Source of the DNA: Pseudofrankia coriaricola
GTDB lineage: Bacteria > Actinomycetota > Actinomycetes > Frankiales > Frankiaceae
DNA length: 48,111 nt
Reading direction: 5' to 3'
NCBI RefSeq assembly: GCF_001854805.1
Contig: NZ_MBLO01000219.1
Coordinates: forward strand, 6,539-54,649
This document shows positions 1 to 48,111 of the stretch, piece by piece. A model generated the notes under the pieces. It was not told the DNA's origin. It did not search any database and worked only from the letters and a program-made list of their open reading frames with translations. A program made the translations under genes and the position numbers. Numbering within the stretch: position 1 is the first letter of the stretch; every line of letters starts with the position of its first letter.

Positions 1-183
1 CTCGGCCGGGATGCACAGCCCGGTGAGGCCGAGCTCGCCGGCCAGCCTCGCCCACTGCCCCCGGTCGTAGCCCTCCGGCGTCTCCATCAGTCGCCGGACC
101 TCGTTTTCCGAGGAGTGCGCGGCCAGGAACGACCGCACGGCCTGCCTCAGCTCGGCGCGTTCCTCGCTCGGTGCAAGATTCAT
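1..183 (-). CDS. acyl-CoA dehydrogenase, N-terminal part (cut by window start)
   Basis: The 61 visible codons begin MNLAPSEERAELRQAVRSFL and continue through a W-A-R-L-A-G-E-L-G-L-T-G-L stretch. This is the helical N-terminal domain typical of acyl-CoA dehydrogenases (flavoenzymes that introduce the alpha-beta double bond in acyl-CoAs). The rest lies outside the window, so active-site and C-terminal motifs cannot be checked. It is the third ACAD in the same orientation downstream of the P450/ferredoxin pair and probably belongs to the same transcript, although 136 bp separate it from the previous gene. The ATG at 181-183 is the only start that keeps the whole N-terminal helix. Confidence 0.75.
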   Translation of the reverse strand, partial: MNLAPSEERAELRQAVRSFLAAHSSENEVRRLMETPEGYDRGQWARLAGELGLTGLCIPAE

Positions 184-319
184 GCTCCGGTACCCCCTTG
201 CATGGCACTGGGCGGAGGGCCTCCGGGCGTGCGGCCACGCCATGATCGCGCGATCTTCGGCCGATCAGAACCGCGGAGTTCCCAGCCGCTCGACGGGCGG
301 CCCGCGACGGGTGAGCCGC

Positions 320-1615
320 TCACTCCGAATCCGCGAGCTCGAGCTCGACGGCGTACCGCGCCCGGGCATCGGCGGCCAGGGACGGGAGGTGGCCGGTGGG
401 GAACAACCCCGGGGCCGGCGCGACGCCGCGCAGCAGCTGCCGGGCCAGGTTCACCTTGTGAATCTCGGTCGGGCCGTCGGCCAGGCCCATGTGGAACGAC
501 TCCAGCACCCACCGGCCGAACGGCATCTCCGTGGAGACGCCCAGGGAGCCGTGCACCTGCAGCGCGCGGGACGCGACGTCCATCAGCACCTTGGGCATCG
601 CCGCCTTGACCGCGGCGATATCGGCGCGCACCTTGTCGTAGTCGTTGTACCTGTCGATGCGCCAGGCGGTACGCAGGACGAGCAGCCGGAACTGTTCCAT
701 CTGGATCCAGGAGTCGGCGATCATCTCCTGGACGAGCTGCTTGCGTCCGAGCATCTCGCCCTTGGTAGTCCGGGAGACCGCCCGCTCGCACATCATTTCG
801 AACGAGCGCCTGACCAGCCCGACGGTCCGCATCGCGTGGTGGATGCGGCCGCCGCCCAGCCGGGTCTGCGCCACGGCGAAGCCGGCGCCCCGCTCGCCGA
901 GCAGATGATCCGCCGGGACGCGTACGCCCTCGTAACGGATGTAGGCGTGGGTGCCCTCATGTTCGTCGTGCCCGGACACCCCCACGTTGCGGACGATGTT
1001 GATGCCGGGGGTGTCCGCCGGGACGACGAACGCCGACAGCCGCTGATGCGGCGGCGCGTCCGGGTCGGTGACCGCCATCACGATGAGGAACGAGGCGAAC
1101 CGGGCGTGCGAGGAGAACCACTTCTCCCCGTCGATCACCCACTCGTCACCGTCGAGGCGGGCCAGGGTGGTGAACCCGGTCGGATCGGAGCCGCCCTGCG
1201 GTTCGGTCATCGAGAAACAGGAGACGATCCGGTTCTCGATCAGCGGTTCCAGATAGGTCTTCTTCAGGTCGTCAGTGCCGTAGTGCGCGAGGATCTCGGC
1301 GTTTCCCGAATCCGGCGCATGGCAGCCAAAAACGACCGGGCCGGAATGGGTACGCCCGAGGACCTCGTTGAGCAGCGCCAGCTTCACCTGCCCGTAGCCC
1401 GGGCCACCCAGCTCCGGGCCGAGATGGCAGGCCCACAGCTTCCGTTCCCGGACCCGGTCCTGCAGCGGCGGGATCAGCTTCGCGCGCACCGGGTCACGCA
1501 CGTCCCAGGCGTGCTCGATGACGAAGTCGAGCGGTTCGACCTCCTCGCGGACGAACTCCTCGGCCCAGTCCAGCTCGCGCGCATACTCCGGATCCGTCTC
1601 GAAGTCCCAGGCCAT
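320..1615 (-). CDS. acyl-CoA dehydrogenase family protein
   Basis: A 431-aa flavoprotein of usual ACAD length. Recognisable elements are the substrate/FAD loop S-M-T-E-P-Q-G-G-S-D-P-T, the beta-domain segment G-E-K-W-F-S-S-H, and the C-terminal helix with R-A-L-Q-V-H-G-S-L-G-V-S followed by D-G-P-T-E-I-H-K. This set resembles the ACAD10/11-like branch, expected to oxidise acyl-CoAs and pass electrons to ETF; substrate unknown. The frame is open 22 codons further upstream, but ATG at 1613-1615 is chosen because GGGAGG lies about 10 nt before it and the protein then starts MAWDFETDP like relatives. It sits between two other ACADs on the same strand. A degenerate 20-nt repeat array lies just upstream. 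Confidence 0.88.
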   Translation of the reverse strand: MAWDFETDPEYARELDWAEEFVREEVEPLDFVIEHAWDVRDPVRAKLIPPLQDRVRERKLWACHLGPELGGPGYGQVKLALLNEVLGRTHSGPVVFGCHAPDSGNAEILAHYGTDDLKKTYLEPLIENRIVSCFSMTEPQGGSDPTGFTTLARLDGDEWVIDGEKWFSSHARFASFLIVMAVTDPDAPPHQRLSAFVVPADTPGINIVRNVGVSGHDEHEGTHAYIRYEGVRVPADHLLGERGAGFAVAQTRLGGGRIHHAMRTVGLVRRSFEMMCERAVSRTTKGEMLGRKQLVQEMIADSWIQMEQFRLLVLRTAWRIDRYNDYDKVRADIAAVKAAMPKVLMDVASRALQVHGSLGVSTEMPFGRWVLESFHMGLADGPTEIHKVNLARQLLRGVAPAPGLFPTGHLPSLAADARARYAVELELADSE

Positions 1616-1640
1616 GCCGCCTCGCCTCCCACGGTTACTC

Positions 1641-1717
1641 GAACGTCCTTCTCGGCAACAGACGTTCTTCTTCGATGACAAATGTCCTTGTCGACGACAG
1701 AGGTTTTCTCGGTGACA
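1641..1717. repeat. four degenerate ~20-nt tandem repeats upstream of an ACAD gene
   Basis: Four head-to-tail units of 20, 20, 19 and 18 nt (1641-1660, 1661-1680, 1681-1699, 1700-1717). Each has a GT(C/T)CTT-like middle, a TCG and an ACA end (for example GAACGTCCTTCTCGGCAACA). They are markedly less GC-rich than their surroundings and lie 26 bp upstream of the ACAD start at 1615. They could be binding sites for a regulator or a decayed minisatellite. No reading frame explains them. Confidence 0.6.
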
Positions 1718-1786
1718 ACGGCAATGGCCCGCCGGCCCGGACGAAGCTATGCGGATGCCCCTGCCCAGGGCGGTGAGGAGCGGAGC

Positions 1787-3127
1787 TCAGCGGGGGATCT
1801 CACGCCATGGCCTGTCCCGGTCGACCCGCACGTCGCCCGGCAGCCCGAGGATCCGTTCGGCAATGATGTTGCGCTGGATCTCGTCCGAGCCACCCGCTAT
1901 CCGGTAGCCGGGCGCGCCCAGAACGTGGCTGGTCCAGGCGAAGGTCCCCCACTCGCCGGTGTCTGCCGCCAGGCGCGGCCCGAGCAGCAGTTCCGCCGCC
2001 CGCGACGCAAGCGCCATGCCCTTCACCCAGTGCAGCTTGCGGAACGAGCCCTCCGGCCCGGGCGGCCGGCCGGCTCGCCGGTCGTGGGCTTCACGCAGCG
2101 CCGCCACCTCGGCAAGGCGTTCGCTGATGTAGACATCGGCCAGCCGCTGGCGGACGAGGGGGTCGTCGAGGCGGCCCAGCGCGCGGGCCAGCGGGGCCAG
2201 TTCCCGCCATCCGCCGCCCACCCTGGCATGTCCCCCGCCGGAGCCCTCCCGCTCGAAGCCGAGCGTCGTAAGAGCGACTTTCCAGCCCGCCCCCACGTCG
2301 CCCAGCCGAAGCGAGTCGGGAATGCGCACGTCGTCGAGGAACACCTCGTTGAACGACGTGCCCCCGGACATCTGACGCAGCGGCCGGACGGTCACACCAG
2401 GTGCGTCGAGCCGCAGCAGGAACGCGGTGATGCCAGCATGCTTGGGGACGTCCGGATCGGTTCTCGTCAGCAGCATTCCCCACTCGGCGAACTGTGCCCC
2501 CGAGCTCCACACCTTCTGGCCGCCCACCACCCACTCGTCGCCGTCCCGGACCGCCCGGGTCGCGAGAGCCGCCAGGTCGGATCCGGCTCCCGGTTCCGAG
2601 AAGAGCTGGCAGCACAGGCTGTCGCAACGCAGGAAGGTCCGCATCAGCAGATCGCGTTGCTCCGGCGTGCCGACCAGGCGGATCGTCGGGGCGATCAGGC
2701 TGACGGTCACGGACACCAGTTCGTGGGCCGCCGGGATCGCGTAACGCTCCTCCTCGGCCGCGAACGCCTCGACGAACTCGGAACCCAGCCCCGCGCCACC
2801 GTGCTCGGGCGGCCAGCCGAGCGCGCCGAACCCCGCGTCGAACTTCTGCCGCTGCCAGGCCGCCACCCGCTCGATCAGCGCCAGCTCCTGCGCGAAGGAC
2901 AGGTTGTGGAAGACCGAGACGTCGTCGGACCCCTGCCCGGCACCAGCCCAGGGCACCGAGCCAGCATCCTCAGGGCCGGCGTCCCCGGAGCCGGCATCCC
3001 GTCGGTCGGCATCGTCCCGTAACACCGCGTGTTCGGCGAGCCAGCTCCGTGCACGCCGCCGGAAGTCCTCGAGCGCACCGCCCGGATGTGCCGCGTCCAA
3101 TCTGGTCTCCTGCTCACTATCCGCCAT
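1787..3127 (-). CDS. acyl-CoA dehydrogenase family protein
   Basis: A 446-aa ACAD. Visible motifs: the loop L-F-S-E-P-G-A-G-S-D-L-A-A-L for FAD/substrate, G-Q-K-V-W-S-S-G-A-Q-F in the beta domain, and the C-terminal G-G-S-D-E-I-Q-R-N-I-I-A-E-R-I-L-G-L-P of the FadE-type actinobacterial ACADs (steroid, alicyclic or branched substrates are common in that group). A low-complexity acidic Gly/Ala/Asp insertion occupies residues about 38-65, near the N-terminal domain. It follows the ferredoxin gene by 91 bp on the same strand, so it is probably co-transcribed with the P450 system. The ATG start at 3125-3127 has only a weak Shine-Dalgarno. Substrate cannot be told from sequence. Confidence 0.88.
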   Translation of the reverse strand: MADSEQETRLDAAHPGGALEDFRRRARSWLAEHAVLRDDADRRDAGSGDAGPEDAGSVPWAGAGQGSDDVSVFHNLSFAQELALIERVAAWQRQKFDAGFGALGWPPEHGGAGLGSEFVEAFAAEEERYAIPAAHELVSVTVSLIAPTIRLVGTPEQRDLLMRTFLRCDSLCCQLFSEPGAGSDLAALATRAVRDGDEWVVGGQKVWSSGAQFAEWGMLLTRTDPDVPKHAGITAFLLRLDAPGVTVRPLRQMSGGTSFNEVFLDDVRIPDSLRLGDVGAGWKVALTTLGFEREGSGGGHARVGGGWRELAPLARALGRLDDPLVRQRLADVYISERLAEVAALREAHDRRAGRPPGPEGSFRKLHWVKGMALASRAAELLLGPRLAADTGEWGTFAWTSHVLGAPGYRIAGGSDEIQRNIIAERILGLPGDVRVDRDRPWREIPR

Positions 3128-3218
3128 CTTGCGGAGTCGAACTCGGCCGCGCGACGTCAGTCGCGCTCATCGAAACAGCCGGCCGGTAAGGGCCTCAGCG
3201 GCCTATCAGGACAGGTGT

Positions 3219-3419
3219 TCAGTCCTCGACGAGCTCAATGGCTTGTTCGGGGCAGGTCCTCGCCGCGTCCCGAGACGCTGCCATCTGATCAACCGGCACG
3301 TCGACGATCTGATCACGGATCGTGACGTAACCTTCATCGTCGTAGTCGAGAAAGTCCGGCGCGATGCTGTAACAGCGCCCATGACCGGTGCAGCGGTCGC
3401 CACGGACAGTGATCTTCAT
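3219..3419 (-). CDS. [3Fe-4S]-type ferredoxin, P450 redox partner
   Basis: A 66-aa ferredoxin starting MKITVRGDRCTGHGRCYSIA. The cluster motif is C10-x2-H13-x2-C16 near the N terminus plus R-T-C-P-x2-A-I at the end. The usual second cysteine is replaced by His, as in the short ferredoxins that feed actinobacterial P450s. It carries electrons from a ferredoxin reductase (not in this window) to the adjacent CYP. Its ATG overlaps the P450 stop codon by 4 nt (3416-3419), which implies translational coupling and a matched pair. The frame is open upstream, but those codons lie inside the P450 gene. Confidence 0.93.
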   Translation of the reverse strand: MKITVRGDRCTGHGRCYSIAPDFLDYDDEGYVTIRDQIVDVPVDQMAASRDAARTCPEQAIELVED

Positions 3420-4669
3420 GTGGTGGCCTCCCAGGCAAGCGGGAGAGTGAGCAGGGTCATCATGGAACCCCCACCGCGTTCGAGCAGCGGCGCGTCGGTC
3501 GTCACTCGGAAGTCTGGGATGACCTTCAGCCATTCCTCGAGGGCGATCTGCATCACCCGGCGGGCCAGATGCGCGCCCAGGCAGCGATGCGGTCCGGCCG
3601 CGAAGCCGAGATGGTTGTTGGCCATGCGGCCCAGCACGAACTGGTCCGCCCGGTCGTAGACCCTGGGGTCCCGGTTGGCGCCGGAGACAAGCCCATACAC
3701 CATGTCGCCCGTGCGAAGCGGGCAGCCGTGGAACTCGATGTCACGAGTCACCTTGCGTCCGTCACCGAAGACGATGGTGTAGAGCCGCAACGTCTCCTCG
3801 ACCGCGGACGGGATGAGCTCGGGCTCGGCGAGGAGCCGGTGCCGGTCGTCCGGATTGGTGGCGAGGTGCCGGAACAGGTAGCCGAGCTCTCCCCGCGTGG
3901 TGTCGAGCCCGGCGAGCACGAGCACGGTCAGAATGTCGAGTATCACGGTCTCGTCGAGAGGCTCGCCGTCCAGCGTGGCGTGCAGCAGGTGCGAGGCGAG
4001 GTCACCGTCCCGCGGCACCGGCTCATCGCGTCGTTCGTCCAGCGCGTCGATCCAGTACTGACGCATGGCGCCGAGCGCCTGGGCCATGGCCTCCTGCTGG
4101 GCGAGGTCGCCACCGAACCCGCGGAAGAAGTCCTCGACCCACGGCACGAACAGGTCGGCGTCGGAGGCTGGCAGACCGAGAACGGTCAGAAACACCTCGG
4201 TGGGGTACCGCATCGCGAACTCGGCCACGAAGTCACACCCGCCGTGCGGCGCGATCTGGGCGACCAGGCGTCGGCAGATCACCTCTGCCGCCGGGCCGAC
4301 CCCGTTGATCGCGGCCGGCGCGAACCAGCGGCTCAGGATCTGGCGGTACTTGCTGTGCTCCGGCGGGTCGATCTGAGTGGGCACGAAGCGGTACACCGGT
4401 TCCGGCTCCCACGGCGTGATCGACTCGCTGGAGAAGATCTCGGGACGCTGGTAGATCTCCCGGACCTCGTCATACCGGGTGAACATCCAGTAGCCCTGGG
4501 CCATGGTGTTGAAGATGGCCTGGCCCATCTCCCGAAGCTCGTCGGCCTTGCGCCAGTAGCTGCCCGCTTCGAGGGCTGGGGAGACGTCTAAGTGGACGAC
4601 CGGACATCCGCTCGGGACACGCGCGGGTTTCTCGACACCCTCGACAGAGTCGTCTGCCTTGTTGGCCAT
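3416..4669 (-). CDS. cytochrome P450
   Basis: A 417-aa soluble bacterial P450 monooxygenase. Seen: the I-helix oxygen-binding motif L-A-G-L-D-T-T, the K-helix E-x-x-R (E-E-T-L-R) and the haem loop F-A-A-G-P-H-R-C-L-G with the thiolate Cys at residue 363. There is no membrane anchor, as expected for the class I type using a ferredoxin. It is the first gene of the minus-strand set P450-ferredoxin-ACAD-ACAD-ACAD, which suggests hydroxylation of a lipid-like or alicyclic substrate before acyl-CoA degradation (inference). A TTGACG-N17-TAGGGT promoter lies upstream, and AGGAGG lies about 12 nt before the ATG. Confidence 0.95.
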   Translation of the reverse strand: MANKADDSVEGVEKPARVPSGCPVVHLDVSPALEAGSYWRKADELREMGQAIFNTMAQGYWMFTRYDEVREIYQRPEIFSSESITPWEPEPVYRFVPTQIDPPEHSKYRQILSRWFAPAAINGVGPAAEVICRRLVAQIAPHGGCDFVAEFAMRYPTEVFLTVLGLPASDADLFVPWVEDFFRGFGGDLAQQEAMAQALGAMRQYWIDALDERRDEPVPRDGDLASHLLHATLDGEPLDETVILDILTVLVLAGLDTTRGELGYLFRHLATNPDDRHRLLAEPELIPSAVEETLRLYTIVFGDGRKVTRDIEFHGCPLRTGDMVYGLVSGANRDPRVYDRADQFVLGRMANNHLGFAAGPHRCLGAHLARRVMQIALEEWLKVIPDFRVTTDAPLLERGGGSMMTLLTLPLAWEATT

Positions 4670-5319
4670 AGCCGACCAGCCCTCCTGGAGACCAGGTATC
4701 TATGACGCAGGTCACCCTAATCGTCATGATGAATCTCGTCAACGGGGCCGGCAACCCCACCACGACGAACGACACGGGCACGGCGCGGGCAGGCCGGCCT
4801 ACCCGCGCTCGGCAGCCGGAGAGCACGGTGGCCAACTGATGATCATTTAGGTGTCGGAGTCCGTGGGCTCCAGCCGCCCGCGACCTTCCGGTCCTCGTCT
4901 ATGGCGAGCCCCCCTCCCCCGAGAACGCCACGAAGAGCGCCCCGGACCTGGCCCTGCGTGCCCTCGCCATCAGCGGCGGCGGCTGAGCCGTCGCGGCCGC
5001 CCGGGGTGCCTACTCGCGGCCGATGGGGCGGTCGGAACCCACTGGCCCTGCTCGCTCCCGACTCCGAGCGCGCCACCTAACCTCGATATTCACACGCGCG
5101 GTATTTCACCGCGGTTCGACCGTGCCGGCGCCGCCCGTCTGACGCCAGACCGCCAGGTGCAATCGGTCCGGCTGTGACGATGTGCCACGGTCGCGTCGAG
5201 GCCCGGTTCGCCGATCCGCGGTGGGGCGGTCGCGCCGCGGTGGACCGTTTCGCGTGTGAACCTCGGCGCGAGGTGGAATCATTGGGATGGACCGTAGGCC
5301 CAGGGAGGTGCGACAGTCG
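4670..5319. other. 650-bp intergenic region between divergent genes
   Basis: Apart from the P450 promoter at its left end and the ribosome binding site of the next gene at its right end, no convincing intact gene is seen. Reading frames here lack family features. A 30-codon plus-strand stretch at 4897-4986 ends A-L-R-A-L-A-I-S-G-G-G-stop, which resembles the start of a patatin-type hydrolase and may be a relic (see findings). Confidence 0.5.
4714..4742 (-). promoter_or_regulatory. predicted sigma70-type promoter for the P450-ferredoxin-ACAD operon
   Basis: Read on the minus strand: TTGACG (4742-4737), a 17-bp spacer, and TAGGGT (4719-4714). The expected start of transcription is about 37 nt upstream of the P450 ATG. 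Spacing and hexamers fit a housekeeping actinobacterial promoter; it has not been tested. Confidence 0.55.
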
Positions 5320-5703
5320 ATGAGTTACCCGTTTCTCGGCGCTTTCTTGACAATGCTCTGGTTCTTCCTGTTTGCCATATGGGTATATACCCTGTTTGTG
5401 GTGGTGGCCGATATATTCCAAAGCCGGGACCTGTCCGGCTGGGGTAAGGCTGGATGGCTGGCGTGTGTCATCGTCGTTCCCCTGCTGGGCGTTCTATTCT
5501 ATGCGGCCTTCCGCGGCGAGGGTATGAGTGAGCGGTCGGCCGAGGTGGCGAGGCGACGCGAGGGCCTGTATCAGGGTTTCCGGCCTTCCGCGGTGCAGAC
5601 TCGCGCGGTCGCCGATGAGCTGACGAAGCTGGCCGACCTCCGCAAGCAAGGTGAGATCACCGACGTGGAGTACCAGCGGGAGAAGTCGAGAATCCTGACC
5701 TGA
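5320..5703 (+). CDS. small membrane protein with PLDc_N-like and SHOCT domains
   Basis: A 127-aa protein. Two hydrophobic helices cover residues about 5-31 (with aromatic FLGAFLTMLWFF) and about 42-64 (W-L-A-C-V-I-V-V-P-L-L-G-V-L-F-Y), in the arrangement of the PLDc_N (cardiolipin-synthase N-terminal) domain. The C-terminal 30 residues, L-T-K-L-A-D-L-R-K-Q-G-E-I-T-D-x-E-Y-Q-x-E-K-S-R-I-L, are a SHOCT oligomerisation motif. Function is unknown; such proteins are common small membrane proteins in actinobacteria. The ATG at 5320 is preferred over one 11 codons earlier because GGGAGG lies ahead of it. It converges on the lipid-kinase gene with only 11 bp between stops. Confidence 0.82.
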   Translation: MSYPFLGAFLTMLWFFLFAIWVYTLFVVVADIFQSRDLSGWGKAGWLACVIVVPLLGVLFYAAFRGEGMSERSAEVARRREGLYQGFRPSAVQTRAVADELTKLADLRKQGEITDVEYQREKSRILT

Positions 5704-5714
5704 ACGCGCTCCGG

Positions 5715-7187
5715 CTAAAGTAACGAGGTCAACGGCTCGACTGGACGGACTGTTTTCTCGTCGCCCCCGCGGACCCGGCGACTCATCGCCGCCGGCCTCC
5801 CGGCGGCGATGCGGATCAGCGCGGGAACCGTGCCCCAGGTACCCGGTCGCGCGATCGGCACCCCGGGTGCGTGCCGCGGAACTCTTACGCGCACAGCGCC
5901 GGGAAGCGATCGGAAAAGCAGGGGCGGCGTGAGACAAAGCGCTTCTCCGTCCACGCCGACGCTGACCGGTTGAGCGGAATCGACCCGCGCCACGGGGCTG
6001 CTCCACTGCTGAAAGCCGCGGAATCGGCTGATGGCGCCCACCGACTCGAGCGCGACGAGGGTGGGTAGATCGCGAGCCCGATCGACCCGCAGCGCCACCA
6101 GACCAAGCCGGCCGCTGTCCAGCCGGGGCCGGGTACCGAGACCGCCGAGGCTATGTAGCTGGTAAGGATTGTTGGACACAAGGAGGACATCCGCACTCGA
6201 CTCGGCACGACCGTCCGAGCCGGCGAAACGAAGATCCGGCGGTGTGCAATCTGGACCGAGAAGGTCGGGAAGCATGGCGGCGGCCGTACTCGCCTTGGCG
6301 TCACGGTAGCTGTCGGACCGCACGATCTCCGCATAGACACCGAGCGAGACGTTGTTGACGAAGACGCGGTCGCCGACCTGGCCAAGATCGACACGCCGTT
6401 CGACGGCCGTGTCGAATGCGTCGAGCGCGCCCGCCACATCGTTCCGATCAAGGCCTAGATCGAGGGCGAAGTGGTTACGAGTCCCGGCTGGGACGCACAC
6501 GAACGCCATCCCGCGCCGCCGGGCCACGTCGGCGACCAGACCCTGCGAACCGTCGCCACCGGCCATGCCCACCACGTCGGCGCCACCGTCGGCGGCGTGC
6601 TCGGCGAGGGCGCGCAGGTCCGCGCCCGGGGCGAGGCTGACGACCTCGACTCCGCGCCGGGCCGCCTCCTGCGCGAGATGATGGCGGTCGGCGGCGCCAC
6701 CACCGGACCGCGGATTCACCAACAGGACGCCGCGCTGGGCGGGTCCCACGATCGTCCCCTTCGGCCGGTGCCGGCCGAAAGCCGCGCGCGCCGCGCCTCC
6801 CGACGCGAACAGCAGAGCCGTGACGACGAGCATGCTCGTAAGGCCAGCCACCCCAGCGAAAGCAATAAGCCCGCTGAACGCGACGGCGGCCACGAGAGAA
6901 GCCGCCACGCGGCGTCGCCCCCGCCCGACGAGCGCCGTCCAGCCCGCCATCGCCGTCACGGACACGGCGACGACCGAGACAGGCAAGGCGATCGGCCGGT
7001 CGGCCAGCCGTGCCAGCACGACGGCGACTGCCCCGGCGAAGCACACCAGCGCGGCACGGGCGGCTGTCCGGCGAGATCGGGAAACCCTGCCGTCCAGGGA
7101 ATGATCCTTACCGAAATCGGCCGGATAATCGTGACGATGAAGGAATGGCGCCGATATTCCCACGCGCCATCCTCGCCAGCGAACCAT
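5715..7187 (-). CDS. membrane-anchored diacylglycerol/sphingosine kinase-family lipid kinase
   Basis: 490 aa. The N-terminal ~135 residues carry four hydrophobic helices. The DAGK catalytic domain follows, with N-P-R-S-G-G-G at 158-164, the nucleotide-binding G-G-D-G-S at 210-214 and P-A-G-T-R-N-H-F-A at 233-241. The C-terminal half has the beta-sandwich signature V-G-V-D-G-E-A-L. The family phosphorylates diacylglycerol or related lipids using ATP and lies at the inner membrane face; the exact lipid is unknown. The four-helix leader is an addition to the minimal soluble DgkB type. The ATG start has no strong Shine-Dalgarno, so the true start could be slightly further in. Confidence 0.88.
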   Translation of the reverse strand: MVRWRGWRVGISAPFLHRHDYPADFGKDHSLDGRVSRSRRTAARAALVCFAGAVAVVLARLADRPIALPVSVVAVSVTAMAGWTALVGRGRRRVAASLVAAVAFSGLIAFAGVAGLTSMLVVTALLFASGGAARAAFGRHRPKGTIVGPAQRGVLLVNPRSGGGAADRHHLAQEAARRGVEVVSLAPGADLRALAEHAADGGADVVGMAGGDGSQGLVADVARRRGMAFVCVPAGTRNHFALDLGLDRNDVAGALDAFDTAVERRVDLGQVGDRVFVNNVSLGVYAEIVRSDSYRDAKASTAAAMLPDLLGPDCTPPDLRFAGSDGRAESSADVLLVSNNPYQLHSLGGLGTRPRLDSGRLGLVALRVDRARDLPTLVALESVGAISRFRGFQQWSSPVARVDSAQPVSVGVDGEALCLTPPLLFRSLPGAVRVRVPRHAPGVPIARPGTWGTVPALIRIAAGRPAAMSRRVRGGDEKTVRPVEPLTSLL

Positions 7188-7271
7188 CCAGGTATGCTCG
7201 CCGGCCCCACTCGGCTTCGCAACCGCGGCCCGAAGCCCGATGCCGACGAGATTTCGCCTACTTCACCCCTT

Positions 7272-7303
7272 GTTCATCAAGCCTTGGGTTCATCAAGCCT
7301 TGG
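7272..7303. repeat. perfect 16-bp tandem duplication
   Basis: GTTCATCAAGCCTTGG occurs twice head to tail (7272-7287 and 7288-7303) in the 262-bp gap between the lipid-kinase start and the methyltransferase stop. It is probably a replication-slippage product. No gene is seen in this gap. Confidence 0.8.
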
Positions 7304-7449
7304 CCAGCGTTACCGCTGCGCCTGTCGCTGTATGAGTCGGGCTGTTCGGCGGGGCTGGGCCGACTCACCTCGGTCGGGGGATGACGGCGCCGACGGTGTG
7401 CTGTGGGATGAACCTGAGGAGTCTCAGGCCCGCGGAGACCGAGGGTTCT

Positions 7450-8322
7450 CTACCCCGCGGGACGCCGCCCGGCGGATGCGTGCGCGCCGACCATCCAGCA
7501 CGCGGCGGTGAACCGGATCTCCGCGCCCCGCTGGTAGGGACCGAAGGCGGCGCGGGCGGTCTCGACGACCTGGGCGCGGGTCCGCTCGTCGGCCCCCTGC
7601 AGGGCTCGGCCGACGGGGCCGAGCAGGGTGAGGTAACGAACCAGCTCCGTCTCCGGCAGGACGCATTCCACGTCGATCGGCTGAATATCGATGTTCGTCC
7701 AGCCGCTCTCGTCGAGGATGCGACGGACCCGGTCCGCCCGCGCGAGAGCGAACTGGCCGGGTGCCTCCGGGTCGCGGGGCGCCAGGTGCGGCAGGAGCGG
7801 CGCCGCGGCGCGTTCGGCCGTCGTCATGAACGGATTCTCGTCGGGGCTCCGCCAGACGATGAACCGGACCTGGGCGGTGTCCGTCCCAGCCCGCCGCAGG
7901 TTCGCGAAGGCCCGGGGGAAGTCGTCGAAGAACATCACGCCGAAGCGAGATACGAGCAGGTCGAAACTGGCCGGCTCGAAGGTGTGGGTGGCGGCGTCGG
8001 CGTGGATGAAGCTGGCCGACACGCCCGCCCGTTCGGTCCGTGCCCGAGCGGCTTCGACCATCGGCTCGGAGATGTCGACGCCGACGCAGCGTCCCGCCGA
8101 GCCCGCCCGCCGCGCGGCGGCGACCGTTGTCGCGCCCGTACCGCAGCCGACGTCGAGCACGCTCGAGCCCGTGGCCACCGCGTCGGCGAGCAGAGCCTCG
8201 AACGGCCGGTACATCTCGTCGAGCAGGTCCTGCGCCGCCGTCCAGCCTCGTCCACCGGCGCCGTTCCAGAGTGCTTTCTGCGCGTCATCGCCCCCGGGCG
8301 CGACTTCCATGGCCGTCCCCAT
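7450..8322 (-). CDS. class I SAM-dependent methyltransferase
   Basis: 290 aa. Motif I is V-L-D-V-G-C-G-T-G-A-T-T (residues about 55-66), followed by the acidic ribose-binding strand V-G-V-D-I-S-E-P-M and the post-motif H-A-D-A-A-T. This is the UbiE/Methyltransf_25 type; substrate is unknown. It starts 65 bp from the divergent MerR regulator and is read from a promoter with the 19-bp spacer typical of MerR-activated genes, so it is probably that regulator's target. Two starts are possible (ATG at 8322 or 8310); the second has GGGGA in better register. The C-terminal half is a family-specific cap domain without clear motif. Confidence 0.9.
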   Translation of the reverse strand: MGTAMEVAPGGDDAQKALWNGAGGRGWTAAQDLLDEMYRPFEALLADAVATGSSVLDVGCGTGATTVAAARRAGSAGRCVGVDISEPMVEAARARTERAGVSASFIHADAATHTFEPASFDLLVSRFGVMFFDDFPRAFANLRRAGTDTAQVRFIVWRSPDENPFMTTAERAAAPLLPHLAPRDPEAPGQFALARADRVRRILDESGWTNIDIQPIDVECVLPETELVRYLTLLGPVGRALQGADERTRAQVVETARAAFGPYQRGAEIRFTAACWMVGAHASAGRRPAG

Positions 8323-8348
8323 CCCTTGGCGTCCCTTGCCGAAACCGT

Positions 8349-8379
8349 ATCGTTCCAGCTCAAGTCAACTTGAGGTCAA
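8349..8379 (-). promoter_or_regulatory. MerR-type promoter with SoxR-box-like operator
   Basis: Read on the minus strand: -35 TTGACC (8379-8374), a 19-bp spacer, and -10 AACGAT (8354-8349). The spacer contains the perfect dyad CTCAAGT-N2-ACTTGAG (8359-8374 with one shared base). The 18-mer CCTCAAGTTGACTTGAGC differs at two positions from the classical SoxR box CCTCAAGTTAACTTGAGG. The over-long spacer with the operator inside is the signature of MerR-family activation by DNA untwisting. It drives the methyltransferase and overlaps the leader of the divergent regulator. Confidence 0.8.
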
Positions 8380-8386
8380 GACGGCG

Positions 8387-8890
8387 GTGAACGTGGACAT
8401 AGCCGAGGTGACGCGACGCTCCGGGCTGCCAGCCTCGACGCTGCGCTTCTACGAGGAGAAGGGGCTGATCGTCTCGGTCGGCCGGCGGGGCCAGCGCCGG
8501 GTCTTCGATCCTGGCGTGCTGGAACGGCTGGCGCTGGTCGCGATGGGCCGCGCCGCCGGCTTCTCCCTCGACGAGATCGCGCTCATGTTCGCGCCAGACG
8601 GGCAGCTGCGCATCGACCGGCGGATGCTCGCGGCCAAGGCGGACGAGCTGGACGGGAAGATCCGCGAGCTGACCGCCATGCGCGACGGCCTGCGGCACGC
8701 CGCGGCCTGTCCCGCGCCGAGCCACCTGGAATGCTCCACCTTCCGCCGCCTGCTGCGCGCGGCGGAGTCGGCCGCCGTTCGCGCCCGGACGCGGCCCGCC
8801 GGTCCGGGTCCGACGCGGTCTTCATCGACCTCGCATCGGCCCCGGGGCGGGGGACCGCGCCTCGGATGCCAGGCCGAGGCGGCCGAGTAG
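8387..8890 (+). CDS. MerR-family transcriptional regulator (SoxR-like, no Fe-S motif)
   Basis: 167 aa. The winged HTH is complete: I-A-E-V-T-R-R-S-G-L-P-A-S-T-L-R-F-Y-E-E-K-G-L-I, then R-R-V-F-D-P-G-V-L-E-R-L and a dimerising coiled coil around D-E-L-D-G-K-I-R-E-L. SoxR's C-x2-C-x-C-x5-C cluster motif is absent; only two cysteines (A-A-C-P-A-P-S-H-L-E-C) are present in the effector end, so the signal is probably not a [2Fe-2S] redox change. GTG at 8387 is chosen for the GAGG ahead of it and the fit to family N termini. Its last 69 bp overlap, tail to tail, the end of the next gene. Confidence 0.88.
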   Translation: MNVDIAEVTRRSGLPASTLRFYEEKGLIVSVGRRGQRRVFDPGVLERLALVAMGRAAGFSLDEIALMFAPDGQLRIDRRMLAAKADELDGKIRELTAMRDGLRHAAACPAPSHLECSTFRRLLRAAESAAVRARTRPAGPGPTRSSSTSHRPRGGGPRLGCQAEAAE

Positions 8891-9658
8891 GCCGAGCAGG
8901 GGAGCCGCCGCCGCGGCGATGGCGGCGAGCTCGTCGGCGTCCGGCGTCCGGGAGGCCGCGCCCAGAACGAGCGTGACACTGTCACCCAGCCGCACGGCCG
9001 GCACGGCGGTCACAGCAGTCACGGCGGTCACGGCGGTCACGGCGCCGGTGTTCGCGCGGTCGGCCCCCGCGTCGTCCACCGTGGCGAGGTCGCCGTTCCC
9101 GGCGGCGCCACAGCTGGCGACGGTGCCAGGCCCGCCATCGGCGCCGAGCCTCTCGGCCGCCCCCGCACCAGCGTCGGCGTCATCCTTCGCGGGCACGGCG
9201 GGCGGTTCGGGGCGGTGCGCGACCGGGCGCGTGGGCGCGCCACGCTTCCAGAACTCAGCGGGCGCCGCCACGGGCGGGACGGCCATAGACGCGCGGACGG
9301 GGCGCGGCGCTCCGACAAGCTCGGCGAGCTGAGGGTCGGACGCGCCGAGCAGCCGCTGCTGGATCTCGGCGAGCGATCGCCCCTCGGACTGAAGCTTCTT
9401 GATCGCGGCGAGTTGGAGCACGTGCCGAGGGCCATAGAGGGCGACGCGGCCACGGGTTGCGACCGGCCGGTCGACCAGGCCGATCGTGGCGTACCAGCGG
9501 ACGGTCCGCTCGGTCGGCAGCTCGCCGACCCGGCCGCTGCTCTGGCCCGCGTAGTTACCCGCGAGCAGCACCGCCACCCGACCGGGGAGCTCCATGAGCG
9601 TCCACGGGCCGGCGTCCGCGTACTCCCCCGCAGCCTCGGCGTCAGGGTCCACAGTCAT
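8822..9658 (-). CDS. MerR-type HTH regulator with long variable C-terminal region
   Basis: 278 aa. Residues about 42-110 form a MerR-like HTH (P-T-E-R-T-V-R-W-Y-A-T-I-G-L-V, then A-L-Y-G-P-R-H-V-L-Q-L-A-A-I-K-K-L-Q-S-E-G-R-S-L-A-E-I-Q-Q). A proline/alanine-rich low-complexity middle with a T-A-V repeat follows, then a short C-terminal helix pair. It diverges from the VIT-vWA gene across a 39-bp inverted repeat that is probably its operator, a pairing that suggests it controls that gene and itself (inference). The ATG at 9656-9658 gives the family-like N terminus. The 3' end overlaps the preceding regulator by 69 bp. Confidence 0.8.
   Translation of the reverse strand: MTVDPDAEAAGEYADAGPWTLMELPGRVAVLLAGNYAGQSSGRVGELPTERTVRWYATIGLVDRPVATRGRVALYGPRHVLQLAAIKKLQSEGRSLAEIQQRLLGASDPQLAELVGAPRPVRASMAVPPVAAPAEFWKRGAPTRPVAHRPEPPAVPAKDDADAGAGAAERLGADGGPGTVASCGAAGNGDLATVDDAGADRANTGAVTAVTAVTAVTAVPAVRLGDSVTLVLGAASRTPDADELAAIAAAAAPLLGLLGRLGLASEARSPAPGPMRGR
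9003..9038. repeat. 9-bp tandem repeat in a coding region (4 copies)
   Basis: ACGGCGGTC-type units at 9003, 9012, 9021 and 9030 (the second copy has two changes). On the minus strand they encode a (Thr-Ala-Val)n tract in the disordered part of the MerR-type protein. Being a multiple of three, copy-number change would keep the frame. Confidence 0.75.
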
Positions 9659-9693
9659 GATCCCTGATCGAAATCCCAGCGCGACCTCATGCG

Positions 9694-9732
9694 GTCATCT
9701 TGACAGTGTCATCGTGACACTGTCAAGATGAC
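9694..9732. promoter_or_regulatory. 39-bp perfect inverted repeat, candidate operator for the MerR/VIT-vWA pair
   Basis: Two 18-bp arms (left 9694-9711, right 9715-9732) are exact reverse complements around a TCG centre. Each arm itself contains the smaller dyad TGACA-N-TGTCA. TTGACA hexamers occur on both strands (plus 9700-9705; mirror image on minus 9726-9721) and could serve as divergent -35 boxes. It lies 35 bp from the regulator's start and 67 bp from the VIT-vWA start. Confidence 0.75.
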
Positions 9733-9799
9733 GAGGCGCGCCAGGGAACGCCGCTCACGGGTCGAGCGGGCGAGGACAGGCGGCAGAGGAAGGGGAACG

Positions 9800-12481
9800 G
9801 TGAGCACCGACCTCGAACGGATCAGCACCGTCGGCATGGTCGACCTGATCGAGCCGGAGCCACCGGCCCAGGCGGACGCGCCGCGACGGGACAACGAGGA
9901 GGACGGCCTCGGCTGCCTGCGAACGGGACGCGGCAACCTGCCGCTCGACGCGATCGACGTCCAGGCCGCGGTCACCGGCCTCGCGTCGACCATCACCCTC
10001 AGTCAGGGCTTTCACAACCCGTACGACGAGCCGCTCGAGGCCACCTACATCTTCCCGCTGCCGCCGCGGGCCGCCGTCACCGCGCTGCGGATGGAGGCGG
10101 ACGGCCGGGTGGTCGAGGCCGAGCTCAAGGAACGCGGCCAGGCGCGGGCGGACTACGACACCGCGATCACCCAGGGCAAGCGCGCGTCGATCGCCGAGGA
10201 GGAGCGCCCCGGCGTCTTCACCATGCGGGTCGGCAACATCCTGCCCGGCGAGCGCGTCACCGTCCGCCTGACGCTGGCCGGCGAGCTGCCCTATGAGGAC
10301 GGCGCCGCGACCTTTCGCTTCCCCCTGGTCGTCGCTCCTCGCTACATCCCCGGCGCTCCGCTCGCGGGCGGACGGGTCGGCGACGGGGTCGCGGCCGACA
10401 CCGACGCCGTACCGGACGCGTCCCGCATCAGCCCACCGGTGCTGCTGCCGGGCTTCCCGAACCCGGTGCGCCTGTCGGTGGACGTCGACGTCGACCCGGC
10501 CGGCCTGCCGCTGGCCGCCGTCGACGCCAGCCTGCACTCGGTCATCACCGAGCGGCGTACGGACGGCCTCCGTGTCCGGCTGGAGCCGGGCGACAGGGCC
10601 GACCGGGACTTCCTGCTGCGCCTCACGTTCGACGCGGACGAGGCGGTCAGCACGTCGCTGTCGGTGCGGTCCGACGAGCCGGCCGCGAGCGGCCAAGCCG
10701 CCACCGACCACGAGGCGGGCGGCAAAGCAGCCAGCGGGACGTTCGCGCTCACGATCCTGCCGCCGGCCGGTACCACTCGGGCCCGGGACCGGGACCTGGT
10801 GCTCGTCCTCGACCGGTCCGGCTCGATGGGCGGCTGGAAGATGATCGCGGCGCGCCGTGCCGCCGGCCGGATCGTCGACACCCTCCGCGGCGGCGACCGC
10901 TTCGCGGTTCTCGCCTTCGACCACCAGGTCGAGACTCCGCCCGCCCTCCCCCGAGGGCTCGCGCCGGCCAGCGACCGCGCCCGGTTCCGGGCCGTCGAGT
11001 TCCTCGCCACCCTGGAGGCCCGCGGCGGGACGGACATGCTGGAGCCCCTGCGGCAGGCCGCCGCCCTGCTCGGCCCGCGGGCCGAGGCGCCCGAGCGCGA
11101 CCGGGTCATCGTGCTGGTCACCGACGGTCAGGTCGGCAACGAGGACCAGCTGCTGCGCGAGCTCGCCACCGGCCTCGCCGGGGCGCGGGTCCACACCGTC
11201 GGCATCGACCGGGCGGTGAACGAGGCGTTCCTGCGCCGGCTGTCCGGCCCGACCGGCCGCTGCGAGCTGGTCGAGTCCGAGGACCGGCTGGACGACGCGA
11301 TGCGCCACATCCACCACCGCATCGACGCGCCCGTCGTCACCGGCCTGCGGCTGCTCCCGGCGGGGCCGGCGGACCTGGCCGTCGACACCGACTCGCTGAC
11401 CCCGACGCCGCTGCCTGACCTGTTCGCCGGCGCCCCGGTGGTCATCCGGGGCAGGTTCACCGGCCAGCCGACGGGCACGATCGCCTTCACGGGCCAGGCC
11501 GACACCGACGCGCCGTGGCGGGCGTCGGTCACGGCGACGGCAAGCGGCAATCCGGCCCTGACGGCCCTGTGGGCACGGGCGCGCATCCGGGATCTGGAGG
11601 ACGCATATGTGGCCGGCCCGTCGGGCCGAGGCGGTCACGACGGCCTGGAGAGGCGCATCGTCGAGACGTCGCTGCGCTACCGCGTGCTGTCCCGCTTCAC
11701 CGCGTTCGTCGCCGTCGACCAGCGCGTCGTCAACGAGGGCGGCACGGTCCGCCGGGTGACGCAGCCCGTCGACCTCCCCAGTGGCTGGTCCGACGAGGCT
11801 CTGGCCGTCGGCGGGCCGCCCAGCGCGCCGCTGTTCGCCGGCAGCGCCGTCGCCGCCAGTTTTGCCGCGCCCGCCGGGCCACCGCCCCCGATGTACCAGC
11901 CGATGCCCCCGTCGATCGTTCCTCCCGCGCCGGCCGGGCCGGCGCCCATCCAAGCGCGGCGGGGCGCCCCGGCGGGCCCGGACGACCTCGACGTGCCCGA
12001 CTTCCTCACCGGCGGAATCTCGGGCCCACGAGCCGCCCCGCGGCCCGGCCGCGGGACAGGCCGTGGCCGGCAGAAGGCCAAACTGACCACCGCTGCCGGA
12101 CCGTCTGGCGCCGGTGTCGACCCGGATGCCGGCACGCTCTCCGCGTTCGTCGCCGCCGAGCTGGCGGTGCTGTCCACGAGCGCCGGGCCCTCGCCTCGTC
12201 CCGGGGCGGCCGACCTGGCCGCGCTCGCCGGCCGCATCCGTGCGGCGCTGCCCGCGTGGCGACGGGCCGGCGAGCACGAGGCCGCATGCGCGGCGCTGGA
12301 GAGGCTCGCCAGCCAGCTCGCCGCCGCGTCCCCGGACCTGTCGGACGCGGCCCGGCTCTGGGAGCACGCCCGCGCGACCCTGGAGGCCATCCGCGACGGA
12401 CGCGCCGACCAGCTCACCGGCGACCGCCCGGTGACGGGCGACCCGACGCGCAGGTCACGGACCGCGTTCTGGAGGCGCTGA
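9800..12481 (+). CDS. VIT domain and von Willebrand factor A domain protein
   Basis: 893 aa. The VIT (vault/inter-alpha-trypsin) domain spans residues about 40-170, with Y-I-F-P-L-P-P and G-E-R-V-T-V. The vWA domain spans about 332-505 and has a complete MIDAS: D338-R-S-G-S342, G-G-T-D and V-T-D-G. A long Pro/Ala-rich linker and a helical C-terminal segment follow. Such proteins bind Mg2+-dependent protein partners; the bacterial role is largely unknown. No signal peptide is visible, so it is probably cytoplasmic. GTG at 9800 is preferred because AGGGGA lies 5-9 nt ahead; an upstream in-frame ATG at 9728 lies inside the operator. Divergent from and probably controlled by the MerR-type gene. 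Confidence 0.88.
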   Translation: MSTDLERISTVGMVDLIEPEPPAQADAPRRDNEEDGLGCLRTGRGNLPLDAIDVQAAVTGLASTITLSQGFHNPYDEPLEATYIFPLPPRAAVTALRMEADGRVVEAELKERGQARADYDTAITQGKRASIAEEERPGVFTMRVGNILPGERVTVRLTLAGELPYEDGAATFRFPLVVAPRYIPGAPLAGGRVGDGVAADTDAVPDASRISPPVLLPGFPNPVRLSVDVDVDPAGLPLAAVDASLHSVITERRTDGLRVRLEPGDRADRDFLLRLTFDADEAVSTSLSVRSDEPAASGQAATDHEAGGKAASGTFALTILPPAGTTRARDRDLVLVLDRSGSMGGWKMIAARRAAGRIVDTLRGGDRFAVLAFDHQVETPPALPRGLAPASDRARFRAVEFLATLEARGGTDMLEPLRQAAALLGPRAEAPERDRVIVLVTDGQVGNEDQLLRELATGLAGARVHTVGIDRAVNEAFLRRLSGPTGRCELVESEDRLDDAMRHIHHRIDAPVVTGLRLLPAGPADLAVDTDSLTPTPLPDLFAGAPVVIRGRFTGQPTGTIAFTGQADTDAPWRASVTATASGNPALTALWARARIRDLEDAYVAGPSGRGGHDGLERRIVETSLRYRVLSRFTAFVAVDQRVVNEGGTVRRVTQPVDLPSGWSDEALAVGGPPSAPLFAGSAVAASFAAPAGPPPPMYQPMPPSIVPPAPAGPAPIQARRGAPAGPDDLDVPDFLTGGISGPRAAPRPGRGTGRGRQKAKLTTAAGPSGAGVDPDAGTLSAFVAAELAVLSTSAGPSPRPGAADLAALAGRIRAALPAWRRAGEHEAACAALERLASQLAAASPDLSDAARLWEHARATLEAIRDGRADQLTGDRPVTGDPTRRSRTAFWRR

Positions 12482-12494
12482 CCCGCCGTCAGCG
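12476..12494. terminator. short inverted repeat between convergent genes
   Basis: CGCTGAC - 5-nt loop - GTCAGCG, overlapping the VIT-vWA stop codon. Convergent with the SnoaL-like gene that ends at 12503; it may terminate in both directions. No T-tract. Confidence 0.45.
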
Positions 12495-12502
12495 GGCCGC
12501 CA

Positions 12503-13006
12503 CTACTGCGCCGTCAGGAGGGACAGCAGGAGGTGGGTGTCCTGCTGGAAGACGCGGATCTCGCGGATGGTGCCGCCGAGGACGGTGAACACCTCGATGA
12601 CGTCGACCGTCGCCGAGCGGCCAGTCGCCTTCGCCGTCCAGGTCTGGGTCGTGAGCTGGACGGCGCGGGTGGCGTCGCCGAAGACCAGCGGGTTGGTGAT
12701 CGTGCGGTCCCAGTGGCGGCCCGCCTCGGCGTTCATCGCCGCCATGCCGGCCGGGCCTTCGTGCCAGCCGCCGTGCGGCAGCGATTCCGGCTGCTGGACC
12801 CGGATCTCCGGGTACATCAACGTGAACGCGCCCTCAACGTCGCCGGACTGGAAGCGGCGCGCCATCTCGGTCACCACCGTGGCCGCGTCCGCCGCGGACA
12901 CATCGACGCGCTCGGGCTCGGGCTCGGGCTCGTCAGTCAGCAACGGGGTAGTCGGCAACGGGGTGCCGGCGGGATCGGCGGAGCCGGCAGGAGAGGTCTG
13001 GCTCAT
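12503..13006 (-). CDS. SnoaL-like / nuclear transport factor 2-fold protein
   Basis: 167 aa. After a Pro/Glu-rich N-terminal tail, residues about 45-160 read like a SnoaL-like alpha+beta barrel: M-A-R-R-F-Q-S-G-D-V-E-G-A-F-T-L, then a W-x-x-G-P-A-G-M-A-A segment and strands ending V-I-E-V-F-T-V-L-G-G-T-I-R-E-I-R-V-F. The fold is used for ketosteroid-isomerase-like reactions and as small subunits of ring-hydroxylating oxygenases. Its ATG overlaps the Rieske oxygenase stop by 4 nt, so it may be the partner or beta-like subunit of that enzyme (inference). ATG at 13006 is chosen for this coupling; the open frame upstream lies inside the oxygenase. Confidence 0.82.
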   Translation of the reverse strand: MSQTSPAGSADPAGTPLPTTPLLTDEPEPEPERVDVSAADAATVVTEMARRFQSGDVEGAFTLMYPEIRVQQPESLPHGGWHEGPAGMAAMNAEAGRHWDRTITNPLVFGDATRAVQLTTQTWTAKATGRSATVDVIEVFTVLGGTIREIRVFQQDTHLLLSLLTAQ

Positions 13007-14184
13007 GCCGACCCCGCCCCGGCGGCGTGACGGGCGCGGTAGGCCTCGAGTGCCGCCTCGAACCCGCGGTGCAGGTGCTGCGGGGCCGGCTCGTTGCGGC
13101 CGAACACGACCGTGTCGAGCAGGCCGAGGCGCACGCCCGGCTCGGTGCGGCCGGCCACCCAGAAGTCCTCGCCGTCGACGACGGTCTCGCAGATCCACGG
13201 CGCCATGTCGACGGCCTTCGACCGCTCCTCGTCCGTCAGGCCGGGACGCAGGTAGGAGGTGTGCACGACCTCGGAGCTGCTCTCGTCGACCGGGAGGATC
13301 TGCCACAGCTCGACGTGCCGGGCGTCGAAGGTGAGGCTGACGTTGGGGAACAGCGCGTACTGGTAGCTGAAGTGCCGGCCGACGTCGCCCCAGTCGGCCT
13401 CGGGGCGCTCGCGCAGCTCGACGATCGACTTCAGCGCGGAGCTGTTGCGCAGGTGCGGGCCGAACGGGTCGAACGTCAGCACACCGCCGACGGCGTAGGT
13501 GGCGAGCGTGGTCTTGTGCAGGTAGTTGAAGTGGTAGTTCTCCCGGAAGGTGTCCAGGGTGACCTTCCAGTTGCCGCCCACCTTGTGCACGTGCGGCTCG
13601 CTGTGGGGTTCCCAGTCGGCGAAGTCGAGCAGGGCCAGCTCGCCGGCCAGCTCCGGGCCGAGGTATTCGTCGATGTCGACCGCCGGGCCGGGCCGCAGCC
13701 GGCCGACGATGAGCCCGTAGCCCTCGGTGACCTCGAGCGGGATCAGCCCCTTGCGGCTCTTGTCCAGCCCGGTGAAGCCGTCGGGCACCGGCATGCGGCC
13801 GAGCTTCCCGTCCAGGCCGTACGTCCAGGCGTGGAACGGGCAGGTCAGCCGGATGGCCTCCCCGGCGCCGTCGGCGAGACGCACCCCGCGGTGGCGGCAG
13901 GCGTTGAGGAACGCGTGCACCTGGCCGTCGCCATCTCTGGTCAGCAACACCGGGGTGCCGAGCAGGTCGACCGCCCGGTAGGTCTCCGGCTCCGGCAGCG
14001 CGCCCGAAAGGCAGAGCACGAGAGGCTGGTCGAGGAACAGCGCCTCAATCTCCTCTGCCTGCCGCTCGGCCGAGTAAATGTCGGTCGGCAGTTCCATGAC
14101 GTCATCGGCCATGTCCGTCGTGCGGTTGTCGATGTGATCGAGCAACCGGCGCGCGAGGCTGCGTTCGAGTGCTTCCCTGTCCAC
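13003..14184 (-). CDS. Rieske non-haem iron oxygenase, large subunit
   Basis: 393 aa. The Rieske cluster ligands are C96-R-H98 and C115-P-F-H118. The mononuclear iron site is E-N-Y-H218-x4-H223, with an acidic third ligand expected in D-G-E-D-F-W. This is the ring-hydroxylating dioxygenase/demethylase family, which uses NAD(P)H via a reductase to hydroxylate aromatic or other substrates. No reductase or ferredoxin gene is adjacent, so electron supply must come from elsewhere. The start is GTG at 14184 with AGGA about 10 nt ahead. It is followed by the translationally coupled SnoaL-like gene. Confidence 0.93.
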   Translation of the reverse strand: MDREALERSLARRLLDHIDNRTTDMADDVMELPTDIYSAERQAEEIEALFLDQPLVLCLSGALPEPETYRAVDLLGTPVLLTRDGDGQVHAFLNACRHRGVRLADGAGEAIRLTCPFHAWTYGLDGKLGRMPVPDGFTGLDKSRKGLIPLEVTEGYGLIVGRLRPGPAVDIDEYLGPELAGELALLDFADWEPHSEPHVHKVGGNWKVTLDTFRENYHFNYLHKTTLATYAVGGVLTFDPFGPHLRNSSALKSIVELRERPEADWGDVGRHFSYQYALFPNVSLTFDARHVELWQILPVDESSSEVVHTSYLRPGLTDEERSKAVDMAPWICETVVDGEDFWVAGRTEPGVRLGLLDTVVFGRNEPAPQHLHRGFEAALEAYRARHAAGAGSA

Positions 14185-14274
14185 CGCCAGTCCTTCCTGT
14201 TCGGTTCGCCCCGACCGCGTGCCCCCGGCCAGGCCCCAGGCCCCAGGCCCGGGGCAGGCCCGCTATACGGCGGT

Positions 14275-14320
14275 GCCGGGCCGCGCCGCCGGACGTGATG
14301 TCACGGCGGCGCGGCCCGGC
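14275..14320 (-). terminator. strong hairpin downstream of the solute-binding protein gene
   Basis: Perfect 16-bp arms (14275-14290 and 14305-14320), with a further CGTGA/TCACG pairing inside the loop. It lies 21 bp after the stop of the solute-binding gene and before the Rieske gene, so it separates the two transcription units. There is no T-tract, as is usual in high-GC actinobacteria. Confidence 0.75.
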
Positions 14321-14341
14321 GCGTCGTGCCGGAGCTCGCGG

Positions 14342-15592
14342 CTACTGCTGCGGCTTACCCACAACGAACGGCTTCTCGACAGTGACGACGAGCTTGCCGT
14401 CCTTGATCTCGCCTTGCGACGCCGACTGGTTCTTCACCCGCGGGATGCCCTGGACGCCCGGGGAAGTGAAGTCGATCGGCGCGGTCGCGCCCTGCGTGTC
14501 GAGCGCGGTCTGCTTGTCCAGGTACTCCCGGATCTTCACGGCGTCGACGACGCCGACCTTGGGGATGATGTCCGCGAGCAGCTTGACGCTGAGCCAGGCG
14601 TTGATCGCGGTGTCACCGATGGTGTTGGTGATCCCACCGACCTGCTTGGCGTACTTCTGGACGTCGTCGTTGAACGCGCTGATGGCGCCCTCACCGAAGG
14701 ACAGGACGACCAGGTTCGGCTGGTTGAGGTTCGTGACGGTCTCGACGACCTGCGGCGTGAGCACGATGCTCGGCAGCGCCCACGTCAGCTTGGTGAGGCC
14801 GATCTGGTTGCAGGTCTGGATCAGCGGGGCGAGCTGGCGGGGGTTGATCGCGGGGACCGCGGTGTCCGCGCCGCTCTGCTTGATCTGCAGGCAGGTCGGC
14901 TGGAAGTCGGTGGCCGTCAGGCCCAGCTTGATCTGGTCGACCGTGACCGACGGCGGGTAGTAGCTGGCGGAGACCTTCGCCGACGACTGCGCGATGGCCG
15001 AGTCAGCAGAGATGTAGGCGACGCGCTTCGTGCTGGCCGGCAGCATCTGCGGCAGGATCCGGAAGGACACCAGGACCGGCTCGATGACGTAGACCCGCGG
15101 GTTCTGCAGGGACGCCGACGCGGCGCCGAGGCTCGCCCAGGAGATCGTGTTGGCCGTGTCCAGCGTCGGGAGCAGGCTCGGCTCCATCGTGCCGTCGTCA
15201 CCGGCCATCATGAGGACCTTGTCCTCGACCAACAGCTTCTGGGCGCACACCGAGGCGCCCTGCGGCGTGTTGTGATCGTCGCAGACGTCGATCTCGACCG
15301 GCCGGCCCAGGATCCCGCCGTTCGCGTTGACCGACGCCGCCGCGATCTTCGCGGCCTGCGCGACCCACGGCTGGGACACCGCGTCGGTCTGGATCCCGGT
15401 CATGAGCCCCAGCTTGATCGGGGCGCCGGTGGGCTTGGGCGCGGTGGCGGCGCCGGCGTCGGGCTTGTCCGAGTCCGACGAGCCGCCGCAGGCCGCGACG
15501 AGGAGCGTCACGCCTAAGAGCGCCGCCACTAACTGCTTGCGGGGTAAGCGCACCTGGGGTCTTCCAGCCGAGCTCGGCTGAATTGCTGGCAT
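14342..15592 (-). CDS. ABC transporter substrate-binding lipoprotein (Peripla_BP_6, branched-chain amino acid type)
   Basis: 416 aa. The N terminus has basic residues, a hydrophobic core and the lipobox L-V-A-A-C (Cys about residue 35), then a Gly/Ser/Asp linker. The mature part shows the Liv-type solute-binding fold: I-K-L-G-L-M-T-G at its start, then N-A-N-G-G-I-L-G-R-P-V-E. It is anchored outside the membrane and should deliver a substrate to a LivHMGF-type importer. The fused LivHMG gene at 24974 is the only such permease in the window, but linkage is unproven. GGAG precedes the ATG at 15592. It lies 89 bp after the amidohydrolase, so the two may be one transcript. Confidence 0.92.
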   Translation of the reverse strand: MPAIQPSSAGRPQVRLPRKQLVAALLGVTLLVAACGGSSDSDKPDAGAATAPKPTGAPIKLGLMTGIQTDAVSQPWVAQAAKIAAASVNANGGILGRPVEIDVCDDHNTPQGASVCAQKLLVEDKVLMMAGDDGTMEPSLLPTLDTANTISWASLGAASASLQNPRVYVIEPVLVSFRILPQMLPASTKRVAYISADSAIAQSSAKVSASYYPPSVTVDQIKLGLTATDFQPTCLQIKQSGADTAVPAINPRQLAPLIQTCNQIGLTKLTWALPSIVLTPQVVETVTNLNQPNLVVLSFGEGAISAFNDDVQKYAKQVGGITNTIGDTAINAWLSVKLLADIIPKVGVVDAVKIREYLDKQTALDTQGATAPIDFTSPGVQGIPRVKNQSASQGEIKDGKLVVTVEKPFVVGKPQQ

Positions 15593-15681
15593 TTTCGTTT
15601 CTCCGTATCGTAGAACGCGACAAAGGGAGCCGGCCGGTCGAGATGCCGACCGGCCGGCCATGACTGTCGACCGGGTGAGCG

Positions 15682-16884
15682 CTAGGAGATGACCGCCGGG
15701 TCGGCGGGGGTGAAGTTGTAGACGCGGGCCGCGTTCCCGACAGTGATCTTGTACTGGACGTCCTCGGGCAGGTGGCCGAGCCACTTGTTGGCCATCGAGA
15801 TGGTGTCCGGCCAGGTGGAGTCCGAGTGCGGGTAGTCGCACTCGAGCATCACGTTGTCCTCGCCGATGATGTCCAGCAGCCGGATGCCGGCCTGGTCCTC
15901 GATGAACGTGCCGAAGACGTGGTCGTGGAACAGCTTGCGGATGTCGGTGTCCAGGTCGAAGGACGCCGCGCCCTTCGCCTCGCCGCGCTCGTGGGAGGCA
16001 TTCATGTCGATGTCGAAGCGTGACGCCCAGAAACGCTGCTTGTCGATGACCTGCTCGGCCCGCTCCAGGAAGTACGGAATCCAGCCGATCGAGCCCTCGG
16101 AAAGGGCGATCTTCAGGTTCGGGTACTTCGGGAAGATCCCGCTGAACAGCCAGTCGAGCAGCGTGCCCGCCTGGTTCGCCGCCGCCGAATAGGCCATGAA
16201 CGCGAGCGTCGGCATGTCCGCCGAGGTACGGATCAGGTTGGACGACGAGCCGACGTGCATCGAGATGACGTAGTTCGTGTCGTTGCAGGCCTGGAACACC
16301 GGGTCCCAGTAGTCGGTGTGGATCGACGGCAGGCCGAGCTTCGTCGGGTTCTCCGAGAACGCGATCGACTTGCCGCCGCGCGCCGCCGTCCGCTCGATCT
16401 CGGCCGCCGCCGCCGCCGGGTCCCACAGCGGAATGATCATCATCGGGATGAAGCGGCCGGGGAAGTCGCCGGCGAACTCCTCCAGGATGAAGTCGTTCCA
16501 GGCCTGGACGCAGAGCAGGCCGAGCTCCTTGTCCTTGGCCTCGTGGAAGACCTGGCCGCAGTAGCGCGGGAAGCTCGGGAACAGGATCGACGAGAGCACG
16601 TGGCCCTGGTCCATGTCCGCGACGCGGGCGGCCGGGTCATAGCAGCCGAGGCGCATGTCCTCGTAGGTGATCGGCTCGGGCGAGAACTCCTCGCGCGTCT
16701 TGCCGGCGACGGCGTTCAGGCCCGTGGTGACGATCTGGCGGTCCTCGTAGACCCAGAACTCGGAAGCGCCGTCCCGGACGATGCGCGGCCCGGTGTCCCG
16801 CCAGCGCTCGGGCAGCCGCTCCTGCCACAGCCGGGCCGGCTCGATGAGGTGGTCGTCGACCGAGACGAACCAGTTGAACGACAC
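15682..16884 (-). CDS. amidohydrolase family protein (amidohydrolase_2)
   Basis: 400-aa TIM-barrel metal hydrolase/decarboxylase of the PF04909 type. Metal-site candidates are V-D-D-H-L-I-E-P (D10, D11, H12), I-S-M-H-V-G-S in the middle and E-C-D-Y-P-H-S-D near the C terminus. The family contains ring-opening hydrolases and non-oxidative decarboxylases of aromatic or unsaturated acids. It starts at GTG 16884 with GGAGG 5 nt ahead. A palindrome at 17008-17019 sits 124 bp upstream. The neighbouring solute-binding protein suggests that import and processing of one compound are linked. A paralogous enzyme is at 44241. Confidence 0.9.
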   Translation of the reverse strand: MSFNWFVSVDDHLIEPARLWQERLPERWRDTGPRIVRDGASEFWVYEDRQIVTTGLNAVAGKTREEFSPEPITYEDMRLGCYDPAARVADMDQGHVLSSILFPSFPRYCGQVFHEAKDKELGLLCVQAWNDFILEEFAGDFPGRFIPMMIIPLWDPAAAAAEIERTAARGGKSIAFSENPTKLGLPSIHTDYWDPVFQACNDTNYVISMHVGSSSNLIRTSADMPTLAFMAYSAAANQAGTLLDWLFSGIFPKYPNLKIALSEGSIGWIPYFLERAEQVIDKQRFWASRFDIDMNASHERGEAKGAASFDLDTDIRKLFHDHVFGTFIEDQAGIRLLDIIGEDNVMLECDYPHSDSTWPDTISMANKWLGHLPEDVQYKITVGNAARVYNFTPADPAVIS

Positions 16885-17007
16885 AGGGCCTCCAGCGGGC
16901 GGTCCGCCCAGCCGGGCATCGCGGGGACACCTTCGGCTGGGCGAAAGGTCGGACAGAGTTACGGGCGTGCGGTGGTTTCGGGCATACGGTGGACCTGCCC
17001 TCTAAGA

Positions 17008-17019
17008 GAGCGAACGCTC
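17008..17019. promoter_or_regulatory. 12-bp dyad, candidate TetR-type operator
   Basis: GAGCG-AA-CGCTC, perfect 5-bp arms, in the 238-bp gap upstream of the amidohydrolase/solute-binding pair. It shares 9 of 12 positions with the reverse complement of the site in front of the TetR gene (24169-24180). The rest of this gap shows no gene. Confidence 0.4.
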
Positions 17020-17122
17020 ACATCCTACCGAGCGGGACGCACGGACGCCAGATCCAGACCGAAGGACATGGCAGATGCCTGCCAGCCCGTCCCGGCGCAC
17101 CGCCCCGACGGCACGGCGAGGC

Positions 17123-18364
17123 TCATCGAGCCCCACCTGCTCCGTCGGCGTCGAGATGGCGGGCGAGGCGGGCACGGTGGGCGGTCGGTGAGCCGAACAG
17201 CGCGCGGGAAAGGGCGGCGCGCTTGAGATATCGGTGCACGCCGCTCTCCCAGGTGTAGCCGATGCCGCCGTGCAGCTGCATCGCCTTGCCCGCGACGTCG
17301 ACGGCCGCCGCGCACATGTACGACTTGGCCCGCGACACCGCGACCTCGACGGCGCTCATGGCGGCATCGTCGACGCCGTCAGCACCATCGGCGACGTGGA
17401 CGGCGCTCGCGGCGGCCAGCGCGCGGGTGGCCTCGGTGACCAGCCCACGGCCGACGGAGACCGACACCAGCATGTCGGCGCAGCCGTGCTTGACCGCCTG
17501 GAACGAGCCGATAGGCCGGCCGAACTGGTGGCGCACGCTCGCGTACTCGACGGTGGCCGCGAGCATCGCCTCGGCGGCGCCGAGGCTGTCGCACGCGACG
17601 GCGAGCGCGCCCCGCGCGAGCAGCAGCCGGCCGCCGGCCCGCCCGTCGCCCCGGAACCGCCACACCGACCCCGCCTCGACCGGCGCGTCGACGGCCGCCA
17701 CCGTGCCCAGGCTCCGGCTGACGTCGAGCACCGGCGTGGCCGTGACCTCCACACCCGGCTGGCCGGGCGCGGCCCGCACGACGACGGGTTCGTCGCCCTC
17801 GTCCAGCGCCAGTAGCAGGAGCGTCTCGGCCTCGGCGGCGTCGGGCACGAACTCCGCGCGCCCGGTGAGCCTCACCGCGCCGCCCGACCGGGCCAGCCGG
17901 AACGGGACCGCGCCCGGCACACCGGCCGCGCCCAGCGGCGCGTCGCCGGTGGGAAGCGCGACCGCGAACCGCGGCGCGCCGGTGGCGAGCGCCCGCAGCA
18001 GCTCGTCCCGGTCGTCGCCAGGATCCAGCGCCAGCAGCGCGCCCGCACCCAGCACGGCCGTCCCCAGGTACGGTGCCCGCGCCGCGGCCCGGCCCAGCTC
18101 CTCGCAGACGACGGCGGTCTCGGCGACGGTGACGCCGGCGCCGTCGAGCCCGTCTGGCACCTCCAGCCCGAGCCAGCCGGCCTCGGCGAGCAGTGCCCAG
18201 TCGACCTGGGCGTCGTCCTTGCCGGCGGCGGCCGCGAGCAGGTCGCGGGAGACAGCGCGCAGCTCTGCCCGCAGCTCCTCATCGGCTCCCTCGTCGGTGC
18301 CGGCATCGACTCCGGGCGCGTCCGCCGGCGCGGCGACGGCCAACTCAGATGAATGAGCGCTCAT
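17123..18364 (-). CDS. acyl-CoA dehydrogenase, subunit of a probable heteromeric pair
   Basis: 413 aa. The N-terminal helix bundle contains L-G-L-E-V-P-D-G-L-D-G-A-G-V, and the C-terminal domain has R-H-Q-F-G-R-P-I-G-S-F-Q-A-V-K-H and A-M-Q-L-H-G-G-I-G-Y-T-W-E. The middle lacks the usual S-E-P-x-x-G-S-D loop; that loss is seen in the degenerate partner of actinobacterial alpha2beta2 ACADs (such as FadE27-like chains). The gene directly upstream, 4 bp away, is a fuller ACAD, fitting a two-subunit enzyme. AGGGAG precedes the ATG. The start region overlaps the dyad ATGAGCGCTCAT (18353-18364). Substrate unknown. Confidence 0.88.
   Translation of the reverse strand: MSAHSSELAVAAPADAPGVDAGTDEGADEELRAELRAVSRDLLAAAAGKDDAQVDWALLAEAGWLGLEVPDGLDGAGVTVAETAVVCEELGRAAARAPYLGTAVLGAGALLALDPGDDRDELLRALATGAPRFAVALPTGDAPLGAAGVPGAVPFRLARSGGAVRLTGRAEFVPDAAEAETLLLLALDEGDEPVVVRAAPGQPGVEVTATPVLDVSRSLGTVAAVDAPVEAGSVWRFRGDGRAGGRLLLARGALAVACDSLGAAEAMLAATVEYASVRHQFGRPIGSFQAVKHGCADMLVSVSVGRGLVTEATRALAAASAVHVADGADGVDDAAMSAVEVAVSRAKSYMCAAAVDVAGKAMQLHGGIGYTWESGVHRYLKRAALSRALFGSPTAHRARLARHLDADGAGGAR
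18353..18364. promoter_or_regulatory. palindrome ATGAG-CG-CTCAT at a gene start
   Basis: A perfect 12-bp palindrome including the ATG of the ACAD gene. It matches the pattern R-Y-GAG-NN-CTC-R-Y also seen at 28070-28081 and 28173-28184. Because it lies at an internal operon junction, it could be a chance match. Confidence 0.25.
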
Positions 18365-18368
18365 ATAT

Positions 18369-19745
18369 TCACGGCTCCCTGGGCAGGCCGAGGCCCCGCT
18401 CCCCGATGATCGTGCGCTGGATCTCGTTCGTGCCGCCGGGGATCGTCCACTCCCACGAGCCGATGAAGTCGAGCAGCCACCTGCCCGACTCCCAGCCGCT
18501 GGACGCGGGCTTGGAGAGCTCCGTCTGGGCCGCGAGCCCCGCGATCTCGGCGCCGAAACCGGTCATCCGCTGCAGCAGCTCGCTGTAGTAGACCTTGACG
18601 ACGGAGGCGTCGGCCCCGCCGAAGGCCGTGCGATCCTGGCTTCTCCGCACGGCCGGAGGCGCCTGGCTGGCATCGCCGAAGGCCGTGCGATCCTGGCTTC
18701 TCCGCATGGCCGGAGGCGCCTGGCCGGCATCGCCGAAGGCCGTGCGATCCTGGCTTCTCCGCATGGCCGGAGGCGCCTGGCTGGCATCGCCGACGGTGCC
18801 GGCGTCGTGGCGCTCGACCAGGTCGCGGCACAGCGCCCGCAGCCCGGCGATCTCGGTGTCGAACCCGGCCAGGCGGTCCGCCACCAGCGTGTCGTCGATC
18901 GGCCGGTGCCCGGCCGCGTCCGGCCGCCGGCAGGTCTCGACGAGCGAGCGCAGCCCCACGTTGCCGAGCCGCTCGGCGAGCTCCAGCATGGTCATCCCGC
19001 GCTCGGCGGCGAGCGTCGCCTGCGCCACCTGCCAGCCGGAGTTCTCCGGCCCGACGAGGTTCTCCGCCGGGATCTCGACGTCGTTCAGGAAGATCTCACA
19101 GAAGTGCGAGTCCCCCAGCGCGTTACGGATCGGCCGCACGTCCAGGCCGGGCGAGCGCATGTCCATCAGGAGGTAGGAGATGCCGCGCCGCTTCGGCGCG
19201 GCCGGGTCGGAGCGCGCGAGCAGCAGGCACCAGTCGGCGTGCGCCGCGCCGCTCGCCCACAGCTTCTGGCCGTTGACGACGAAGACGTCGCCGCCCGCGC
19301 GGCTCTCCCGGCGGGCGGTGGTGCGCAGGCTCGCCAGGTCCGAGCCCGCCTCCGGCTCGGAGAAGCCCTGGACCCAGATCTCGCCGTCGAGGATCCCTGG
19401 CAGGTGTCGGCGGCGCTGCTCGTCGGTCCCCGCGGTCAGCAGCGTCGCCGCCGCGTGGTGGATCGACACGAACGCGAGCACCAGCCGGGGCGCGTCGGCC
19501 GCGGCCAGCTCCTGGTAGAGCACCATCTGCTCGGCGGCCGACATGCCGCCGCCCCACTCGGCGGGCCAGTGCGGCACGGCGTAGCCGGCGCGGCGCAGCT
19601 CCTGGAACCAGGCCTGCTGGAAGGCGACGAACTCGTCGTCGCCGACGCCGGTCTGCGCCCGGCGCCAGTCGGCCGGCACGTGCGCCCGACACCAGTCCCG
19701 GATCGTGGCCCGCAGCTCGGCCAGGTCGGCCAGTGTCGCGTTCAT
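18369..19745 (-). CDS. acyl-CoA dehydrogenase with a 3 x 19-residue repeat insertion
   Basis: 458 aa, longer than the usual ~390-400. Visible: W-P-A-E-W-G-G-G, the loop G-F-S-E-P-E-A-G-S-D-L-A-S-L, N-G-Q-K-L-W-A-S-G-A, and C-terminal W-T-I-P-G-G-T-N-E-I-Q-R-T-I-I-G-E-R-G-L-G-L-P of FadE26/FadE29-type chains. After a helix around residue 315, three copies of a 19-residue unit (consensus GDASQAPPAMRRSQDRTAF) are inserted in frame before the C-terminal domain resumes (D-A-S-V-V-K-V-Y-Y-S-E-L-L-Q-R-M). It is probably the catalytic partner of the gene 4 bp downstream. ATG at 19745 overlaps the previous stop by 4 nt (ATGA). Confidence 0.9.
   Translation of the reverse strand: MNATLADLAELRATIRDWCRAHVPADWRRAQTGVGDDEFVAFQQAWFQELRRAGYAVPHWPAEWGGGMSAAEQMVLYQELAAADAPRLVLAFVSIHHAAATLLTAGTDEQRRRHLPGILDGEIWVQGFSEPEAGSDLASLRTTARRESRAGGDVFVVNGQKLWASGAAHADWCLLLARSDPAAPKRRGISYLLMDMRSPGLDVRPIRNALGDSHFCEIFLNDVEIPAENLVGPENSGWQVAQATLAAERGMTMLELAERLGNVGLRSLVETCRRPDAAGHRPIDDTLVADRLAGFDTEIAGLRALCRDLVERHDAGTVGDASQAPPAMRRSQDRTAFGDAGQAPPAMRRSQDRTAFGDASQAPPAVRRSQDRTAFGGADASVVKVYYSELLQRMTGFGAEIAGLAAQTELSKPASSGWESGRWLLDFIGSWEWTIPGGTNEIQRTIIGERGLGLPREP
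18618..18788. repeat. 57-bp tandem repeat, three copies, inside an ACAD gene
   Basis: Units at 18618-18674, 18675-18731 and 18732-18788 are nearly identical; the differences are single bases. On the minus strand each encodes 19 residues in frame with the ACAD. The unit has the look of a mobile intergenic repeat (contains GGCCGTGCGATCCTGGCTTC) that has been captured by the coding region. It lies in a loop between helices of the C-terminal domain, so the enzyme may tolerate it. Confidence 0.9.
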
Positions 19746-20803
19746 CCCGCGCCCATCACGGCGTTCGGGCCGAAGATGCCGGCGAGGCCGCGCCGGCCCA
19801 GGCGGCTCGCGAGCGCGTCCTGGGTGGCCGAACGGCCGAGAGGCAGCCGGCGCAGCGGCTGGCTGTAGCGCGACAGCCACGACAGCGTCGTCTCGTCGCA
19901 GAACCCCATCGCGCCGTGCAGCTGGTGGGTGACCCGGAAGACCGTCTCAGCCGCCTCGACGGCGGCCAGCCGCAGCGCCAGCGCGTCGTCGACGGCCTCG
20001 GGCCGCCCGGTCTCGACGCTCCACAGCGCGTAGCCGGCGAGCTCGGCGACCCCGGCCCGCTCTACCTCGGCGTCGGTCAGCTGGAACTGCACGCCCTGGA
20101 AACGGGCGAGCGGCTGCCCGAACTGCTCGCGCTCCAGGATGTACGTCCTGGTCAGCACCATCGCCCGGTCCAGCATCCCGAGCAGCGTCCAGCACCCCAG
20201 CACCATCCCGAGCGCGACGTCACCCGCCCCGTCCGCACCCGCCCCGTCCTCGTCGCCCGCGTCCCCGCCGGCTGGCGCGCCGGCGATGGCGCCGGCGAGC
20301 GGCGCGAGGTCCAGGCTGACGACGAACGCCGACTTGCGCGCCGGGCCGTCGGGCTCGCGCGCGGTCGCCGCGTACCGCCGCCCGTCGAGGGCGACGGCGG
20401 CGAGCCGCAGGTCGAGTCCGGCGACCGGTGCCGCCGGCGCCGCGGGCGCGACGACGACCAGCGCGTCCGCGCCGCCGCCCACGGGCCGGCACAGCCGCTC
20501 GGCCACGGGGTACGGCACCGCCCACCAGCCAGCGGCCCGGCACAGCGCCGCGGCCGCCTCCAGCTCGTCGGCGCTCCCCCGCGGGTCGAGGTCCCACGCG
20601 CCGAGCTCGTCGAGAACTGGCACGACGAGCTCGGCGCGGCGCGCGGGCTCCCGCTCGGCGGTCTGGGCGAGCTCGTCGCCGCCGGCCGCCTCCAGCGCGC
20701 GCAGCGCCGTCCGCCCGAACTCGGCCGCCTCGTCCGACAGCTCCATCAGTACGCCGCCACCGGCCGCGAGGCCGTCCACGGCGCCCTGGGTGACAGTCGT
20801 CAT
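19742..20803 (-). CDS. acyl-CoA dehydrogenase-like protein (degenerate subunit)
   Basis: 353 aa, shorter than standard ACADs. The C-terminal domain is recognisable: Y-I-L-E-R-E-Q-F-G-Q-P-L-A-R-F-Q-G-V-Q-F and T-H-Q-L-H-G-A-M-G-F-C-D-E-T-T-L. The N-terminal half is weakly conserved, has no S-E-P-x-x-G-S-D loop, and holds an acidic Gly-rich insertion (G-D-A-G-D-E-D-G-A-G-A-D-G-A-G-D). It is likely the non-catalytic partner of the ACAD encoded just upstream, whose stop it overlaps by 4 nt (20800-20803); its own stop overlaps the next ACAD start. Four ACAD genes are thus chained in one minus-strand operon. Confidence 0.85.
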   Translation of the reverse strand: MTTVTQGAVDGLAAGGGVLMELSDEAAEFGRTALRALEAAGGDELAQTAEREPARRAELVVPVLDELGAWDLDPRGSADELEAAAALCRAAGWWAVPYPVAERLCRPVGGGADALVVVAPAAPAAPVAGLDLRLAAVALDGRRYAATAREPDGPARKSAFVVSLDLAPLAGAIAGAPAGGDAGDEDGAGADGAGDVALGMVLGCWTLLGMLDRAMVLTRTYILEREQFGQPLARFQGVQFQLTDAEVERAGVAELAGYALWSVETGRPEAVDDALALRLAAVEAAETVFRVTHQLHGAMGFCDETTLSWLSRYSQPLRRLPLGRSATQDALASRLGRRGLAGIFGPNAVMGAG

Positions 20804-22104
20804 GACGCCGCTCCCGCCTTCGCCGGGGCCGCCGCCCTGGGCTGCCCGGACGACGGAGCGCCGGAGGCGGCCAGCAGCGCCCGGGACAACAGGATGCGCT
20901 GCATCTCGATGCTCCCGGAGGAGACGGTCGACGCGACCGCGTAGCGCGCGTGGTCCTCGACCGCGCGTCGGAACCGCGCGCCGTCGTCGCCGGCCGTCTC
21001 GGCCGCCGTGACGATCTCCATGAGCACGTCGGCGCTCTCCTGGTCGAGTCTGGTCACCGCGATCCGGTAGGCCGCCGAGTCGACCGGGCTGACCTGGCCG
21101 GTGCCCTGCCGGGAGACGACCCGGTAGGCCAGCAGCCGGGCGCGCCGGGCATGCACGAGCATCCGGGCCCACCGGCCGCGCAGTTCCGCCGGCAGCTCCT
21201 CCCAGGCGTCACCGAGCGCCTCGGGCGCCTCCTGCAGCAGCCGCTCGCAGCGGGCGTAGCGCGCGATGCCGACCCGCTCGAAGGCGAGCACCTCCTGCAC
21301 GACGGCCCAGCCGCCGTCGACCTCCCCGAGCACGTCCCGCTCGGTGACCCGCACGCCGTCGAAGAACACCTCGTTCAGGTGGTGCGGGCCCATCATGCAG
21401 GCGATCGGGCGGACCTCGATCCCCGGCGCGTCCATCGGCACCAGGAAGATCGTCAGGCCCTGCTGCTTGCGCCCGGACGTCGACGTCCGCGCGAGCAGGA
21501 AGCACCACTGCGCCATGGTGGCGTAGGAGGTCCAGATCTTCTGGCCGTGGATCCGCCAGGCGCGGCCATATCGGCTGGTGGACCCGCCGCCACGCGAGGC
21601 TTCGCCATTGTCGCGCGGTGGCGGGTCGCGCGGTGGCGGGTCGTCGGCGCCGTCACCGTTCTCGTCCGGACGGGCCGCGGTGCGCAGCGAGGCGAGGTCA
21701 GAGCCCGCGCCGGGCTCGCTGAAGCCCTGGCACCAGATCACCTCGCCGCGCGCGATCGGCGGCAGGTGCTGGGCGCGCTGCTCGGGCGTGCCGTGACGCA
21801 TGATCGTCGGCCCGACCCAGTTGACGCCCATGTACTGGGCGCCGCGCGGCTCGTGGCGCGCCCACATCTCCTCGCGGACGACCGTCTGCTCCCACAGCGA
21901 CGCGCCGCGCCCGCCGAACTCCTCCGGCCAGGCCATGCACAGCAGGCCCTCGTCGGCGAGCAGCCGGCAGAAGTCCTGCGCGACGGCGAGATCCGCCGGG
22001 TCGGCGGTGAACGCGCCGAGGTAGTCGGCGGGCACGTGCTCGCGGACCAGCGCTCGCAGCCGCCCGCGTAACGCGGCCGCCTCCGGTCCCAGGTCGTACT
22101 CCAT
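20800..22104 (-). CDS. acyl-CoA dehydrogenase family protein
   Basis: 434 aa, first gene of the four-ACAD operon. Visible: W-P-E-E-F-G-G-R-G-A-S, Q-G-F-S-E-P-G-A-G-S-D-L-A-S-L, H-G-Q-K-I-W-T-S-Y-A and C-terminal S-G-S-I-E-M-Q-R-I-L-L. A disordered Pro/Asp/Arg-rich insertion with a duplicated P-P-P-R-D lies between the FAD loop and the next strand (about residues 170-195). The frame extends to a GTG at 22146, but ATG at 22104 is chosen: residues then begin MEYDLGPEA, and a -35/-10 pair places the transcript start almost at this ATG. Divergent from a GntR regulator. Confidence 0.9.
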   Translation of the reverse strand: MEYDLGPEAAALRGRLRALVREHVPADYLGAFTADPADLAVAQDFCRLLADEGLLCMAWPEEFGGRGASLWEQTVVREEMWARHEPRGAQYMGVNWVGPTIMRHGTPEQRAQHLPPIARGEVIWCQGFSEPGAGSDLASLRTAARPDENGDGADDPPPRDPPPRDNGEASRGGGSTSRYGRAWRIHGQKIWTSYATMAQWCFLLARTSTSGRKQQGLTIFLVPMDAPGIEVRPIACMMGPHHLNEVFFDGVRVTERDVLGEVDGGWAVVQEVLAFERVGIARYARCERLLQEAPEALGDAWEELPAELRGRWARMLVHARRARLLAYRVVSRQGTGQVSPVDSAAYRIAVTRLDQESADVLMEIVTAAETAGDDGARFRRAVEDHARYAVASTVSSGSIEMQRILLSRALLAASGAPSSGQPRAAAPAKAGAAS

Positions 22105-22113
22105 GGACGCCAG

Positions 22114-22143
22114 ACCGTAGTGCAGGGGCGCCAGCACGGTCAA
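22114..22143 (-). promoter_or_regulatory. predicted promoter of the four-ACAD operon (near-leaderless)
   Basis: Minus-strand TTGACC (22143-22138), 18-bp spacer, TACGGT (22119-22114). The ATG follows the -10 box by 9 nt, so the mRNA would be leaderless or nearly so, which is common in actinobacteria and explains the lack of a Shine-Dalgarno. Confidence 0.55.
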
Positions 22144-22145
22144 CA

Positions 22146-22153
22146 CTTATAAG
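22146..22153. promoter_or_regulatory. CTTATAAG palindrome, candidate GntR operator
   Basis: An 8-bp perfect palindrome in the 66-bp region between the divergent ACAD operon and GntR gene. It abuts the ACAD -35 box and contains a TATAAG that could be the regulator's own -10. The position suits repression of both genes by the GntR protein (inference). Confidence 0.4.
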
Positions 22154-22170
22154 GATAGTAGGATTGATGG

Positions 22171-23022
22171 GTGCCTACGAGCCGCCGCAGGGCCATCCCC
22201 CAGCTTCGCGTCGCGGAAGCCATCGCCGCGACGCTGCGCGAGCGCATCCTGGCCGGCGCCGACGGCGACGGCTACCGCCTGCCCACACAGGAGCAGCTCG
22301 TGGAGGAGTTCGGGGTGAGCTATCCCTCCGTACGGGAGGCGATCCGGATCCTGGAGACCGAGGGGCTCGTCACCGTCCGGCGCGGCAACGTCGGCGGCGC
22401 GGAGGTCCACCGCCCGGACCCGTCGTCCGCCGCCTACCACCTGGGCCTGGTCCTGCAGGCCGGCCGGGTCACGCTCGGCGACCTCGCCGGCGGCCTGCAG
22501 TTGCTGGAGCCGCTGTGCGCGGCCGAGTGCGCCCGCCGCGACGACCGCGTCGCGCAGGTCGTGCCGGCGCTACGCGTCAACGTGGAGAGGTCCGCCGAGC
22601 TGGTCGGGTCCGGGCTCGCCGGGAGCGGGCTCGTCGACTCCGGCGTCGCCTTCACCGAGACGGCGCGGGATTTCCACGAGCTCATCGTCGCGTTCACCCC
22701 GAACGCGACGGTCCGCCTCGTCGTCAGCAGCCTGGTCGCCCTGTGGTCGGCGCAGGAGGTGCGCTGGGCCGAGCTGCTGACCAGCCGCGGCGAGTATCCG
22801 GCCCTCCAGGACGCCCAGGCCGTCGTGCGCACGCACCGGCGCCTCCTCGCCGAGATCGAGGCCGGCCGGGCGGCCGAGGCCGAACGCCTTTCCCGCGCCC
22901 ATCTCGCCGCGTCGCAGGCGCTGCTCGTCGACCGTTTCGACAGCGACGTGCACGCCGCGTCGACGCGGTCCTGGCAGGCCGTCGGCCCGGCTGGCGGCGC
23001 GCGGGTCTCCAGCCGCGTCTGA
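22171..23022 (+). CDS. GntR-family regulator, FadR (FCD) subfamily
   Basis: 283 aa. N-terminal winged HTH: L-R-E-R-I-L-A-G, then L-P-T-Q-E-Q-L-V-E-E-F-G-V-S-Y-P-S-V-R-E-A-I-R-I-L-E-T-E-G-L-V-T-V-R-R-G. The C-terminal all-helical FCD ligand domain includes F-H-E-L-I-V-A-F-T-P-N and an R-T-H-R-R-L-L-A-E-I-E-A-G helix. Such proteins sense acyl-CoA or organic-acid ligands. The GTG start is preceded by AGGA. Divergent orientation suggests it regulates the four-ACAD operon. Confidence 0.92.
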   Translation: MPTSRRRAIPQLRVAEAIAATLRERILAGADGDGYRLPTQEQLVEEFGVSYPSVREAIRILETEGLVTVRRGNVGGAEVHRPDPSSAAYHLGLVLQAGRVTLGDLAGGLQLLEPLCAAECARRDDRVAQVVPALRVNVERSAELVGSGLAGSGLVDSGVAFTETARDFHELIVAFTPNATVRLVVSSLVALWSAQEVRWAELLTSRGEYPALQDAQAVVRTHRRLLAEIEAGRAAEAERLSRAHLAASQALLVDRFDSDVHAASTRSWQAVGPAGGARVSSRV

Positions 23023-23036
23023 GACCGGAGACCCGC
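23001..23036 (+). terminator. hairpin spanning the GntR stop codon
   Basis: GCGGGTCTCC and GGAGACCCGC arms (10 bp, perfect) around a 16-nt loop that contains the stop codon. A plausible terminator. Confidence 0.5.
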
Positions 23037-23064
23037 ACCCGCGCCAGCCCGGGGCCTCCGGCGG

Positions 23065-23160
23065 TCAGGCGGCCCCAGCGGGGTTGTAGCCGAGGATGCC
23101 CTTGGTCTCCAGGTACTCGTGGAAGCCGAACTCGCCCCACTCGCGGCCGTTGCCGCTCCG
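23065..23160 (-). pseudogene. C-terminal fragment of an aldehyde dehydrogenase
   Basis: The minus strand encodes R-S-G-N-G-R-E-W-G-E-F-G-F-H-E-Y-L-E-T-K-G-I-L-G-Y and a short tail, ending in TGA at 23067-23065. This is the conserved C-terminal end of ALDH-superfamily proteins, where the oligomerisation strand follows the K-x-S-G-N-G-R-E motif. Nothing ALDH-like precedes it: the SDR gene ends only 12 bp away in another frame. It is therefore a remnant left by deletion or by insertion of the neighbouring genes. It does not match the C terminus of the intact ALDH at 28227. Confidence 0.85.
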
Positions 23161-23171
23161 GCGTGAGCTCC

Positions 23172-23993
23172 TTAGCGCGCGGTCCAGCCGCCGTCGACGG
23201 CGATCGTCTGGCCGGTGACATAGCGGGCAGCGTCGCTGACCAGCCACAGCACCGCGCCGACGATGTCCTCGGGGCTCGCGTCGTCCGGCAGCGGAGTGTT
23301 GCGCCGCAGCCAGTTCTGACCACGCTCGGTGTCGTAAAGGTCGTCGGTGATCTCGCTGCGGAAGAAGCCGGGGGCGACGGTGTTCACCCGGATCCGGTGC
23401 CGCGCCCACTGCACCGCGAGCTCCACCGTGAGGCCGGAGAGCCCGGCTTTGCTCGCCGCGTAGGACGCCTGCGGGATGCTCGGGATGCCGACGATGCCGC
23501 TGACCGACGACACGTGCACGATCGCGCCGCGCCCCGCCGCCTTCATGTGCGGGAATGCGGCCTGGCTCAGCCGGAACGGCGCGACCAGGTTGAGCCCCAG
23601 CGTGCTCAGGATGGAGTCCGCCGACTCGTCCTCCGCCCGGTCGCGGGAGAAGATGTTGCCCGCCGCGTTGACGAGGATCTCCGGGCCGCCGAGCTCGGCG
23701 GCCACCCGCGGGACGACGGTGTCGACCTGGGCCGGGTCGAGCAGGTCGGCGCCGACGGCGAGCCCGTCGATCTCCTTGGCGAGCGCCGCCAGCCGGTCCG
23801 CCCGTCGGGCGACGATCGCGACCCGCGCGCCGGCGGCCGCGAGCGCCCTCGCGACGGCGGCGCCGAGCCCCGAGGACGCGCCCGTCACCACCGCCACCCT
23901 GCCGTCGAGCCGGAAACCCTCTCCCGGCAGCGTCTCTCCGAGCGGCGTTGTCTCTGGCACCGTTCCTCCGGACTGTGTCGGCTCGTCGTCCAT
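23172..23993 (-). CDS. short-chain dehydrogenase/reductase (SDR)
   Basis: 273-aa classical SDR. NAD(P)-binding T-G-A-S-S-G-L-G is at residues 37-44, N-A-A-G at 109-112, the catalytic Ser about 165 with Y178-x3-K182, and the C-terminal G-Q-T-I-A-V-D-G-G. It oxidises or reduces a hydroxyl/ketone group; in this context a beta-hydroxyacyl or alicyclic alcohol step is likely (inference). GGGAG lies about 9 nt before the ATG. It is divergent from the TetR gene across a 224-bp AT-richer region and lies immediately upstream of the ALDH relic. Confidence 0.92.
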   Translation of the reverse strand: MDDEPTQSGGTVPETTPLGETLPGEGFRLDGRVAVVTGASSGLGAAVARALAAAGARVAIVARRADRLAALAKEIDGLAVGADLLDPAQVDTVVPRVAAELGGPEILVNAAGNIFSRDRAEDESADSILSTLGLNLVAPFRLSQAAFPHMKAAGRGAIVHVSSVSGIVGIPSIPQASYAASKAGLSGLTVELAVQWARHRIRVNTVAPGFFRSEITDDLYDTERGQNWLRRNTPLPDDASPEDIVGAVLWLVSDAARYVTGQTIAVDGGWTAR

Positions 23994-24168
23994 GGCATCG
24001 CTCCCGCCGGACGCCGCGACCTGCGATCATGGAGTAAGTAAGCATTCATTTTCTATTGAACTTAAGATCGCCGCCACCCGCGCGTCAAGTCGCCGACGTC
24101 GACGTCGAGATCAGGGACACGATCTCACAGCACCAATAACACGAGCACCATGATCGGACCGGGTAAGA

Positions 24169-24180
24169 TAGCGTACGTTC
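24169..24180. promoter_or_regulatory. candidate TetR operator upstream of the TetR gene
   Basis: TAGCGTACGTTC, built on the palindrome CGTACG, 38 bp upstream of the regulator's start. Its reverse complement agrees with the dyad at 17008-17019 at 9 of 12 positions. It probably serves autoregulation. Confidence 0.4.
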
Positions 24181-24217
24181 ATTCACCTGGCGCCGCGGCG
24201 CCGTACCGGGAGGACCG

Positions 24218-24928
24218 ATGGCCGACTCGACGGCGGAGCAGACTGTCTCGGAGTCCGGCCCGGCTCCGACTGCCGGGGCGGAGCCCGAGGTCAGACCGCG
24301 GCCGCGGCGGCTGACCGCCGAGGCGCGCAAGAGCTCCATTCTGAAGGCTGCCCGCCAGGCGTTCGTCGAGACCGGCGACATGAATGGCACCACTATCAAG
24401 CAGATCGCCGAACGTGGTGGCATCAGCGAAGGCGTGATCTACCGCCATTTCGAGAGCAAGGACCAGCTCTTCTACGAGGCCGTCTTCGAGCCACTGCGCC
24501 AGGCGATCGACGAGTTGGTGGCCGCCTCCGAGGTCGTCGATCTCAACGAGCCGCTGACGCCCGAGCGGCAGCTGGAAACCCTCAACGGCCTGTACCGCCA
24601 ACTCATCGCCACGCTCGAGGAGATCCTGCCGCTGCTGGGCCTGGTGCTCTTCGGCGACCCGAAGGTGGCGCGGCGCTTCTACCGCAAGCACTTCACCGTC
24701 GCCATGGACCGGCTGGCCGAGGCCTGGCGCGAGGTCGAGGACCGCTACGGCTTCGAGTTCGAGTCCCCGGACATCTCCGCCCGCGCCGTCATGGGCATCG
24801 CCCTGGTGCTCGCCCTGGAGAGCCGGCACAACGACCTCTTCAACCGCGACCGCGCGATCAGCCTCGTCACCCAGAGCACCGTCAAGGGCTTCTTCCCCAC
24901 CATCGAGCCCACCCGCCGCCGCCGGTAA
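24218..24928 (+). CDS. TetR/AcrR-family transcriptional regulator
   Basis: 236 aa. After a disordered acidic N-terminal tail, the TetR_N HTH spans about residues 35-85: I-L-K-A-A-R-Q-A-F-V-E-T, T-T-I-K-Q-I-A-E-R-G-G-I-S-E-G-V-I-Y-R-H-F-E-S-K-D-Q-L. The C-terminal helical ligand domain is variable, so the inducer is unknown. GGGAGG sits close before the ATG. It lies between the SDR (divergent) and the LivHMG fusion (convergent, separated by a strong terminator). Confidence 0.92.
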   Translation: MADSTAEQTVSESGPAPTAGAEPEVRPRPRRLTAEARKSSILKAARQAFVETGDMNGTTIKQIAERGGISEGVIYRHFESKDQLFYEAVFEPLRQAIDELVAASEVVDLNEPLTPERQLETLNGLYRQLIATLEEILPLLGLVLFGDPKVARRFYRKHFTVAMDRLAEAWREVEDRYGFEFESPDISARAVMGIALVLALESRHNDLFNRDRAISLVTQSTVKGFFPTIEPTRRRR

Positions 24929-24938
24929 CCACGACGCG

Positions 24939-24972
24939 CCCAGCGGGGGCCGGCAGACCGGCCCCCGCTGGG
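24939..24972. terminator. bidirectional terminator hairpin between TetR and LivHMG genes
   Basis: Perfect 15-bp arms (24939-24953, 24958-24972) with a CAGA loop, placed exactly between two convergent stops. Very stable and probably serves both genes. Confidence 0.85.
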
Positions 24973-24973
24973 G

Positions 24974-27892
24974 TCAGACGCCTTCGGCCGCGACCGGTTC
25001 GGGCGCGGCGGCCTCGGCGGCCTCGGAGCTCAGCTGGCCGAGGTAGGCGGCGCGCACCGCCGGGTCGCGCAGCACCTCGTCGGGCCGGCCGGAGGCGATG
25101 ACCCTGCCGAAGTCGAGCACCACCACGTGGTCGCAGGTCGAGGCGACCACGTCGATGTTGTGCTCGACCAGCAGCACCGCCGCGCCTGACTCGGCCGCGA
25201 GCCGGCGGAACAGCGCGCTCGCGGTGCGCCGCTCGGCGCCGCCCAGGCCGGCCGCCGGCTCGTCGAGCAGCACCGCGGCCGGGCGCTGGGCGACCAGCCG
25301 GGCGATCGCCACCATCCGGCGCCGGCCCTGTGGCAGGTCGGCGACGACGGTGTCGAGCACGTCGTCGAGGCCGAGCATCGTCACCGCGGCCGAGGCGGTG
25401 TCGGACAGGCTGCCGCGGCGCGGGTAGGCCAGGTCGCGGATGTAGGCGAGCGCGCCGCGGCCGTCGAGCGCGGTGAGGATGTTCTCCCGGACGCTCAGGT
25501 CGTCGAACAGCTCCAGGTTCTGGAACGTCCGCCCGAGGCCGAGGCGGGCGCGGGCGGGAGCACGCAGCGCGGTGACGTCGCGGCCGAGCAGCTCGACGGT
25601 GCCACCGGCGGTCCTGGCGAAGCCGGTGAGGGCGTCGATGAGGCTGGTCTTGCCGGCGCCGTTCGGCCCGATCACACCCACGACCCGTCCGGCGGTCAGC
25701 TCGAACGACACCCCGCCGACGGCGACCGTGTTGCCGTAGCGCACCTCGATGTCGCGCGCGACGAGCACGGTCTCCCCCGCCGGGACCGGGCAGCTCGGCT
25801 GGAACGCCAATGGCCGCCGCGCCGCGCCGCCGTTGGCCGCCGCGCCGCCACTCACCGCGGCCTCATCGGCCGCCGCGGAGCCGGTCTCGCCTGTCGCCCC
25901 GATCCCGTCGGCCGTGGCGGTAGCGCCTGCCGCGGCCGGCTCCGCGGGCTCGGCTGGGCGGCGGGTGAGCCGGACGACGAGGCGGACCAGGCCGTCCTTG
26001 ATCGCGGCCTGCGCCGGGATGATGCCGCTGGGCGAGCGGACCATGGCGTCGAGGACGACCAGACCCGTCGCGATCGGCAGCCACGCGTCGATGGAGCCGA
26101 CGGACAGCCAGTCCGACACGGCGTTGGCTACCACGCCGCCCGCGGCCGCGGACGCCGAGAAGACCGCCCCGGCGACGTATCCGACGCCGCCGACGACGGT
26201 GAACGCCAGTGCCGAGATCGACCGGAACACCCCGTAACTGGTGAAGTCCGCGATCCGGAACTGGAACGCCGACAGCGCCCCGGCAAGCCCGGCGATCCCC
26301 GCCGAGATGGCGAACGCGCCGAGCTTCGCGCCGGGCACCGACACGCCGACGGACGCCGCTCCCCGCTCGTTCGCCCGCACCGCGAGGAAGCGCCGCCCGG
26401 CCTCACCGCGGCGCAGGTTGAGCACCGCGACCGAGGCGAGCACGAAGGCGGCGAGGCACACGAGCGCGAACCGGTTCGGGTGCGCGGACGGGCTGATGTT
26501 CAGGCCGAACAGTGACGGGTCGTGCACCGTCAGGCCGTCGAGCCCGCCCGTCATCGACGGCTGGGTGAGCACCAGGTTCTCGACCGCGAGCGAGAGCCCG
26601 AGCGTGACGATCGCCAGGTTGACCCCGCGCACCCGCACCGCCGGGGCACCGAAGACCACGCCGAGCACGACGGCGGCGACGGTCCCGAGCAGCACGCAGA
26701 GCAGGAACGGCAGGTGTAGGTCGTTGCTCATCCGGGCGGCGATGAACGCGGCGAAGCCGGCGAGCGCGGCGCAGGCCACGCTGATCTGCCCGGCATAGCC
26801 GGTGACGACGACGATCGACAGGGCGAGCAGGCCGAACAGGGTGCTGTTGATGGTCGCCGCCGACCAGGATGGCGAGGCGAACAGCGGGATGGCGACCGCG
26901 GCCACCACCCAGACGAGCGCGGTCACCGGCTTGAACCGGCCCGTTCCGGCTCGTGGCAGCCGGCCGGTCAGCGCCTCGCCCCGGCCCGGCAGCGCCGCGC
27001 CGCCGAGGATGACGGAGACGATGATCACCGCGAACGGCAGCGAGGAGACGATGCCGAGGTTGACGTCGTAGCGGCGCATCACCGACTCGGCGACGCCGAG
27101 GGCGAGCCCGACGACGACGGTGATCCACACGGCGTTGAACCGGCCGACGAGGGCCGCGGCCATGGCCGGGATGACCAGCAGGGTGAGCGCGTCCGGGGTG
27201 AGGCCGATGACCGGGATGAGCAGGATGCCGGCGAAGGCGGCGACCGCCCCGCCGACGCCCCAGGTGATCAGGCCGGTCGGGTGCGGCGAGATCCCGATGG
27301 CGCTGGCGGCGACGGGGTTCTCCCGCAGGGCGGTGGCGTTCATCCCCAGCTTGGTCTTGCCGAACATCAGCCACAGGCCGAGCGCGAGCGCGAGCGTGAC
27401 GATCAGGATGGCGAGCGTGTCGTTCGTGATCACACCACTGAAGATGGTGATCTTGCCGTGCCCGAACAGCGGCGGAAGAAGGTGGGACTCGGTGCCGTAA
27501 CGCTTCACGACCACGCTCTGCAGCAGCAGCATCAGCCCGAGGGTGGCGACCACCTTGGCCATGTCGGGGCTGTTGCGCAGCAACCGCACCACGACGAGGT
27601 AGAACAGCAGGCCCAGCACGGCGCCGGACGCCACCCCGATGGCCATGGCCGGGGCGACGGGTAACGACGCGTGCGCGCCCCCGCTACTGCTGGTTCCCGA
27701 GTAGAGCCCACCGCCGCCCGCCCCGCCGGCGTGCAGGTCCCAGAAGATGTAGCTGCCCACCATGCCGATGGCACCCTGGGCGAAGTTCAGGATTCCCGAG
27801 CCCCGGTAGACCGCGACCACGCCGAGCGCGACGAGCGCATACGCGCCGCCGCCGGCTAAGCCGATCAGGGCGAACTGCCACAGCTGCGACAA
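24974..27892 (-). CDS. branched-chain-type ABC transporter, LivH-LivM-LivG fusion
   Basis: 972 aa holding three normally separate subunits. Residues about 1-300 are a LivH permease (A-L-V-A-L-G-V-V-A-V-Y-R-G-S-G-I-L-N-F-A-Q-G). About 315-625 are a LivM permease (G-Y-A-G-Q-I-S-V-A, then N-E-R-G-A-A-S-V-G-V). An Ala/Gly-rich linker leads to a LivG ATPase with Walker A G742-P-N-G-A-G-K-T, signature L-P-Q-G-R-R-R, Walker B A-A-V-L-L-D-E-P and the H-loop V-E-H. No second ATPase (LivF) is adjacent. The TTG start at 27892 is chosen because GAGGA lies ahead and LivH homology begins there; the frame is open 63 codons further upstream without homology. It imports amino acids, amides or aromatic/organic acids; substrate unknown. 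Confidence 0.92.
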   Translation of the reverse strand: MSQLWQFALIGLAGGGAYALVALGVVAVYRGSGILNFAQGAIGMVGSYIFWDLHAGGAGGGGLYSGTSSSGGAHASLPVAPAMAIGVASGAVLGLLFYLVVVRLLRNSPDMAKVVATLGLMLLLQSVVVKRYGTESHLLPPLFGHGKITIFSGVITNDTLAILIVTLALALGLWLMFGKTKLGMNATALRENPVAASAIGISPHPTGLITWGVGGAVAAFAGILLIPVIGLTPDALTLLVIPAMAAALVGRFNAVWITVVVGLALGVAESVMRRYDVNLGIVSSLPFAVIIVSVILGGAALPGRGEALTGRLPRAGTGRFKPVTALVWVVAAVAIPLFASPSWSAATINSTLFGLLALSIVVVTGYAGQISVACAALAGFAAFIAARMSNDLHLPFLLCVLLGTVAAVVLGVVFGAPAVRVRGVNLAIVTLGLSLAVENLVLTQPSMTGGLDGLTVHDPSLFGLNISPSAHPNRFALVCLAAFVLASVAVLNLRRGEAGRRFLAVRANERGAASVGVSVPGAKLGAFAISAGIAGLAGALSAFQFRIADFTSYGVFRSISALAFTVVGGVGYVAGAVFSASAAAGGVVANAVSDWLSVGSIDAWLPIATGLVVLDAMVRSPSGIIPAQAAIKDGLVRLVVRLTRRPAEPAEPAAAGATATADGIGATGETGSAAADEAAVSGGAAANGGAARRPLAFQPSCPVPAGETVLVARDIEVRYGNTVAVGGVSFELTAGRVVGVIGPNGAGKTSLIDALTGFARTAGGTVELLGRDVTALRAPARARLGLGRTFQNLELFDDLSVRENILTALDGRGALAYIRDLAYPRRGSLSDTASAAVTMLGLDDVLDTVVADLPQGRRRMVAIARLVAQRPAAVLLDEPAAGLGGAERRTASALFRRLAAESGAAVLLVEHNIDVVASTCDHVVVLDFGRVIASGRPDEVLRDPAVRAAYLGQLSSEAAEAAAPEPVAAEGV

Positions 27893-28040
27893 CGGGCTTT
27901 CCTCTCGGCTGCGCCCCCGCCCCGGTGGGAGGGTCAGGCACGTTTCGGCGGGGAGGGGTGGCTCGCGCCAGCCCCGACGGGCGACGGGCGGCGAGGGCCG
28001 GCCACGACGGGCACGCCTCACGCCGGAGATCGCGGAGTGT

Positions 28041-28069
28041 AGTGTAACCGCGATCACACACGGTCGCAA
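28041..28069 (-). promoter_or_regulatory. predicted promoter of the LivHMG fusion gene
   Basis: Minus-strand TTGCGA (28069-28064), 17-bp spacer, TACACT (28046-28041), leaving a leader of about 140 nt. The dyad GTGAG-CC-CTCAC abuts the -35 box on its upstream side. Confidence 0.55.
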
Positions 28070-28081
28070 GTGAGCCCTCAC
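28070..28081. promoter_or_regulatory. dyad GTGAG-CC-CTCAC next to the LivHMG -35 box
   Basis: Perfect 5-bp arms with 2-bp centre. It has the same R-Y-GAG-NN-CTC-R-Y pattern as 28173-28184, about 100 bp away in the same intergenic region. Confidence 0.4.
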
Positions 28082-28171
28082 ATAGTTAGCAGATCGGAAA
28101 GAGGCTCAGGTGAGCCGCCACCCGGCCGCTAGCGGGCCATAGTCGGCCCGTCACCCCTTGTGACGCAAGCT

Positions 28172-28185
28172 AGCGAGTGCTCGCT
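28172..28185. promoter_or_regulatory. dyad AGCGAG-TG-CTCGCT in the ALDH promoter
   Basis: Perfect 6-bp arms. It lies immediately upstream of a TAGTGT -10 candidate (28189-28194) for the ALDH gene, where a bound repressor would block RNA polymerase. Confidence 0.45.
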
Positions 28186-28196
28186 CTGTAGTGTTA

Positions 28197-28210
28197 CGTT
28201 CGGCCGAACG
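28197..28210. promoter_or_regulatory. 14-bp perfect palindrome CGTTCGGCCGAACG
   Basis: Directly downstream of the ALDH -10 candidate and 17 bp upstream of its GTG start, overlapping the probable transcription start. This is a good position for repression, possibly by a TetR or GntR protein. Confidence 0.5.
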
Positions 28211-28226
28211 ACCCCTGGGAGGCGGC

Positions 28227-29705
28227 GTGAGCGACCCGCTGATGTACCGGCGCACGTTCTACATCGACGGCGCCTGGGTGGAGCCGTCGAGCACCGAGGT
28301 GCTCGAGGTGATCTCACCGTCCACGGAGGAGCCGGCGGGCGCGGTCCCCCTGGCCACGACCGCGGACATCGACCGTGCCGTCGCCGCGGCCCGGGCCGCG
28401 GCCGACGAGGGCTCCTGGGCCCGCACCAGCCCGGCCGAGCGCGCCGAGGTGCTCAGCCGCGCCGCCGCCGAGCTGCGCAAGCGCGAGGACGACATCGCCC
28501 GCATCACCACCGACGAGATGGGCTGCGCGGCGAGCCAGTCGAAGGCCGCGCAGACGGGCCTGGTCGCCGTCGTCTTCGACTACTACGCCGAGCTGATCCG
28601 GTCCTACGAGTTCGAGCGCGTCGTCACCGCCGGCCCCCGGGCCGGCCTGGTGACCTCCGAGCCGGTCGGCGTCGTCGGCGCGATCGTCCCGTGGAACGCC
28701 CCGATCACGCTGGCCGCCTGGAAGACCGCGCCGGCGCTCGCCGCCGGGTGCCCGGTGGTGCTCAAGCCCGCGCCCGAATCGCCGCTGTCTGCCTACGTCT
28801 TCGTCGAGGCGCTCGAGGCGGCCGGCGTCCCCGCCGGCCTGGTCAACCTCGTGCCCGGCGGCCGGGAGGTCGGCGAGCACCTCGTCACCCACCCCGGCAC
28901 CGACAAGATCGCCTTCACCGGCTCGACCGCCGCGGGCAAGCGGATCATGAGCCTGTGCGGTGAACAGATCAAACGGGTGTCGCTGGAGCTCGGCGGCAAG
29001 TCCGCCTCGATCCTGCTCGACGACGCCGACCTCGCCACGGTCATCCCGGCCGTCGTCCACGGCGGCATGCACCTGTCCGGCCAGGTCTGCGGCGCGCACA
29101 CCCGGGTGCTGGTGCCCCGGTCCCGCTACGAGGAGGCGCTCGCCATCGCGGGCGCGGCGGCCGACGCGGAGCCGGTCGGCGACCCGCACGACCCGGCGGT
29201 CATCGTCGGCCCGCTGGTCGCCGAGCGCCAGCGCACCCGCGTCGAGGGCCTCATCGCCGGCGCCGTCGCCGATGGCGTCCGCGTCGTCGCCGGCGGCAAG
29301 CGGCCCGCGCACCTGCCGAAGGGCTGGTACGTCGCGCCGACGATCCTCGGCGACGTCCACAACGAGATGCGGATCGCCCGCGAGGAGATCTTCGGCCCGG
29401 TCCTGAGCTTCATTCCCTACGAGGACTCGGACGGCGCCGACGACGCGGTCCGGATCGCGGGCGACTCGGACTACGGCCTGTCCGGCGGGGTCTGGAGCGG
29501 CGACGCGGCGCGGGCGCTCGGCGTCGCACGCCGGCTGCGCACCGGCAGCGTCGCGGTCAACGGCAGCTACCCGCCCTTCCCGATGGTGCCGTTCGGCGGC
29601 TTCAAGCAGTCGGGCATCGGCCGGGAGCTGGGCCCGGAGGGGTTGGAAAGCTTCCTGGAAAAGCGCAGCATCGGTCTCCCGCCGTCGCTCATCCCCGGCG
29701 CTTAG
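28227..29705 (+). CDS. aldehyde dehydrogenase family protein
   Basis: 492-aa NAD(P)-dependent ALDH. The oxyanion Asn is in V-P-W-N-A-P, the general base Glu254 in L-E-L-G-G-K, and the catalytic nucleophile Cys288 in S-G-Q-V-C-G. The C terminus G-G-F-K-Q-S-G-I-G-R-E-L-G is complete. It converts aldehydes to acids (or acyl-CoA if acylating). GTG at 28227 with GGGAGG just ahead is preferred; ATG at 28242 is an alternative. Divergent from LivHMG and followed by the small barrel protein and a P450, so it likely serves alcohol-to-acid oxidation in the same pathway. Confidence 0.93.
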   Translation: MSDPLMYRRTFYIDGAWVEPSSTEVLEVISPSTEEPAGAVPLATTADIDRAVAAARAAADEGSWARTSPAERAEVLSRAAAELRKREDDIARITTDEMGCAASQSKAAQTGLVAVVFDYYAELIRSYEFERVVTAGPRAGLVTSEPVGVVGAIVPWNAPITLAAWKTAPALAAGCPVVLKPAPESPLSAYVFVEALEAAGVPAGLVNLVPGGREVGEHLVTHPGTDKIAFTGSTAAGKRIMSLCGEQIKRVSLELGGKSASILLDDADLATVIPAVVHGGMHLSGQVCGAHTRVLVPRSRYEEALAIAGAAADAEPVGDPHDPAVIVGPLVAERQRTRVEGLIAGAVADGVRVVAGGKRPAHLPKGWYVAPTILGDVHNEMRIAREEIFGPVLSFIPYEDSDGADDAVRIAGDSDYGLSGGVWSGDAARALGVARRLRTGSVAVNGSYPPFPMVPFGGFKQSGIGRELGPEGLESFLEKRSIGLPPSLIPGA

Positions 29706-29756
29706 CCCGGGGCGTGGCGGCGGAGCGGCAGGCACGAAGGGAAGAGGGAGAGCGGG

Positions 29757-30104
29757 ATGGCTAAGGGGATCATGCTCGTCCAGGCGAGCCCGGCGAGCCC
29801 GGAGGTCGAGGACGAGTTCAACAGGTGGTACGACGAGGACCACCTCCCCGACCTCCTCACCATCCCGGGATTCGTCGCCGCTCGCCGTTTCCGGCTACGG
29901 GAGGGGGGCCACGTCCGGGCCGCCGAGGGCACGCCCCGCTACCTCGCCATCTACGAGATCGAGGCGGACGACCTCGACGCGGCGCTGCGGGCGATGCGCA
30001 CCCGCCCCGACAGGGGCAAGGTGAGCGACGCGCTGGGGATGAACCCGCCGCCCGTCACCTACATCTACGAGCTCCTCACCGAGGTCACCGAGGTCACCGC
30101 GTGA
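29757..30104 (+). CDS. small EthD/DUF4286-like alpha+beta-barrel protein
   Basis: 115 aa. The N terminus K-G-I-M-L-V-Q-A and E-F-N-R-W-Y-D-E-D-H-L-P-D-L-L-T-I-P-G-F are characteristic of dimeric ferredoxin-like barrels (EthD/DUF4286 group), with a Y-L-A-I-Y-E-I strand later. Such proteins often sit beside P450 or degradation genes, and the exact reaction is unknown. GAGGGAGAG lies before the ATG. It is 51 bp after the ALDH and likely co-transcribed, with a strong hairpin after it. Confidence 0.85.
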   Translation: MAKGIMLVQASPASPEVEDEFNRWYDEDHLPDLLTIPGFVAARRFRLREGGHVRAAEGTPRYLAIYEIEADDLDAALRAMRTRPDRGKVSDALGMNPPPVTYIYELLTEVTEVTA

Positions 30105-30117
30105 GGCATGACGCGCG

Positions 30118-30158
30118 GCGGCAGGTGAGCGGCGCGGCCCGCGCCGCTCACCTGCCGC
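30118..30158 (+). terminator. very stable hairpin after the ALDH/EthD-like unit
   Basis: Perfect 19-bp arms (30118-30136 and 30140-30158) around a 3-nt loop, 13 bp after the stop codon. It separates this transcript from the P450 downstream. Confidence 0.85.
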
Positions 30159-30196
30159 GGCTGGGCCTGAGGCCGCGGCAGGGGCGGGGGCGGGTC

Positions 30197-30381
30197 GGCA
30201 CCGTGTGGGTCAACACCATGCTCGACATGGACCCGGCCGTGCCATTCGGCGGTTACAACTCGACATGGACCCGGCCGTGCCGTTCGGCAGTTACAAGATG
30301 AGCGGCTACGGCCGCGAGATGGGCGAGCACGCGCTCGACTCCTATCTCAACGTGAAATCCGTCTGGATCAAGACCGACTGA
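30197..30381 (+). pseudogene. C-terminal remnant of a second aldehyde dehydrogenase, frameshifted by a duplication
   Basis: The plus strand encodes [20 protein letters not shown] and then, after a 38-bp tandem duplication that shifts frame, the same [12 protein letters not shown] followed by [15 protein letters not shown], a V-K-S-V-W strand and TGA. This is the end of an ALDH (G-x-V-W-V-N ... P-F-G-G-Y-K-x-S-G-x-G-R-E). The first ~430 residues are missing, and the neighbouring genes are unrelated. It is distinct from the other ALDH relic at 23065 and from the intact ALDH. Confidence 0.88.
30221..30296. repeat. 38-bp tandem duplication within the ALDH relic
   Basis: Copies 30221-30258 and 30259-30296 differ at two positions. 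Since 38 is not a multiple of three, the duplication itself breaks the frame. The two mismatches show that it is not very recent or has drifted. Confidence 0.9.
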
Positions 30382-30473
30382 CAACACCGCACGCCGCGCC
30401 CCGTGCTTTTCGGGCCGCGGCCCGGCCCCGTCCGCTTTCCTGGGTTTCCGAACGTTCCTGTCCTGGAGGAACA

Positions 30474-31730
30474 ATGCAGCCAACGTCCTCGGTGACACCG
30501 GACGGCCCGGCGGCGGCCGGCGGGCCGATGCCCGACGAATGGTGCCTGCGGGAGTTCAACCACGTCTCCCCCGCGTTAGCCCCGGTCCTGCCGGAGACAC
30601 TCGCGCGGATGCGATCGCTCTGCCCCGTCGCCCACAGCGAGGCGCACGGCGGCTTCTGGGTCGTGACGAAGTACGAGGACGTGCTGCGGGTCGCCCAGGA
30701 CTGGGAGACCTTCACCTCGGAAGAGGGGCTGAACATCCCGCCGTACCGCGGCACGGTACGTAACATCCCGGTCGAGGTGGACCCGCCCGAGCAGCGGGTC
30801 TACAAGAGGCTCGTCAACGCGCATCTGACGCCAAAGGCGATCGCGCACTGGGAGACGCCGGCCCGCGCGCTGGTCACCCGGCTGATCGACGACTTCGTCG
30901 AGCGCGGCGCGTGCGAGTTCATGGACGACTTCGCCCGCCCTTTCCCGAGCACGTCGTTCTTCGACTTCGCGCTGCACGCCCCGCGGGACGAGATCGCGAA
31001 GGTCGCCGAGCTGGCGTCGGCGTCCTCGGTGCCCAACCATCCACGGGCCCAGGAGTCCTGGGCTGGCCTGTCGGCCTGGATCACCAACCTGCTGGCCGAG
31101 CGGCGCGGAGCGGCGCCACGCGGCGACGTGGTCGACGCCGTGCTCGCGGCCGAGTACGAGGGCCGGCCGCTCACCGAGGCGGAGGCCGTCGGCATCGTCC
31201 AGCTGCTCGTCCTCGGCGGCCTGGAGACGACGGCCGGCGCCCTGGGGCTGATGATGCTGCGCTTCACCCGCCAGCCGGAGATCCCCGCGCTGCTGCGCGC
31301 GCACCCGGAACGCATCCCGACCGCCGTCGAGGAGCTGCTGCGCCTCGACTCGCCGTTCATCGCCATCGCCCGCACCGCCACCCGCGACGTCGAGCTCGGC
31401 GGCCGGCAGATCCACGCGGGCGACAAGGTCCTGCTGTACTGGGCGTCGGCGAACCATGACACCGCCGAGTTCCCCGACGCCGACGCGTTCGACCCGGGCC
31501 GCTCGCCGAACCGGCACGTCGCCTTCGGCGCCGGCCCGCACCGCTGCCTGGGCTCCAACGTCGCCCGCCTGAACCTGCGGATCGCCCTCGAGGAGCTCAC
31601 CAGCCGGCTCGGCGACATCAGGCTGGCCGACGGCGCGGACATCCACTTCCACAACACCCTCACCCGCTCCCCGCACACCCTCCCCATCACGTTCCGCCCC
31701 GGCCCCCGCGTCGGCACCCCCACGTCCTAG
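30474..31730 (+). CDS. cytochrome P450
   Basis: 418 aa. I-helix L-G-G-L-E-T-T-A-G, K-helix E-E-L-L-R, haem loop F-G-A-G-P-H-R-C358-L-G. A soluble monooxygenase that needs ferredoxin and reductase; no ferredoxin gene is adjacent, unlike the P450 at 3416, so it may share that one. TGGAGGAAC precedes the ATG. It lies downstream of the ALDH group but behind a strong terminator, so it has its own promoter in the 90 bp upstream, where no clear box was seen. Confidence 0.95.
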   Translation: MQPTSSVTPDGPAAAGGPMPDEWCLREFNHVSPALAPVLPETLARMRSLCPVAHSEAHGGFWVVTKYEDVLRVAQDWETFTSEEGLNIPPYRGTVRNIPVEVDPPEQRVYKRLVNAHLTPKAIAHWETPARALVTRLIDDFVERGACEFMDDFARPFPSTSFFDFALHAPRDEIAKVAELASASSVPNHPRAQESWAGLSAWITNLLAERRGAAPRGDVVDAVLAAEYEGRPLTEAEAVGIVQLLVLGGLETTAGALGLMMLRFTRQPEIPALLRAHPERIPTAVEELLRLDSPFIAIARTATRDVELGGRQIHAGDKVLLYWASANHDTAEFPDADAFDPGRSPNRHVAFGAGPHRCLGSNVARLNLRIALEELTSRLGDIRLADGADIHFHNTLTRSPHTLPITFRPGPRVGTPTS

Positions 31731-31737
31731 ACGCGGT

Positions 31738-31761
31738 GGGAGCGGCTGTCACGCCGCTCCC
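31738..31761 (+). terminator. hairpin after the P450 gene
   Basis: GGGAGCGGC / GCCGCTCCC, perfect 9-bp arms and a 6-nt loop, starting 8 bp after the stop codon. Confidence 0.7.
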
Positions 31762-31863
31762 GGATATTCCCGCGGGCGGCTGTCGACCTCGCGACGCGCC
31801 AGGGAGGCGTCCGGGAGGCGACGATGAACGGATGCTCCGGGTTGCCAGGGCTGGACTGGGGCC

Positions 31864-32493
31864 ATGACGGTTTCCCTCTGCTCGCCAGACCGTACCCAGG
31901 CGCAGGCCCGCGCCGGCCAGGTCGGCGGTGTACCCCGTCAGCGTGGCGAGACCCGCCGGCGAGCCGCCGCGCCGTGTTCGCGCCGCGCCATCCGGCGGGC
32001 CGTCCCGCTGGTCCGCGAGCTGACGCCGCGGGACGGCGCGGCGCTCGACGAGGTGTTCGCCGGCCTGTCACCACGCAGCCGCTACCTGCGCTTCCACGCT
32101 CCGCTGCACCAGCTGTCCAGCCGTTTCCGCGCGACCCTTCTCGACGTCGACGGCCGTGACCGGCTGACGCTCGTGGCCGTGGTCTGCACGCCGGAAGGCC
32201 CCCGCACGGCGGGGATCGTCCGGCTGGCCCGCACCGGGCCGCGCGAGGCGGAGGTCGCCATCGAGGTCGCCGACGCGCTGCACCGCCAGGGCATCGGCCG
32301 CCTCCTGCTGACGACGATCGGCCAGCGCGCCGGCGAGCTCGGTCTCACCCACCTGACCGCCGAGGTCCTTGCCGAGAACACGCCCGCCCTGGCCCTCTTC
32401 CGCTCGGTCTTCCCCGATGGCCCCACCCGCCGAGCGGGCGGCATCCTCACCCTCACCTGCCGCCTCCCCGCCGCCTCCGACATCCCCGGGTAA
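31864..32493 (+). CDS. GNAT-family N-acetyltransferase
   Basis: 209 aa as drawn. The acetyl-CoA-binding motif H-R-Q-G-I-G-R-L-L-L is near residue 140, preceded by the strand E-V-A-I-E-V-A-D and followed by L-T-A-E-V-L-A-E-N-T-P-A-L-A-L-F. The start of the domain, V-R-E-L-T-P-R-D-G-A-A-L-D-E-V-F, resembles the acetyltransferase modules of actinobacterial protein acetyltransferases. The first ~45 residues are Arg-rich and unlike family members, so the true start may lie further in. Substrate unknown. Confidence 0.8.
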   Translation: MTVSLCSPDRTQAQARAGQVGGVPRQRGETRRRAAAPCSRRAIRRAVPLVRELTPRDGAALDEVFAGLSPRSRYLRFHAPLHQLSSRFRATLLDVDGRDRLTLVAVVCTPEGPRTAGIVRLARTGPREAEVAIEVADALHRQGIGRLLLTTIGQRAGELGLTHLTAEVLAENTPALALFRSVFPDGPTRRAGGILTLTCRLPAASDIPG

Positions 32494-32526
32494 TCATCAG
32501 CCGGGGCGTCTGGCCGGGTGCCGTGC

Positions 32527-33216
32527 TCAGGCGTCGCGCGTCGGGCGTGCGGCCGAGCGGGCACGGATGTGGACGCGTTCGCCCTGGGGACCGACGAGGC
32601 TGAGGATCTCGGCGGGGTGAGGGGTCGGATTGCTGAAGGCGTGCGGGACGCGGGTGTCGAACTCCGCCACCTCGCCGGCGGCGAGGACGAGATCGTGCTC
32701 GCCGAGCTGCAGGCGCAGCCGCCCGGACAGGACGTAGAGCCAGTCGTAGCCCTCGTGGACCTTCTGCTCCGGCTCGTACGGCGGCCAGCGGGCCGGGATG
32801 ATCATTTTGAATGCCTGTAGCCCGCCGGGCCGGCGGGACAGCGGGATGACCGTCATCCCGTTCCGCACGAACGGGCGTGGGTGGACGCGCGGGTCGGCGG
32901 TCTGCGGGTGGCCGACCAGCTCGTCGAGCGGGACCCGGTAGGCCCGGGCCAGCGGGAGCAGCAGCTCCAGGGTCAGCCGGCGCTGGCCGGACTCCAGCCG
33001 CGACAGCGTGCTGACCGAAATCCCGGTGGCCTTCGACAGCCTCGGCAGCGTCAGGTCGCGCTCCTGGCGCAACGCTCGCAGCCGCGGGCCCACGGCCGCG
33101 AGCATCCCGTCGAGATCCATCTCCTCGTCGTCGGGCGCCCACGCGTCCGGGAAGGCCGGCATCCCCGGCGCGTCGGCCCTCCCCGTCCCCGTGTCCTGTG
33201 CCCCGCAGTCCGCCAT
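32527..33216 (-). CDS. XRE-family HTH regulator with C-terminal cupin domain
   Basis: 229 aa. HTH around residues 40-95: L-R-A-L-R-Q-E-R-D-L-T-L-P-R-L-S-K-A-T-G-I-S-V-S-T-L-S-R-L-E-S-G. The cupin_2 sensor covers about 130-215, with Y-D-W-L-Y-V-L-S-G-R-L-R-L and E-F-D-T-R-V-P-H-A-F. The combination is used by regulators that sense small ligands or metals. ATG at 33216 is preferred over a TTG 8 codons earlier; a TTGACA (33253-33248) upstream suggests a near-leaderless mRNA. It diverges from the oxidoreductase-methyltransferase fusion, which it probably represses or activates. Confidence 0.9.
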   Translation of the reverse strand: MADCGAQDTGTGRADAPGMPAFPDAWAPDDEEMDLDGMLAAVGPRLRALRQERDLTLPRLSKATGISVSTLSRLESGQRRLTLELLLPLARAYRVPLDELVGHPQTADPRVHPRPFVRNGMTVIPLSRRPGGLQAFKMIIPARWPPYEPEQKVHEGYDWLYVLSGRLRLQLGEHDLVLAAGEVAEFDTRVPHAFSNPTPHPAEILSLVGPQGERVHIRARSAARPTRDA

Positions 33217-33375
33217 GCCAGGAGTTTGCCATCCCGGCAAGGTTGTTTGTCAAAACCCCCGTCGGTGCCGCACAGTCCGACCGCGGACGCGCGACGTCCG
33301 CGCCGAGGGCGTCGACGACGGCGCCGGCCGGCGACGCCGGCCCGCCCGCGTCGCCGCGGATCCGAGGAGGAGCAC

Positions 33376-35229
33376 ATGACGATCGAGACCGGACACGACC
33401 CGTCGGTCGACGCCGTGACAGCCGAGGAGCGGGCGTACGACGTCCTCGTCGTGGGTGGTGGCCCGGCGGGGCTCTCCGCGGCGCTCACCCTGTCGCGGGC
33501 GCGGCGCGCGGTGCTGGTCGTCGACGCGGGCGAGCCGCGCAACGCTCGCGCCGGCGGCGTGCACAACTACCTGGGCCGTGAGGGCACCCCACCGGCCGAG
33601 CTGCTCGCCATCGGCCGCGTCGAGGTCGCCGGCTACGGCGGCGAGGTCGTCACCGGGACGGTCACCGCCGCCGAGCGCCTCGACGACGCCCAGGGCGTCG
33701 GCGACGACGTGGGCGACGGAGTCGGGCCGCGTTTCCGGGTCACGCTCGCGGACGGCCGGACGGTACGGGCCCGCCGGCTGCTCGTCGCGACGGGCCTCGT
33801 CGACGAGCAGCCCGACGTGCCCGGTGTCGCCGACCGGTGGGGCCGCGACGTGCTGCACTGCCCGTACTGCCACGGCTGGGAGGTCCGCGACCAGGCGGTC
33901 GGCGTGCTCGCGACCAGCGAGCTCGCGGTCCACCAGGCGCTGATGTGGCGGCAGTGGAGCCCGGACGTGGTCCTGTTCCGCCACACCGCGCCCGACCTCA
34001 CCGAGGAGCAGGCCGAGCAGCTGGCCGCCCGCGGCATCGCCGTCGTCGACGGCGAGGTCGCCGGGCTCGAGGTGGCCGACGACCGGCTCGTCGGCGTCCG
34101 CCTGCGCTCCGGCGAGGTCGTCCCACGCCAGGCGGTGACGGTCGCGTCGCGACTCGCGGCGCGCGCCGGACTGCTCGCGCCGCTGGGTCTGCGGCCGGTC
34201 GAGGCGCGGATGGGCGAACTGGTCATCGGCGACCGGATCGAGGCCGGCCCGACCGGCGCCACCTCGGTCGCCGGGGTGTGGGTGGTGGGCAACGTCGCCG
34301 ACGTCCAGGCACAGGTCATCTCGTCGGCCGCCTCGGGCGTCATGACCGCCGCCGCGCTCAACGCCGACCTCATCGCCGAGGACACCCGCCGAGCCGTCGA
34401 GGCGCACCGCTACCAGCGGGTCTTCAGCGAGCAGGCCTGGAGCGACCGGCACCGGGCGCGCGGGCCCGCGCACCCCGACAGCGACGACCCGAGCCCGACG
34501 CTGGCCGCGACGGTCGTCGACCTGCCGCCCGGCACGGCACTCGACGCCGGCGCCGGCACGGGCGCGGACGCCTGCTGGCTCGCCGCCGGCGGCTGGAAGG
34601 TCACCGCCGTCGACCTGTCGAAGGAAGCCCTGGAACGCGCCGAGGCCCGCGCGACCCGGCTCGGCCACGACATCACCTGGGTCCACGCGGACCTCGCCGT
34701 TGAGCCGGCCCCCGGCACCTTCGACCTGGTCACCGCCCACTACCTGTGCCTGCCGCCGGCGCAGCGGCGCACGCTGTTCGCCCACCTCGCCGCCGCCGTC
34801 GCCCCCGGCGGCACCCTCCTCCTCGTCGGCCACGCGCCCGGCGACAGCGACGGCCACGCACACGCCCGCCGCGACGAGCATGGTGACGGCAATGAGAACG
34901 GTCACGGCAGCGGGCACGGCCACGGCCACGGCAATGGGAACGGCGCGCACGGGCAAAGCCAGACCCATGGACACGGCCACGAGCATGGGCACGACCACGA
35001 CGGACCGGCGCACGAGGCCCACGGCGGGGCCGACGGCCCGCGGGCCACGGTTCCTGACCCCCACCCGGCCGAGGTCGCCTGGACCGCCGGAGACGTCGCC
35101 GCCTCCCTGGGCCCCGGCTGGACCATCGAAACGGCCGAGACCCGTCCTTTCGCCGGGGTTCCCGGGGGACATGCGGCCACTCATGACTCGATCCTGCGCG
35201 CCCGCCGCGACGACCTGACCCCCCAGTAG
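33376..35229 (+). CDS. fused FAD-dependent disulfide oxidoreductase / SAM methyltransferase with His-rich loop
   Basis: 617 aa. Residues 21-335 are a thioredoxin-reductase-like flavoprotein: V-V-G-G-G-P-A-G-L-S-A-A at the N terminus, redox pair C162-P-Y-C165-H-G-W-E and A-T-G near 138. The CPYCHG motif is that of GliT/HlmI-type dithiol oxidases rather than true thioredoxin reductase. Residues about 380-617 are a class I methyltransferase of TehB-like type: L-D-A-G-A-G-T-G-A-D-A, V-T-A-V-D-L-S. A Gly/His/Asn-rich stretch of ~55 residues with about 20 histidines interrupts it (about 492-553). AGGAGG precedes the ATG. Divergent from an XRE-cupin gene. Likely role: detoxification of a thiol, metalloid or metal (inference). 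Confidence 0.9.
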   Translation: MTIETGHDPSVDAVTAEERAYDVLVVGGGPAGLSAALTLSRARRAVLVVDAGEPRNARAGGVHNYLGREGTPPAELLAIGRVEVAGYGGEVVTGTVTAAERLDDAQGVGDDVGDGVGPRFRVTLADGRTVRARRLLVATGLVDEQPDVPGVADRWGRDVLHCPYCHGWEVRDQAVGVLATSELAVHQALMWRQWSPDVVLFRHTAPDLTEEQAEQLAARGIAVVDGEVAGLEVADDRLVGVRLRSGEVVPRQAVTVASRLAARAGLLAPLGLRPVEARMGELVIGDRIEAGPTGATSVAGVWVVGNVADVQAQVISSAASGVMTAAALNADLIAEDTRRAVEAHRYQRVFSEQAWSDRHRARGPAHPDSDDPSPTLAATVVDLPPGTALDAGAGTGADACWLAAGGWKVTAVDLSKEALERAEARATRLGHDITWVHADLAVEPAPGTFDLVTAHYLCLPPAQRRTLFAHLAAAVAPGGTLLLVGHAPGDSDGHAHARRDEHGDGNENGHGSGHGHGHGNGNGAHGQSQTHGHGHEHGHDHDGPAHEAHGGADGPRATVPDPHPAEVAWTAGDVAASLGPGWTIETAETRPFAGVPGGHAATHDSILRARRDDLTPQ

Positions 35230-35288
35230 CGCGGCTCCACCCCGCCCGCTCCCGATCCCACTCCCCTCGCCGACGACTGGCCCGACCG

Positions 35289-36488
35289 ATGAGTCACGCG
35301 GGCCGCGACGGTCCAACGGGTATGGGCGAGCGCATGAGCGCGAACGACATCCAGACACGCGTGCAGGCCGCGATCGACCGGATGGTGCGGGACGGCGCGG
35401 AGGTGGGGCTGCAGGTGGCCGTCGTGCGGCATGGCCACCTGGTCGTCGACGCGGTGGCCGGCGCGCGCGACGCCGGCCGGCGGCATCCGGTCCTGCCCGA
35501 CACGCTGTTCTACGCGGCCTCCACCGCCAAGGGGGTGGCCGCGGCGACAGCGCACGTACTCGTCGAGCGGGGCGTGCTCACCGACGACCTGCGGATCGCC
35601 GACGTCTGGCCCGAGTTCGGCGCCCACGGCAAGCAGCACACGACGCTGCGGCACGTGCTGCTGCACACGGCGGGCGTGCCGGCGCCGCCATACGACACGA
35701 CCGTCGAGCAGCTGTGCGACTGGGACCACATGTGCGCGGCGCTGGCCGGCTCCGAGCCGTGGTGGGTGCCCGGCACGCGGTTCGGCTACCACGCCCAGAC
35801 CTTCGGCTTCCTGCTCGGCGAGACCGTCCGCCGTGCCTCGGGCCGACCGCTGTCGTGGTGGCTGCGTGAGGCGGTCACGATCCCCCTCGGGATCGAGGAC
35901 CACGTGCATTTCGGCGTCCCCGAGCCCCTGCTCGGCCGAGTCGCGCACCAGCACCGACCGACCGGACCACCACCGGAGCCTCCGGAGACCGGCTCGCCTG
36001 CCGACCGGGCGGTCCCGCCAGGCATCCGCCCCGACGCGGACCTCGCCAACCGCCGCGACGTCCTCACCGCCGACATCGTCTCCAGCGGCACCATGACCGC
36101 CCGGGGGGCGGCACGCGTCTACGCGGCTCTGCTCGGCGGCGTGGCGGACGGCGGCGCGGGCGGCGGCGCCCTGGTGTCGCCGACGCGCCTCGCGGCCATG
36201 GCCGCGCTCAGCCATGACGGGCCGGACGAGGTGATGGGGATGCCCGCCACCTGGGCGTTCGGGTTCAGCCCCTACCGTCCGGGCGGCGTCGCCTCGCGGC
36301 CCGGATCGGCCTTCGGCATGGTCGGCTCGAACGGTTCGGCGGCGTACGCCGACATCGACTCGGGCGTCGCCGTGGCGGTCATGCGGAACCAGTTCAGCCC
36401 GGACCTGTCCGCCGCGGCCGAGATCGACCGGATCGTGGCCGACGCGTTTCCCGGCTCCGCCGGCTCGCGCGGGCAGACCAACGGCTGA
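35289..36488 (+). CDS. serine hydrolase (beta-lactamase/DD-peptidase-like family)
   Basis: 399 aa. The S-x-x-K nucleophile motif is A-S-T-A-K near residue 78, the second motif is Y-H-A (in place of the usual Y-x-N), and a third Gly-rich strand G-M-V-G-S-N-G-S is near 350. This is the family of esterases, D-aminopeptidases and EstB-like enzymes; no signal peptide is seen, so a cytoplasmic esterase is likely. Start is uncertain: ATG at 35289, 35322 and 35334 are all possible and none has a strong Shine-Dalgarno. It is followed 18 bp later by the PNPOx-like gene. Confidence 0.85.
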   Translation: MSHAGRDGPTGMGERMSANDIQTRVQAAIDRMVRDGAEVGLQVAVVRHGHLVVDAVAGARDAGRRHPVLPDTLFYAASTAKGVAAATAHVLVERGVLTDDLRIADVWPEFGAHGKQHTTLRHVLLHTAGVPAPPYDTTVEQLCDWDHMCAALAGSEPWWVPGTRFGYHAQTFGFLLGETVRRASGRPLSWWLREAVTIPLGIEDHVHFGVPEPLLGRVAHQHRPTGPPPEPPETGSPADRAVPPGIRPDADLANRRDVLTADIVSSGTMTARGAARVYAALLGGVADGGAGGGALVSPTRLAAMAALSHDGPDEVMGMPATWAFGFSPYRPGGVASRPGSAFGMVGSNGSAAYADIDSGVAVAVMRNQFSPDLSAAAEIDRIVADAFPGSAGSRGQTNG

Positions 36489-36506
36489 CGATGGGAGCGA
36501 CGGACG

Positions 36507-37031
36507 ATGGGAGCGACGATGGATGACCTGGTGACCCAGCTCGACGAGCGGTTCAGCGATCCCGACGCCCAGCCCACCACCTGGGCCACGGCCCGTGAGG
36601 TGCTCGAGACGGCCCAGATCACCTGGATATCGACCGTACGGGCCGACGGACGACCGCACGTCACGCCACTGGTCGCGGTGTGGCTCGACGGAGCACTCCA
36701 CTTCAGCACCGGCCCGACAGAGCAGAAGGCGATCAACCTTGCCACGAACCCCAACGTCGTGCTGACCACCGGCCGCGACACCTGGGACCGGGGAGTCGAC
36801 GTGATGGTCGAGGGCGAGGCGGTCCGCGTCACCGACCGGGCGGCCCTCACGCGGCTCGCCGCCGCCTGGCGAACCAAGTGGAACGGCAGCTGGCGGTTCG
36901 ACGTCGCCGACGACGGCTTCCACCAGCAGCGCGGCGGCCTGGCGCTCGTCTTCGCGGTCAGGCCGACGAAGATCCTCGCCTTCGGCAAGGGCACCTTCAC
37001 CCACACTCGCCACCTGCCCCGGGCCCGCTGA
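36507..37031 (+). CDS. pyridoxamine 5'-phosphate oxidase-like (split-barrel flavin/F420) protein
   Basis: 174 aa. The split barrel reads W-I-S-T-V-R-A-D-G-R-P-H-V-T-P-L-V-A-V-W-L-D-G-A-L-H-F-S-T-G, followed by K-A-I-N-L-A-T-N-P-N-V-V-L-T-T-G. This group of actinobacterial proteins usually binds F420 or FMN and reduces or detoxifies small molecules. The first ATG and another 12 nt later both follow copies of GGGAGCGACG, so the start is not settled. Probably co-transcribed with the serine hydrolase. Confidence 0.87.
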   Translation: MGATMDDLVTQLDERFSDPDAQPTTWATAREVLETAQITWISTVRADGRPHVTPLVAVWLDGALHFSTGPTEQKAINLATNPNVVLTTGRDTWDRGVDVMVEGEAVRVTDRAALTRLAAAWRTKWNGSWRFDVADDGFHQQRGGLALVFAVRPTKILAFGKGTFTHTRHLPRAR

Positions 37032-37461
37032 CTGGCACGGCCGGCGAAACACGAGTACTGCCCGGGCGGCCGGGTGGGATCGGGAGCGTGGCGGTCCCAC
37101 CCGGCCGGTGGTGCCGGAGCAGGTCGGCTCAGCTTCGGCCACGTCACTATCCCTGGAGCTCCTGGCCATCTCGCAAAGACACGATCGGGCTGACAATCTC
37201 GCTGGTCAGCTGCCCGCCACCACCGCCCCGTTGCAATCTCGATGAAAGTCGCGATGCCCAACGACCGCCGTCATCTCCTGTCGCCGAAATGAACGTGAGG
37301 ATCTCGGCAAAAGCGCACCTATCATTTGGGGCCCCTACCTGGCTGCACCCTCCGTCTTTCTCGGGGGGTGCAGCGCGACTGCCTACTTCGGCGTTTTCAG
37401 GCGGACGTGGGCCGCATTCAGAGGTGCTTGCCTTTCTTCCGTTCCGAGCTACTGTGAACGC
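37032..37461. other. 430-bp region without a supported gene
   Basis: Contains a stem-loop CTGCACCC / GGGTGCAG (37343-37350, 37366-37373) and, at the right end, a promoter for the DUF222 gene. Open frames here lack codon bias and family motifs. Confidence 0.5.
37428..37455 (+). promoter_or_regulatory. predicted promoter of the DUF222 gene
   Basis: TTGCCT (37428-37433), 16-bp spacer, TACTGT (37450-37455), with the ATG 6 nt later, so a leaderless message is likely. Confidence 0.45.
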
Positions 37462-38835
37462 ATGTTCGATATCTGTGGCGGCCCTGCTCCGAGGTCGCCT
37501 GCTTCGAGGTCGCCTGAGCCGCGGGCGGCCGCGGTGTGCGAGGCGCCGCCGCGGCGGGATGCCGCCTCCGGGCACGGGTCCCGGCCCGCGGGGTCCGGAC
37601 CGCGTCGGTCTTCGGCGCCAGCGCCGCATCGGTCGTCCTCGCGTCCGGCGGCGTACGCCTGCCCACAGGCCACTGACGCCGTGCCGGCTCCCGCGGTCGC
37701 GTCGGACAGGTCTGGTGCAACGTCTGCCCGGCGGGCGCGGGTCAGAACAGGACGTGGCGGGGCAGGACGCTCCGCATTTCCGACCGCCTCCGGCACCTCG
37801 GCCGCCGGCCTGGACGCCTCAGGCCTACCGGACTTCCCGAACACCACCGCCCCTGCCGCCCCTGCCGCCCCCAGCGGCCCCGGTGCTTCGGCCCGTTCAG
37901 ATCCTTCCGGTACTGACACCCAGGTCACGGGCACAGCTGCCGGGACCGACGATGGGTTGGTGGGGCCGTTGGCGGTGGTAGAGGCTGCCTTCGACGTGGC
38001 GGTGGCCCAGCTGGCGGACTGCGCGGAGGAGGCGGCGTTTGCCCTGGTCGCGGGCCTGGCCCGGCTGGCCGCCCGGCTGCAGGGGCTCACGATCCAGGCA
38101 CAGGTCGCGCTTGCCCGGCTACGGCCGGCCCCGGCGGGCGACGGCGAGCTGGGCGGCGGGCCCTACTCGGAGTTCCTCGCCGACGAGCTGGCCGCCGAGC
38201 TGGGCCAGTCGCCGCGTGCGTTGTCCGACCGACTGGCCCGGGCCTGGGACATCGCCCACCAGCTACCCGCCGCACTCGACGCGCTCACCGCTGGCCGGTT
38301 GGACTACCCCCGGCTGCTCGCCCTGCACGACACCACCCAGGCACTGTCCGACGAGCAGCGCGCCACAGTTGAAGCCCAGATGTTGGTCGGCAGCCGCCTG
38401 AAGTCGTCGGCGCAGTGGCGGCGCAAGCTGCGCCGGATGGTGGCCCGGATCGACCCGGACGCCGCTGGTCGGCGGCGCAAGGAGGCTCGCGCCCAGCGCG
38501 GGGTCAGCGTCCAGCCTCTCGAAGACGGCATGTCCCTGCTCTCGGCAGCGAGTCGTGGTACGGATCATCGTCCGGCCTGTCGGGTAAGCCGCATGCCGGC
38601 GGCCGCCAAGCGGGAGGCGGCGGTTCCGTCCGGCCACGCGTGCGCTGACGGATGGCACGCCGGCCGGGAATCCGGTGGACGGTCCCGGCCGGCCGCCATC
38701 GTGCTGGAAGGCTCGCGCGGTCAGCCGCCCAGGAACGCGGCGCGGGCGAGGATGCCGACGTCGGTGTTGTCGGTGAACAGGCCGTCGATGCCGGTCTTGA
38801 GGAAGGTCACCTGCTCGTCGATGGCCCGTCCGTAG
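37462..38835 (+). CDS. DUF222 protein, truncated before the HNH nuclease part
   Basis: The frame is 457 codons. The first ~165 residues are Pro/Ala/Ser/Arg-rich and disordered. A DUF222 domain follows from about residue 170 (V-V-E-A-A-F-D-V-A-V-A-Q-L) to about 360 (R-A-Q-R-G-V-S-V-Q-P-L-E-D-G-M-S-L-L-S-A). At that point, where family members continue for another ~200 residues to an HNH endonuclease motif, the homology stops and the tail becomes unrelated Arg-rich sequence. The last 115 bp run antisense into the glycerophosphodiesterase gene. DUF222-HNH genes form repeated families (13E12 type) prone to recombination, so this is probably a broken copy. Confidence 0.75.
   Translation: MFDICGGPAPRSPASRSPEPRAAAVCEAPPRRDAASGHGSRPAGSGPRRSSAPAPHRSSSRPAAYACPQATDAVPAPAVASDRSGATSARRARVRTGRGGAGRSAFPTASGTSAAGLDASGLPDFPNTTAPAAPAAPSGPGASARSDPSGTDTQVTGTAAGTDDGLVGPLAVVEAAFDVAVAQLADCAEEAAFALVAGLARLAARLQGLTIQAQVALARLRPAPAGDGELGGGPYSEFLADELAAELGQSPRALSDRLARAWDIAHQLPAALDALTAGRLDYPRLLALHDTTQALSDEQRATVEAQMLVGSRLKSSAQWRRKLRRMVARIDPDAAGRRRKEARAQRGVSVQPLEDGMSLLSAASRGTDHRPACRVSRMPAAAKREAAVPSGHACADGWHAGRESGGRSRPAAIVLEGSRGQPPRNAARARMPTSVLSVNRPSMPVLRKVTCSSMARP
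38660..38692 (-). terminator. hairpin downstream of the glycerophosphodiesterase gene
   Basis: CCGGCCGGGA / TCCCGGCCGG arms (10 bp) around a 13-nt loop, about 28 bp past the stop on the minus strand. Confidence 0.55.
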
Positions 38836-39941
38836 TCGCTGGCCACCGTGCCGACGCGGTAGTCGGCGGGCAGGAAGCTGTTCTCGGCGCGGAACGTGTA
38901 CGGGTGCAGGACGAGGCCGGCCTTGTGCGCGTCGGCGACGAGCGTGGTCGGGGTGGCGAGGTTGCCGCCCGCGTCCCGCGGGATGATCTGGTTCTTGTCC
39001 GGCCCGATGCCGTTCGCGTACGTCGCGATCGTCTTCAGGCCGGCAGGGGTGATCAGGTCGGCGTACGTGCGCGGGTCGCCGGCGTCGACGAGGTCGAACG
39101 GGGCGCCGGCGGCGCTGAGGAGCTGCACGGCGCGGGTCTTCAGGCCGAGCTTGCGCAGCTGGCCCAGGTTCTTCGTCTCGAAGGACTGCACGAACACGGG
39201 CGCGTTCTTGTCGTTGAGGCCGTAGCGGACCAGCGTGTCCAGCAGCCGCTTCTCCAGCGCGAGCCCGGCCTTCTGGAAGTAGGTCGGGTGCTTGGTCTCC
39301 GGGTAGACGCCGATCTGACGGCCGAGCTCCGCCGACAGGCGCTTGCGCAGGTCGAGCACCTCCATCAGCGTGGGAATCTCGAAGCGGCCGTTGTAGAGCG
39401 TGTTGTGCTGGCGGACGTCCGGGATCCGCTCCTTGGCCCGCAGCGTCTTGAGCTCGGCGAGCGTGAAGTCCTCGGTGAACCAGCCGGTCAGGGCAACACC
39501 GTCGAGCGTCTTCGTCACCTTGCGGGCGGCGAACTCCGGGTGGTCGGCGACGTTGGTCGTGCCGCCGATCTCGGGCTCGTGCCGGCAGACGAGGTGGCCG
39601 TCCTTCGTGACGACCAGGTCCGGCTCGACGAAGTCGGCGCCCAGCCGGGCGGCCAGCTCGTATGAGGCCAGGGTGTGCTCCGGGCGGTAGCCGGACGCGC
39701 CGCGGTGCCCGATCACCAGCGTCGCGGGCCGGCCCGGCGCCCCCTGCCCGCCGGCCGGGCCCGACCCGGTCGCGGCGGCGGCCGAGGCGGACGCGGCGAC
39801 GAGGACGGGCGCGGCGGCCAGGCCCGCGATCACGCCCCGGCGGCCGATCGCGCGCCGGGGCGCGGCGGCCGGACGGTCCGCCGCGGCCAGGTCCTCGGCG
39901 GTCGGATCCTCGGCGGGGAAGTCTTCGGTGCGACGCTCCAC
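38721..39941 (-). CDS. Tat-exported glycerophosphodiester phosphodiesterase
   Basis: 406 aa. A twin-arginine signal occupies about residues 28-60 (G-R-R-G-V-I-A-G-L-A-A-A-P-V-L). The GDPD TIM barrel starts I-G-H-R-G-A-S-G-Y-R-P-E-H-T, continues E-P-D-L-V-V-T-K-D-G-H-L-V-C-R-H-E (metal ligands and catalytic His), and ends with G-I-D-G-L-F-T-D-N-T. It hydrolyses glycerophosphodiesters to glycerol-3-phosphate and an alcohol outside the membrane, usually for phosphate or carbon scavenging. The start is GTG at 39941 with TGGAGG 5 nt ahead; the frame upstream has no homology. Confidence 0.93.
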   Translation of the reverse strand: MERRTEDFPAEDPTAEDLAAADRPAAAPRRAIGRRGVIAGLAAAPVLVAASASAAAATGSGPAGGQGAPGRPATLVIGHRGASGYRPEHTLASYELAARLGADFVEPDLVVTKDGHLVCRHEPEIGGTTNVADHPEFAARKVTKTLDGVALTGWFTEDFTLAELKTLRAKERIPDVRQHNTLYNGRFEIPTLMEVLDLRKRLSAELGRQIGVYPETKHPTYFQKAGLALEKRLLDTLVRYGLNDKNAPVFVQSFETKNLGQLRKLGLKTRAVQLLSAAGAPFDLVDAGDPRTYADLITPAGLKTIATYANGIGPDKNQIIPRDAGGNLATPTTLVADAHKAGLVLHPYTFRAENSFLPADYRVGTVASDYGRAIDEQVTFLKTGIDGLFTDNTDVGILARAAFLGG

Positions 39942-40186
39942 AGGTCCTCCAGCGGGGCGACGTCGGCCCTCGACGCCGGCACGCCGCACCAGCCAAGCAA
40001 CGACGACGAACGCCCATGCGGCGCGCACCTGACCCGGGACCGTCCAGTAGTCATCCGCGACGTGAACCGGGCCCGAGCCGCGGCGACGGCCCGCGGACCG
40101 GCCGGAGGCTCCGGCCGGCGGTGCTGACCGAGCCGTTCGCCCGGACCCCGTGCGCGGCGGCAGGGGCCCGGGCTCGCGGGCCGTCA

Positions 40187-40369
40187 GGCGTCGGCGAGCC
40201 GCCCGGCCTGGCCGACCGCGGCGATGAGGCGGCCGGCCTCGCTACGGCGCTCATCATGCTGCTCGAAGGCGCCCATGTTCTGTGCCGCGCCGCCGGGACG
40301 CTCGAGCCGTTCGACGAGGCGGCACGCAGCGCGACGACGCTGGCCCGGGCCTGCTACGCGGCGCCGTGA
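40187..40369 (+). pseudogene. C-terminal fragment of a TetR-family regulator
   Basis: The plus strand encodes A-G-L-A-T-A-L-I-M-L-L-E-G-A-H-V-L-C-R-A-A-G-T-L-E-P-F-D-E-A-A-R and stops at 40367-40369. This is the last helix pair of a TetR C-terminal domain (typical L-E-G-A-x-x-L-C-R-A). No HTH is found in any frame upstream before the divergent glycerophosphodiesterase, so the gene is decayed. Confidence 0.65.
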
Positions 40370-40523
40370 TGCGGCAGGTGCGACCGCCGTCCGCGCCCAG
40401 GCCGGTTCTCTCGTCGTGTCGTTCCTGTCTGTGGCCACATGCGTTTCCGGCCGCGGCCATACGCGGTTCACACGATCGCGGCGAAGGCTTCGTGCGACGG
40501 CGTCGCCGAGGATGGGAGCGCGG

Positions 40524-42110
40524 ATGCTGGACCGGTGGCAGGTCGGATCGGGGCACGGACGAGCACGGGGAGGTGCCTCGTCACCCCGTCGACGGAGACT
40601 CCGAACACGCGGTCCCGTCGTCGTCGGACTGGCGGCGACAGGGGTGGTCGCGTTGACGATGGCGGCGGCGGGCGTCGCCGGACGGACCCACGCGGCCGGC
40701 GACGCGTCGGCTCCGCACGCGGCTCCGCTGGGATACCTGGCGCCGGCGACGTCATCGGCGACAGCACCGGCGCCCACCGTCGCATCCGCCGCGGCAACCG
40801 CGACAAATATTCCGACCGGCTCGGCAGCGCCAGCCGGCTCGGCCGAGGAAACCGCCGCGGATGGCTACGTCTACGGCTACAGCCCGGTGGCGATGGCCCG
40901 AACCCGCGCGGACCACGTCTGTCACGGCGGCACGAACGCGCTCCTCAACGTTCCCGTCCTGTCCACTCCGCTGAGCCAGAGCGTGGTGGCACCGAACGTC
41001 GACACGCTCTACTCGGTCGCCTGGTTGGACCTGCGCGAGGGGCCGGTCCAGCTGACGCTGCCCGACACGACCGACCGCTATGTGGTGTTCGAGCTGCTGG
41101 ACATCTACTCCAATGTCTTCGCCGACATCGGCACCCGGCTGAACGGGTCACAGCCCGGGAACTATCTGATCACTCCGCCCGGCTGGAACGGCACCGTGCC
41201 CGCCGGCACCACCGCGGTCGCCGCGCCGAGCTGGGACGTGTGGGCGTTGGGCCGCACCCTGGTGAACGGCGACGAGGACCTGTCCGCCGCGCGTGCCGTC
41301 CAGCGCCAGTACACCGTGGCGACGAGCGGCCTCGGCGCGTCCGGGCCGGTTCCGCCCGCGCTGCCCCCAGTGGACTGCGCGAACCCGCCTGACCCGCAGA
41401 CCCCGAACGACGGCGGCGCGGAGTTCTTCGACGAGCTCGCCGCGGTGCTCGCCGCGGATCCGCCGCCGGCCGCGGACGATCCCGCGCTCGCCGCGCTCGC
41501 CAGCATCGGCGTCGTCCCCGGTACGACTCCGTCGACAGGGGACCCCGCGACCGTCGCCGCGCTCGAAGCCGGCGTCACTGCGGGCGAAGCCGAGGTCCAG
41601 GCCGCGGCCGAGAACGTCCTCGTCCCGTCCGGCAGCTGGCTGGGAAGCTTCAACGGCGGCACCTACGGCACCGACTACCTGGTGCGCTCGGCGGTCGCCG
41701 TCGTCGGACTCGGGGCGAACGTTCCGCAGGAATCGCTCTACTACTGGTCCGGCCCCGACCTCGACGGCGAGCCGCTCACCGGCGCCCACACCTACCGGAT
41801 GCGCTTTGGCGCCGGACAGTTGCCACCCGTCGACGCCGCGGGGTTCTGGTCGGTGACGATGTACGACGAGGAGATGTTCCTCGTCCCGAACACGCTCCGA
41901 CGCTATGCCCTCGGGGATCGCAGTGATCTCACCGTGAATGCGGACGGCTCGATCGACATCTACCTCTCGGCGACCCCGCCGGCCGGGCATACCGCCAACT
42001 GGCTGCCCGCGCCGGACGGGCCCTTCAACCTGATGATCCGCGCGTATATCCCCACCGAGCCCGCGCTGACCAACGCCTGGCATCCACCGGCGATCGAAAT
42101 GATCTCCTGA
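40524..42110 (+). CDS. DUF1254/DUF1214 domain protein, probably exported
   Basis: 528 aa. A hydrophobic segment (G-P-V-V-V-G-L-A-A-T-G-V-V-A-L-T-M-A-A-A) near the Arg-rich N terminus looks like a signal peptide or anchor, followed by an Ala/Thr/Pro-rich linker. The DUF1254 part has Y-V-Y-G-Y-S-P-V-A-M-A-R and V-V-A-P-N-V-D-T-L-Y-S-V-A-W-L-D-L; DUF1214 ends with F-W-S-V-T-M-Y-D. Function is not established. ATG at 40524 is chosen for GGGAG about 5 nt ahead; another in-frame ATG is 12 nt earlier. Confidence 0.85.
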   Translation: MLDRWQVGSGHGRARGGASSPRRRRLRTRGPVVVGLAATGVVALTMAAAGVAGRTHAAGDASAPHAAPLGYLAPATSSATAPAPTVASAAATATNIPTGSAAPAGSAEETAADGYVYGYSPVAMARTRADHVCHGGTNALLNVPVLSTPLSQSVVAPNVDTLYSVAWLDLREGPVQLTLPDTTDRYVVFELLDIYSNVFADIGTRLNGSQPGNYLITPPGWNGTVPAGTTAVAAPSWDVWALGRTLVNGDEDLSAARAVQRQYTVATSGLGASGPVPPALPPVDCANPPDPQTPNDGGAEFFDELAAVLAADPPPAADDPALAALASIGVVPGTTPSTGDPATVAALEAGVTAGEAEVQAAAENVLVPSGSWLGSFNGGTYGTDYLVRSAVAVVGLGANVPQESLYYWSGPDLDGEPLTGAHTYRMRFGAGQLPPVDAAGFWSVTMYDEEMFLVPNTLRRYALGDRSDLTVNADGSIDIYLSATPPAGHTANWLPAPDGPFNLMIRAYIPTEPALTNAWHPPAIEMIS

Positions 42111-42171
42111 CCGGCGCGGCCACCGGCGGACCCTCGGATGAGACTGGGGGCGTCCGTGGCCGCGGGCGCCC

Positions 42172-43218
42172 TCAGCGGACCTCGACGGAGTCGCCGGCGG
42201 ACCAGCGGCGCAGGACGAGGTATCGGCCGTGCAGGGCGCCGCGGTCGTGGTGGCCGAAGGAGAGCTGGGTGCCGTCCTGACCTTCGGCGGCGGGGAGCCA
42301 CTTGATCTGTTCCAGGCCCTCGCGGACGCCGGCCCGGGTCAGCTCGGGCGCGCGGGCCAGGCCGTCGACGGCCAGGCGGGCCAGGTCGTAGCCCTTCGCC
42401 GCCGCGGCGGCCCGCGCCGGCGGGACCGCCAGGCGTTCGAGCAACGCGGTCAGCGTCGCGTTCCCGTCGGAGTACATGTCGATGTATACCCAGCCGTCGA
42501 GGGCCCGGCCGACCTCGGGCTGCCGGCCGAACATCCCCGCGGAGTTCATCACCCGAGGTCCGTCCCAGCCGGCGCCCGCCGCCGCCCGGGCCACCGCCGA
42601 CGCCGACCGGCCGAGCCCGAGGTAGACGAGCCCGTCCACCTTCGCGTCGAGCACCTCGCCGACCTGCGCGGCCGCGTCCTCGGTGAGCGGGGACAGCCCG
42701 ACCGTCGCGGCCACGGCGAGCCCGATGATCTCCGCCTCGGCCGTCAGGTAGTGCAGGTAGCGCCGCCCGATCGGGGACCGGTCGTAGGCGATGCCCACCC
42801 GGCGCGCGCCGAGGTCCGCCAGGTGCCGGGCGAGCACGACGCTCTCGTCCTCGTGCGAGCCGACCTGCAGGTGGAACATCCAGTCCCCACGGGCCCGCTC
42901 CGTGCCGGCCCAGTTGATGGTCGGGATCCGGTGCCGCTCGGCGAGCGGGGTGGCCACGAGCGCGTTGTCGCCGATCGCCGGGCCGACGACGAGCAGCACG
43001 TCGGCGTCGACGAGCCGGGCGAACGCCCGCTCTACCGCGGCCGCGGTCCCGCTCGGGAGCCCGAGCCCGTGCGACCCGACGATCTCGACATCCCGGTCCA
43101 GCCGGCCGGCCGCGCGGTACTCGTCGGCCGCGAGCCGCAGCCAGTACTCGATGTCCGTCGGGCTCGGCGGCGCATCCGTCAGATCGTCGAGGAATCCCAC
43201 CCGCAGCGGCGCCGCCAT
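42172..43218 (-). CDS. substrate-binding (Peripla_BP-type) protein without signal peptide
   Basis: 348 aa. It begins directly with the mature solute-binding fold: R-V-G-F-L-D-D-L-T, then D-V-L-L-V-V-G-P-A-I-G-D-N-A, a hinge G-A-R-R-V-G-I-A-Y-D-R-S-P-I-G-R-R-Y and V-D-G-L-V-Y-L-G. There is no hydrophobic leader or lipobox before this; the frame upstream is Arg-rich and out of family. It may be a cytoplasmic ligand sensor or an amide-sensing AmiC-like protein rather than a transporter part. ATG at 43218 follows GAGAGG at some distance. The upstream hydrolase is separated by a strong palindrome. Confidence 0.85.
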   Translation of the reverse strand: MAAPLRVGFLDDLTDAPPSPTDIEYWLRLAADEYRAAGRLDRDVEIVGSHGLGLPSGTAAAVERAFARLVDADVLLVVGPAIGDNALVATPLAERHRIPTINWAGTERARGDWMFHLQVGSHEDESVVLARHLADLGARRVGIAYDRSPIGRRYLHYLTAEAEIIGLAVAATVGLSPLTEDAAAQVGEVLDAKVDGLVYLGLGRSASAVARAAAGAGWDGPRVMNSAGMFGRQPEVGRALDGWVYIDMYSDGNATLTALLERLAVPPARAAAAAKGYDLARLAVDGLARAPELTRAGVREGLEQIKWLPAAEGQDGTQLSFGHHDRGALHGRYLVLRRWSAGDSVEVR

Positions 43219-43281
43219 ACAACACCCGTTCCTCTCCCGGCGTCGCTCTCGCGCCGGCGAAAGACGCCGAAGACGCCGCCA

Positions 43282-43313
43282 CTCTGGAGACCGGTGCGCA
43301 CCGGTCTCCAGAG
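43282..43313 (-). terminator. 32-bp perfect palindrome between the hydrolase and solute-binding genes
   Basis: CTCTGGAGACCGGTGC and its exact reverse complement, with outer GCCGCCA/TGGCGGC arms and a bulge. It lies 40 bp after the alpha/beta-hydrolase stop and probably terminates that transcript. A perfect palindrome could also be a dimer-binding site. Confidence 0.65.
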
Positions 43314-43352
43314 GCCCCGTGGCGGCGAGCCTGGTACCTGTTCGAGAACCGC

Positions 43353-44222
43353 TCAGATCTTCGTCTTGCGGTACCAGTCGAGAAGTTGCGGGGCGAGCAG
43401 CGGCCAACGGGCGAACAGGCCCTCCTTGACCGCCTCGGGGGTGTGGCGGTCGGCCCACTCGGTGTCGCCCCACGGGGGCTCGCGCAGCACGGCGTTCGGC
43501 AGCGCCGCGGCGATCTTCTCGGACGTCTCGCGGCGGTGGTGGATGTCGCTCTCGCCGCTGCGGAGCACCAGCGTGGGCAGGTCGAGCTTGGCGGCCTCCT
43601 CGTCCGACAGGCCAGGGACCAGCGCGGTGTCGTCGGGGCAGTAGACCGCCATCCAGCGCTCCAGGGCGGCCATGAACGTCTGCCGGTCCTGGTCGAGGAT
43701 GCGCTGACGGTTGCCCGGGTTGCCCTCGATGACCTCGGCCCACTCGGGCAGCGCGGCAACAGCCTCCATACCACCGTTCCACGCCGCGACGAACGAACCG
43801 GAGCAGTAGTGCACGCCTAGGCTCATCAGCCCGTAGACACCGCCGCTGATCCACCAGATCGCAAGCCCCGCGGCGATGTCACGGTGGCGGGCCGCGGTCA
43901 GCATCGAGACCCGGGAGCCGCCGGAACCGCCGGCGATGACCGTCGGCCCGAGCCCGAGCTGACGGATCAGGCCACCCAGGGCGTCGGCCTGCATCTGGGA
44001 CTCGGATTCGCCGGTGAAACACACATCCGAGGCTCCGGTGTTGGGCCGGTCCCAGATCAGTGCGCGCCCGCCGGTGCCCTCGGCGAGTGCCGTGGCCAGC
44101 TCACGGATACCGGGCGTGTCCTTGCTGTAACGGCCACCGGGCGTGACCGCCCATGCCTGACCGTCGCCCGAGCCGACGATCTCATAGGAGATCGATAAAC
44201 CGTCTACGGTTGCGTATGCCAT
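43353..44222 (-). CDS. alpha/beta hydrolase
   Basis: 289 aa. The fold begins with T-V-D-G-L-S-I-S-Y-E-I-V-G-S-G, then L-I-W-D-R-P-N-T-G-A-S-D and the nucleophile elbow G-G-S-G-G-S. An acid is likely in L-R-S-G-E-S-D and the catalytic His in D-x-x-H-T-P-E near 270. It is close to the haloalkane/epoxide/C-C bond hydrolase branch; substrate unknown. Its start codon lies only 18 bp from that of the divergent amidohydrolase, implying shared control, and the two enzymes may act consecutively. Confidence 0.9.
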   Translation of the reverse strand: MAYATVDGLSISYEIVGSGDGQAWAVTPGGRYSKDTPGIRELATALAEGTGGRALIWDRPNTGASDVCFTGESESQMQADALGGLIRQLGLGPTVIAGGSGGSRVSMLTAARHRDIAAGLAIWWISGGVYGLMSLGVHYCSGSFVAAWNGGMEAVAALPEWAEVIEGNPGNRQRILDQDRQTFMAALERWMAVYCPDDTALVPGLSDEEAAKLDLPTLVLRSGESDIHHRRETSEKIAAALPNAVLREPPWGDTEWADRHTPEAVKEGLFARWPLLAPQLLDWYRKTKI

Positions 44223-44238
44223 GGGGAGAATCTAACAT
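44210..44238 (+). promoter_or_regulatory. predicted promoter of the amidohydrolase, overlapping the divergent gene start
   Basis: TTGCGT (44210-44215), 17-bp spacer, TAACAT (44233-44238), 2 nt before the ATG at 44241. The -35 box lies inside the first codons of the divergent alpha/beta-hydrolase gene. The transcript would be leaderless. Confidence 0.5.
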
Positions 44239-44240
44239 TG

Positions 44241-45410
44241 ATGTCTATGTCAAAGGACGGCTTATTTATCGTAGACGCCGACTCCCACTGGTCCGAACGA
44301 GCCGATCTTTTCACCAGCCGCGCGCCAGCCGCCTACAAAGACCGTGTACCCCAGCCACGCGACGTGAACGGGGTGCCGACCTGGGTCATGGACGGCCACG
44401 CCATGGGCCGGTTCAGCCCGGGCGGCGTCATCGCCCGCGACGGCTCCAAGGAAGAGGCCGACAAGGCCCTGTTCCACTGGACGTTCGACGAGATCCACCT
44501 GGGCGCGCACGACCCCAAGGTCCGCATCGGCGTCCTCGACGATCTCGGCATCGACGCGCAGATCATCTTCCCCAGCACCATCGGCCTCGGCGGCCAGGAC
44601 CTGGGATCGGTCGACGACGCCGAGCTCACCAGGCTGACCATCCAGATCTACAACGACCAGATGGCCGAGATCCAGGAGCAGTCCGGCAACCGGCTGCTCC
44701 CGCTCCCGCTGATGCCGGCCTGGGACATCGACACCTGCGTCAGCGAGGCGCGCCGGGTGGCCGGGCTGGGCGCGCGCGGCGTGAACATGACCTCGGACCC
44801 GCAGGACCTCGGCTCCCCCGATCTCGGCGACCCGGCCTGGGACCCCTTCTGGGAGGTCTGCACCGAGCTCCACCTGCCGGTGCATTTCCACATCGGCGCG
44901 AGCGTCACCGGCATGACGTTCTACGGCAAGTACCCGTGGCCGTCACACGACGCCAACACCAAGCTCGCCATCGGCGGCACGCTGCTGTTCATCGGCAATG
45001 CCCGGGTGGTGACGAACCTGATTCTCTCCGGCATCTTCGACCGGCATCCTGGCCTGCAGACCGTGTCGGTGGAAAGCGGTGTCGGCTGGATCCCGTTCAT
45101 TCTCGAGACGCTCGACTACGAGATGAGCGAGAACGCGCCCCGCCAGCTGGCGGGGATGAAGAAAATGCCGTCGGAATACTTCAAGAGCAACATCTACGCG
45201 ACGTTCTGGTTCGAGAAGAACCAGGGCAGGCTGCCGGCGCTCGTCGAGGCGGTCGGCGAGGACCGCATCCTGTTCGAGACCGACTTCCCGCACCCGACCT
45301 GCCTCTACCCCGGCCCGCTCGAGGCCGTCGAGGACAAGATGAACACGATCTCGCCCGAGGCGAAGGCCAAGATCCTCGGCGAGAACGCCCGCAAGCTCTA
45401 CCGACTCTGA
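44241..45410 (+). CDS. amidohydrolase family protein (amidohydrolase_2)
   Basis: 389 aa. Metal-site candidates are V-D-A-D-S-H-W at the N terminus, P-V-H-F-H-I-G in the middle and F-E-T-D-F-P-H-P near 330. It is a second member of the family found at 15682 and shares G-W-I-P-F-I-L-E with it, but the two are diverged. Probable hydrolase or decarboxylase acting on a ring-derived acid. Starts at 44241 and 44247 are both possible; the first fits the promoter spacing. Confidence 0.9.
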   Translation: MSMSKDGLFIVDADSHWSERADLFTSRAPAAYKDRVPQPRDVNGVPTWVMDGHAMGRFSPGGVIARDGSKEEADKALFHWTFDEIHLGAHDPKVRIGVLDDLGIDAQIIFPSTIGLGGQDLGSVDDAELTRLTIQIYNDQMAEIQEQSGNRLLPLPLMPAWDIDTCVSEARRVAGLGARGVNMTSDPQDLGSPDLGDPAWDPFWEVCTELHLPVHFHIGASVTGMTFYGKYPWPSHDANTKLAIGGTLLFIGNARVVTNLILSGIFDRHPGLQTVSVESGVGWIPFILETLDYEMSENAPRQLAGMKKMPSEYFKSNIYATFWFEKNQGRLPALVEAVGEDRILFETDFPHPTCLYPGPLEAVEDKMNTISPEAKAKILGENARKLYRL

Positions 45411-45459
45411 CAGCCGCGTCGCGCTTCCACCCGCTCCTCCACCCCGGCCCTTCCGCGGG

Positions 45460-45483
45460 TCCCCGCCGACGGGTAGGCGGGGA
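45460..45483. terminator. hairpin between convergent amidohydrolase and amidase
   Basis: TCCCCGCC / GGCGGGGA, perfect 8-bp arms and an 8-nt loop, about 50 bp from the amidohydrolase stop. It can serve both strands. Confidence 0.6.
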
Positions 45484-45551
45484 TGGGGCTCAGCGCCCAT
45501 GCGCTCCTGACCGACGAGTCCAAGACCGCCCAACGGTCCCGCGCCGCGCGG

Positions 45552-46985
45552 TCACCCCCGGGAGGTCGCCGATGCCGCCGTCGGAGTGCGGGTCACCAGC
45601 GGCGGCACCCGCAGGTGCCAGTCGGTGCGCTGCTGGTAGGCGAAGCCGGTGGCGAGCACGGCCGCGTCGTCGAACGGCCGGCCGACGATCTGCATCGACA
45701 GCGGCAGCCCCGTCGCGCTGAACCCGGCCGGCACGCACAGCGCGGGGTGACCCGTCGCGTTCCAGATCGGAGTGAAGATCGGCGCGATGCTGAGGACCGT
45801 CTCGGTCAGATCGATCGGCGGCGCGGCGACCGCGGTGCTCGGGGTTACGACCAGGTCGACGTCGGTGAACAGCTCGGCCATCCGGCGCTGCCCGACCCGG
45901 CGCACCCGCTGGATCGTGACGAAGTCGGCCCCGGTCACCAGCGTGCCCACGGCGAGCATCCGCCGCGCGCCGGCCCCGTAGTCGGCCCACCGACCGGCCA
46001 GGTCCCCGCGGTGGTACGCGAGCGCCTCGCCGTAGAGGCCGATCATCGTCGCGTCGGTGAGCTCCTGGTAGAGCGGCAGCGAGACGGGGACGAGCGTCGC
46101 GCCCGCGGCGGCGAGCTCGTCGAGCGCCGCGGCCATCGCCGCCGGCAGGGCCGGGTCGGTCTCGGCCACGCCGGCGAGCAGGTCGACGCCGATGCGCACG
46201 CCTTCGAGCGAGCCGGTCAGGCCGGCGGTGTAGTCGGGTACCGGCACGTCGACGCTGGTCGCGTCGGACGGGTCGAACCCGGCCATCACCTGGAGCAGCA
46301 GCGCGCAGTCGTGAGCGCTGCGGGCCATCGGTCCGATGTGGTCGTAGCTGTAGCCCAGCGGCACGCAGCCGGACTTCGGCACCCGGCCGAACGTCTGCTT
46401 CATCCCGGAGATGCCACACCACGCGGCGGGCAGCCGGACCGAGCCGCCGGTGTCCGTGCCGAGCCCGCCGAGGATCACGCCGGCCGCCACCCCGTTGCCG
46501 GTGCCGGCGCTGGAGCCGCCGGGGCTCGCCGCGGGGTTCCACGGGTTGCGCGGGATCGGGAACGGCTTCTCGGGGTCGGGCATCCCGGTGGCGAACTCGG
46601 ACGTCGTCGTCTTGCCGGTGATGACGGCGCCGGCGGCGCGCAGCCGGGCGACGACGACGGCGTCGCCGATCCCCTCGCCCCAGGCGGGGTCCAGGATGAG
46701 GCTCTGCGCGGTGGTCGGGCCACCCTCCGCGGCGATGATGTCCTTGACGCCCAGAGGGATCCCATGCAACGGGCCGCGGTCGACGCCGGCGGCCAGCTCC
46801 TCGTCCGCCTTCGCCGCCGCCGCCAGCGCCAGCTCGTCAAACCGGGCCAGGTAGACGCCGAGGTCCGCGTCGTGACGGTCGGCGGCGTCGATCGACGCCT
46901 GGGTCAGGGCGACGCTGGTGGTCGCGCCGGACCGCAGGGCGGCCGCCGCGTCGCTGATCGTCAGCGTGCTGGGGTGGTCGGTCAT
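45552..46985 (-). CDS. amidase (amidase-signature family)
   Basis: 477 aa. The Ser-cisSer-Lys triad is complete: K81 in G-V-K-D-I-I, cis-Ser158 in S-P-G-G-S-S-A-G and nucleophile Ser182 in G-T-D-T-G-G-S-V-R-L-P. It hydrolyses amides to acids and ammonia; many of these act on aryl or alkyl amides. GGAG is about 10 nt before the ATG. A close paralogue lies directly upstream on the same strand, with shared stretches such as T-S-V-D-V-P-V-P-D-Y and R-V-G-Q-R-R-M-A-E-L-F-T-D. Confidence 0.94.
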   Translation of the reverse strand: MTDHPSTLTISDAAAALRSGATTSVALTQASIDAADRHDADLGVYLARFDELALAAAAKADEELAAGVDRGPLHGIPLGVKDIIAAEGGPTTAQSLILDPAWGEGIGDAVVVARLRAAGAVITGKTTTSEFATGMPDPEKPFPIPRNPWNPAASPGGSSAGTGNGVAAGVILGGLGTDTGGSVRLPAAWCGISGMKQTFGRVPKSGCVPLGYSYDHIGPMARSAHDCALLLQVMAGFDPSDATSVDVPVPDYTAGLTGSLEGVRIGVDLLAGVAETDPALPAAMAAALDELAAAGATLVPVSLPLYQELTDATMIGLYGEALAYHRGDLAGRWADYGAGARRMLAVGTLVTGADFVTIQRVRRVGQRRMAELFTDVDLVVTPSTAVAAPPIDLTETVLSIAPIFTPIWNATGHPALCVPAGFSATGLPLSMQIVGRPFDDAAVLATGFAYQQRTDWHLRVPPLVTRTPTAASATSRG

Positions 46986-47185
46986 GACGTCGTGAACTCC
47001 CTTGGGCGGGCGGTGTGGGACGAGGGGTGCGGAACACGGAACACCGCCGGCGTTCGGGGCCCGGCGCGTCGACGACCTGGGTGCGCCGCGATGCGTCCGG
47101 CCGTCCGTTCGGGCCGGCGCCCGAACGGACGGTGACGATGGCGGTGGCGGTGGCGGTGGCGCATCGACGGCGTCAGTGCCGGATC

Positions 47186-47230
47186 GGTAGGCCTGGGAAC
47201 GGCGGGCCTGGGAACGGTAGGCCTGGGAAC
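47186..47230. repeat. 15-bp tandem repeat, three copies
   Basis: GGTAGGCCTGGGAAC-type units beginning at 47186, 47201 and 47216; the middle copy has two changes. They lie in the 256-bp gap between the two amidases, next to a GGTGGC microsatellite (about 47140-47160). No gene is seen in the gap. Confidence 0.8.
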
Positions 47231-47248
47231 GCCTGACTACGTCAGGCG
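47230..47248 (-). terminator. short hairpin at the end of the second amidase
   Basis: CGCCTGAC - TAC - GTCAGGCG, perfect 8-bp arms, overlapping the stop codon at 47242-47244. Confidence 0.55.
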
Positions 47249-48111
47249 AACGCGGGCTCCGCCGCCGAGACGATCGGCGGAACCTTCAGGTGCCAGTCGG
47301 TCGCAAGCTGGTAGGCGTGGCCGGCGTTGAAAACGGCCGCCTCCTCGAACGGCCGGCCGGCGAGCTGCAGCGACAGCGGCAGGCCGCCCTCGCCGAAGCC
47401 GATCGGCAGCGAGAGGGCGGGGTAGCCCACCGCGTTCCAGACCCCGGTCTGCACCACCTGCAGCAGCTCGTCGAGCCCCGTCCCGGCGATCCGCGGCGCA
47501 CCGCGCACCGCGGTCGGGGTGAGGACGAGGTCGAGGTCGGTGAACAGCTCGGCCATCCGGCGCTGCCCGACCCGGCGCACCCGCTGGACCTGGACATAGT
47601 CGGCACCGCTGGTAAGCGCCGCGGCGCCGATGGACAGCCGGGCGCCCCGGCCATAGTCGGCCCAGCGGCTGACGAGGTCGCCCCGGTGGTAGGCCAGCGC
47701 CTCGTGCCCGAGGCCCGTCATGGTGGCGGTGAACAGCTCACGGTAGAGGGGGATGCGCACCGGCACGACCTCGGCGCCCGCGGCGGTCAGCACCGCGACG
47801 GCGGCCTGCATCAGCCCGGCCAGCGCCGGGTCGGGCTCGATGTCGAGAAGGCCGTCAAGCATGTCCAGGCCGATGCGCACGCCCTCGAGCGAGCCGGTCA
47901 GCGCGGCGGCGTAGTCGGGTACCGGTACGTCGACGCTGGTCGCGTCGGACGGGTCGTGCCCCGCCATGACCCCGAGCATGACGGCGCAGTCGTAGGCGCT
48001 GCGGGCCATCGGTCCGATGTGGTCGTAGCTGTAGCCGAGCGGGGTGCAGCCCGACTTCGGCACCCGGCCAAAGGTCTGCTTCATCCCGGTGATGCCGTTG
48101 AACGCCGCCGG
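47242..48111 (-). CDS. amidase (amidase-signature family), N-terminal part outside the window
   Basis: 289 visible C-terminal residues, from L-P-A-A-F-N-G-I-T-G-M-K-Q-T-F-G-R-V-P-K-S-G-C onwards. The catalytic Lys and both Ser residues would lie just beyond the window edge. Sequence closely follows the neighbouring amidase (G-S-L-E-G-V-R-I-G-x-D, R-V-R-R-V-G-Q-R-R-M-A-E-L-F-T-D), so the two arose by tandem duplication and then diverged. Real start is not visible. Confidence 0.92.
   Translation of the reverse strand, partial: PAAFNGITGMKQTFGRVPKSGCTPLGYSYDHIGPMARSAYDCAVMLGVMAGHDPSDATSVDVPVPDYAAALTGSLEGVRIGLDMLDGLLDIEPDPALAGLMQAAVAVLTAAGAEVVPVRIPLYRELFTATMTGLGHEALAYHRGDLVSRWADYGRGARLSIGAAALTSGADYVQVQRVRRVGQRRMAELFTDLDLVLTPTAVRGAPRIAGTGLDELLQVVQTGVWNAVGYPALSLPIGFGEGGLPLSLQLAGRPFEEAAVFNAGHAYQLATDWHLKVPPIVSAAEPAFA

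Follow-up and report, generated by a model that had tools for sequence, protein, structure and literature searches.

In the actinobacterium Pseudofrankia coriaricola, a single gene encodes both membrane subunits and one ATPase of a HAAT/Liv-type ABC importer, which seemingly leaves the importer without half of its ATPase and raises the question of where its second ATPase is encoded. The gene lies in a stretch of 48,111 nucleotides (the window; contig C219, positions 6539-54649) of a genome of 11.2 Mb in 280 contigs (G000), and it is organized as follows:

24974..27892, minus strand: LivH-LivM-LivG fusion gene, 972 amino acids, TTG start (frame and profile matches)
27011..27874, minus strand: LivH domain (profile match, 282 bits; coordinates converted from the ORF match)
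26021..26899, minus strand: LivM domain (profile match, 320 bits; coordinates converted)
25757..26020, minus strand: Ala/Gly-rich linker from LivM to LivG, 43-113 amino acids across orthologues
25043..25756, minus strand: LivG ATPase domain with LPQGR signature and intact Walker A, Q-loop, Walker B and H-loop

A stop-free minus-strand frame extends from 24977 to 28105 around the gene, and the TTG at 27892, preceded by the purine-rich GAGAGGAAAG, is its likely start, giving 972 residues. The order of Pfam domains in the protein is BPD_transp_2 in two stretches, of LivH and LivM type as in HAAT/Liv-type permeases (173.7 bits for the whole protein; Pfam cut-off 26.8), ABC_tran (91.7 bits; cut-off 25) and the BCA_ABC_TP_C tail of LivG-type ATPases (40.9 bits; cut-off 25.5). 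With 170.5 bits the LivG domain stays below the curated cut-off of 362 of the NCBIfam equivalog NF008449, i.e., it is LivG-like and not the branched-chain amino acid LivG equivalog. A search of the PDB with the permease part resulted in no match at E<=1, and a plasmid search with the fusion protein gave no location at which 80% of its length was covered.

The sequence-only reading of this DNA had described a single chain with an Ala/Gly-rich linker in front of the ATPase and had proposed to look for the same domain order in other genomes. Both the chain and the linker proved real. The same chain is present in one open frame in six named records (L065-L069 and L074; 64-93% identity), the best named-record match being Pseudofrankia asymbiotica with 90% in the best segment, and also in the genomes of further relatives, one of which is a single contig of 8,815,781 bases. 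Since these orthologues are intact in a single frame, a frameshift or an assembly join behind the fusion appears very unlikely and was rejected. In seven orthologues the linker comprises 43-113 residues and its identity to the window falls to 25%, compared with 67-97% for the H, M and G segments.

The assumption that a three-way fusion is a less usual arrangement did not hold. The window's chain is matched at E<=1e-120 in 28 of 35 genomes of the family, in open frames of 928-1342 residues, and with profiles made in this analysis ten other H-M-G chains were found in G000, i.e., 11 counting that of the window. For this count 78 permease-domain matches in the genome were considered, all of which are covered by 45 fetched stretches and the window. 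Moreover, G000 encodes three H-M-F chains (L010, L012 and L019) and one natural H-M-F-G chain, in which the four core subunits share a frame of 1279 codons (L001:5625-9461, contig C263). As in the window, permeases are fused in these four chains to an ATPase of the pair, but the fused part is LivF or both ATPases and not LivG alone. In the systems with an H-M-F chain and a separate LivG the H-loop residue is Glu, not Gln. In a permease tree of 61 pairs, calculated by a quick method with SH-aLRT support only and without the six loci L015, L020, L032, L090, L096 and L099, a starred branch (98) separates the fused LivHM proteins from the rest, and the H-M-F chains group in a single clade (100).

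Fusions of the H-M-G type are also found on plasmids of Rhodococcus (WP_081558992.1 of BH4; WP_011600149.1 of RHA1 pRHL2), likewise as one chain with a separate LivF and an adjoining binding protein; unlike in the window, however, LivF directly adjoins the fusion, and the identity to the window protein is about 40% or less. In the permease tree as well as in the LivF tree, the window's clade has its closest sister in the H-M-G fusion of Paraburkholderia tropica (L072, L084; 40% identity), which differs from the window's in that its LivF overlaps or abuts the fusion. Within G000 the complementary ATPase gene lies within about 6 kb for 13 of the 14 three-domain chains, including L013 and L015, where the end of the contig truncates this gene, and only the window's chain is without. 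The first fusion of L007 (C258) was considered as a second orphan and dismissed, as a divergent LivF was found 5 kb upstream. Another locus, L003 (C242:21000-37000), encodes separate H, M and G subunits without a near LivF, and in its LivG the Walker A and Q-loop motifs are separated by a proline-rich insert that contains an APPAHEP-like repeat. Near-identical LivFs are located at the ends of three contigs (L013, L015 and L041), and either stem from a recent duplication or represent a repeat in the assembly.

In agreement with the sequence-only reading, profile searches of the window and of C219:1-7000 revealed neither an ATPase of LivF type nor a second one of Liv type. Following its suggestion, LivF was sought near homologues and in the rest of the genome, and was found in both. 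In L068 a LivF gene is located 92 bases after the orthologous fusion on the opposite strand, in L069 24 bases before it and in L074 2.8 kb after it, separated from it by genes for an amidohydrolase and the binding protein. Among themselves these three LivFs share 64-75% identity, and with the other LivFs compared at most about 51-52%, 54% being reached over one shorter stretch. In G000 the LivF matching this clade, and with it a separate second ATPase of Liv type, is encoded outside the window at C36:311029-311745. Among the 26 LivF-profile matches in G000 at E<=1e-45 (25 LivFs and one LivG domain), 24 of the 25 LivFs have a LivH or LivM gene no more than about 6 kb away; the C36 copy is the only exception, and no permease was found in the 39 kb fetched around it.

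The distribution of this LivF follows that of the fusion. A search of 31 genomes with the LivF of L074 gave matches of 75-82% in just six, G000, G001, G003, G005, G006 and G011, which are also the six with the orthologous fusion. With the LivF of G000 the clade was found in seven of 345 genomes of the class (the same six and G271; 77-99%), the next best match being G015 with 50%. The orthologous fusion (70% or more) is present in seven of the 35 family genomes, and these are the same seven; of the 35, 28 were named in the class search, G010 was covered by the search of 31 genomes, and the other six are taken as being among the 317 unlisted class genomes without a LivF match. These seven genomes are related and do not represent seven independent events; outside the family the co-occurrence comes from L068 and L069. 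Overall, each of the nine genomes or records that have an orthologue and in which LivF could be sought contains a LivF of this one clade.

In G001, G003 and G006, LivF and fusion share a contig and a strand at distances of about 42, 44 and 51 kb, and most of the genes in between are conserved. In G000, G005 and G011 they are located on different contigs. With C36 preceding C219, right end to left end, as indicated by the synteny with G006, the distance in G000 would be at least about 58 kb, to which the gap between the contigs adds. The LivF of the window's fusion thus looks displaced, not lost.

Phylogenetic comparison of the subunits points in the same direction. The clade of the window's fusion joins the P. 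tropica fusions in the permease (HM) tree (97, starred), the clade of nine LivFs joins the P. tropica LivFs in the LivF tree (97, starred), and the two trees agree on the sister group. Furthermore, the distance matrices of LivG and LivF correlate with 0.77 over 51 systems (1 of 2001 by permutation), i.e., the 55 pairs without L015 and the clade pairs L068, L069 and L074. By LivG distances the C36 LivF is the best of 25 candidates (r 0.847; runner-up 0.838), and by LivM distances it ranks third. Distance matching, which made the true partner the top candidate for only 6 of 20 known systems, lends weak support to the pairing with the C36 LivF.

The sequence-only reading regarded the ATPase signature of the fusion as altered. 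The LPQGRRR stretch is indeed present; as a special feature of this protein it was rejected, since a non-SGG signature is the normal state of LivG and occurs in 52 of 56 systems (55 pairs and the window's fusion with the C36 LivF), the four exceptions all being Thaumarchaeota. LivF has SGG in all 56 systems, with Gln at the H-loop position in 52, Glu in three and a gap in one. Over 154 non-identical ATPase domains, the 80 of LivG type all have the Q-loop Gln, the Walker B Glu and the H-loop His and only four have LSGG, whereas the 74 of LivF type all have SGG and none has the H-loop His; the seeds of the profiles had been assigned to LivG or LivF by visual inspection and in part from the signature, making the signature count partly circular, and the H-loop, the Q-loop and the named E. 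coli genes serve as independent checks. E. coli LivKHMGF (MG1655, L143) consists of the same four subunit types and shows the same motifs, LAYGD and H-loop His in LivG and MSGGE and H-loop Gln in LivF. It is, however, encoded by five separate genes in one cluster, while the window's system joins H, M and G in a single chain and has LivF and the binding protein encoded at a distance.

As judged from sequence, the ATP-site residues are divided between the two ATPases in the pattern of one canonical and one degenerate site. Because the motifs are split in this way, each LivG/LivF pair is predicted to form one canonical composite ATP site and a LivG homodimer none. The division of motifs spans bacteria and archaea among the 56 systems, and a search of the open-access literature returned no paper discussing it.

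The surroundings of the fusion provide a candidate for the substrate-binding protein and a metabolic context:

14342..15529, minus strand: probable cognate substrate-binding lipoprotein, Peripla_BP_6, over cut-off (gene order in relatives)
13003..14112, minus strand: Rieske oxygenase alpha-subunit-like gene (L068 orthologue between LivF and binding protein)
15682..16884, minus strand: amidohydrolase, Amidohydro_2 (L074 orthologue between fusion and binding protein)
24218..24928, plus strand: TetR-type regulator, convergent with the fusion (orthologue adjoins the fusion in seven of the further regions compared)
28227..29705, plus strand: long open frame, divergent from the fusion, aldehyde-dehydrogenase-like by reading (adjoins the fusion in several relatives)

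The fusion gene stands alone on its strand, as the TetR-type gene converges with it and the other long frame diverges from it. The protein encoded at 14342-15529 carries a lipobox-like VAAC and the Peripla_BP_6 domain of Liv-type importers, and its pairing with the fusion is suggested by gene order, its orthologues adjoining the fusion or its LivF in L068, L069 and L074. It is 73% identical to the protein between fusion and LivF in L074, and it matches the proteins beside the fusion or LivF in L068 (54-57%) and L069 (about 51% among relatives). A second Peripla_BP_6 protein is encoded at 42172-43218 of the window, far from transporter genes, with a 79% match in L066. In the whole genome 103 Peripla_BP_6 matches face about 27 Liv-type permease sets, so that binding proteins far outnumber transporters. 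The window also encodes an 893-residue protein with VIT and VWA domains (9800-12481). Fusion, LivF and binding protein share an island of genes for Rieske oxygenases, an acyl-CoA dehydrogenase, amidohydrolases, a thiolase, a CoA transferase and a luciferase-like monooxygenase, with a POR/DUF6537 oxidoreductase just upstream of LivF. The substrate of the importer is probably whatever the enzymes of this island degrade, and it need not be an amino acid.

Sequence, gene order, co-occurrence, tree agreement and motif pattern together suggest that the fused H-M-G chain very probably works with a dedicated LivF, the one encoded tens of kb off at C36:311029-311745 in the same conserved catabolic island. 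The single chain would form the membrane core of the importer and contribute the catalytic ATPase, with LivF as the second ATPase, and the complex would most likely consist of one H-M-G chain, one LivF and one lipoprotein, resulting in two membrane halves and two ATPase sites, with the lipoprotein encoded at 14342-15529 as the probable substrate donor. Its sole canonical composite site would combine the Walker motifs, the Q-loop and the H-loop of LivG with the SGG signature of LivF, and with a single such site the fused chain should depend on LivF for activity. One step further, and at present an unlikely though conceivable extension, the roles might be divided such that LivG is catalytic and LivF lends only the signature to the one live site. 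The fusion would then bind the catalytic half to the membrane part and leave LivF a free subunit, the supply of LivF, set by the catabolic operon, switching the importer on.

Sugar importers of the MsmX type are type I importers with a homodimeric, shared ATPase, whereas the window's system would use one clade-specific LivF. The fused chain might nevertheless draw on a shared pool and use any of the 25 LivFs that this one genome encodes, and the permease set of L003, likewise without a near LivF, makes such sharing possible. NBDs are exchangeable between sugar importers (PMC7658222), and the multitask ATPases are, as in the window's system, encoded apart from the permease. Pooling, however, would not need a single LivF clade to track the fusion through nine genomes and records with agreeing trees, and we regard it as improbable.

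ABC importers follow a plan of two TMDs. The sequence-only reading had left it open whether two copies of the chain dimerise or a LivF from elsewhere joins, and the clade LivF in all nine genomes and records favors the latter. A dimer of two H-M-G chains, with a LivG homodimer, two LivH and two LivM, would be in line with the lack of an adjacent LivF and with a LivG in which every motif but the signature is intact; yet both of its sites would have LPQGR in place of SGG, its doubled membrane subunits are at odds with the two-TMD plan, and the clade has retained its own LivF in every genome examined. This arrangement was rejected on motifs and LivF co-occurrence and has very little probability left. 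The scattering of the partner genes might also be read as the mark of a decaying leftover or an assembly artefact, which is hardly credible at all given the conserved intact frame in nine genomes and records and the much better conservation of the domains than of the linker.

An importer seemingly without half of its ATPase becomes a testable pair, consisting of a fused H-M-G chain and one named, far-off LivF. A LivF that is missing beside a fusion is not thereby missing from the genome, a point of relevance to automatic annotation. Moreover, from the motif split in the 56 LivG/LivF pairs, importers of this class are predicted to have only one canonical ATP site, and this prediction can be tested in E. 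coli LivFGHM. The system is an ordinary Liv-type importer in an unusual genetic layout, with three subunits fused and the genes for LivF and the binding protein dispersed over the same island. If the supply of LivF indeed switches the importer on, the displacement of LivF into the degradation operon of the substrate would couple uptake to breakdown.
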